Notes under the pieces: model-generated
What the model was told of the DNA's origin: nothing
Databases searched by the model: none
Seen by the model: only the letters and a program-made list of their open reading frames with translations
Position numbers and translations under genes: made by a program
Assembly (NCBI GenBank): GCA_944349855.1
Contig: CALVNS010000025.1
Coordinates: 1-35,734, forward strand
DNA: 35,734 nucleotides
Origin: an uncultured Eubacteriales bacterium
GTDB lineage: Bacteria > Bacillota > Clostridia > Christensenellales > Aristaeellaceae
Direction: 5' to 3'
In this document: piece by piece, positions 1-35,734 of the stretch
How the letters are laid out: each line of letters opens with the position of its first letter
Numbering within the stretch: position 1 is the first letter of the stretch

Positions 1-1202
1 AGGTCGTTTTCGATCATGTAGCGGCGGGCGTTGCTCTCGCCGCTGCCCGCGTCGCCGGTGAACAGGCTGGAACCGTTGTGCACCTCCACAATGCGGCTGC
101 CCAGCGGGGTATCCTGCTTCATCTTGCTGATGTTGTTGAGCAGGAAGAGCAGCTGCCCGTCTGAAGAACGCGGGATCATGGGCAGCGGCGCGCCATCCTG
201 CGTGGCAGCGTTGAAGCGGGTATCGACGATTTCCTTTTTCTTGCCTGTGGCCATTCTGTCGGCGTCGATCTTCCAGCTCTTTCCGTACGGCGGATTGGCC
301 AGCATGAAGTCAAAGGTACGGGTGGCGTGCTGGTCGGAGGAGAGCGTGGAGCCGAAGGCGATATGCGGCGCCTCCTCGCCGTCGCCCTTGAGCATCATGT
401 CCGCCTTGGCGATGGCGTAGGTCTCGGGGTTGATCTCCTGGCCGAACAGATGGATGGACACCTTTTTGCCGGACTGCGCGGCGATGGCGTTCAGGCGGTC
501 CTGTGCCACCGTGAGCATTCCGCCCGTTCCACAGGCTCCGTCATAGCACGAGTACGTGGCGTCCTTGATCTGGTCAGAGATGGGCGCGAACACAAGGTCC
601 GCCATCAGCTCTACGACGTCGCGGGGCGTCCAGTGCTCGCCGGCTTCCTCGTTGTTGGCCTCGTTGAAGCGGCGCACCAGCTCTTCAAAGAGGGTGCCCA
701 TGGCATGGTTGTCCAGGCCGGGCAAGGTGCCGCACGGCTTGGGGCTGAGGTTGACATCCTTGCTGACAAACTTCTGAATGACTGCGCCGAGAATATCGGC
801 CTCGACCATGGTTGCGATCTGGTTGCGGAACTTGAACTTGTCCAGAATCTCTTGGACGTTGGGGGAGAAGCCGTACAGATAGGCTTCAAAATCCGCCTTG
901 AGCTTCTGGCCTGCCGAACGTCCAGTCAAATCGCGCAGGCAAAAGGGCGATGCGTTGCAGAAGGCCTGCCCGGCGGCATTGCAAAGCGCACCCCACTGGT
1001 TGGTGATCCCTGCGCCGTCCAGCACTTTCTTCATGTCCAAAACCTGCTGCTTGGTGTCCTCCAGCACGGCGTCCAGGCGGCGGATGACCGTCATGGGCAG
1101 AATGACATCGCGGTACTTGCCGCGCACATATACATCCCGAAGGCAATCATCGGCAATGCCCCAGATGAAGTTGGCAATTGTATTGAGTAGCTGAGCGTCC
1201 AT
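1..1202 (-). CDS. hsdM: Type I restriction-modification DNA methyltransferase subunit M (HsdM), 5' part; runs off the window
   Basis: Only the first 400 residues are present; the gene continues past position 1. The protein would methylate adenine at N6 as the M subunit of a type I restriction-modification complex with HsdS and HsdR, neither of which is in the window. The N-terminal helical HsdM domain covers about residues 5-150. The N6 methylase domain follows, with SAM motif I at 220-229 (YDGACGTGGM; the usual form is DPACGTGG) and the catalytic motif IV NPPY at 303-306. The start ATG at 1202 is preceded by AGGAGG at good spacing. The base composition is less GC-rich than the genes to the right, which fits acquisition by transfer. 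A broken regulator lies immediately upstream. The family assignment is firm; activity cannot be judged from a fragment. Confidence 0.93.
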   Translation of the reverse strand, partial: MDAQLLNTIANFIWGIADDCLRDVYVRGKYRDVILPMTVIRRLDAVLEDTKQQVLDMKKVLDGAGITNQWGALCNAAGQAFCNASPFCLRDLTGRSAGQKLKADFEAYLYGFSPNVQEILDKFKFRNQIATMVEADILGAVIQKFVSKDVNLSPKPCGTLPGLDNHAMGTLFEELVRRFNEANNEEAGEHWTPRDVVELMADLVFAPISDQIKDATYSCYDGACGTGGMLTVAQDRLNAIAAQSGKKVSIHLFGQEINPETYAIAKADMMLKGDGEEAPHIAFGSTLSSDQHATRTFDFMLANPPYGKSWKIDADRMATGKKKEIVDTRFNAATQDGAPLPMIPRSSDGQLLFLLNNISKMKQDTPLGSRIVEVHNGSSLFTGDAGSGESNARRYMIEND

Positions 1203-1230
1203 TGGCAAACCTCCTGCTTTGAGCTGAGTA

Positions 1231-1380
1231 TTATTCCGGATCGTTGACAAATTCCATGATATCGCCGATATTGCAGTTAAGTGTCTTACATATTTTGGAA
1301 AGCACCGTAGTTGTAACCGCTTTCCCCTTACCCATTTTCGTAATGACGCCGGAACTGATACCTGTAGCTATTTATTCCTT
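1231..1380 (-). pseudogene. Remnant of a Cro/C1-type (XRE) HTH regulator
   Basis: Read on the minus strand, this frame gives ATGISSGVITKMGKGK and then a KICKTLNCNIGDIMEFV-type ending before TAA at 1231-1233. That is the second half of the small XRE regulators often found just upstream of restriction-modification genes. Upstream in the same frame is a stop (TAA, 1372-1374) that could be a single C-to-T change of CAA. Beyond it the sequence no longer resembles the family, so the N-terminal half of the HTH domain is missing. An internal ATG at 1335 would give only 34 residues without a full HTH. It ends 28 bp before hsdM. It is probably a decayed controller gene; a frameshifted or mis-sequenced gene is the alternative. 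Confidence 0.6.
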
Positions 1381-1403
1381 GACGACACAAAGGGACAAGT
1401 ATG

Positions 1404-1432
1404 ATTATACGTGATATGTTTTATCTCTGCAA
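1404..1432 (-). promoter_or_regulatory. Candidate sigma-A promoter for the XRE remnant and hsdM
   Basis: On the minus strand, TTGCAG (1427-1432) and a perfect TATAAT (1404-1409) are separated by 17 bp. The -35 is weak but TTGCA-type -35 boxes recur in this window (manA, gdhA, addA). It points into the regulator remnant and hsdM. Confidence 0.5.
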
Positions 1433-1502
1433 TATGGGATCACATATCAAAGGGATTTATTCACATATTTGTGTTGTTTGATGGATATTTCATTAGACTG
1501 AG

Positions 1503-1543
1503 AAAAAGATGCAGGAAGCTTTTGCCTGCATCTTTTTCTTTTT
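1503..1543. terminator. Rho-independent terminator, bidirectional form
   Basis: A 13-bp perfect stem (1503-1515 with 1525-1537) has a 9-nt loop, flanking A and T runs on both sides, and more T/C after. It lies about 55 bp beyond the stop of the minus-strand rRNA methyltransferase gene and most likely ends that transcript. Confidence 0.85.
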
Positions 1544-1598
1544 CAATTTACAAGTAAAACTAAAACGAATTAATACGCTTCCTCGAATGGAATGCCGT

Positions 1599-3236
1599 TT
1601 ACGCAATCATCCCAAAGAATCGCAACGCCTCTTCAATTGCCGCCTCCTTGTCGGACGGGCAGAGGTGCATCTTCGGGCTGTCAGCCTTGGCCTTGTTGTA
1701 GCATTCGCGCTCGATGATGCCGTGCTTGCGTTTCACCTGCGCGATGTACAGGGGCGTGACGTTCAGGCCGGTCTGCGCCTTGACGCGCGCCTGGATTTCG
1801 CCATAGGTGGCCTTGCTCTCGGCCTTGGTGACGCCGAGCTCGTCCGTGTCGATACCCACCCGGACGACATCATCGGGGCGCTGTTGGACCAACAGCATGA
1901 CGGTTTCCACCGCCCCGGTCCAGCAGAACATGTCCACACACTGCACGCGCACGGGTGCATAGCCCAGCGAGGCGAGTACAGCCGCGTCGCGCGCGAGCGT
2001 TGCGGGGTTGCACGACACGTACACGATCCGCGCGGGCGCGGCGGCGGCAATGGCGCGCAGCACGGCCGCCTCGCAGCCCTTGCGCGGCGGATCGACGACG
2101 GCCACGTCCGGGCGCAGGCCCTGCGCGACCAGGCGGGGCAGCGCCTCCTCGGACGCGCCCGCGATGAACTCGGCGTTGGCGATGCCGTTGCGCGCGGCGT
2201 TGTCCTGCGCGTCGCGCACGGCCGCCTCGACGATCTCAATGCCCACCACGCGCGCGGCCCGGCGCGCCAGCAGCAGCGAGATCGTGCCGGCGCCGCAGTA
2301 GGCGTCCACGACGGTCTCCCCGCCCGTGAGCGCGGCAAACTCGAGCGCGAGCTCATACAGGCGCTGCGTCTGCGCGGGGTTCACCTGGAAGAAGGACAGG
2401 GGCGAGACGCGAAAGCGCAGGCCGCACAGCTCGTCGATCATGTAATCGCGCCCCCAGAGGGGGAGGATTCGGCCCCCGAGGATGACATTCGTGCGCGCGG
2501 TGTTGACGCTGAGCATCGCGCCCGTGAGCGTGGGCACGGCCCGGCGCAACAGCGCCACGAGCAGCTCGGGCTGCGGTACGCGCTCGCCGTTGACCACCAA
2601 CACGAACAGTACCTCGCCGGACCGCGACACGCGCGCCATGACGTGGCGCACGAGGCCGCTGTGTGCCGCCTCGTCATAGGGCGCCGCGCCGCTTTGGCGC
2701 ATCCACTCCCGCACCGCGCGCACGCAGGCGTTGGCCTCCTCGCGCTGGATGGCGCAGCCCGTCGGCGGCAGGTCGATCAGGTCGTGGCTGCGCGGCGCAT
2801 AGAAGCCGATGCGCGGCGCGCCTGCATGTCCGCCGACGGGAAAGGCGCCCTTGTTGCGGTAGTGCCAGGGGTCGTCCATGCCCAGGACGGGCGGCACCTG
2901 CACGTCCAGCCCGCCGATGCGCGTCAGGCAGTCCTGCACCTGGCGGCGCTTGTACAGCAGCGTCTCCTCATAGGCCATGTGCTGCGCGGCGCAGCCGCCG
3001 CAGCGCCGGTAGATGGGACAGGGCGGCTCGCATCGCGCGGGGGAAGGCGTCAGCACGGCCTCGACGCGGCCGAACGCATAGCGCCGCTCGACCTTGACGA
3101 TGCGCACGCGCACGCGCTCGCCGGCGAGCGCGCCGGATACGAAGACGGGCATGCCCTCCGCGCGGCACACGCCCTGCGCGTCCATGCCGTAGGACTCCAC
3201 ATCCAGATCCAGCAGTTGATTTTTATGTAGCGGCAT
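1599..3236 (-). CDS. rlmD: 23S rRNA (uracil-C5)-methyltransferase, RlmD/RumA family, with a ~95-residue C-terminal extension
   Basis: This 545-aa enzyme is expected to put a methyl group on C5 of a 23S rRNA uridine using SAM. An N-terminal TRAM domain (about 5-60) is followed by a four-cysteine iron-sulfur cluster pattern (CEPPCPIYRRCGGC), then the methyltransferase fold with SAM motif VVDAYCGAGTISLLLA and the catalytic cysteine in VSCNPATLARD. The normal family C-terminus is at ETVMLL. About 95 further residues (from QQRPDD to FGMIA) are outside the usual RlmD length and less GC-rich than the rest. I recall similar tails on clostridial RlmD proteins, but I do not know a function. I chose ATG at 3236, 11 nt from AAAGGAG. 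A GTG at 3248 abuts that site and is unlikely. The 23S position cannot be told from sequence; RlmCD or TrmA-like naming is possible. Confidence 0.9.
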   Translation of the reverse strand: MPLHKNQLLDLDVESYGMDAQGVCRAEGMPVFVSGALAGERVRVRIVKVERRYAFGRVEAVLTPSPARCEPPCPIYRRCGGCAAQHMAYEETLLYKRRQVQDCLTRIGGLDVQVPPVLGMDDPWHYRNKGAFPVGGHAGAPRIGFYAPRSHDLIDLPPTGCAIQREEANACVRAVREWMRQSGAAPYDEAAHSGLVRHVMARVSRSGEVLFVLVVNGERVPQPELLVALLRRAVPTLTGAMLSVNTARTNVILGGRILPLWGRDYMIDELCGLRFRVSPLSFFQVNPAQTQRLYELALEFAALTGGETVVDAYCGAGTISLLLARRAARVVGIEIVEAAVRDAQDNAARNGIANAEFIAGASEEALPRLVAQGLRPDVAVVDPPRKGCEAAVLRAIAAAAPARIVYVSCNPATLARDAAVLASLGYAPVRVQCVDMFCWTGAVETVMLLVQQRPDDVVRVGIDTDELGVTKAESKATYGEIQARVKAQTGLNVTPLYIAQVKRKHGIIERECYNKAKADSPKMHLCPSDKEAAIEEALRFFGMIA

Positions 3237-3281
3237 GGGCGGCAACACTCCTTTGGTCGTCGGTCCGCTGCGGGCGGTCAG

Positions 3282-3310
3282 AAAAGCCCCTCCGCGCGTT
3301 GCGAAGGGGC
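3282..3310 (-). terminator. Rho-independent terminator after pfkA
   Basis: On the minus strand a 10-bp stem GCCCCTTCGC/GCGGAGGGGC (one G-T wobble) with a 5-nt loop is followed by TTTTC. It begins 18 bp after the pfkA stop. Confidence 0.85.
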
Positions 3311-3327
3311 GAAAGGTCGGGATGCGC

Positions 3328-4377
3328 TCACAGGCTGTTGATCAGGTTGTACAGCTCCATGTTGAACGAACGCTTGCAGCGCAGCGCGTCGGCGATGGGC
3401 ATGTAGAAGATGCGCCCGTCCTTGATGCCGACGACCTGGTTGCCGATGCCGTTGCTCAGCAGCTTCACGGCAAGGTTGCCCGCCTCGAACGCGAACGAGG
3501 AGTCGTACGCAGAGGGATGCTGCCCGCGCTGGGTATAGCCCAGGATCGTGGCGCGCGCCTCGACCATGCCGCACTTGAGCTTGAGGATCGAGGCCAGGCG
3601 CGGCGAGGAGATGACCTCGCCCGGGTAGCACTGCACGCCGTTGGCGGTCAGAAAGCCGTACACGTCAAAGGGCTCCATGTTCTCCCAAGCGCCCTCGGCC
3701 ACCACCACGGACACGCGGTTGTTGCCGCGCGCGATGAGCGCGTTGAGCCGTTCGGCCACCTGATCGATGGACCAGTGGACCTCCGGCACCACGACGATCT
3801 CGGCGCCCGTGGATGCGGCGGATTTGAGCGCGATGTCGCCGCAGTGGCGGCCCATCACCTCGATGACCGCAGGCCGGTCGTGCGAGCGGCTCGTCGCGCG
3901 GATGGCGCGGATGTCGGACACGCACGAGTTGACGGCGGTGTCGTAGCCGAGCGTCATCTCGGTATAGGGCAGGTCGTTGTCAATCGTGCCGGGAATGCCG
4001 ATGGTCGGAATGCCCAGCTCGCACAGGCGCATTGCGCCCTGGTAGCTGCCGTCGCCGCCGATGACGACCAGGCCTTCCACGCCCATCTTGTGCAGATTTT
4101 CCACTGCGCGCTCCCGCACCTCGGGCTGCTTGAACTCGACGCAGCGCGCCGTGCGCAGGTACGTGCCGGGCTGGTCGGCAATGTCCAGGACGGTGTCCAG
4201 GTCGAGCTCGGCCATGTCGTCGTGGATGTTGTGGCTCTTGCACAGCAGGCCATTGTAGCCGTGCTTGACGCCGATGAGCGAGAGCTCGTGATAGGCGGCG
4301 CTGCGGGCCACGGCCATGATGGCAGCGTTCATTCCCGGCGAGTCGCCGCCGGAGGTGAGGACACCGATTCGACGCAT
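3328..4377 (-). CDS. pfkA: ATP-dependent 6-phosphofructokinase
   Basis: This cytoplasmic enzyme phosphorylates fructose 6-phosphate to fructose 1,6-bisphosphate, the committed step of glycolysis. At 349 aa it is near the bacterial PfkA length. Visible motifs are the nucleotide site TSGGDSPGMNAAI at 8-20, GGDGS at 107-111 and the catalytic PGTIDND at 129-135, then MGRHCGDIA in the substrate site. Glycines in GGDG and before TIDND are the ATP-type residues; PPi-dependent enzymes usually carry D and K there. The start ATG follows AAAGAGG. It is the last gene of an apparent operon with mtrB and a small protein (56-bp gap upstream), ended by the terminator at 3282-3310. Confidence 0.97.
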   Translation of the reverse strand: MRRIGVLTSGGDSPGMNAAIMAVARSAAYHELSLIGVKHGYNGLLCKSHNIHDDMAELDLDTVLDIADQPGTYLRTARCVEFKQPEVRERAVENLHKMGVEGLVVIGGDGSYQGAMRLCELGIPTIGIPGTIDNDLPYTEMTLGYDTAVNSCVSDIRAIRATSRSHDRPAVIEVMGRHCGDIALKSAASTGAEIVVVPEVHWSIDQVAERLNALIARGNNRVSVVVAEGAWENMEPFDVYGFLTANGVQCYPGEVISSPRLASILKLKCGMVEARATILGYTQRGQHPSAYDSSFAFEAGNLAVKLLSNGIGNQVVGIKDGRIFYMPIADALRCKRSFNMELYNLINSL

Positions 4378-4433
4378 ATTAGGAACGCCTCTTTCTTAAA
4401 AATGTTTTGTGTGCGCGGGGCGGAAACCGCCCT

Positions 4434-4631
4434 TCACAGCCCGAGCTCCATGAGGATTTCTCTGGCCTCCTGCAGCTCGGACTGGAGAACCTGGATCTCG
4501 AAGTAGTTTTCCTGCGGCGGTGTGGCTTTGTAGACGGGGCGCATGCGCGAGAGAATGCCTTCGGCCTTCAGACGGTCGCACACGCGCTGCGCGGCCTCTT
4601 CGCCCTTGATCATGTGAATGACGACCCACAT
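4434..4631 (-). CDS. Small conserved-type protein of unknown function, 65 aa
   Basis: The protein starts MWVVIHMIKGEEAAQRV and ends EAREILMELGL. The pattern (a beta strand, an amphipathic helix, strands, then a helix with EA-EIL-ELG) resembles the small DUF2007-like or ACT-like single-domain proteins found next to pfkA in some Clostridia; that recollection is not tested here. ATG at 4631 is preceded by GGGAGG. It starts 14 bp after mtrB and ends 56 bp before pfkA, so all three are probably cotranscribed. No catalytic motif is visible, and it may be regulatory or structural. Confidence 0.75.
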   Translation of the reverse strand: MWVVIHMIKGEEAAQRVCDRLKAEGILSRMRPVYKATPPQENYFEIQVLQSELQEAREILMELGL

Positions 4632-4645
4632 AGCTGTTCCTCCCG

Positions 4646-4888
4646 TCAGTCCAGACCGGAGCGGATGCGGCCATGCCGGGTGAGAATCTCCGCCCGACCG
4701 CGCACCTTGACGGCCGACGTGTTGTCGGTAAACTGTGCGATCATGACCTCGCCCGCGTCCAGATGCTCCGTGTGATGCAGCCGCGTGTCGCGTCCACGCG
4801 TCATGCCGATGATCGTGACGCCGTTTTCCAGCGCCTTGACGGCGATGTAATCGCCGCATACGGCGCAGTCGTTGTCGTCTTCCTGCAC
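4646..4888 (-). CDS. mtrB: trp RNA-binding attenuation protein (TRAP)
   Basis: TRAP is an 11-subunit ring that, when loaded with tryptophan, binds RNA carrying (G/U)AG repeats spaced by 2-3 nt and shuts down trp gene transcription or translation. From residue 13 on, this 80-aa protein matches Bacillus TRAP closely: VKALENGV, IIGMTRGRDT, HHTEHLDAGEV, IAQFTDNTSAVKVRG. The residues matching B. subtilis Glu36, Asp39, Lys56 and Arg58 are kept (41, 44, 61, 63); the Lys37 equivalent is His42. The N-terminus is slightly longer and carries CAVC at 8-11. I chose GTG at 4888 because GGGAGG lies 8-9 nt upstream; ATG at 4957 lies upstream of the promoter -10 and is unlikely. A matching RNA target is at 19359-19397. 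Confidence 0.93.
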   Translation of the reverse strand: MQEDDNDCAVCGDYIAVKALENGVTIIGMTRGRDTRLHHTEHLDAGEVMIAQFTDNTSAVKVRGRAEILTRHGRIRSGLD

Positions 4889-4927
4889 GCGCAACACCTC
4901 CCTGCACGAGCCAACTCCACCATTTTT

Positions 4928-4956
4928 ATTATACCATGCGTCCCATTTGGTTTCCA
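4928..4956 (-). promoter_or_regulatory. Promoter for mtrB - small protein - pfkA
   Basis: On the minus strand TGGAAA (4951-4956), a 17-bp spacer and a perfect TATAAT (4928-4933) lie about 40 bp before the mtrB GTG start. Its position argues for that short start. Confidence 0.7.
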
Positions 4957-5058
4957 TGCTTTTTCAAAGGATTTGTGATTGTGACGAGGGAGAAATTTGT
5001 TTTTTTCGCCGTTTTGACAAAAAAATACCGGCGTCCTTGCCCCCGCCGTTCGAAGCGC

Positions 5059-5087
5059 TTGCATTGGCGCGCGGAAAACGGTATCAT
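5059..5087 (+). promoter_or_regulatory. Candidate promoter for manA
   Basis: TTGCAT (5059-5064), a 17-bp spacer and TATCAT (5082-5087) lie 45 bp before the manA start. The 100 bp to the left, toward the divergent mtrB promoter, are AT-rich with no gene. Confidence 0.55.
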
Positions 5088-5131
5088 AAGGTTAGCGCAA
5101 AGAGAAGTATCATGTAAAAGGGGGGCGTCGG

Positions 5132-6103
5132 ATGCATCCGATCAAAATGACGCCGGCTTACCGCTATGGCGAGATGACCCCGTGGGGCGGCAGCGCCCTG
5201 CGGGACGTGTTTCACAAGGACATTCCCGACGAGCGCACGGGCGAGAGCCTGGAGGTATCCGTGCTGCCCGGGCTGGAGAGCCGCGCCGCCGACGGCAGGA
5301 CCTTGACGCAGATCCTGCAGGAGGGCGGCCAGGACGTGCGCGGCACGGACGTGGGCGAGGAGTTCCCGCTGCTGCTCAAGCTCATCAGCGCGCGCGAGCG
5401 CCTGTCGGTGCAGGTGCACCCTGACGACGCCTATGCCCGCCAGCATGAGGGCGGCAAGCTGGGCAAGACCGAGGCCTGGGTGATCCTTCACTGCAAGCCG
5501 GACGCCCAGCTCATCTACGGCATCCGCCCGGGCGTCACCAAGGAGGACCTGCGCGCCGCCTGCGCCGCGGGCGGCAAGGCCGTGGAGGACTGCCTGCGCC
5601 GCCTGCCCGTCAAGCCGGGCGACGTCGTCTACATCCCCGCAGGCATGGTGCACGCCATCGGCGAGGACATCCTGCTGCTGGAGATCCAGCAGTCCAGCGA
5701 CGTCACCTACCGCTTCTGGGATTGGGGTCGCCTGGATGCAAACGGCAACCCCCGCGCGCTGCACGTGGAAAAGGGCCTGGACGTCGTGGACGTGTCGCTG
5801 CAGCTGGAGCCCTGCCAGGGCGAGCGCGTGCGCGCTACCGGCGGCGAGCGCATCCGCTACATCCAGGACAAGAACTTCGTGCTCGAGCGGCTCAAGGTCA
5901 AGGGCAGCATGCCCCTGGAGGTCATGCCGCGCCGCTTCCGCCTGCTGACCGCGCTGTGCGACGGCTACCTGACCGAGGAGGGCTTTGCGCTGCGCTTCCG
6001 CCCGGGAGAGAGCATCTTCATCCCCGCCAGCGCAGGACGCATCAAGCTCGAGTGCGAAGGCGACCTGCTGCTGTGCAGCCCGGGCGAGGCCTGCGCACGC
6101 TGA
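5132..6103 (+). CDS. manA: Mannose-6-phosphate isomerase, class I
   Basis: This zinc enzyme interconverts mannose 6-phosphate and fructose 6-phosphate in the cytoplasm, feeding mannose into glycolysis or giving precursor for mannosylated surface polymers. The 323-aa length is that of the short Firmicutes type I enzymes. Metal ligands are visible in QVHPDD (Gln94, His96), KTEAW (Glu114) and GMVHAIG (His174), on a double cupin fold. ATG at 5132 follows AAAGGGGGG. It stands alone with its own promoter. An 8-bp inverted repeat (6112-6119 with 6148-6155) downstream has no T run and is a poor terminator. Confidence 0.95.
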   Translation: MHPIKMTPAYRYGEMTPWGGSALRDVFHKDIPDERTGESLEVSVLPGLESRAADGRTLTQILQEGGQDVRGTDVGEEFPLLLKLISARERLSVQVHPDDAYARQHEGGKLGKTEAWVILHCKPDAQLIYGIRPGVTKEDLRAACAAGGKAVEDCLRRLPVKPGDVVYIPAGMVHAIGEDILLLEIQQSSDVTYRFWDWGRLDANGNPRALHVEKGLDVVDVSLQLEPCQGERVRATGGERIRYIQDKNFVLERLKVKGSMPLEVMPRRFRLLTALCDGYLTEEGFALRFRPGESIFIPASAGRIKLECEGDLLLCSPGEACAR

Positions 6104-6190
6104 GATGGCATGAAACGGCATATTGATTACGTGAAATGCAAAAACGCGCCGTTTCTTGCGGAAAATGAAAAGAAAATGCACGATTGATAA

Positions 6191-7666
<1,476 letters not shown>

Positions 7667-7685
7667 CCGGCAAAGCGACATCGGC

Positions 7686-7714
7686 GGGGGAGGCGGAGCG
7701 CCTCCCCCTGTTTT
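7686..7714 (+). terminator. Rho-independent terminator after gdhA
   Basis: A 10-bp GC stem (GGGGGAGGCG with CGCCTCCCCC), a 3-nt loop and TGTTTT lie 20 bp after the gdhA stop. Confidence 0.88.
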
Positions 7715-7726
7715 GTGCCAAAACGG

Positions 7727-7756
7727 TTGACACGCTCTGCCGCAAGCGGATATAAT
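7727..7756 (+). promoter_or_regulatory. Strong sigma-A promoter for the leader RNA and uptake operon
   Basis: Perfect TTGACA (7727-7732) and perfect TATAAT (7751-7756) are 18 bp apart. Transcription should start near 7763, about 205 bp before the first clear gene. Confidence 0.88.
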
Positions 7757-7762
7757 AAGTGC

Positions 7763-7955
7763 AACCAAATACCTGTTTCCGAGCCGTATGCGCCTAAAAC
7801 GCCTGTCATGGCCTGCGGCCTGACCTTCGGGTCAAAGAGTGATGCCGGAAACGGCCTCGCTTTCCATGTTTGAGAAGGAGACGGATTCATGCGGGCTTGC
7901 CGGCTGCCGGCGGTCCTTTGCGTGTGTGCGCCGTCCCTTCGGGGACGGCTATTTT
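7763..7955 (+). ncRNA. Unidentified structured leader or small RNA ending in a terminator
   Basis: A transcript from the strong promoter would run about 190 nt to the hairpin and U-rich stretch at 7930-7955. Visible pairings are a 9-bp long-range stem (CTGTTTCCG near 7773-7781 with CGGAAACGG near 7846-7854), hairpins GGCC-TGC-GGCC (7810-7820) and TGACC-TTCG-GGTCA (7821-7834), and the terminator stem. This looks like a riboswitch or attenuator leader for the downstream metal or cofactor uptake operon, or a free-standing small RNA. I compared it by eye with cobalamin, FMN, M-box, Mn, THF, c-di-GMP and 6S RNA consensus features and matched none. The exact start and end are estimates. Confidence 0.5.
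7930..7955 (+). terminator. Terminator or attenuator hairpin in the uptake operon leader
   Basis: GCCGTCCC-TTCG-GGGACGGC (7930-7949) is a perfect 8-bp stem with a stable UUCG loop, followed by TATTTTATT. It sits 20 bp before the metallophosphoesterase start, the place for a regulated terminator. Confidence 0.7.
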
Positions 7956-7969
7956 ATTGGAGTGGGCAC

Positions 7970-8590
7970 ATGATCTTCTACACGGCGGATTTGCACTTTG
8001 GCTCCGAGCGCACCCTCCGGCGGGACGCGCGTCCGTTTGCGCACGTGCGCGAGATGGACGAGCGGCTGATCGAAAACTGGAACGCAACCGTCTCGGCGGA
8101 CGATACCGTCTACGTCGTGGGCGACATCGGCGCGCACGACGCGCCCATCCCGGCGCGCCAGCTGCGCTGCCTGAAGGGGCGCAAGCACCTGGTGCGCGGC
8201 AACCACGACATGGGCCTGCCCGGCCAGGAGGCGCTGTTCGAGTTCTTCGAGACTGTGACGGACCTGCTGGAGATCGACGACGGGGATGCGCACGTCACGC
8301 TCTGCCACTATCCCGTCGTGCGCCTGTCCGGCCTGATGGTGCACGGGCACCTGCACGCGGTGCGCGGGGAGGGGTACCGCGCGCTGTGCGGCCTGCCGCG
8401 CGCGCTCAATGCGGGCGTGGACGTGAACGGCTACAGGCCCGTGGGCCTGTCGGAACTGATTGAGCACAACCGGCGCTTTTACGGCGATCCGCTGCGCGGC
8501 GCGCACGGCTCGCAGGGCGCGCGGCGCGGCGGCTGGGGCCCCTGCTTTTTGCCCCTGCCGCAAAGACCGAATTCGGGGGAACGGACATGA
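7970..8590 (+). CDS. Metallophosphoesterase, small calcineurin-like family
   Basis: A 206-aa predicted phosphoesterase of the small YfcE-like or phage-type group. The metal-binding motifs are visible in order: MIFYTADLHFG (D-x-H), VYVVGDIG (GD), VRGNHDMG (GNHD), LCHYPV and VHGHLHA (GHxH). The substrate cannot be predicted. ATG at 7970 has GGAG seven nt upstream and gives the normal N-terminus. An in-frame ATG at 7889 with a good AAGGAG would add 27 residues but would read through the terminator hairpin. It overlaps the permease gene by 4 bp (ATGA), so it is cotranslated with an uptake system, an unusual partner. The last ~35 residues look like a poorly conserved tail. Confidence 0.88.
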   Translation: MIFYTADLHFGSERTLRRDARPFAHVREMDERLIENWNATVSADDTVYVVGDIGAHDAPIPARQLRCLKGRKHLVRGNHDMGLPGQEALFEFFETVTDLLEIDDGDAHVTLCHYPVVRLSGLMVHGHLHAVRGEGYRALCGLPRALNAGVDVNGYRPVGLSELIEHNRRFYGDPLRGAHGSQGARRGGWGPCFLPLPQRPNSGERT

Positions 8591-9606
8591 ACGGACGCAA
8601 AGGACTCTCCTATTCCGCCATTCTCGCGCTGCTGGCGGCGGCGCTGGGCGCGGCGGTCGTCGCCTCCGTCACGCTGGGGCGCTATCCCATCGGCATCCGC
8701 GAGATGCTGGGCATCTGGGGATCGCGCGTCTTGGACATCGAGCCCTTCTGGACGAAGACGCAGGAGTCGCTGCTGCTCAACCACCGCATGCCGCGCATCC
8801 TGCTCTCCTGCATGGTGGGCGGGTGCCTGTCGGCCGCGGGCGCGTCCTATCAGGGCGTGTTCCAAAACCCCATGGCCGCTCCGGACATCCTGGGCGCGTC
8901 CTCGGGCGCGGCGTGCGGCGCGGCGCTGGCCATCCTGCTGGACATGAGCAGCCCGATGATCATGGCCTTTGCGTTCGCGTTCAGCCTGGGCACGGTCGCG
9001 CTGGTCATCTACACGGGCAACCGCGCGCGCGGCAAGCGCGTGATCGGCCTGATCCTCTCGGGCATCATGATCAGCTCGCTCGTGTCCTCCGGCACGTCGT
9101 TCATCAAGCTCGTCGCCGATCCCACAGACCAGCTGCCGGCCATCACCTACTGGCTGATGGGCAGCCTCAACGGCGCCTCCATGCGCGACGTGCTCTTCGC
9201 GCTGGGCCCCATGGCGCTGGGGCTGATCCCGCTGTTCCTGCTGCGCTGGCGCGTCAACATCCTGACGCTGGGCGACGACGAGGCCAAGACCATGGGCGTC
9301 AACGCCCGGCGGCTGCGGATGATCGTCATCCTCAGCGCGACGCTGATCACCGCCGCCAGCGTGTCCGTCAGCGGCATGATCGGCTGGGTCGGCCTGGTGA
9401 TCCCGCACCTCTCGCGACGCCTGGTGGGCAACAACTACCGGCACCTGATGCCCGCGTCGATCCTCTTCGGCGCGATCTTCCTGCTGCTGGTCGACGACAT
9501 CTCGCGCAACCTGCTGGCCACGGAGATCCCCATCGGCATCCTCACGTCGATCATCGGCGCGCCGTTTTTCATCTATCTGATCACGAAGGACGGTGAGCGG
9601 TATTGA
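8587..9606 (+). CDS. FecCD/BtuC-family ABC transporter permease
   Basis: This 339-aa polytopic membrane protein should form the channel of an importer for iron-siderophore, heme, corrinoid or a related chelate. About 9-10 hydrophobic segments are visible. Family signatures include the N-terminal LLNHRMPRILLSCMVGG, the QGVFQNPMAAPDILGASSGA segment and the C-terminal GMIGWVGLVIPHLSRRLVG coupling region. ATG at 8587 overlaps the preceding stop. It is followed 2 bp after its stop by the ATPase gene (or overlapped if TTG at 9603 is used). The substrate cannot be told from this subunit. Confidence 0.95.
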   Translation: MNGRKGLSYSAILALLAAALGAAVVASVTLGRYPIGIREMLGIWGSRVLDIEPFWTKTQESLLLNHRMPRILLSCMVGGCLSAAGASYQGVFQNPMAAPDILGASSGAACGAALAILLDMSSPMIMAFAFAFSLGTVALVIYTGNRARGKRVIGLILSGIMISSLVSSGTSFIKLVADPTDQLPAITYWLMGSLNGASMRDVLFALGPMALGLIPLFLLRWRVNILTLGDDEAKTMGVNARRLRMIVILSATLITAASVSVSGMIGWVGLVIPHLSRRLVGNNYRHLMPASILFGAIFLLLVDDISRNLLATEIPIGILTSIIGAPFFIYLITKDGERY

Positions 9607-9608
9607 GC

Positions 9609-10403
9609 ATGCGCGTGGATGACATCCGCTTCTCCTACGGCGCGGGCGACGTGCTGCGGGGCGTGAGCTTCACCGCGGAGTACGGAGAGTTCCTCTCCGT
9701 GCTCGGGCCCAACGGCGTGGGCAAGAGCACGCTGTTCAAGTGCATGCTCGGCCTGCTCACGCCTACTGAAGGCGAAACCCGCATCGACGGCAAGCCCATC
9801 CGCGAGATGAGCGCGCCCGAGCTGGCGCGCAGCATCGCCTACATTCCCCAGTCGCACAACCCGGTCTTCAACTTCAGCGTGCTGGACATGGTGCTCATGG
9901 GCACGACCGCGCAGGTGGGCGCCTTTTCCGCGCCCGGACGGGAGCAGATCGAGCGCGCACAGCAGGCCCTGGAGCGCCTGGGTATCGCGCACCTGCGCGA
10001 CCGCGGCTATGGCAACGTCAGCGGCGGCGAGCGGCAGATGACGCTCATCGCCCGCGCCATCGCACAGCGCGCGCGCATCCTGGTGATGGACGAGCCCTCG
10101 GCCAGCCTGGACTTTGGCAATCGCATCCGCCTGATGCAGACCATGCGCACCCTGGCGGCGGACGGCTATGCGGTCATCCAGTCCACGCACGACCCGGATC
10201 AGGCGTTTCTGTATTCGGACAAGGTCCTCGCGCTCTACAGCGGGCGCGTGCTCGCCTGGGGAAGGCCCGAGGAGACGGTGACGGATGAGGTCATCTCCAC
10301 GCTCTACGGCCTGGATGTGCGGGTCTACAGTTTGCATGGCGGCAGCGTGCGCGTGTGCCTGCCGGCAGATATAGAAAGAAAAGAAGAGGAGAGGTCATCA
10401 TGA
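9609..10403 (+). CDS. ABC transporter ATPase, FecE/BtuD type
   Basis: The 264-aa energising subunit for the FecCD-type importer. Walker A is GPNGVGKST at 33-41, the Q-loop is IPQSHNPVF, the signature is VSGGERQM, and Walker B is ARILVMDEPSASLDFG followed by the switch histidine in STHDPDQA. ATG at 9609 was chosen; a TTG at 9603 overlapping the previous stop would add two residues. Its end overlaps the binding-protein start by 4 bp (ATGA), showing translational coupling through the operon. Confidence 0.95.
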   Translation: MRVDDIRFSYGAGDVLRGVSFTAEYGEFLSVLGPNGVGKSTLFKCMLGLLTPTEGETRIDGKPIREMSAPELARSIAYIPQSHNPVFNFSVLDMVLMGTTAQVGAFSAPGREQIERAQQALERLGIAHLRDRGYGNVSGGERQMTLIARAIAQRARILVMDEPSASLDFGNRIRLMQTMRTLAADGYAVIQSTHDPDQAFLYSDKVLALYSGRVLAWGRPEETVTDEVISTLYGLDVRVYSLHGGSVRVCLPADIERKEEERSS

Positions 10404-11446
10404 AAAAGCTGCTTTCCCTGCTGCTCGCTTTGGCGCTGGCGCTGGGCCTTTGCGCGCCCGGCCTGGCGGAGGAGACCGTCGTCTTCACCGACGACGCCGG
10501 CCGTGAGGTCGAACTGCCCGCCAAGATCGAGCGCCTCGTACCCTCCGGCCCGCTGGCGCAGATGGTGCTCTACGCCATTGCGCCCGACCTGTTCGTCGGC
10601 ATGGCCAGCGACTGGAACGCCGACGACAACCTGGGCATCATCGATCCGGACTTTCTGGCGCTGCCCTATTTCGGCCAGCTCTACGGCTCGGCCGACCTGA
10701 ACATCGAGCAGCTGGCCCTGGCCGATCCGCAGGTAGTCGTGGACATCGGCGAGGACAAGCCGACCTCCACCGAGGATATGGACACCCTGCAGGCCCAGAC
10801 GGGCGTGCCGTCGGTGTTCATCTCTGCCACGCTTAAGACGCTGCCCGACGCGTACCGCACGCTGGGCGCGCTGCTGGGCCGCGAGGAGCGCGCCGAGGAG
10901 CTGGCCGCGTTCCTGGAGCGCGTGTATGCGCGCACGACCCAGATCATGGAGCAGGTCGGCGAGAACCGCGCCAACGCGCTGTACGTGCTCGGCGAGGAGG
11001 GCCTGAACGTGCTGGCGGCGGGCTCGTATCAGGGCGAGCTGCTGGACATGCTGGTCAATAACCTGGCGGTCGTGGACAATCCCAGCTCCAGGGGCACCGG
11101 CAACGCCGTGGACATGGAGCAGATCGCGCTGTGGAACCCGGAGTTCGTGCTCTTTGCGCCGGGCAGCATCTATGCCGACGTCGCGCAGATGGATACGTGG
11201 AGCGAGATCACCGCGATTGCAAACGGCGACTACGTCGAGGTGCCCAAGGGCCCGCACAACTGGATGGGCATGCCGCCCTCCGTGCAGCGCTATCTGGGCC
11301 TGATCTGGCTGCCGGCCGTGCTCTATCCCGACTACTGCGACTACGACGTGAAGGAAGAGGTGCTCGAGTACTACCGCCTGTTCTACGGCTGCGAGCTGAC
11401 CGACGAGCAGTACGAGACGCTCACCGCGCACGCGTTCCTCGACTGA
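10400..11446 (+). CDS. Periplasmic-binding-type solute receptor for the FecCD-type importer
   Basis: A 348-aa secreted receptor. It has a classical signal peptide with KK, a leucine-rich core and likely cleavage after GLA; the cysteine in LGLC does not make a good lipobox, so its anchoring is unclear. The mature part follows the class III (BtuF/FhuD-like) plan: VVFTDDAGREVELPAKIERLVPSGP at the start, NIEQLALADPQVVVDIG in the N-lobe, a long linking helix and GPHNWMGMPPSVQRYLGLIWL in the C-lobe. The family covers iron chelates, heme, corrinoids and metal ions. AGGAGAGG precedes ATG. The operon ends at the terminator at 11471. Confidence 0.92.
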   Translation: MKKLLSLLLALALALGLCAPGLAEETVVFTDDAGREVELPAKIERLVPSGPLAQMVLYAIAPDLFVGMASDWNADDNLGIIDPDFLALPYFGQLYGSADLNIEQLALADPQVVVDIGEDKPTSTEDMDTLQAQTGVPSVFISATLKTLPDAYRTLGALLGREERAEELAAFLERVYARTTQIMEQVGENRANALYVLGEEGLNVLAAGSYQGELLDMLVNNLAVVDNPSSRGTGNAVDMEQIALWNPEFVLFAPGSIYADVAQMDTWSEITAIANGDYVEVPKGPHNWMGMPPSVQRYLGLIWLPAVLYPDYCDYDVKEEVLEYYRLFYGCELTDEQYETLTAHAFLD

Positions 11447-11470
11447 TTCAAAAGCGCATCCCGATACAAA

Positions 11471-11504
11471 ACATCCGGCGGAGTTTTCTCCGCCGGATGT
11501 TTTT
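11471..11504. terminator. Bidirectional rho-independent terminator between convergent operons
   Basis: A perfect 13-bp stem (11471-11483 with 11488-11500), TTTT loop, T run on the right and A run on the left. It serves the uptake operon on the plus strand and the small membrane protein gene on the minus strand. Confidence 0.92.
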
Positions 11505-11531
11505 GGCATTTTGGCATGCGCCGGACGCGCT

Positions 11532-11804
11532 TCAGGCGCCATCCTCGCCGCGCGTCGCATCGCGCCGCACGCGTCGCCGGGCTCGCGCGTTTTTCAGCGT
11601 CTTGATCGACCCGCGCAGGCGCAGCAGGTAGGCGGCGTTCAAAAACAGCAGCGCCAGCGTGACCGCCGCCAGCCAGCCCACGCGCGAAAAGCCGCGCACG
11701 GCCGCGACGCAGGTGATCAGCGCCGACACGGCGCCCAGGAAGTTCAGGCACAGTACGGACGCATTGCGGGTGTAGCGCAGGTGGCGCTTTCGGCGGCCGG
11801 GCAT
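11532..11804 (-). CDS. Small basic membrane protein of unknown function, 90 aa
   Basis: Two hydrophobic segments (about 17-37 and 42-61) are flanked by strongly basic ends, which places both termini in the cytoplasm by the positive-inside rule. No known motif is seen. ATG at 11804 follows GGAGG, which lies within the end of hisJ; the genes are 3 bp apart, so the two are almost certainly coexpressed. It is the last gene before the shared terminator. Confidence 0.7.
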   Translation of the reverse strand: MPGRRKRHLRYTRNASVLCLNFLGAVSALITCVAAVRGFSRVGWLAAVTLALLFLNAAYLLRLRGSIKTLKNARARRRVRRDATRGEDGA

Positions 11805-11807
11805 GGT

Positions 11808-12611
11808 TCATTCCTCCAGTCTGTAGGGATGCGGCGTGCGGCGCTCAAATGTGACGCCCCACTTCAGGCCCGCGCTGATCGCGATGCGCCGGGCGTCTTC
11901 GAAGCGGTAGGCCAGGTATTCGGGCGCATGCGCGTCGGAGGCGAGCGTCACAAACTCCCCGCCCAGCTCCGCAAAGCGGCGCAGGATGTCCCAGCCGGGG
12001 ATGGGGGAGTCGGTCTCCTTGAGGCCGGAGGTGTTGATCTCCAGCGCCTTGCCGTTTTGCGCCAGGTGGCGCAGCAGCATGTCGATGTGGTCCGGCGCGT
12101 GCCGCCAGCGCAGCGGACGCAGCGCCGGGGGATAGGGCGCGAACTTGCCGCAGTAGCCCAGGTGCGCCACCGCGTCGTAATCGGGAAAGTGCAGCACGCT
12201 CTCCAGCTTGACCTCGACGTAGCGCCGGTAGGCCTGCTCCTGCGTGCGCCCCTCGTAGAACGCGGGATCGTACGGGTCCAGCCCGTCGACCAGGTGCAGG
12301 GACAGCAGCCGGAAGTCCAGCGCCAGCGCGTCCAGCGTCTGCACAATCTGCGCGCGCCGGGCGGCATTATCCCCGATCTCCAGGCCCGTGCGGATGCACA
12401 GGTCCGGATATTCCGCCCGGCAGCGCGCAATGTCCCGCAGCCAGGCGTCAAAGTCGGGCGGCTGGTCGCAGTCCGGGTGGCCTGGATCGATGTGCTCGGT
12501 CAGGCAGAACTCGCGCACGCCCTTCGCGCGCGCCGCATCGCACAGCAGCTCCAGCTCCGCCGTACTGTCAAACGAATACTCGCTGTGCACGTGATAGTCG
12601 GCCCAAGGCAT
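11808..12611 (-). CDS. hisJ: Histidinol-phosphatase, PHP family
   Basis: A 267-aa member of the PHP metal-dependent phosphoesterases; in Firmicutes this type dephosphorylates histidinol phosphate in histidine synthesis. Metal-site motifs are DYHVHSEYSFD at the N-terminus, LTEHID, GLEIGD, LLSLH, AHLGYC and the C-terminal LASDAHAP. ATG at 12611 (MPWADYHVH) is preceded by AGGAGGAGG; an upstream in-frame ATG at 12665 adds 18 residues unlike the family. No other his genes are near, so a different phosphomonoester substrate is possible. It lies 93 bp after addA; that gap holds a TATACT but no convincing -35. Confidence 0.85.
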   Translation of the reverse strand: MPWADYHVHSEYSFDSTAELELLCDAARAKGVREFCLTEHIDPGHPDCDQPPDFDAWLRDIARCRAEYPDLCIRTGLEIGDNAARRAQIVQTLDALALDFRLLSLHLVDGLDPYDPAFYEGRTQEQAYRRYVEVKLESVLHFPDYDAVAHLGYCGKFAPYPPALRPLRWRHAPDHIDMLLRHLAQNGKALEINTSGLKETDSPIPGWDILRRFAELGGEFVTLASDAHAPEYLAYRFEDARRIAISAGLKWGVTFERRTPHPYRLEE

Positions 12612-12704
12612 CGGGGGTTCCTCCTCCTGCGACGCCCGCTTGCCCGCGGGCGTAGTATAAAACAATTCGACATCCGCCGGAAAATTCCTCCGGTTTTGCC
12701 GCGT

Positions 12705-15700
12705 TTAGCACACATAGGCGCGGCCGCGGCGCGTCAGGTACAGCGCGCGCTCGCGCACGGGCAGGCCCGTGATCTGCGAAAGCGCCTGTGCGTAGAGCTC
12801 CACCTGCGGCCGGTGGCGCGCGATCGCCTCCGCAGCCTCGCCGCCGTCCGTCTTATAGTCCAGCAGCACCCAAGCGCCGTCCTCGATGAAGCAGCAGTCG
12901 ATCACGCCCTGCACGAGCGCCTCGCGCCCCGACGCGTCCCGCCACAGCCAGTTGAACGCCCACTCGCGCTCGACGCGCGTGGAGGCGAGCATGCGCTGGC
13001 CAATGGAACTTACAAAAAATGTAAATATATCCTCCGTACGAACAGCGGCGCGCTCCTCGGGCGTGAAGACGCCGCGCTGCACGAGTGCGTCGAGCGTGCG
13101 GACGATCTCCTCCCGCAGGCCGGGACCTGCCGCGCGGATGCGCTCCAGCTCCATGGCGCGCAGGGCCGCGTGAAAGAGCGTGCCGCGGCGCGCGCCGCTC
13201 AGGCTGCGCTGCTCCATGTAGCCGGGCTGGCGCTGGAGCTCGGGCAGCGCGTTGGACGTGCCGCTGACGAGCGCGGAGACGCTCGTCTTGGCGGGCAGCT
13301 CGTCCCGCTTTGGCGGACGCCAGAGCAGCGCGCGGGCGACGTCGCCGTGGGTCGGCGGCGCGGCCTCGAGGTCGATCAGGCCTTCGCGCAGCCGCGCAGC
13401 GCTGTCGGCCTGCCGCTCCTGTGCGGGCGGCGCGATGTGCACGCTCAGCAGCCAGCGCGCGTCCCCGGCCTGCAGCGCCTGGCCGCCGCGGCGCAGCTGC
13501 GCGCCCGCATGGACGAGCGGGGGCATCACCATGTCCAGCGGCGAGCGAATGGCGCGCACGGACAGCGCATCCATCGGCTGCGCCCAGCGGCGCAGGGCGG
13601 CCTGTGCGTTCTTCGCGCGGCCAACGAGGATCAGCCGGTCGCGCGCGCGCGTCATGGCGACGTAGAGGATGCGCGTCTCCTCTGCAAGCGATTCGCGCTG
13701 CAGCTGCAGGCGGATGGCCGTATGGGGGAGGGAGGGGCGCACGACGCGCAGCGCGGGGTCGACGCACTTGACGCCGATGCCCAGCCGGGGATGCAGCAGC
13801 AGGCGCTCATTCAGGCTCCGGGCATTGAAGCGCCTGCCCAGGCCCAGCGCGATGACGACGGGATATTCCAGCCCCTTGCTCTTGTGCATGGACAGGATGC
13901 GCACGACGTCCTCGCCCTCGCCGAGCGTCTTGGCGGTGCGGGTGTCCTCGCTGCGGCGCAGGCGCTCGGCCAGGCGCAGGAAGCCGTACAGCCCGCCGCC
14001 CTGCGCAGCCTCATAGGCCTGCGCGCGCTCGGCGAGCATGCGCAGGTTGGCCTGCCGTCCCTCGCCGCCGGGCAGCGCGCCCGCGCGGGCGTAGAGGCCG
14101 GTCTCATCCAACAGGCCGAGGATCAGCCGGGAGAGCGACTGATGGCGCGCGCGCAGACGCCAGCCGGCCAGGCGCTCGTAGAAGGCGGCCAGCCGGCGCC
14201 CCAGCGCGTCCGCCTGCGCGGCGTAGGCGCGGGCGGCCTGTGCGTAGCTGCCCTCGGGACAGGCGATGCGCACGGCGGCCAGCTCCTCGTCCGACAGGCC
14301 CACCGCGGGTCCGCGCAGCACTGCGATGAGGGGCTCGTCCTGCGCGGCATTGTCCACCACGCGCAGGATGTCGAGCATCATGCGCACCTCGGGCATGTCA
14401 AAGTAGCCTTCGCCTGCGTCGCAGAAGGCTGGAATGCCCTGGGAGAGCAGCATGCGCGCCACGCGTGGGGCGTTGTGCTGCGTCGAGCGCAGGAGAATGG
14501 CAAAGTCCCGATAGGCGAGGGGACGATACGTCTGCTGCTTCACATCCCATGTGGGCGTGCCTACAAGGGAGCGGATGCGCGCACAGGCGACCGCTGCCTC
14601 CTGCTCCAAGCTCTCCAGCGGCGCGTCGGGGTCCTCCTCGGTCTCAGCAGGCTCGTCGCCGTCCGGCGCGTCGGTCTCTTCCGGGCCGGCCAGCAGGTGC
14701 AGCTCGACCGGCGGGTCCTCATCTGGATGGTGCAGGCCCGGATACAGCCGCGCCGCCGCGTCGTATTCGATCTCCGTCTCGTCGGCGCGCATGCAGTAGG
14801 AAAAGACCGCATTGACGGCCTCCAGGACGTTTTTGCGCGAGCGGAAGTTGCGGTTCAGGTCGATGCGGCGCTCGGGCGCGCCCGGTTCGGGCGAAAAGCG
14901 CGCGTACTTCTCCAGAAAGAGCGAGGGGTCCGCCTGGCGGAAGCGGTAGATGCTCTGCTTGACGTCGCCCACAAAGAAGAGATTGTCCCCGCGCGCCACG
15001 CGCGAGAGCAGCGCCTCCTGAATGGCGCTGGAGTCCTGATACTCGTCCACAAAGATGAAGTCGTAGTGCTCGCGCAGCGACTGCGCGACCGCGTCGGAGG
15101 CGAGCGCTGCGAGCGCCTTGTGCTCCAGGTCGTGAAAGTCGAGCGTGTTGCGTTCGGCCTTGGCGGCGGCAAACAGCGCGTCATACGTGCGCACGAGCGT
15201 GCGCAGGCCCCGCAGCGCGGGCTGCATCGACGCCATGTCCTGTGCGGCCTGCTCCGGGGAGAACTCCAGCAGCCCGCCGAGTTTCTTCTGCACCGTGGCC
15301 TTCATCGCATCCCGGGCCTCGCGCAGCGCGGCAGTTTGCGTCTCATTCAGCGCCTCCTTGGCGGCCTTGCCCATCGGCAGGCGCGCGAAGGAGACGGCGT
15401 CCAGCGCCTCGCGCAGCGCGCCCAGTCCCTCTTCGCAGGCCCTGCACAGCGCGTCGAGCACCGCTGCATCCTGCGCGCAAAGCGCTTCATGGGCGGCAGA
15501 AAACGCCGCAATTGGGGCATACTGCTCTAGGAGCCGCTGCGCCTGCGCGAGCAGCGCGCGTGCCTGCGAGAGGAGCAGCGCCGCGGCGGGGGAATGGGCG
15601 ACCCCCTCGGGGTCTGCGGCATAGGCGTCGACGGCGCGGTCGAGCCACGGCCACGGGTCTGCGCGGGAGAGCAGGAAGGCGTACAGCGCATCGGCGGCCG

Positions 15701-16181
15701 CGGCGATCTCCTCGTCGGTCATGCGCTCCGTGAGCGCAAGGAAGTCCGGATCGCCGGACTCATAACAGGCGTCGATGGCGTCGGCGAGGGCGGATTCGCG
15801 CAGCACCTGCACGGCGGCCTCGTCGCCCAGGCGAAAGGATGGATCCACGCCGGCGGCCTGGAAGTGCTCGCGCAGCACGCCGATGCAGAAGCGGTGCAGC
15901 GTGCAGATGTCGGCGCGCTCGACGAGGGCGGCCTGCTCGGCAAAGGCGGGGTCGCCGGCGTCGGCCTCGGCGCTGAAGGCGGCGAGGATGCGCGCGCGCA
16001 TCTCGGCCGCTGCGGCGTTGGTGAACGTGACGACGAGCATGCGATCGACCGACGCGCCCTCGCGGCACAGCGCGAGGATGCGCTGGGTGAGCACGGCGGT
16101 CTTGCCCGAGCCGGCCGCCGCGGCGACGAGCAGGCTGCCGCCGCGGGCGTCAATGGCGTCCTGTTGTTCCCGTGTCCACAT
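12705..16181 (-). CDS. addA: ATP-dependent helicase/nuclease subunit A
   Basis: AddA is the 3'-5' helicase and nuclease subunit of AddAB, which processes double-strand breaks at Chi and loads RecA. The 1158-aa protein is close to the family length. Walker A AAAGSGKT is at 21-28, followed by VTFTNAAAAEMR (motif Ia), LDFHDLEH, Walker B FIFVDEYQDSS, VGDVKQSIYRFRQADP (motif III), HKSKGLEYPVV (motif V) and YVAMTRARDRLILVG (motif VI). The C-terminal RecB-type nuclease is intact: GVIDCCF and LLDYKTD. An acidic insert (PDGDEPAETEEDPDAP) lies mid-protein. ATG at 16181 was preferred; the upstream ATG at 16187 touches GGAGGG. The usual partner addB is not upstream. Confidence 0.96.
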   Translation of the reverse strand: MWTREQQDAIDARGGSLLVAAAAGSGKTAVLTQRILALCREGASVDRMLVVTFTNAAAAEMRARILAAFSAEADAGDPAFAEQAALVERADICTLHRFCIGVLREHFQAAGVDPSFRLGDEAAVQVLRESALADAIDACYESGDPDFLALTERMTDEEIAAAADALYAFLLSRADPWPWLDRAVDAYAADPEGVAHSPAAALLLSQARALLAQAQRLLEQYAPIAAFSAAHEALCAQDAAVLDALCRACEEGLGALREALDAVSFARLPMGKAAKEALNETQTAALREARDAMKATVQKKLGGLLEFSPEQAAQDMASMQPALRGLRTLVRTYDALFAAAKAERNTLDFHDLEHKALAALASDAVAQSLREHYDFIFVDEYQDSSAIQEALLSRVARGDNLFFVGDVKQSIYRFRQADPSLFLEKYARFSPEPGAPERRIDLNRNFRSRKNVLEAVNAVFSYCMRADETEIEYDAAARLYPGLHHPDEDPPVELHLLAGPEETDAPDGDEPAETEEDPDAPLESLEQEAAVACARIRSLVGTPTWDVKQQTYRPLAYRDFAILLRSTQHNAPRVARMLLSQGIPAFCDAGEGYFDMPEVRMMLDILRVVDNAAQDEPLIAVLRGPAVGLSDEELAAVRIACPEGSYAQAARAYAAQADALGRRLAAFYERLAGWRLRARHQSLSRLILGLLDETGLYARAGALPGGEGRQANLRMLAERAQAYEAAQGGGLYGFLRLAERLRRSEDTRTAKTLGEGEDVVRILSMHKSKGLEYPVVIALGLGRRFNARSLNERLLLHPRLGIGVKCVDPALRVVRPSLPHTAIRLQLQRESLAEETRILYVAMTRARDRLILVGRAKNAQAALRRWAQPMDALSVRAIRSPLDMVMPPLVHAGAQLRRGGQALQAGDARWLLSVHIAPPAQERQADSAARLREGLIDLEAAPPTHGDVARALLWRPPKRDELPAKTSVSALVSGTSNALPELQRQPGYMEQRSLSGARRGTLFHAALRAMELERIRAAGPGLREEIVRTLDALVQRGVFTPEERAAVRTEDIFTFFVSSIGQRMLASTRVEREWAFNWLWRDASGREALVQGVIDCCFIEDGAWVLLDYKTDGGEAAEAIARHRPQVELYAQALSQITGLPVRERALYLTRRGRAYVC

Positions 16182-16209
16182 GCGCATCCCTCCGTATCCG
16201 TCTTCCGAT

Positions 16210-16238
16210 ATTGTATTGTTTCACGTGAAACAATGCAA
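16210..16238 (-). promoter_or_regulatory. Candidate addA promoter with parS in its spacer
   Basis: On the minus strand TTGCAT (16233-16238) and TACAAT (16210-16215) are 17 bp apart. Sixteen of the 17 spacer bases are the first parS site. The -35 matches the type used at manA and gdhA. ParB binding here should compete with RNA polymerase. Confidence 0.55.
16217..16232. promoter_or_regulatory. parS site 1 (ParB/Spo0J centromere site)
   Basis: TGTTTCACGTGAAACA is a perfect 16-bp palindrome fitting the B. subtilis parS consensus TGTTNCACGTGAAACA. It extends to a 20-bp palindrome (16215-16234). The site recruits ParB and SMC for chromosome segregation; such sites cluster near the origin in most bacteria. 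Confidence 0.92.
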
Positions 16239-16251
16239 GCCCGGCGGGCGA

Positions 16252-16267
16252 TGTTTCACGTGAAACA
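16252..16267. promoter_or_regulatory. parS site 2
   Basis: A second perfect TGTTTCACGTGAAACA, 35 bp from the first centre to centre. Two sites this close strongly support function over chance. The rest of 16182-16518 holds the two promoters and a GC-rich glgP leader with no gene. Confidence 0.92.
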
Positions 16268-16363
16268 ATGATCGGGGACGGGCTGCCGGCGCATAAGATG
16301 CAACAGGGCCGCCCGCAAAGCGCGGCAAAAGTCGAATGACGTTGAAAAGATTGGAAGAGCATA

Positions 16364-16392
16364 TTGCCTGAAAAAGGCGAATGTGGTATGAT
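16364..16392 (+). promoter_or_regulatory. Promoter for glgP
   Basis: TTGCCT (16364-16369), a 17-bp spacer and TATGAT (16387-16392). The transcript would have a leader of about 120 nt containing a GC-rich palindrome CCCGGCGCCGCCGGG near 16456-16470; no known riboswitch is recognised. Confidence 0.6.
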
Positions 16393-16518
16393 TAAGAATA
16401 CGTGAGTCGTTTTTGTCCCTTCGGGCGCTCGAATCGCGCCGTAACGGCTCTCTCCCGGCGCCGCCGGGCCGCGCCCGGGCTGCCGCCCAAGGGCGCAAAC
16501 AAGAAGGAGGAAGTCTGA

Positions 16519-18978
16519 ATGCCGTTGATGTCGGAATACAATACCGAAAACATCAAGACCTCAATCCTGAGCAAGTTGCAGCGCTACGACGGCTGCTCGC
16601 TCGAGGAGGCAACGAGCAAGCAGATCTACAAGGCCGTCGCCTCCACCGTGCGCGACCAGATCATGCAGAAGTGGCGCTTTGAGAAGGAAGAGCGCCGTAA
16701 GCAAAAGGCCAAGCGCCTGTACTATCTGTCCATCGAGTTTCTGACCGGCCGCTGGCTGCACAACAACATGCTCAACCTGTGCGCAACGGCCGACTATCAG
16801 GCCGCCTTCGACGATCTGGGCATCAAGATGCAGGACGTGCTGCACGAGGAGCCCGAGCCCGCCCTGGGCAACGGCGGCCTGGGCCGCCTGGCCGCCTGCT
16901 TCATGGATTCGCTCGCCACGCTGGATCTGCCCGCCATGGGCTGCTCCATCCGCTATGAGTACGGCCTGTTCCGCCAGCGCATCGTCGACGGCCAACAGGT
17001 CGAGCTGCCCGACAGCTGGCTTGAGTACGGAAACGCCTGGGAGATCCCCGCACTGGAGGATGCCGTCGAGATCCACTTCGGCGGCACGCTGCAGGAGGAG
17101 TGGGGCGAAGGCGGCATGCACGTGTCGCTCAAGGATTACAAGACCGTCATCGCCGTGCCCTATGACATCCCTGTCGTCGGCTACGACTCCGATATCGTCG
17201 ACTGCCTGCGCCTGTGGAGCGCCCGCTCGCCCCAGCGCATCGACCTGGCCTCCTTCAGCCGCGGCGACTTCGCGCGCGCGGCCGAGGAGCGCGAGCTGGC
17301 AGAGGTCATCTCCAAGGTGCTCTACCCCGAGGACAAGCACTACGAGGGCAAGATGCTGCGCCTCAAGCAGCACTACTTCTTCACCTCCGCCACGCTGCAA
17401 TACGCGATCAAGGACTACAAGCGCACCTATGGCGAGGACCTGTCCCACCTGCCCGAGTGTGTGGCGTTCCACATCAACGATACGCACCCCGGCCTGGTGA
17501 TCCCCGAGCTCATGCGCATCCTTGTGGACGAGGAGGGCCTTCCCTGGGAGCAGGCCGAGGACCTGACCACCCGCTCCGTCGCCTACACCAACCACACCAT
17601 CATGCCCGAGGCGCTGGAACGCTGGCCGGAGAACATGATGCGCGAGCTGCTGCCCCGCATCTACTCCATCCTGCAAGAGCTCAACCGCCGCCTGTGCGCC
17701 CGCCTGTTCGAGCGCTTCCCCGGCGAGTGGGAGCGCATCGGCGGCATGGCCATCCTCGCCTACGATCAGGTGCACATGGCCAATCTGTGCATCGCCTACA
17801 GCCACAGCGTCAACGGCGTGTCCCAGCTGCACGGCGAGATCCTCAAGCAGCAGACCTTCAAGGACTACTACACCGTCATGCCCGAGAAGTTCTCGGCCAT
17901 CACCAACGGCATCACGCAGCGCCGCTGGCTGATGCTGGCCAACCCCAGCCTGTCTGCGCTGCTGGATGAGAGCATCGGCACGGGCTGGCGCCACGACATC
18001 GAGCAGATCAAGGGCATCCTGCCCCTGCGCGACGACGCGGCCTTCCGCGAGAAGTTCGACCGCGTCAAGCGCGACAACAAGGTGCGCTTTGCCAACTGGC
18101 TGGAGCGCAAGCAGGGCGTGAAGATCGATCCGAACACGATGTTCGACGTGCAGGTGAAGCGCCTGCACGAGTACAAGCGCCAGCTGCTCAACGCGCTGCA
18201 CATCCTCGTGCTGTACAACCGCATCGACGCGGATCCCACCTACGAGATCGCGCCGCGCACGTTCATCTTCGGCGCCAAGGCCGCGCCGGGCTACGCGCGC
18301 GCCAAGCAGATCATCCGCTTCATCAACGTGATCGCCGGCCTGATCGATCGCCACCCGCGCGCCAGCCGGATGATCAAGGTCGTCTTCCTGGAAAACTACG
18401 ACGTCTCCACCGCCGAGATGCTCATGCCGGCCGCAGAGGTGTCCGAGCAGCTCTCCACCGCCAGCAAGGAGGCCTCCGGCACGGGCAACATGAAGTTCAT
18501 GATGAACGGCGCCGTCACCATCGGCACCATGGACGGCGCGAACGTCGAGATCCACGACGAGGTCGGCATCGACAACATCTACATCTTCGGCATGCGCGCC
18601 CACGAGGTCGAGGCGCTCTACGCCGCGGGCACTTACAACTCCGCGCTGATCTTCGAGACCAACCAGGAGATCCGCAAGGCGCTCACGATGATGATCGATG
18701 GCTCCCTGACGCCCGAGAATCCCGTGGTCTTCCAGGATCTGTACCATGCGCTGCTCTTTGGCGAGTATGGCAACATGGCCGACCCCTACCTGGTGCTCAA
18801 GGACTTCGGCTCCTACTCCATGGCTCAGCGCCGGCTGAACGCCGACTACCTCAACCGCGACAAGTGGCTGCGCATGGCCATCACCAACACTGCGTGCTCC
18901 GGCGTCTTCTCCTCCGACCGCACCATTGCCGAGTACAACGACAAGATCTGGCATCTGCGTCCGCTCCACAAGAGCTGA
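16519..18978 (+). CDS. glgP: Glycogen/alpha-glucan phosphorylase
   Basis: This cytoplasmic PLP enzyme (GT35) splits alpha-1,4 glucan with phosphate to give glucose 1-phosphate. At 819 aa it is full length. The N-terminal part has YYLSIEFLTGRWLHNNMLNL and the glycine-rich EPALGNGGLGRLAACFMDSLAT typical of the family. The central part has FHINDTHPGLVIPELMRIL (an Ala in most relatives is Gly here) and VKRLHEYKRQLLN. The PLP lysine is in ASGTGNMKFMMNGAVTIGT, followed by DGANVEI. ATG at 16519 follows AAGGAGGAAG. It is monocistronic; no other glg genes are near. It could also act on maltodextrins taken up from outside. Confidence 0.97.
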   Translation: MPLMSEYNTENIKTSILSKLQRYDGCSLEEATSKQIYKAVASTVRDQIMQKWRFEKEERRKQKAKRLYYLSIEFLTGRWLHNNMLNLCATADYQAAFDDLGIKMQDVLHEEPEPALGNGGLGRLAACFMDSLATLDLPAMGCSIRYEYGLFRQRIVDGQQVELPDSWLEYGNAWEIPALEDAVEIHFGGTLQEEWGEGGMHVSLKDYKTVIAVPYDIPVVGYDSDIVDCLRLWSARSPQRIDLASFSRGDFARAAEERELAEVISKVLYPEDKHYEGKMLRLKQHYFFTSATLQYAIKDYKRTYGEDLSHLPECVAFHINDTHPGLVIPELMRILVDEEGLPWEQAEDLTTRSVAYTNHTIMPEALERWPENMMRELLPRIYSILQELNRRLCARLFERFPGEWERIGGMAILAYDQVHMANLCIAYSHSVNGVSQLHGEILKQQTFKDYYTVMPEKFSAITNGITQRRWLMLANPSLSALLDESIGTGWRHDIEQIKGILPLRDDAAFREKFDRVKRDNKVRFANWLERKQGVKIDPNTMFDVQVKRLHEYKRQLLNALHILVLYNRIDADPTYEIAPRTFIFGAKAAPGYARAKQIIRFINVIAGLIDRHPRASRMIKVVFLENYDVSTAEMLMPAAEVSEQLSTASKEASGTGNMKFMMNGAVTIGTMDGANVEIHDEVGIDNIYIFGMRAHEVEALYAAGTYNSALIFETNQEIRKALTMMIDGSLTPENPVVFQDLYHALLFGEYGNMADPYLVLKDFGSYSMAQRRLNADYLNRDKWLRMAITNTACSGVFSSDRTIAEYNDKIWHLRPLHKS

Positions 18979-19006
18979 TGCGGCGGGGAGAACCGGCCAT
19001 AGGGGC

Positions 19007-19031
19007 ATAAAAGGAATATATTTCCTTTTAT
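19007..19031 (+). terminator. AT-rich hairpin after glgP, possible terminator
   Basis: ATAAAAGGAA and TTCCTTTTAT form a perfect 10-bp stem about 28 bp after the glgP stop and just before the trpX promoter. There is no clear T run after it, only the T-rich right arm, so termination is uncertain. Confidence 0.45.
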
Positions 19032-19040
19032 AAAATCCGC

Positions 19041-19069
19041 TTGACATTGGCTCACGCATGCGATATAAT
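19041..19069 (+). promoter_or_regulatory. Consensus promoter for the T-box leader and trpXYZ
   Basis: Perfect TTGACA (19041-19046), 17-bp spacer, perfect TATAAT (19064-19069). A strong, constitutive-looking promoter is what is expected when control is exerted downstream in the leader. Confidence 0.93.
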
Positions 19070-19076
19070 GTGCCCA

Positions 19077-19356
19077 ACTTCAAATCAAACCGTTAAGAAA
19101 AGAGGAGTACACGCCTCCGATTCGGCAAAGCGAGCTGCGGACAGTGCGAGCGCGGCGCGATAGGGACGTGGAATGGGCTTTTCGAGGGCCTTCCCCAGAG
19201 CGGCATCCGTGCGTAGGGAGGGACGGGGGTGCGAGCCCGTGATCAGGTCGCGGCGCATGCTGGTGCGCGCAGAGTGGGCCGAAAGGCCAAGATGAGTGGT
19301 ACCACGGATACAAAATCCGCCTCATGCTTCCCCAAAGGGAGCATGGGGCGTTTTTT
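19077..19356 (+). promoter_or_regulatory. T-box leader, tryptophan specifier
   Basis: T-box RNAs sense the charging state of one tRNA and prevent termination when it is uncharged. Stem I features are AGTA (19106-19109), GCGAGC (19128-19133) and a distal arm with GTGCGAGC near 19144. The specifier region reads GACG-TGG-AATGG, with TGG at 19169-19171 (a second TGG is at 19174-19176), giving tryptophan. The T-box core GAGTGGTACCACGG is at 19294-19307, next to the terminator stem it would compete with. Downstream are genes for a TrpXYZ-type transporter, which agrees with the specifier. Exact helix borders were not computed. Confidence 0.92.
19318..19356 (+). terminator. Regulated terminator of the Trp T-box
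   Basis: CGCCTCATGCT pairs with AGCATGGGGCG, continued by CCC/GGG around a CAAA loop, and is followed by T6 (19351-19356). Its left arm overlaps the sequence next to the T-box core, as needed for the terminator/antiterminator switch. Confidence 0.92.
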
Positions 19357-19358
19357 GA

Positions 19359-19397
19359 TAGAAAAGACGAGACGAGACCAGAAGAGAACAGAAGGAG
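19359..19397 (+). promoter_or_regulatory. Candidate TRAP binding site over the trpX ribosome binding site
   Basis: Eight NAG triplets occur in a row: TAG 19359, AAG 19364, GAG 19369, GAG 19374, CAG 19379, GAG 19384, CAG 19389 and GAG 19395. The first seven are at an exact 5-nt period (2-nt spacers) and the last after a 3-nt spacer. TRAP binds (G/U)AG-rich triplets with 2-3 nt spacing; the B. subtilis trpP and trpG translation-control sites have a comparable number. The last triplet is within the AGGAGG of trpX (ATG at 19408), so bound TRAP would block ribosomes. mtrB is in the same window. Four triplets are GAG and one TAG; the AAG and two CAGs are weaker. Confidence 0.72.
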
Positions 19398-19407
19398 GAA
19401 CCCCCAC

Positions 19408-20382
19408 ATGAAAAAGCTGCTTTGCATCCTCACCGCCCTGACGATGGTCCTGACCGCCGGCCTGGCGCTCGCGGAGGGCGAGACGTACAGGATCGGCATC
19501 GCCCAGTTCGCCGAGCATGGCTCGCTGGACAACTGCCGCGAGGGCTTCCTGGCGGGCCTGGCCGAGAATGGCTTCGTCGAGGGTGAAAATCTGGAGGTTG
19601 ACTATCAGAATGCGCAGGCCGACATGGGCATCGCCAATCAGATTGCCCAGGGCATGGCAAGCGGCGATTTGGACCTGATCTGCGCAATCGCCACGCCCAT
19701 CGCGCAGGCGTGCTTCAACGCGGCGGATGGCACGGACATCCCCACGATCTACACCGCCGTCACCGATCCCGTGGCCGCGATGCTGGCCACCGAGGATGGC
19801 ACGGCCACCGGCAACGTGACCGGCACGAGCGACAAGCTGCCCATCGAGGCGCAGCTGAAGATGATTCGCTCGCTGATGCCGGAGGCGACGAAGATCGGCA
19901 TCCTGTACTCGACCAGCGAGGTCAACAGCGAGAGCGCGATTGCGGAATACCAGGCGCTGGCGCCGGACTACGGCTTTGAGATCGTCGTCTCTGGCATCAG
20001 CGCCACGGCGGACATCCCCCTGGCGCTGGACGCGCTGCTGCCGCAGGTCGACTGCCTGTCCAACCTGACGGACAACACCGTCGTCTCCTCGCTGCCGCTG
20101 CTGCTGGACAAGGCCGGCGAGGCGGGCAAGCCGGTGTTCGGCAGCGAGGTGGAGCAGGTGAAGCTCGGCTGCGCGGCCAGCGAGGGATTGGACTACTTCG
20201 CCCTGGGCAAGCAGACGGGCGCGATGGCCGCGCGGGTGCTCAGCGGCGAGGCCGCGGCGGACATCCCGTATGAGGTGATCTCCGAGAGCAGCCTGTACGT
20301 CAACTACGACGCGCTGGCGGCCGTGGGCATCGAGTTGCCCGAGGACCAGGCGGCGCGGGCGATCGACGTGTCGACGCTGTAA
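19408..20382 (+). CDS. trpX: Tryptophan ABC transporter substrate-binding protein
   Basis: The 324-aa secreted receptor belongs to the ABC_sub_bind family (PF04392 type). The signal peptide is MKKLLCILTALTMVLTAG, with likely cleavage near LALAEG. The mature protein has the family plan: YRIGIAQFAEHGSLDNCREGF, an ANQIAQGMASGDLDLICAIATPIAQA lobe, TAVTDPVAA, then IGILYSTSEVNSESA and the C-terminal GKQTGAMAARVLSGEAAADIPYE. Tryptophan as ligand is inferred from the TGG T-box and the TRAP-like site in front of it; members of this family behind Trp T-boxes are named TrpX. AAGGAGG lies 9 nt before ATG 19408. A strong hairpin separates it from the permease gene. Confidence 0.9.
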   Translation: MKKLLCILTALTMVLTAGLALAEGETYRIGIAQFAEHGSLDNCREGFLAGLAENGFVEGENLEVDYQNAQADMGIANQIAQGMASGDLDLICAIATPIAQACFNAADGTDIPTIYTAVTDPVAAMLATEDGTATGNVTGTSDKLPIEAQLKMIRSLMPEATKIGILYSTSEVNSESAIAEYQALAPDYGFEIVVSGISATADIPLALDALLPQVDCLSNLTDNTVVSSLPLLLDKAGEAGKPVFGSEVEQVKLGCAASEGLDYFALGKQTGAMAARVLSGEAAADIPYEVISESSLYVNYDALAAVGIELPEDQAARAIDVSTL

Positions 20383-20399
20383 GAAGACCGGCCCCTTCT

Positions 20400-20436
20400 G
20401 CGGATCCCTTTCCCGCCTGGCGGGGAGGGGATCCGC
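20400..20436 (+). repeat. Long intergenic hairpin between trpX and trpY
   Basis: GCGGATCCC and GGGATCCGC ends close a stem of about 16 bp (20400-20417 with 20420-20436). No T run follows, so it is probably not a full terminator. Such stems often protect the upstream binding-protein mRNA or lower permease output. Confidence 0.8.
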
Positions 20437-20486
20437 CTGCGAGGGCGCGGCATTTCAAAAGACCTTCCCGTGAGGAGGAAGACAAG

Positions 20487-21377
20487 ATGGGCATCGTTTT
20501 GAGCACGGTCGAGCAGGGGCTGATCTACGCGATCCTCGCGCTGGGCGTGTACATCACCTACAAGATTCTGGACTTCCCCGATCTGTCGGTGGATTCCACG
20601 TTCCCGCTGGGCGCGGCGGTGACGGCCACGATGATCACCAACGGCATGCACCCGCTGCTCACGCTGCCCGCCTCCATGCTGGCCGGCGCGCTGGCGGGCG
20701 CGGTGACGGGCATCATCCACGTCAAGTGCCGCGTGCGCGATCTGCTCTCGGGCATCATCGTGATGACGGGCCTGTATTCGCTCAACCTGCGCGTGGCGCA
20801 GGACAAGGCCAACCTGCCCATCTTCGGCACGGATACGCTGTTCAAGAACGGCCTGACCGCCGCGCTGCCGGATGCCGTGGCCGACTACGCGCCGGTCCTC
20901 ATCCTGCTGGCGCTCGTCGTCCTGTGCAAGCTGTGCATGGACTGGTTCCTGCGCACGCGCGCGGGCTACCTGCTGCGCGCCGTCGGCGACAACCCGACCG
21001 TCGTCACCGCGCTGGCCAAGGACGGCGGCATGGTCAAGATCCAGGGCCTGGCGATCGCCAACGCGCTGGTGGCGCTCTCGGGCTGCGTGATGTGCCAATA
21101 CCAGCGCTTCTTTGAGATCTCCATGGGCACGGGCGCGATCGTCATCGGCCTGGCAAGCGTGATCATCGGCACGAACCTGTTCAAGAACCTCTCCTTCCTG
21201 CGCGCGACGAGCGCAGTCGTCATCGGCTCCATCCTGTACAAGGCGTGCGTGGCGATCGCCCTCTCCTCGGGCCTGCTGCCCAAGCCGCAGGACATGAAGT
21301 TCGTCACGGCGGTGCTGTTCCTGCTCATCCTCGCGCTGGGCGAGGTCCGCAGAAAGAAGGTGAAGGCGCATGCTTGA
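20487..21377 (+). CDS. trpY: Tryptophan ABC transporter permease
   Basis: A 296-aa membrane protein of the BPD_transp_2 (branched-chain amino acid/sugar-type) permease family. About eight hydrophobic segments can be seen, beginning at STVEQGLIYAILALGVYITYKIL. The family motif region is FLRTRAGYLLRAVGDNPTVVTALAKDGGMVKIQGLAIANALVALSG, which contacts the ATPase. ATG at 20487 follows GAGGAGG. The stop overlaps the ATPase start by 8 bp. Substrate by operon context only. Confidence 0.9.
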   Translation: MGIVLSTVEQGLIYAILALGVYITYKILDFPDLSVDSTFPLGAAVTATMITNGMHPLLTLPASMLAGALAGAVTGIIHVKCRVRDLLSGIIVMTGLYSLNLRVAQDKANLPIFGTDTLFKNGLTAALPDAVADYAPVLILLALVVLCKLCMDWFLRTRAGYLLRAVGDNPTVVTALAKDGGMVKIQGLAIANALVALSGCVMCQYQRFFEISMGTGAIVIGLASVIIGTNLFKNLSFLRATSAVVIGSILYKACVAIALSSGLLPKPQDMKFVTAVLFLLILALGEVRRKKVKAHA

Positions 21378-22143
21378 GCTGCGCAACGTCACGAAGATCT
21401 ACCAGGCGGGCACGATCAACGAGACCTGCCTGTTCCAGGACTTCAACCTCGCCGTGCCCGACGGCCAGTTCGTCAGCGTCGTGGGCTCCAACGGCTCGGG
21501 CAAGACGTCCATGCTCAACATCATCTGCGGCTCCATCGAGATCGAGCGCGGCCAGGTGCTTGTGGGCGGCAAGGACATCACCCGCATGAGCGAGTTCCGC
21601 CGCCACCGCACCGTCGGGCGCGTATATCAGAACCCGGCGCTGGGCACCTGCCCGTCGATGACGCTGCTGGAGAACATGTCCCTGGCCGACACCAAGGGCC
21701 GGCCGTTCAACCTGCGCCGCGGCACGGATAGACGCCGCATCGCGTTCTACCGCGAGCAGCTCTCGCGGCTCAACCTGGGCCTGGAGGACAAGCTGCATGT
21801 GAAGGTGGGCAGCCTCTCGGGCGGGCAGCGGCAGGCCGCCGCGCTGCTCATGAGCACGATGACGCCCATCGACTTCCTGATCTTGGACGAGCACACCGCG
21901 GCGCTCGATCCCAAGACGGCCGAGCGCATCATGGAGCTGACGGATCAGATCGTGCGCGAGAAGAAGCTGACGACCATCATGGTCACGCACAACCTGCGCT
22001 ATGCCGTCGAGTATGGCGACCGCGTGTTGATGATGCACCAGGGCAAGACGGTGTTTGACAGAGCGGGCGAGGAGAAGCGCGGCGTGACGACCGAGACGCT
22101 GCTGGGCCTGTTCAACGAGATCAGCATCGAGTGCGGCAACTGA
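21370..22143 (+). CDS. trpZ: Tryptophan ABC transporter ATPase
   Basis: The 257-aa energising subunit. Walker A is GSNGSGKTS at 39-47, the signature is SLSGGQRQAAALL, Walker B is FLILDEHTAALDP, with the switch histidine in MVTHNLRYAVEYGD. DEHTAALDP in place of DEPTAALDP (His for Pro) is typical of this subgroup. It starts inside the end of trpY, so the two are translationally coupled. No clear terminator follows; the next promoter begins 8 bp after its stop. Confidence 0.93.
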   Translation: MLELRNVTKIYQAGTINETCLFQDFNLAVPDGQFVSVVGSNGSGKTSMLNIICGSIEIERGQVLVGGKDITRMSEFRRHRTVGRVYQNPALGTCPSMTLLENMSLADTKGRPFNLRRGTDRRRIAFYREQLSRLNLGLEDKLHVKVGSLSGGQRQAAALLMSTMTPIDFLILDEHTAALDPKTAERIMELTDQIVREKKLTTIMVTHNLRYAVEYGDRVLMMHQGKTVFDRAGEEKRGVTTETLLGLFNEISIECGN

Positions 22144-22150
22144 ACCGGGC

Positions 22151-22179
22151 TTGATTTTTGCGCCGCGGCCCCGTATAAT
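22151..22179 (+). promoter_or_regulatory. Promoter for the small secreted protein gene
   Basis: TTGATT (22151-22156), 17-bp spacer, perfect TATAAT (22174-22179), 33 bp before the start codon. Confidence 0.75.
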
Positions 22180-22211
22180 GGACGTATGTTGCATGTATGG
22201 GAGGTCGTGAC

Positions 22212-22808
22212 ATGAAGAAGAAGCGCCTTTGGATTGCGCTGGCGGGCGCGGTGGTGCTCGTGGCGGCGGCAATTGGCGTCGCGGTGGCGCTCAACGGCGG
22301 TTCGGGCGACGGATACAAGCTGGTCGCCTCGCCGGATGGCGGCCGCGCGCGGGTGGTCGCGCGGGTGGTTCAGCCGGAGGGCTACACGCTGTCGGAGGAT
22401 TCGGACGTGGACGGCGAGGAGCCGGAGTACTACTTCGAACCCGAATCGGACGAGAGCTCCGTGCGGTTCCTCTACTACACCACGGGCTATGGCGACAGCA
22501 AATCGGTCGCAGAGGCGGCCATTGCCGCCTATACGACGTTCTATGACGAGTTCGCCTCCTCCGAAGTCGCGGAGCGCACGCTCGCGGACAGGACGTTCCT
22601 GTGCTTTGACTACACCGCAGCTTACCTGAACGCAGAGGGGACTGCCATGGTCTACGAGCAGTCCGCCGTCTGCTACTTCCCGGTGGGGGAGGATGCCTTT
22701 GCCGTGTGCATCGTGAGCCTTGCGTTTGACGATGCCGACGCGTATCTGGACAAAGACGCGCTGGATGCCTACATCGCGCAGGCCTGCGCGGCGATGAACC
22801 TGGTATAA
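22212..22808 (+). CDS. Membrane-anchored or secreted protein of unknown function, 198 aa
   Basis: KKKR followed by one hydrophobic segment (about 6-27) without a clear cleavage site suggests an N-terminal anchor with the rest outside the cell. The external part is acidic (EDSDVDGEEPEYYFEPESDESS) and then has a compact alpha/beta look ending in FAVCIVSLAFDDADAYLDKDALDAYIAQACAAMNL. I recognise no family. ATG at 22212 follows GGGAGG; an ATG at 22197 lies upstream of that site. It is monocistronic between its own promoter and terminator. Confidence 0.8.
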   Translation: MKKKRLWIALAGAVVLVAAAIGVAVALNGGSGDGYKLVASPDGGRARVVARVVQPEGYTLSEDSDVDGEEPEYYFEPESDESSVRFLYYTTGYGDSKSVAEAAIAAYTTFYDEFASSEVAERTLADRTFLCFDYTAAYLNAEGTAMVYEQSAVCYFPVGEDAFAVCIVSLAFDDADAYLDKDALDAYIAQACAAMNLV

Positions 22809-22817
22809 TGCCGAAAA

Positions 22818-22846
22818 AAAGAGCGCTCCACCTCGGGGCGCTCTTT
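22818..22846. terminator. Bidirectional terminator between convergent genes
   Basis: AAAGAGCGCTCC pairs with GGGGCGCTCTTT (one wobble) around a 5-nt loop, with A7 before the stem on the left. It serves the secreted-protein gene and the acyltransferase gene. Confidence 0.88.
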
Positions 22847-22852
22847 GCTTTG

Positions 22853-23917
22853 TCACTTTTCGACCTTCAGCCGTGGTTCGCGCGGCGGCTTGCGCGTCAG
22901 GCTCGCCATGAACCCGATCGCCAGCAGCAGCACCAGCGTCCAAATGATCGCCCAGCCGAATGTGCCCTGCGCCACCGTGAAGGGGAAGCGCTCGCTCTTG
23001 CGGATGATGGGCAGCGTCTTCGTGCGCGAGAGGGCGAAGATCACCAGGTTGCTGCTGAGCAGGTAGTAGAGGGAATTGCGGCCCAGAGATTCCAGCGGCG
23101 AGAGAATGCGGCGAAGCGGCCGGCATCCCTCGGCCCGGCCATCCACCCAGGCGGCCAGGAGCGAGAGCAGCACGATCAGCGCGCAGGGCAGCAGCAGCCA
23201 CATCAGCGACGGCGGGAAGCGGCTGGGCAGGCCGTTGCGCACGGTGTAGACGGCCGCTGCGCCGGACATCGCCACCGAGAGGACGACCCACACCGCCTTG
23301 CGCTCAAATCCGTACCGCCCGGCATACAGGCCCAGCAGGAAGAAGGGCATGTATTGGAGGATGGGGAAGGCGCTGTAGCGTGTGGTGCCGATCAGCAGGC
23401 CCGCAATGGAGCTGTCCACCGCCGCATAGGGCACCAGCACGCCCAGCAGGCATGCGGCGGCCACGGCCAGTACCGCCGCCCTGCGCTCGAGCAGGCGCGG
23501 CAGCAGCGGCAACAGCAGCAGCGCCGCCAGGCCGAACAGCGCGAAGGCGATGAGGAACTCCGACCAGCCGGGGATGGACTGCAGCGTCGCCACGCGCAGA
23601 ACCGTGCGGCTGCTCAGGTCGTCCGCCTGGCACAGCACCAGATAGGCGATGCCCGACAGGCAGAACGCGGCGTACGCGCGCAGCGAGGACATCAGCAGGC
23701 GCGGGGCGGCGGCCCGAAAGGGCCTGCGGCAGTAGGCGAGGTAGACGCTCTGTCCATAGGTGAAGACAAATAGCGGGAAGGCCAGGATGTTGGCCAGGGA
23801 CATGGTAAAGTCGACGGACGGGATCTCGGCCTTGCCGAAGAACTGCATCACGTGGCAGAGCACCATCAGCGCGACAGTCAGGCCCTTGGCGTAGTCGATC
23901 GCTCGGTTACGGTTCAT
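22853..23917 (-). CDS. Acyltransferase family 3 membrane protein
   Basis: A 354-aa polytopic membrane protein of the acyltransferase 3 (OafA/NodX-like) family, which moves acyl groups onto sugars or surface polymers. The N-terminal signature is NRAIDYAKGLTVALMVLCHVMQFF, with the expected histidine in the first membrane helix; about ten hydrophobic segments follow. A further motif is SLGRNSLYYLLSSNLVIF near 290. ATG at 23917 follows GGAGG. It is last in the sugar transporter operon, 80 bp after the MalG-like gene, with a GC stem in the gap. The acceptor is unknown. Confidence 0.85.
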   Translation of the reverse strand: MNRNRAIDYAKGLTVALMVLCHVMQFFGKAEIPSVDFTMSLANILAFPLFVFTYGQSVYLAYCRRPFRAAAPRLLMSSLRAYAAFCLSGIAYLVLCQADDLSSRTVLRVATLQSIPGWSEFLIAFALFGLAALLLLPLLPRLLERRAAVLAVAAACLLGVLVPYAAVDSSIAGLLIGTTRYSAFPILQYMPFFLLGLYAGRYGFERKAVWVVLSVAMSGAAAVYTVRNGLPSRFPPSLMWLLLPCALIVLLSLLAAWVDGRAEGCRPLRRILSPLESLGRNSLYYLLSSNLVIFALSRTKTLPIIRKSERFPFTVAQGTFGWAIIWTLVLLLAIGFMASLTRKPPREPRLKVEK

Positions 23918-23997
23918 GGGAAGCCTCCATTTGCATGAGATGACCCCGCCGGCGGCCGTGAGGCGCGCGCGGCGGGGCGCTGAATTGTGCGGACAGA

Positions 23998-24873
23998 TCA
24001 GCCCTTGATGCCGGACAGGGAGATGCCCTTGACGATTTGCTTTTCGAAGATGATGAAGAAGAGCAGGATCGGCAGCGAGGCGATCATGTTGACGGTCATG
24101 GGGATCGTCTTGTCCACGCTGAACTGGCTGACGAACGTCGGGATGCCGATGGGCAGCGTGAACAGGTCCTCGCTCATGGCGCACAGGTACGGCCACAGGT
24201 AGCTGTTCCAGTTGCCGATGAACGTGAAGATGGACACCGTCACGATGACCGTGCGCGAGAGGGGCAGGATGACGTCCTTGTACGTCCGGAACTCGCCCGC
24301 GCCGTCGATGCGCGCGGCCTCGATCAGGTCGTTGGGGATGCCCGTCAGGAAGCTGGTCATGATGATGATGTTCATCGAGCCGGCCAGCGCGGGCAGGATC
24401 AGGCCCAGATAGGTGTCGATCAGCTTGAGCTCGTTGGCCAGCACGAACAGCGCGACGATCGTCGCCTCGCCCGGCACCATCAGGCCCGCCAGGAAGTACA
24501 TGTAGATGCCCTTGCGGTAGCGGAACTGCAGCTTGGCGATCGCATAGGAGGCCATGGAGCACAGCAGCGTCATGCCGATGGTGACGACCACGGCGACGAA
24601 CACGCTGTTGAACAGCCAGAGCACGACCTTCGTGCCGCCGCTGAGCACCTCGATGTAGTTGGCAATGGTGAAAGGCGGCAGGAAGTAGTGGAACGCGCTG
24701 GGCAGGCTGGCCTCGTCGGTCTTGAGCGAGACGACGAAGCTCCACAGGATCGGCACGAACACGATGAAGGCCAGCAGGAATGTGATGACCTCCAGCGTCA
24801 CGGTGCCGGGGGTGATCTGACGCCGCATGCCGGTGTGCGCCTTGAGATGGCGCTTGGAAGAAACCGCCGTCAT
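23998..24873 (-). CDS. Sugar ABC transporter permease, MalG type (CUT1)
   Basis: A 291-aa inner-membrane permease. Six hydrophobic segments and the ATPase-contact EAA loop (LIEAARIDGAGEFRTYKDVILPLSR) identify the MalG branch. The C-terminus KQIVKGISLSGIKG is typical. It carries a ~15-residue hydrophilic N-terminal extension. ATG at 24873 overlaps the stop of the MalF-like gene by 4 bp. No ATPase gene is in the operon; CUT1 systems of this kind usually share an MsmX-type ATPase encoded elsewhere. Confidence 0.94.
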   Translation of the reverse strand: MTAVSSKRHLKAHTGMRRQITPGTVTLEVITFLLAFIVFVPILWSFVVSLKTDEASLPSAFHYFLPPFTIANYIEVLSGGTKVVLWLFNSVFVAVVVTIGMTLLCSMASYAIAKLQFRYRKGIYMYFLAGLMVPGEATIVALFVLANELKLIDTYLGLILPALAGSMNIIIMTSFLTGIPNDLIEAARIDGAGEFRTYKDVILPLSRTVIVTVSIFTFIGNWNSYLWPYLCAMSEDLFTLPIGIPTFVSQFSVDKTIPMTVNMIASLPILLFFIIFEKQIVKGISLSGIKG

Positions 24874-25778
24874 TCCTCTTCCCCCTTTCTGCCGATCTTG
24901 CGCTGGATGAGCGTGAGGATGATCAGGATGAAGAACAGCACGAACGACATCGCGCAGGCGTAGCCGAGCTTCTGCTTCTGGAAGCCCTGCTCGTAGATGT
25001 ACTGGATCAACGGGCGCGTCGCCCGGCCGGGGCCGCCTGCCGTGATCAGCCAGATCTGCTGGAACACCTTGTAGGAGGCGATGATCTGCAGCATCAGGAT
25101 CAGGGCGGTGGTCTTGCTCAGCATCGGCAGCGTGATCTTGAACAGCTGCTGCCGGGGGGTCGCGCCGTCTATGGAGGCGGCCTCGTACAGCTGGTCGGGG
25201 ATGTCCTGCAGGGCGGAGATGTAGAGCATCATGTTGTAGCCCTGCGTCCACCACAGGGTGGCGACCACGACGGTCACCCAGGCCAGGTGTTTGTCCTTCA
25301 GCCAGAAGATTTCGAATTCAGTCGGCGCGCCCAGCGAGTGCATCAGGTTGCTCAGGAACCCCATGTCGTAAGGCTGACACATGTAGATCGTGATGTAGGA
25401 GATGACCGCCACGGACAGCAGGTTGGGCAGAAAGAATACCGTGCGGTACAGCCGTTTGAGGGGAGAGGCGCGGTTGGCCAGCAGGGCCAGGACGAGCGAC
25501 GAGAGCATGATCGCCGGCGTCGAGTAGAGCACGAACTTGGTGGTATTCCAAAGGGCCTGCCAGAAGTACTTATCCTCGACCATGTTGACGTAGTTGTCAA
25601 CGCCGATGAAAGCCTGCTTGCCCATGAGGTTCCACTTGAAGAAGCTCATGTAGGCGCCCTGGAATACGGGATAGATGGTGAAGATGGTATAGAGCACCGT
25701 GAATGGCAGCAGGAAACACGCCGCGATCAGATCACCGCGCAGGCGCTTCTGTTTTTTTCCTTGTTGGGTCAGCTGCAT
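24870..25778 (-). CDS. Sugar ABC transporter permease, MalF type (CUT1)
   Basis: A 302-aa permease partner. It has the N-terminal helix LIAACFLLPFTVLYTIFTIYPVF, the family segment SFFKWNLMGKQAFIGVDNY and the EAA loop LYEAASIDGATPRQQLFKITLPML, followed by ITAGGPGRAT. Start ATG 25778 has GAGGAGG 6 nt upstream in the minus reading. A strong hairpin in front separates it from the binding-protein gene. Confidence 0.94.
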   Translation of the reverse strand: MQLTQQGKKQKRLRGDLIAACFLLPFTVLYTIFTIYPVFQGAYMSFFKWNLMGKQAFIGVDNYVNMVEDKYFWQALWNTTKFVLYSTPAIMLSSLVLALLANRASPLKRLYRTVFFLPNLLSVAVISYITIYMCQPYDMGFLSNLMHSLGAPTEFEIFWLKDKHLAWVTVVVATLWWTQGYNMMLYISALQDIPDQLYEAASIDGATPRQQLFKITLPMLSKTTALILMLQIIASYKVFQQIWLITAGGPGRATRPLIQYIYEQGFQKQKLGYACAMSFVLFFILIILTLIQRKIGRKGEEE

Positions 25779-25804
25779 GAGAAGGCCTCCTCTGATGTAC
25801 AGCG

Positions 25805-25830
25805 TTGGCCGGGCCCATAAGCCCGGCCAA
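25805..25830 (-). repeat. Intergenic hairpin between binding-protein and permease genes
   Basis: TTGGCCGGGC and GCCCGGCCAA form a perfect 10-bp stem with a 6-nt loop and no T run. It mirrors the stem between trpX and trpY and probably sets the ratio of receptor to permease. Confidence 0.8.
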
Positions 25831-25855
25831 CACTGCGGGATGATCGTTCAGCTCA

Positions 25856-27160
25856 TCAGCTGATGGTCGCTTCGATTTCCTCGACGATCATGTCGTAGGT
25901 GGTCTCCGCATCCTGCTCGCCGGAGAAGAACGCGCCGATCTGGGCGATCATCGCGTCGCGGATCGGGTAGGAGTACGGGGTGGACTCGAAGTACACGACG
26001 TAGTTCGCAGCGTCCTTGTAGTCCGCGCGATAGGGTAGCGCGGCATACTCTTCGCTCTCCACGACGTTGACGTTGGCCACGACGTGGCCGGCCGTCGCCC
26101 AGTCGATGGAGTTTTCAGACGCGTACTTGAAGAACTTCATGCAGGCCTGCACGATCTCGTCGGTGTGGCTGTCCTTGACGGGCACGATCAGCGTGTGGGA
26201 GTCGCCCCAGATCGCGTAGTCGCCCTCGCCGCCGAAGCACTGCGGGGTCAGCGTGACGCCAAAGTTCAGGCCTTCGACGTTCTCGACGGTGTAGGTATTC
26301 CACACGCCGCCGATCATGATCGCCGCGTTGCCGGCCGTGAAGTACTGCACGTAGTCTTCCAGGTTGAGCGGGATGTAGCCGTTGTCATACCAGGTCTTCA
26401 TGTAGTTGAGGACCTCGACGGTCTTTTCCTTGTCCAGGGTGATCTCCAGATCGGTGGTGATCACGGGCGTGCCGCCATCCTGGAAGTAGAAGGACCACCA
26501 CTGACGGAACGGATCGTCGCCCGTCGTCGGGAAGGAGAAGGCGTACTTGCCCTCGGGCAGCGCGGCCTGCACCTCACCCAGCCAGGCGGAGAACTCCTCG
26601 GCGCCGCTGGGGAGGGTCAGGGTGCCGTCCTCGTTGAGGAAGCCTTCGAGCAGGTCCTTGTTGTAGAACAGAACGTTCGGGTGCGTATCCAGCGGCATCG
26701 CGTAGATGGAGCCGTCGATGGTGCACGCAGCCAGGTTGTTCTGGTTGACCATGTTCCAGTCAAAGCCGATGGCCTCCGCCGCAGCGTCCAGCGCGGTGAC
26801 GACGCCCAGGTCGTACAGCTCAGGCAGCTTGGCCAGGTGGCTGACGCCGATGTCCGGGCCCTTGCCGACCGCGACCGCCGTGGTCAGCTTGGTGTAGTAC
26901 TGACCCCAGTCCAGCATGACGTTGCGCACGGTGTACTCGGGGTTCGTCGCGTTGTAGTTGGCCACGATGGACTCCATCACAGCGCCCTCGCCGCCGCTGA
27001 ACAGCGACCAGAAGATCAGCTCGTTCTCGCCGGCGACGATGTCTTCGGGGTTCTCAACCGCGCCGGCCTCGTTGACAACGATGCCGTCGTCCTCGGCCAG
27101 GGCTCCGACGCCGCCAAGCAGCAGTGCCAGTGCGATCAGAAGGCTCAAGAGTTTTTTCAT
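25856..27160 (-). CDS. Sugar ABC transporter extracellular solute-binding protein, family 1
   Basis: A 434-aa secreted receptor. The signal peptide is MKKLLSLLIALALLLGGVGALA, with no lipobox cysteine, so anchoring to the Gram-positive surface is unexplained. The mature protein has the family plan: ELIFWSLFSGGEGAVMESIVANYN, GKGPDIGVSHLAKLPEL, AMPLDTHPNVLFYNKDL, FTAGNAAIMIGGVWN and VPVKDSHTDEIVQACMKFFKY. Aromatic residues (WW, YF, W) suit stacking on sugar rings; the sugar is unknown. ATG at 27160 follows AAAGGAG. The transcript starts about 190 nt upstream. Confidence 0.94.
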   Translation of the reverse strand: MKKLLSLLIALALLLGGVGALAEDDGIVVNEAGAVENPEDIVAGENELIFWSLFSGGEGAVMESIVANYNATNPEYTVRNVMLDWGQYYTKLTTAVAVGKGPDIGVSHLAKLPELYDLGVVTALDAAAEAIGFDWNMVNQNNLAACTIDGSIYAMPLDTHPNVLFYNKDLLEGFLNEDGTLTLPSGAEEFSAWLGEVQAALPEGKYAFSFPTTGDDPFRQWWSFYFQDGGTPVITTDLEITLDKEKTVEVLNYMKTWYDNGYIPLNLEDYVQYFTAGNAAIMIGGVWNTYTVENVEGLNFGVTLTPQCFGGEGDYAIWGDSHTLIVPVKDSHTDEIVQACMKFFKYASENSIDWATAGHVVANVNVVESEEYAALPYRADYKDAANYVVYFESTPYSYPIRDAMIAQIGAFFSGEQDAETTYDMIVEEIEATIS

Positions 27161-27195
27161 GTGGGGAACGCTCCTTTCAAAGTTTTCAATATAAA

Positions 27196-27216
27196 CCCAT
27201 ATCACACACATATGGG
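27196..27216 (-). promoter_or_regulatory. Palindrome in the sugar operon leader, possible operator or hairpin
   Basis: CCCATAT and ATATGGG flank a 7-nt CA repeat, 36 bp before the start codon. It could be a repressor site or an mRNA hairpin near the ribosome binding site. The rest of the 386-bp gap 27161-27546 holds two divergent promoters and AT-rich sequence without a gene. Confidence 0.4.
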
Positions 27217-27360
27217 CTATATCCGCTCGTATGTATACGCTGGATAAACCGAATTTATGCATACAGGATGTTGTCATCCGAGGAGGATTGCGGCGGCAGG
27301 AGAGTATAAAATATCCAAAAGATGTCGGTTTAACCAAAATAACTCACAATCTTTAATATA

Positions 27361-27389
27361 ATAATACCAACAAAGGGCATTCTTGTCAA
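27361..27389 (-). promoter_or_regulatory. Promoter for the sugar ABC operon
   Basis: On the minus strand perfect TTGACA (27384-27389), 17-bp spacer and TATTAT (27361-27366). Confidence 0.85.
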
Positions 27390-27437
27390 GCCCCTAAAAA
27401 GAAAGAATGTATGATTTTATATCGCGGCGCAGGGGGC

Positions 27438-27466
27438 TTGTCCGCGCCGCGTTTCAGGCGTATAAT
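27438..27466 (+). promoter_or_regulatory. Promoter for the LCP - CPBP - rlmH - pepT operon
   Basis: TTGTCC (27438-27443), 17-bp spacer, perfect TATAAT (27461-27466), 80 bp before the TTG start. Confidence 0.8.
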
Positions 27467-27546
27467 AGAGAATCATTGCAGTCTTTTGTACGCTTGATGC
27501 GTTAAATGACCACAGACCTTCGCTTGAAATAAAGGAGGAACGCGCC

Positions 27547-28434
27547 TTGCGCTCAACGCTTTGGACCCGTCTGCTTGCGGCTGCGCTGCTCATATGCGCG
27601 CTGCTGGCGCCCACGCCCTGCGGCGCGCAGGCGCAGCAGGACGCCGCGCACCACTACCTGTTGCTCGGCCTGGATACCTACGCGGACGACATCACGGACA
27701 CTGCGCGTACCGACACGATGATGCTCGTCACGCTCGACGAGACGTACGAGCGCATCATCCTCACGTCGATCCTGCGCGACACAAAGGTCCCCAACCCCAG
27801 CGGAAACGATACGAAGATCAACCTGCTGTACAAGCACTACGGCATCGAAGGCGTAACGCAGGTGCTCGAGCGCGAGCTGGAGATCGAGATCTCCGGCACG
27901 GTGCTGATCAACTACGAGAGCGTGAAGGAGCTCATCGACGCGCTGGGCGGCGTGGACATCGAGATCACCCAGAACGAGGCCAACACCATCTCCAGCATCC
28001 TGCTCAACGACGATCCGAACCTGCCCGAGGGCGCGGGCCTGGCGCACATGACCGGGCGCATCGCGCTGGCCTATATGCGCAACCGCTGGGACACGCTCGA
28101 CGGCAGCTCGGGCGGCGACTTCAGCCGCACGGAGCGCCAGCGCAAGGTGCTCACGCAGCTGCTGGACAAGTGCCGCAACCTGAGCCTGTCCGAGCTGTCG
28201 AACGTCTATAATGCCATCAGCGACGGCGTGGAGACCGACATGACCGCCCTGGAGCTGCTCACGGCCATTCAGCACGGCTACAGCCTGCTGCAGGCGCCGC
28301 TGTGCGAGTACCGCATCCCCGCCGACGGCACGTATCGCTATGGCGAGCTGAACGGCTCCTCCGTGCTCAGCGCCAACTGGACGCGCAATAAGGAATACTT
28401 CCACGAGATGCTCGACACGCCGCCGGAGGCCTGA
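27547..28434 (+). CDS. LytR-CpsA-Psr (LCP) family protein
   Basis: LCP proteins attach teichoic acids or capsular polymers to peptidoglycan outside the membrane. The 295-aa protein has an N-terminal signal or anchor (about 5-28) and the LCP domain: YLLLGLDTYADDITDTARTDTMMLVTLD, the arginine-aspartate segment ILTSILRDTKVPNP, VLINYESVKELIDALGGVDIEI and FSRTERQRKVL with the conserved arginines. The start is TTG at 27547, supported by AAAGGAGGAACGCGCC before it. A CPBP protease gene follows 2 bp after the stop. The polymer it handles is unknown; surface-polymer genes lie 6 kb to the right. Confidence 0.92.
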   Translation: MRSTLWTRLLAAALLICALLAPTPCGAQAQQDAAHHYLLLGLDTYADDITDTARTDTMMLVTLDETYERIILTSILRDTKVPNPSGNDTKINLLYKHYGIEGVTQVLERELEIEISGTVLINYESVKELIDALGGVDIEITQNEANTISSILLNDDPNLPEGAGLAHMTGRIALAYMRNRWDTLDGSSGGDFSRTERQRKVLTQLLDKCRNLSLSELSNVYNAISDGVETDMTALELLTAIQHGYSLLQAPLCEYRIPADGTYRYGELNGSSVLSANWTRNKEYFHEMLDTPPEA

Positions 28435-28436
28435 CG

Positions 28437-29375
28437 GTGGACGCGCCCTTTCCGCCGCAGCGCGCGGCGCTCGGTTCGCTGCTGGCGGTCGCCCTGTTGC
28501 GCCCGCTGCTGTCGCTCCTCTACGCGCGGTTTGCCCCCGCGGGCATGGCCGGCTATTACGCGGCCTGCGTCCTGCAGGAGATCGCGCTCTTTGCGCTGCC
28601 CGCATACCTCGTGCTGGACGTGCGCCATCCCCACTCGCGCGCCTCGGTGCGGCGCGGTCCGCTTCGCGTGCGCGAGGCGGTTTCGTTTTTCCTCGCGGCG
28701 GCGCTGGCCGTGCTGCCGCTGGCCGGCCTGACGGGCCTGTGGCTGCTTCTCCTGCAGGCGCTGGGGGTGCCCGCGGACTCGGCTGTCGCGGCCACGCCCG
28801 CAAACGGCGCGGAGCTGGCTGTGGCGCTGCTGGCCATGGCCGTAGTGCCCGCGCTGTGCGAGGAGTGGTTCTTCCGCGGCATGCTCTTTGCCGCGCTGGA
28901 GCCGCGGCATGGCACGCGCGGCGCGCTGCTCTTGAGCGCGCTGGCGTTTGCGCTGATGCATGGCAGCCTGTCTTCGTTGCCCGTGCACCTGCTGCTGGGC
29001 CTGCTGCTGGGCGCGCTCCTGGTCGGCACGCGCTCGATCGCCGCGCCTGCGCTCTATCACGGCGCGCACAATGCTGTGACGCTGGTGGCGGGCTTCCTGC
29101 TCGCGCGCGCCGCGCCGGATGAGGCGTCCATGCAGGCGGCCCTTGCGTTTGCACCGGCGCTTCTGACGCTGCTGTTTGCGATGCTCCTGCTCTTTGCGCT
29201 CCTGCTGGCGCTGCCGCTGCGCGCCCGCGAGCGGGCGGGCGGGCCGTATGCGCCGTATCGGTTGCCTGCGCTCGGCCTGCCAATGGCGCCGGACGAGCGC
29301 GCGCTGCTGGCCGCCTGCGCGCTGGCGCTGGCATGGCCCTATGCCCGGAGTCTGTTGGGAGGGATGTTGCCGTGA
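28437..29375 (+). CDS. CPBP-family intramembrane metalloprotease
   Basis: A 312-aa membrane protein of the CAAX protease/bacteriocin-processing (Abi) family. The four motifs are readable: EEWFFR at 142-147, FALMH ending at His175, and HGAHNA near 210. About eight hydrophobic segments surround them. GTG at 28437 has GGAGG about 7 nt upstream, within the LCP gene end. The C-terminus overlaps rlmH by 4 bp. Roles known for the family range from prenyl protein processing to bacteriocin immunity; none is indicated here. Confidence 0.9.
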   Translation: MDAPFPPQRAALGSLLAVALLRPLLSLLYARFAPAGMAGYYAACVLQEIALFALPAYLVLDVRHPHSRASVRRGPLRVREAVSFFLAAALAVLPLAGLTGLWLLLLQALGVPADSAVAATPANGAELAVALLAMAVVPALCEEWFFRGMLFAALEPRHGTRGALLLSALAFALMHGSLSSLPVHLLLGLLLGALLVGTRSIAAPALYHGAHNAVTLVAGFLLARAAPDEASMQAALAFAPALLTLLFAMLLLFALLLALPLRARERAGGPYAPYRLPALGLPMAPDERALLAACALALAWPYARSLLGGMLP

Positions 29376-29851
29376 CGATTGCGGTCGTCGGCGTGGGCCG
29401 GCTGCGCGAGCGGTTCTACCGCGACGCCGCCGACGAATACCTCAAGCGATTGAAGCGCTTTGGGCCGGTCGAGGAGATCGAGCTGCCTGACCTGCCCGAG
29501 CCCGCGCACAGCTCGCCGGCCATCGAGGAGCAGATCCGCCGCAGGGAGGGCGAGGCCATCCTCGCGCGCGTGAAGCCCGGCGATTACGTCGTGGCGCTGT
29601 GCATCGACGGGCGGCAGATGCCCTCGGAGCAGCTGGCCGCGCGCGTGCGGGCGCTGGAGGACCGCGGCGTGCAGCGCGCGCTGTTCGTGATCGGCGGCTC
29701 GCTGGGCCTGTCGGACGCGGTCGTGCGCCGGGCCGACGAGCGGCTCTCGTTTTCCCCGATGACGTTTCCCCACCAGCTCGCCCGCGTCATGCTGCTCGAG
29801 CAGCTCTACCGCGCGCGTAAGATCGGCGCGAACGAGCGGTATCACAAATAA
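29372..29851 (+). CDS. rlmH: 23S rRNA (pseudouridine-1915-N3)-methyltransferase
   Basis: RlmH methylates pseudouridine 1915 in helix 69 of 23S rRNA using SAM, acting on the assembled 70S ribosome. The 159-aa SPOUT protein has the family length and motifs: YLKRLKRFG near 25, VALCIDGRQMPSEQLA, the knot segment LFVIGGSLGLSDAVV and the C-terminal FPHQLARVMLLEQLYRA, ending NERYHK. The start is GTG at 29372, overlapping the preceding stop (GTGA). Confidence 0.96.
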   Translation: MTIAVVGVGRLRERFYRDAADEYLKRLKRFGPVEEIELPDLPEPAHSSPAIEEQIRRREGEAILARVKPGDYVVALCIDGRQMPSEQLAARVRALEDRGVQRALFVIGGSLGLSDAVVRRADERLSFSPMTFPHQLARVMLLEQLYRARKIGANERYHK

Positions 29852-29889
29852 AGCGCAAGACAGCAAGATAAAAGAAAGAAGGAATTCAC

Positions 29890-31107
29890 ATGCGCGCCCA
29901 TGAACGACTGCTCGCCTATGTCCGCGTGGACACGACCTCCGACGAATTCGCCGGGAAGACGCCATCGACTCCCGGCCAGCTGGAGCTGGCCGGACAGCTC
30001 GCCGACGAGATGCGCTCGCTCTCCTTTGAGGACGTGCGCGTCACGGACGATGGCTTCGTCTACGGCTTCCTGCCCGCGACAAAGGGCCTGGAGCACCTGC
30101 CCTGCCTGGGCCTGATCGCCCATATGGACACCGCGCCGGACTTTGCCGGCAAGGACGTGCGCCCGCAGGTGCACGAGCACTACGACGGCGGCGACGTGCG
30201 CCTGCCCGGCTCGGGCGACGTGCTCTCGCCGGCGCAGTTCCCCACGCTGGCGCGCCTGGTGGGCAAGACGCTCATCACCACCGACGGCACGACGCTGCTG
30301 GGCGCGGACGACAAGGCCGGCATCGCCGAGATCCTGACCGCGTGCGAGCAGATCGTGCAAAGCGGCGCGCCGCACTGCCGGCTGGCCGTGGCGTTCACGC
30401 CGGATGAGGAGATCGGCTCGGGCATCGAGCGCTTCGACGTGGCGGGCTTTGGCGCGAACTTCGCCTATACGGTCGACGGCGGCGATCCGGGCGAGCTGGG
30501 CTTTGAGAATTTCAACGCGTGCGGCGCGCAGTTCGACGTGCAGGGCGTGAGCGTGCACCCCGGCAGCGCCAAGGACACGATGGTCAACGCGTCGCTGGTG
30601 GCCATGCAGATCAACGCCATGCTGCCCGCCGGCGAGACGCCGCGCGACACCGAGGGGCGCGAGGGCTTCTTCCACCTGACGGACATGCAGGGCGACGTGG
30701 AGAGGGCGCGTCTGCGCTACATCGTGCGCGAGCACGACGCGGCGCGGTTCGAGGCGCGCAAGGAGCAGCTGCGCCACATCGAGCAGCTGATCAACCACCG
30801 CTATGGCGCGGGCACGGCCAGGCTGACGATCCGCGAGCAGTACCGCAACATGATCGAGCAGATCCGCCCGCACATGCACCTGATCGAAAACGCGCACGAG
30901 GCCATGCGCGAGGCCGGCATGGAGCCGCAGGATGTGCCCGTTCGCGGCGGCACGGACGGTGCGCGCCTTTGCTACATGGGCCTGCCCTGTCCCAACCTGT
31001 GCACCGGCGGCTATGCGTTCCACGGGCGCTTTGAGCACATCGCCGTGGAGGATATGGACGCCTGCGTGCGCATGCTCGTGGCGCTGGTCGCGCGCTATTC
31101 GCGCTGA
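29890..31107 (+). CDS. pepT: Peptidase T (tripeptide aminopeptidase)
   Basis: This cytoplasmic M20 zinc enzyme removes the N-terminal residue from tripeptides. At 405 aa it is full length. Metal and catalytic residues appear in LIAHMDTAPD, LLGADDKAGIAE, FTPDEEIGSGI, YTVDGGDPGE and the C-terminal GYAFHGRFEH. The dimerisation domain (about 205-315) is present. ATG at 29890 follows AGAAAGAAGGAA. It lies 38 bp after rlmH and probably ends the operon; I see no good terminator after it. Confidence 0.95.
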   Translation: MRAHERLLAYVRVDTTSDEFAGKTPSTPGQLELAGQLADEMRSLSFEDVRVTDDGFVYGFLPATKGLEHLPCLGLIAHMDTAPDFAGKDVRPQVHEHYDGGDVRLPGSGDVLSPAQFPTLARLVGKTLITTDGTTLLGADDKAGIAEILTACEQIVQSGAPHCRLAVAFTPDEEIGSGIERFDVAGFGANFAYTVDGGDPGELGFENFNACGAQFDVQGVSVHPGSAKDTMVNASLVAMQINAMLPAGETPRDTEGREGFFHLTDMQGDVERARLRYIVREHDAARFEARKEQLRHIEQLINHRYGAGTARLTIREQYRNMIEQIRPHMHLIENAHEAMREAGMEPQDVPVRGGTDGARLCYMGLPCPNLCTGGYAFHGRFEHIAVEDMDACVRMLVALVARYSR

Positions 31108-31133
31108 CCCGCCGCCATTTGCGCACGGGGTGG

Positions 31134-31163
31134 GTGACAGCCAAACCCGGGGTGTGATATAAT
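31134..31163 (+). promoter_or_regulatory. Promoter for the tandem secreted proteins
   Basis: GTGACA (31134-31139), 18-bp spacer, perfect TATAAT (31158-31163). Confidence 0.75.
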
Positions 31164-31221
31164 AGGAGGAAGAAGGCGCACCCCGCCCAACGAACACAAC
31201 GGACAGAAAGGAATCCCGCCC

Positions 31222-32763
31222 ATGAAACGATTGGCCTTGCTCCTGCTCCTCCTGCTGCTGGCAGCGCCCCGCGCGCTGTGTGAGGAAGAGCCCACCTACG
31301 TCTTCCCCTTCGAGGGCTTCCGCTTCACCGCCGCCGAGGGCGAGCGCGTGCTGACGCAGGACAACCTCTCGGAGTATGCGGAGCTGCTCGCCGGCCTGGG
31401 CACCTCGCCCGAGGTGATGCTCTCCAGCTTCGCCGCCAATCAGACGGTGATGGAGGTGCTGCCCGAGGGCGGCGGCCAGTATGCGCTGCGCGTGGCCGGG
31501 GCGGGCGCGTTTGCGGATTACGGCTCCGCCGCGCAGATGGATGAGGAGGCGCGCGCGGCGTTTCGCGCGTCCTTTGCCGACTCGGGCATGTATCAGAACG
31601 TCGCATGGTCTGAAAACCTGCCCGACTACCTGACGATGACCTCCTCCGCGCTGCAGGGCGACGCGCAGGTCTACACCCTCTCGTATGTGACGCTGCGCCA
31701 TGGGCAGCTCTACCTCATGAGCGCCACGATCATCGGCCGCACGCCGGGCGCGCAGGACGCCCAGGCGCTGGAGGAGCTGCTCTCGCGCGTGACGTTCCTG
31801 GGCCGCCTGGCCACGCCCGAGCCGACGCCCAGCCCCACGCCCGAGCCGACGCCCAGCCCCACGCCCAGGCCGACCCCCGGCAGCGCGCAGCTGACCGCCT
31901 CGCAGGAGGGGCTGACGCTCATCGTCGCGGATATGCCCGCGTGGACCGACGAGGAGGATCTGACTGTCACCGGCACCACGATGGCCGGCGCGACGGTGCG
32001 CCTGATGTATGCGGGCGAGCGCATCGCGCGGGCCACGGCGGACCAGCGCGGCGCGTTCAGCCTGACCGCCACGCTGCCCGAGGAGGGCGATCTCTCGCTG
32101 ACCGTCGAGGCCTCGCTCACCGGCCAGGCGACCGCCTCGCAGACGTATGCCCTGCGCTTTGAGCGCCGGGACGCGCAGATCTCCGTCACCGAACCGGAGG
32201 GCGGCGTCGTGCAGCAGACCAAGTTTTACATGCGCGGCGTCACCGAGCCCAACGCAACCGTCTACGTCAAGGGCGAGGGCGTGTCCACCAACGTCAAGGC
32301 CAACGCCCGCGGCGTCTTCTCCGTGCCGATGAACATGGAGAAGGAGGGCACGTTCACCTACGAATTGACGGTCAAGGCCGACGGCCTGAACGAGGGCGGC
32401 ACGACCTATACGATCACCCGCCAGTTCAGCGAGCGCGAGCGGCTGGCCGAGTTCCGCGGCTCGCTGTCGGCCACGAGCTACGACGCGCTGCTGGCCGATC
32501 CCGCCGCCCATGCGGGCGAGAGGCTCTCCTTCCGCGTGCGCATCGCCGCCTTTGGCGACGTGGAGGGCGCGGCCGGCATGCTGGTCTACACCGCCGACAT
32601 CGGCCGCGACGTCATGACCGACCCCGTGTGGGTCTTCAGCGACGAGATCCTCTCCTTTGGCGAGGGCGACGTGCTCACGATCTACGTGACGGTCGAGGGC
32701 ACGTCCGTGGACTACGACGGGCAGCTGCTGCCGGCCGTGCGCCTGTGGTTCTACAACGAATGA
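31222..32763 (+). CDS. Secreted multidomain protein with PT linker, Ig-like repeats and OB-like C-terminus (copy 1)
   Basis: The 513-aa exported protein has a signal peptide (1-20, cleavage near ALC-EEE), an N-terminal alpha/beta domain (about 24-195), a Pro-Thr-rich linker (198-220), two Ig-like or bacterial big-type repeats (about 245-300 with LTVTGTTMAGATVRL; about 328-385 with FYMRGVTEPNATVYV), and a C-terminal domain (about 415-513) with YDALLADPAAHAGERLSFRV, which resembles the OB-like domains ending clostridial exoproteins. The linker suggests reach across the cell wall. Function is unknown. It starts at ATG 31222 after AGAAAGGA and is followed 28 bp later by a paralogue. Confidence 0.85.
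   Translation: MKRLALLLLLLLLAAPRALCEEEPTYVFPFEGFRFTAAEGERVLTQDNLSEYAELLAGLGTSPEVMLSSFAANQTVMEVLPEGGGQYALRVAGAGAFADYGSAAQMDEEARAAFRASFADSGMYQNVAWSENLPDYLTMTSSALQGDAQVYTLSYVTLRHGQLYLMSATIIGRTPGAQDAQALEELLSRVTFLGRLATPEPTPSPTPEPTPSPTPRPTPGSAQLTASQEGLTLIVADMPAWTDEEDLTVTGTTMAGATVRLMYAGERIARATADQRGAFSLTATLPEEGDLSLTVEASLTGQATASQTYALRFERRDAQISVTEPEGGVVQQTKFYMRGVTEPNATVYVKGEGVSTNVKANARGVFSVPMNMEKEGTFTYELTVKADGLNEGGTTYTITRQFSERERLAEFRGSLSATSYDALLADPAAHAGERLSFRVRIAAFGDVEGAAGMLVYTADIGRDVMTDPVWVFSDEILSFGEGDVLTIYVTVEGTSVDYDGQLLPAVRLWFYNE
31813..31860 (+). repeat. Two 24-bp tandem repeats encoding the PT linker
   Basis: The 24-bp unit at 31813-31836 is repeated exactly at 31837-31860, and a degraded third unit follows. 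Each encodes TPEPTPSP. Such units can change copy number by slippage and so alter linker length. Confidence 0.85.
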
Positions 32764-32791
32764 TGCGACCGACGCGAGGGAGGTGCCCGCG

Positions 32792-34312
32792 ATGAAACGC
32801 GTCTGGACGGCCGCGCTCCTGATTCTGCTGCTGTCGCTGTGTCCCGCAGCGCTGGCGCAGCAGGTCGTCATGGAGGATGCCGGCGTGGCGATGGAATTCC
32901 CCGACCCGTGGCTCGTGCTCTCGCCCGCGACGGTGCGCGTCTATGCGGATCTGCTCGCCGATGCGGGCCTGGACGCCGCCGCGATGGCCGAGCGATATAA
33001 ACAGGACGGCGTCGTGTGCGAGGCGTGGTCGGAGGACTTTACGCAGAGCCTGCGGCTGTGCGTCACCTCCGACGAGCGCAGCCAGCGCATCCACGACATC
33101 GAGCGGGCGACCTCCAGCGAGCGCAGCCAGCTCGCCAGCCTGTTTGAGAACAATCGCTACGAGGGCCAGAAGAGCAATGTACGCTATCAGTCGGCCTCCT
33201 GGCTGACGCACTCGTCGATGGGCCGCTTCCTGCTGCTGCGCTACAATGTGCGCGAGAACGATGAGATCGTCGCGCGCGGCCTGCAGTACTTCACCATCCG
33301 AAACGGCGTCAACTACGTGATCGACTGGCAGGTCTCGGGCCGCAGCCTGACGAACGCAGACCTGACGTGGTTCCGCCAGGAGATCCTGGAGAACTTCCTG
33401 TTCACCGTGCAGATCGACCCGCCGCCGCTGCCCGTGACGCTGGAGGTTGCGCTGCCCACGGAGACGGGCAGCGCGGATCTGACCGTCTCGGGCACGGCCA
33501 GCGCAAACGCCACGCTGACGCTCTCGGGCGTGTGCGGCGAGGGCGAGCAGACCGTGCTCGCGCAGGGCGAAGCGTCGTCCAGCGGATCGTTTACGCTCTC
33601 GTTCACCCTCCCCCAGGAGGGCGAGTACTTCCTCACCCTGCGGGCCGAGAAGGAGGGCTATGCCCCCGCCTCTGCGTCGGGCCAGCTGACATATGAAGCC
33701 CGGCTGCTGCCGGTCAACTTCACGCAGCTGCCCACAGGCGATGTCACCACGGACACGACGGCGCTCTCGGGCACGACGCTTTCGGGCGCGTCGATCCAGC
33801 TGCTGAGCGAGAAGGGACTCGTCACGCGGCGCGTGGGCTCTTCGGGCGCGTTCTCCTTCGAGCTGACGAGCGACACGGAGGGCGTGCACGAGTACACGCT
33901 CGTCGTCACGCTCGACGGCTACGACCAGCGGCGCATCCCCATCACCTTCACGCGCGTGATCACCGACGCGCAGCGCATGCAGGCGATCAAGGATTCCGCA
34001 GTACGCCTGTCCTACGCGACGCTGCAAAACCGCAGCGACGAGCACGCGGGCGAGGTCATGCGCCTGTCGGGCCAGGTGGCCGAGGTCACGCAGGGCGACG
34101 GCGTGTGGTTTGTGCGCATGAACATCACGCAGGATACGCGCGGCAATTGGAGCAGCCCCGTGCTCATCACCTGCGCGGACAATCCGGGCATCGAGAGCGG
34201 CTCCAACATCGTCATCTATGCCAGCGTGGCCGAGCCCTTCGTGGAGCAGGATCTGGAGGGCCAGGATGTGCTGGTGCCGGGATTTACGTTCATTCTCTGG
34301 GAACAACAGTAA
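32792..34312 (+). CDS. Secreted multidomain protein, paralogue of the preceding gene (copy 2)
   Basis: The 506-aa exported protein repeats the architecture of its neighbour without the PT linker: signal peptide 1-22 (cleavage near ALA-QQ), N-terminal domain (about 25-210) with RVYADLLADAGLD matching SEYAELLAGLGTS of copy 1, two Ig-like repeats (LTVSGTASANATLTL near 233; TALSGTTLSGASIQL near 318), and the OB-like C-terminus beginning LSYATLQNRSDEHAGEVMRLSGQV. The homology to copy 1 is visible end to end but diverged, so the duplication is old. ATG at 32792 follows GGGAGG. Function unknown; a cell-surface stress or polymer-binding role is only a guess. Confidence 0.85.
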   Translation: MKRVWTAALLILLLSLCPAALAQQVVMEDAGVAMEFPDPWLVLSPATVRVYADLLADAGLDAAAMAERYKQDGVVCEAWSEDFTQSLRLCVTSDERSQRIHDIERATSSERSQLASLFENNRYEGQKSNVRYQSASWLTHSSMGRFLLLRYNVRENDEIVARGLQYFTIRNGVNYVIDWQVSGRSLTNADLTWFRQEILENFLFTVQIDPPPLPVTLEVALPTETGSADLTVSGTASANATLTLSGVCGEGEQTVLAQGEASSSGSFTLSFTLPQEGEYFLTLRAEKEGYAPASASGQLTYEARLLPVNFTQLPTGDVTTDTTALSGTTLSGASIQLLSEKGLVTRRVGSSGAFSFELTSDTEGVHEYTLVVTLDGYDQRRIPITFTRVITDAQRMQAIKDSAVRLSYATLQNRSDEHAGEVMRLSGQVAEVTQGDGVWFVRMNITQDTRGNWSSPVLITCADNPGIESGSNIVIYASVAEPFVEQDLEGQDVLVPGFTFILWEQQ

Positions 34313-34318
34313 GCTGCA

Positions 34319-34347
34319 TTGACAAAAACACGGCGAACCGCTATACT
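34319..34347 (+). promoter_or_regulatory. Promoter for the GT2-GtrA gene
   Basis: Perfect TTGACA (34319-34324), 17-bp spacer, TATACT (34342-34347), 61 bp before the start codon. Confidence 0.88.
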
Positions 34348-34408
34348 GTTACCCGGTCTGCGCCCGCATGGCGCAGGCCCCATCCTGATCATATAGGAGG
34401 CATCCCGG

Positions 34409-35491
34409 ATGCCGACAGAAAATGACAAGCGCTATCTGGTGCTGATCCCGGCCTATAAGCCGGATGAACGCCTGATCACCCTGACCGAGGCGCTCGTCGC
34501 GCGCGGACTGAGCGTGCTCCTCGTCGACGACGGCGGGCAGGAGCGCTTCCTGCACATCTTCGCCCGCTGCGAGCAGGCGGGCGCGCACGTCGTGCGCCAT
34601 GCGGTCAACATGGGCAAGGGCCGCGCGCTCAAGACCGGCCTGAACGAGATCCTGCTGCACTTTGCGGACGTGCGCGGCGTCGTCACCGCGGACGCGGACG
34701 GCCAGCACACGCCCGACGACATCGAAAAGGTCATCGCCGCCATGGAGGAACACCCGCGCGCCCTGGTGCTCGGCTCGCGCGCATTCACCGGCAACGTGCC
34801 CTTCAAGAGCCGCGCGGGCAATGCGATCACGCGCGTGGTCTATCACCTGGCCAGCGGCGTGCGCGTCTACGACACGCAGACGGGCCTGCGCGGCCTGCCC
34901 GCAGACAGCCTGCAGGCGATGGTCGCCATCGACGGCGAGCGCTACGAGTACGAGATGAACGTGCTGCTCAAGCTGCGCGAGATGAACATGCCCGTCGTCG
35001 AGGTGCCGATCCAGACCATCTATATCGACGACAACAAGGGCTCGCACTTCCATCCCGTGCGCGACGCCTGGCGCATCTACCGCGTGATTCTGCGCTTCAT
35101 CTTCTCCTCGGCCGCGTCCTTTGCAATCGACTACGGCCTGTATCTGCTGCTCTATCCGCTCTTTGCGCGCCTGTTCCTCGCGCATCCCGGATGGGCGGCC
35201 GGCGTCAGCTACGCCGCCTCGCGCATCGTCTCCTCGCTGGTGAACTATCACCTCAACAAACACACGGTCTTTGGTGGACAGGGCGGGCATAGCGCGATCG
35301 CGCGTTACTATGCGCTGGCCGCCGTACAGCTGCTCGTCGGTGCTGGCCTGACCTCGCTGCTCGCGCGTGTGGTGCCGGCCGGCCTGGCCAAGCTGCCCAT
35401 CGACGCGTGCCTGTTCTGCATCAGTTTCATCATCCAGCGCGACTTTGTGTTCCGCAGCCGCCACCACCGCAAGGCGTCCAGGGACGCCTGA
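34409..35491 (+). CDS. Glycosyltransferase family 2 fused to a GtrA-like membrane domain
   Basis: The 360-aa protein has a DPM1-like GT2 domain (about 8-215) with LVLIPAYKPDE, VLLVDDGG, MGKGRALKTGLNE, VTADADGQHTPDDI (metal-binding DxD) and DTQTGLRGLP. A GtrA-like domain (about 230-350) with four membrane segments follows, beginning FIFSSAASFAIDYGLYLLLY. Such fusions make polyprenyl-phosphate sugars and help flip them for surface-polymer decoration. ATG at 34409 follows AGGAGG. A CapA-like gene begins 20 bp downstream, so a surface-polysaccharide operon probably continues past the window. Confidence 0.93.
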   Translation: MPTENDKRYLVLIPAYKPDERLITLTEALVARGLSVLLVDDGGQERFLHIFARCEQAGAHVVRHAVNMGKGRALKTGLNEILLHFADVRGVVTADADGQHTPDDIEKVIAAMEEHPRALVLGSRAFTGNVPFKSRAGNAITRVVYHLASGVRVYDTQTGLRGLPADSLQAMVAIDGERYEYEMNVLLKLREMNMPVVEVPIQTIYIDDNKGSHFHPVRDAWRIYRVILRFIFSSAASFAIDYGLYLLLYPLFARLFLAHPGWAAGVSYAASRIVSSLVNYHLNKHTVFGGQGGHSAIARYYALAAVQLLVGAGLTSLLARVVPAGLAKLPIDACLFCISFIIQRDFVFRSRHHRKASRDA

Positions 35492-35511
35492 GGCTGCGGG
35501 GAGGATTTCAC

Positions 35512-35734
35512 ATGAAACACATCTTCCGTCTGCTGCTCGCGTGCGCCATGTTGGCGTGCGCGTGCGCCGCGTCCGCCGAAGAGGCGGACGCATCGTTTTA
35601 TGGCGCCGCGACGGCGTCGCAGGCCGAGGGCGTCGTGGTGACGATCAGCGCCGCCGGCGATGTGATCATTGGCGCGGACGTGCGCAAGGAGAAAACTGCC
35701 TTCACGGAGGAGCCCGCCCGCCAGGGCGGGCACC
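35512..35734 (+). CDS. CapA-like (poly-gamma-glutamate capsule family) secreted protein, 5' end only
   Basis: The first 74 residues are present before the window ends. A signal peptide (about 1-22, MKHIFRLLLACAMLACACAASAEE) is followed by VVVTISAAGDVIIGADVRKEKTAF, which fits the start of the PGA_cap/CapA metallophosphoesterase-like fold (usual form TISAAGDCTLG). Here valine replaces the usual cysteine. ATG at 35512 follows GGGGAGG. The assignment rests on a short segment. Confidence 0.7.
   Translation, partial: MKHIFRLLLACAMLACACAASAEEADASFYGAATASQAEGVVVTISAAGDVIIGADVRKEKTAFTEEPARQGGH

Follow-up and report, generated by a model that had tools for sequence, protein, structure and literature searches.

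A tryptophan T-box leader with a proposed TRAP binding array at the ribosome binding site of a trpX-like gene in the Aristaeellaceae

Does one leader control tryptophan uptake through two different tryptophan sensors? The question is raised by the region upstream of a trpX-like gene in an uncultured Eubacteriales bacterium of the Aristaeellaceae (assembly GCA_944349855.1, here G000; the genus of the array is g1), located in the window, the whole stretch of 35,734 nucleotides of contig CALVNS010000025.1 that was analysed. The first-pass annotation had described a tryptophan T-box followed by an array of NAG triplets of the TRAP type, and had read the two as sensors acting at different steps. 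The co-occurrence of array and TRAP in related genomes, the conservation of the array and the presence of mtrB (encoding TRAP) in the window support that reading, and we consider it very probable that two tryptophan sensors work in series in the trpX leader, first T-box antitermination and then TRAP blocking ribosome access. The features on which the argument rests are collected in Table 1.

Table 1. Features of the trpX leader, the downstream genes and the TRAP gene (positions in the window)
Feature	Position	Strand	Evidence
Promoter-like TTGACA (19041-19046), 17-nt spacer, TATAAT (19064-19069)	19041..19069	+	read in sequence
T-box leader	19084..19327	+	RF00230, E 4e-15, 69.7 bits, full model 1-219
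Specifier codon UGG (Trp), directly after GAA in specifier loop	19174..19176	+	RF00230 alignment
T-box antiterminator motif GAGTGGTACCACG	19294..19306	+	sequence, RF00230 alignment
Intrinsic terminator: 14-bp hairpin 19318-19350, six T 19351-19356	19318..19356	+	
NAG array, 8 triplets, proposed TRAP binding site	19359..19397	+	sequence, shuffles, relatives
Shine-Dalgarno AAGGAGG, overlapped by last triplet	19392..19398	+	sequence
trpX-like ABC substrate-binding protein gene, 324 aa	19408..20382	+	PF04392, E 3.4e-70
ABC permease gene, trpY-like by position	20487..21377	+	PF02653, E 1.4e-30
ABC ATPase gene, trpZ-like by position	21370..22143	+	PF00005, E 1.5e-24
mtrB (TRAP), 80 aa with presumed GTG start at 4888 after GGAGGTG	4646..4888	-	

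The match of the leader to RF00230 remained below the gathering score of 93 bits, as did 14 of the 15 T-box matches in G000, with an E value of 4e-15 across the full model. In T-boxes the specifier codon comes right after GAA. The specifier region GAAUGGGC aligned to GAAauuca of RF00230, giving a specifier loop GAA-UGG-GC, and the terminator folded at -30.0 kcal/mol (RNAfold of 19310-19358). Judged by the GAGTGGTACCACG motif, the UGG after GAA and the 14-bp hairpin with its T6 run, the leader is a real T-box, so that the tryptophan T-box placed ahead of the array by the first-pass annotation stands. The substrate-binding protein had a single NCBIfam match, NF041285 (ABC_SBP_TrpX), which at 241 bits stayed under the cut-off of 390, and it is therefore called trpX-like here. 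Another RNA element of the window, a Moco riboswitch (RF01055, 7765-7896, plus strand, 68.2 bits, over the gathering score), lies shortly 5' of a gene encoding a BtuC/FecCD-type permease.

The array begins three bases after the T-box terminator. Reading of the sequence confirmed eight NAG triplets between the terminator and trpX, the first seven spaced at an exact 5-nt period (UAG at 19359, AAG at 19364, GAG at 19369, GAG at 19374, CAG at 19379, GAG at 19384 and CAG at 19389). The eighth, GAG at 19395-19397, follows 6 nt past the seventh and is located, as had also been claimed, within the Shine-Dalgarno sequence. These steps (5,5,5,5,5,5,6) agree with the repeated NAG triplets and 2-3-nt spacers of a TRAP site, and the overlap with the ribosome binding site agrees with the translational class of such sites. 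In number and identity of the triplets (8 NAG, 5 of them (G/U)AG) the array falls short of the 9-11 repeats, mostly (G/U)AG, of a full site; the available parts of the literature give 9-11 NAG for TRAP sites (PMC4347634) and at least seven (G/U)AG for stable TRAP binding (PMC4027176).

A TRAP gene is present in the same window, 14.5 kb from the array. The TRAP domain PF02081 was found at 4658-4855 on the minus strand (E 1.1e-36, 125.9 bits against a cut-off of 21.3), the NCBIfam MtrB equivalog NF009724 scored 128.7 bits (over its cut-off of 117), and the protein matched solved TRAP structures (e.g. 1c9s and 1wap). Residues that contact the RNA in TRAP, as given in the available part of PMC4027176, are Glu36, Lys37, Lys56 and Arg58; the TRAP of G000 retains Glu36, Lys56 and Arg58 and has His at position 37 (numbering via the 1wap match). 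Position 37 is also His in G002 and is Arg in G001. Over 51 aligned TRAPs, which represent part of the carriers found and include at least one pair from the same species (L050 and L096), position 37 was Lys in 43, His in 3, Arg in 1 and another residue in 4, and Glu36 and Lys56 were invariant. The TRAP of the window (4646-4888, minus strand) has a CxxC near its N-terminus. Autoregulation of TRAP was considered and rejected, no chain of at least six triplets at 5-6-nt steps being found in the 3.2-kb mtrB locus.

The regularity of the array is hard to obtain by shuffling. A run of at least seven at exact period 5 appeared in 1e-5 of mononucleotide shuffles and in 1.4e-4 of dinucleotide shuffles (19356-19398, 100,000 each); a count in shuffled leaders was among the checks proposed in the first-pass annotation. 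When all spacings of 4-7 nt were permitted, eight NAGs were only mildly improbable (P 0.013; 3,000 shuffles of 19356-19407), so that it is the exact register that carries the signal. That mild value fits a rival reading, in which the segment is a purine-rich, unstructured standby site or enhancer for ribosomes before a strong Shine-Dalgarno sequence and the register is incidental; the segment is indeed rich in purines and folds weakly (-5.9 kcal/mol for the 75 nt taken; RNAfold, G000).

The rest of the genome bears on the same reading from both sides. Within the window, both strands taken together, there was one other exact run of at least four, a run of 4 at around 10390. Five AGs at period 5 were found three times on the forward strand and never on the reverse strand of the 2,725,008-base assembly, and all three matches overlap this array; the search addressed arrays of exact period and is blind to 6-nt steps. 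Equal arrays before unrelated genes, which the first-pass annotation had named as evidence against its reading, were thus absent from the assembly at exact period and five or more AGs. The reversed pattern, used as a control, gave nine matches in G000, three of them in this array because its GAs are periodic too, and six elsewhere. The latter favour the standby segment and indicate that runs of five with a comparable composition are not in themselves unusual; the run of seven is the stronger observation. Nor is the array a general feature of the sequence behind T-boxes. T-box loci L002-L016 (15) were considered, of which L006, L012, L014 and L015 had no motif; among the 11 scored loci an exact run above 2 was found only at the trpX leader (L009), and none of the 10 scorable loci among the 14 other T-box matches in G000 had one.

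The same search was extended to seven of the nine genomes with a TRAP-positive trpX leader described below (without G524 and G555). Six of the seven had a period-5 AG match in the trpX leader; the exception was G001, the array of which includes a 4-nt step. Outside the trpX leader the number of matches was 0 in G000, G002 and G460, 2 in G001, G345 and G545, and 4 in G495, and the TRAP-negative genomes G478, G565, G424 and G513 had 1, 1, 0 and 0 matches, respectively.

A survey of 396 genomes of the order revealed TRAP in 42 (one of these, G335, by a weak partial match at E 1.7e-4), and a survey of 200 genomes of the family revealed it in 10 (3 in g1, 6 in g25 and 1 in g27), the family sample comprising 104 good-quality genomes and 50 genera. 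After removal of a truncated TrpX match (G554), the family provided 66 trpX leaders for scoring, which represent 65 genomes (G510 contributing two); the leaders of G049, G036, G082 and G028, which belong to other families or did not pass the E 1e-60 cut, were handled apart. T-box evidence came from the antiterminator motif in 53 of the leaders and from RF00230 at E values up to 1e-3 in the other 13 (matches at 16 of 16 loci). Runs of at least four AGs in exact period 5 were present in 8 of the 9 leaders from TRAP-positive genomes and in 0 of the 57 leaders from TRAP-negative genomes (Fisher 1.6e-9, a value that ignores kinship), where the absence of TRAP from the 57 assumes that both searches drew the same 200 genomes, as their matching tallies suggest. 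In the ninth TRAP-positive leader, that of G001, seven NAGs are spaced less regularly, one step being of 4 nt and another of 7 nt; its exact run of 3 is as long as the longest run in two TRAP-negative leaders. Lowering the threshold to a run of at least 3 gave 9 of 9 TRAP-positive against 2 of 57 TRAP-negative leaders; the latter two belong to the 13 TRAP-negative leaders without T-box motif, which were scored over 120 nt 5' of the start, and one of the two, L125, has a doubtful start.

The distribution within and around the two genera that combine array and TRAP (g1 and g25) follows the same line. In g25, TRAP was found in 6 of 18 genomes and trpX (E 1e-60) in 8 of 18, all six TRAP-positive genomes carrying trpX; in G478 (95% complete) and G565 (77%), which belong to g25 and are TRAP-negative, the T-box motif is present and the array absent. 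A TrpX tree was built from 32 rows, namely G049 and 31 of the 66 leaders. Its TRAP-negative rows nearest to the two genera have no array either, these being G424 beside g1, and G478, G565 and genus g176 beside g25, with moderate support at the forks concerned (88/50 for G424 with g1 and 86/86 for the TRAP-positive g25 rows). The TRAP label changes three times on this tree (g1, g25 and G049), which argues that the association between array and TRAP is not a single inherited event. Clear evidence of an array comes from two of these three origins. G049, a TRAP-positive genome of another family of the order, was considered as a third lineage with T-box and array and rejected, since its array is irregular and not significant (P 0.15-0.49); its leader (L024) has a T-box, then an irregular NAG array that is split by a small hairpin, and then trpX.

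The way in which the arrays vary is also telling. The g25 arrays have 4-5 triplets in exact register. Among five of the six TRAP-positive g25 leaders (G524 has an insertion), 0 of 10 AG columns varied against 6 of 13 N and spacer columns (P 0.017). Two of the three g1 leaders could be compared likewise: G000 and G002 differ at four array positions, none of them in the 16 AG columns, which is weak for g1 alone (P 0.11). Combined, the spacer tests for g25 and g1 gave P 0.013; a second Fisher value, obtained alongside the spacer test, counts G001 as array-bearing and ignores kinship as well. Fixed AGs with variable spacers are the pattern of a site that is read at AG with a fixed pitch. The first-pass annotation had staked its reading on such a comparison, and relatives bore it out: of the 9 family leaders from genomes with both mtrB and trpX, 8 retain the 5-nt period, and the spacers vary. 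Chance or base composition as the whole explanation can be ruled out by the register, the TRAP-less leaders and the fixed AG columns. For a standby segment with incidental register little room is left, and we consider it quite unlikely, because a run of 4 is seen in none of the 57 TRAP-negative trpX leaders, an AG register of at least five occurs nowhere else in the assembly, and the AG columns stay fixed as the spacers change.

In several TRAP-negative relatives we observed a short frame with Trp and Arg codons between the T-box and trpX, in the slot taken by the array in TRAP-positive leaders. Examples are MTWRWRR, MTWRWRW, MLGLDFRWR and MTRSKRWR, some with a clear Shine-Dalgarno sequence; the leaders concerned are L117, L129, L130 and L136 and, by eye, L108, L115, L126, L131, L132 and L133. 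A strict filter for Trp-codon frames retained 6 of the 66 leaders, of which L072 and L073 may be due to chance. Such a frame could possibly encode a Trp leader peptide and thereby act as a second sensor in these relatives.

NAG arrays were also found elsewhere in the order. Two TRAP-positive genomes, G079 (L163) and G038 (L166), have nine NAGs before a presumed trpE, a name given to both genes from reading their translations. In G079 the triplets keep exact 5-nt steps and extend into the presumed start of the gene; in G038 a hairpin with a T-run separates them from it. Similarly, trpX-type genes are preceded by 10 NAGs at 5-6-nt steps in G082 (L027) and by 6 NAGs at exactly 5 nt in G028 (L048), in both cases with a hairpin and T-run between the NAGs and the gene, and no T-box motif was found in the 400 nt upstream of these two genes. 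In the lowest-energy fold of G082 (inspected by eye) bases of the array pair with the terminator region and replace the terminator hairpin, as an antiterminator would do in this predicted structure. The arrays of G082 and G028 are candidate sites of attenuation by TRAP; the target would again be a tryptophan transporter gene, with TRAP put to another use. As G079, G038, G082 and G028 show, NAG arrays in TRAP-positive genomes of the order can be placed ahead of terminator-like hairpins as well as on ribosome binding sites. An attenuator in G036 was weak (P 0.02-0.15) and is not counted, and the trpC regions of G036, G104, G140 and G068 contained no chain of at least six at 5-6 nt within 9.2 kb, so that no TRAP target was identified for these four genomes; a stretch of G055 (1,212 bases, ending at the contig end) was left unscored.

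These layouts matter for the step at which TRAP would act. It could bind the array and mainly affect mRNA decay or the polymerase that has passed the T-box, and not exclude ribosomes: an action of TRAP on elongating polymerase is known from B. subtilis (PMC7430163, available part), and the NAG runs of G082 and G028 with their terminator-like hairpins show a transcriptional layout. In g1 and g25, however, no hairpin with a T-run was seen between the array and the trpX start (by eye, and by RNAfold for G000), and in both genera the array overlaps or abuts the Shine-Dalgarno sequence (by eye), which makes this explanation very unlikely. A single triplet over the ribosome binding site is said to be sufficient to block access (available part of PMC4347634), and taken together with the lack of a second terminator this makes exclusion of ribosomes from read-through transcripts the best reading. 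That a protein other than TRAP binds the array as a GA-rich repeat is the least probable explanation of all, for although TRAP has His at position 37 and (G/U)AG accounts for only 5 of the 8 triplets, array (at least four in exact register) and mtrB are present or absent together in the 66 leaders with one exception (G001), and gene function, triplet and spacing all fit TRAP sites.

Control by T-box and TRAP in series would then proceed as follows. Polymerase would pass the T-box terminator only when uncharged tRNA-Trp is bound; this sensing of tRNA-Trp is predicted from the T-box with its UGG specifier, antiterminator motif and terminator. Only the read-through transcript would present the eight-triplet array that reaches into the Shine-Dalgarno sequence, and since the array is made only past the T-box terminator, TRAP bound to it cannot act on that terminator. 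Tryptophan-loaded TRAP would wrap the array and shut ribosomes out of trpX, a block that we infer from the sequence, its conservation and the TRAP sites of B. subtilis trpG, trpP and ycbK. By this two-signal logic, which an anti-TRAP protein would alter, full expression of the importer would require both uncharged tRNA-Trp and low free tryptophan.

A TRAP that governs uptake fits what was found of tryptophan synthesis. No PF00425 match (TrpE family) was found in G000 (completeness 92.8%) and no PF00218 match (IGPS, TrpC) in the 10 TRAP-positive genomes of the family. With no TrpE- or TrpC-type enzyme found, tryptophan would have to be imported, and TRAP would have no biosynthetic operon to govern; it appears from these gene contents to have been kept for control of uptake instead of synthesis. 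A wider picture, to which we give even chances, is that trpX leaders of the family generally carry a tryptophan T-box, which in two genera seemingly without tryptophan synthesis is followed by a TRAP array as a serial gate, with a TRAP that has become dedicated to uptake and has perhaps a single target. The Trp-codon frames of several TRAP-negative relatives would then make a second tryptophan sensor behind the T-box a recurrent feature.

If true, tRNA charging and free tryptophan are read independently and one after the other by a single leader, which makes the weight of each signal measurable on one mRNA. It would also provide a reason for the persistence of TRAP in bacteria that seemingly lack tryptophan synthesis, and would give a gut lineage whose TRAP regulon is possibly minimal. 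The combination of a short array with an altered TRAP (His37) is a natural test of the RNA requirements of TRAP.

Several known systems resemble parts of this arrangement. According to the available text of PMC11255114, TRAP sites overlap the ribosome binding regions of B. subtilis trpG, trpP and ycbK, and the array described here resembles them in its NAG repeats with 2-3-nt spacers, its position on a ribosome binding region and its tryptophan-related gene (PMC11255114, PMC4347634); as with trpP, the target is a tryptophan transport gene. Unlike at the TRAP sites of B. subtilis, a tryptophan T-box lies upstream in the same leader, the transporter is of the ABC type, the array is shorter, and enzymes of tryptophan synthesis were not found. 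The gene ycbK of B. subtilis is the second gene of the rtpA(yczA)-ycbK operon, which thereby joins a tryptophan T-box and a TRAP site and is a precedent for their combination in one transcript. For ycbK a TRAP site is described, and for rtpA (yczA) control by a tryptophan T-box at transcription and by tRNA-dependent ribosome stalling at translation (PMC11255114, available part). In rtpA-ycbK, however, the TRAP site serves the second gene and not the T-box leader, and anti-TRAP lets uncharged tRNA counter TRAP, whereas here the two controls would act serially.

The trpXYZ operon of Streptococcus suis likewise encodes an ABC system for tryptophan uptake, and its control by a T-box with UGG specifier was shown with reporter mutants (PMC9382623, available part). 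There, control by the T-box alone is described and the word TRAP is absent from the text of PMC9382623. A further source, PMC2494555, marks in its available part the presence of TRAP and T-box control per pathway. The first-pass annotation knew of no described leader with both elements in series, and we recognised none in the open-access literature as far as its texts were available; both parts are known, and it is their layout, a T-box and a TRAP array in series, that is new by that measure. In having two tryptophan-linked elements in series in one leader of the Bacillota, the trpX leader resembles the tandem T-box trp leaders (PMC12452182, available part). In those both elements are T-boxes, whereas here the second would respond to free tryptophan by way of a protein and would act on translation.
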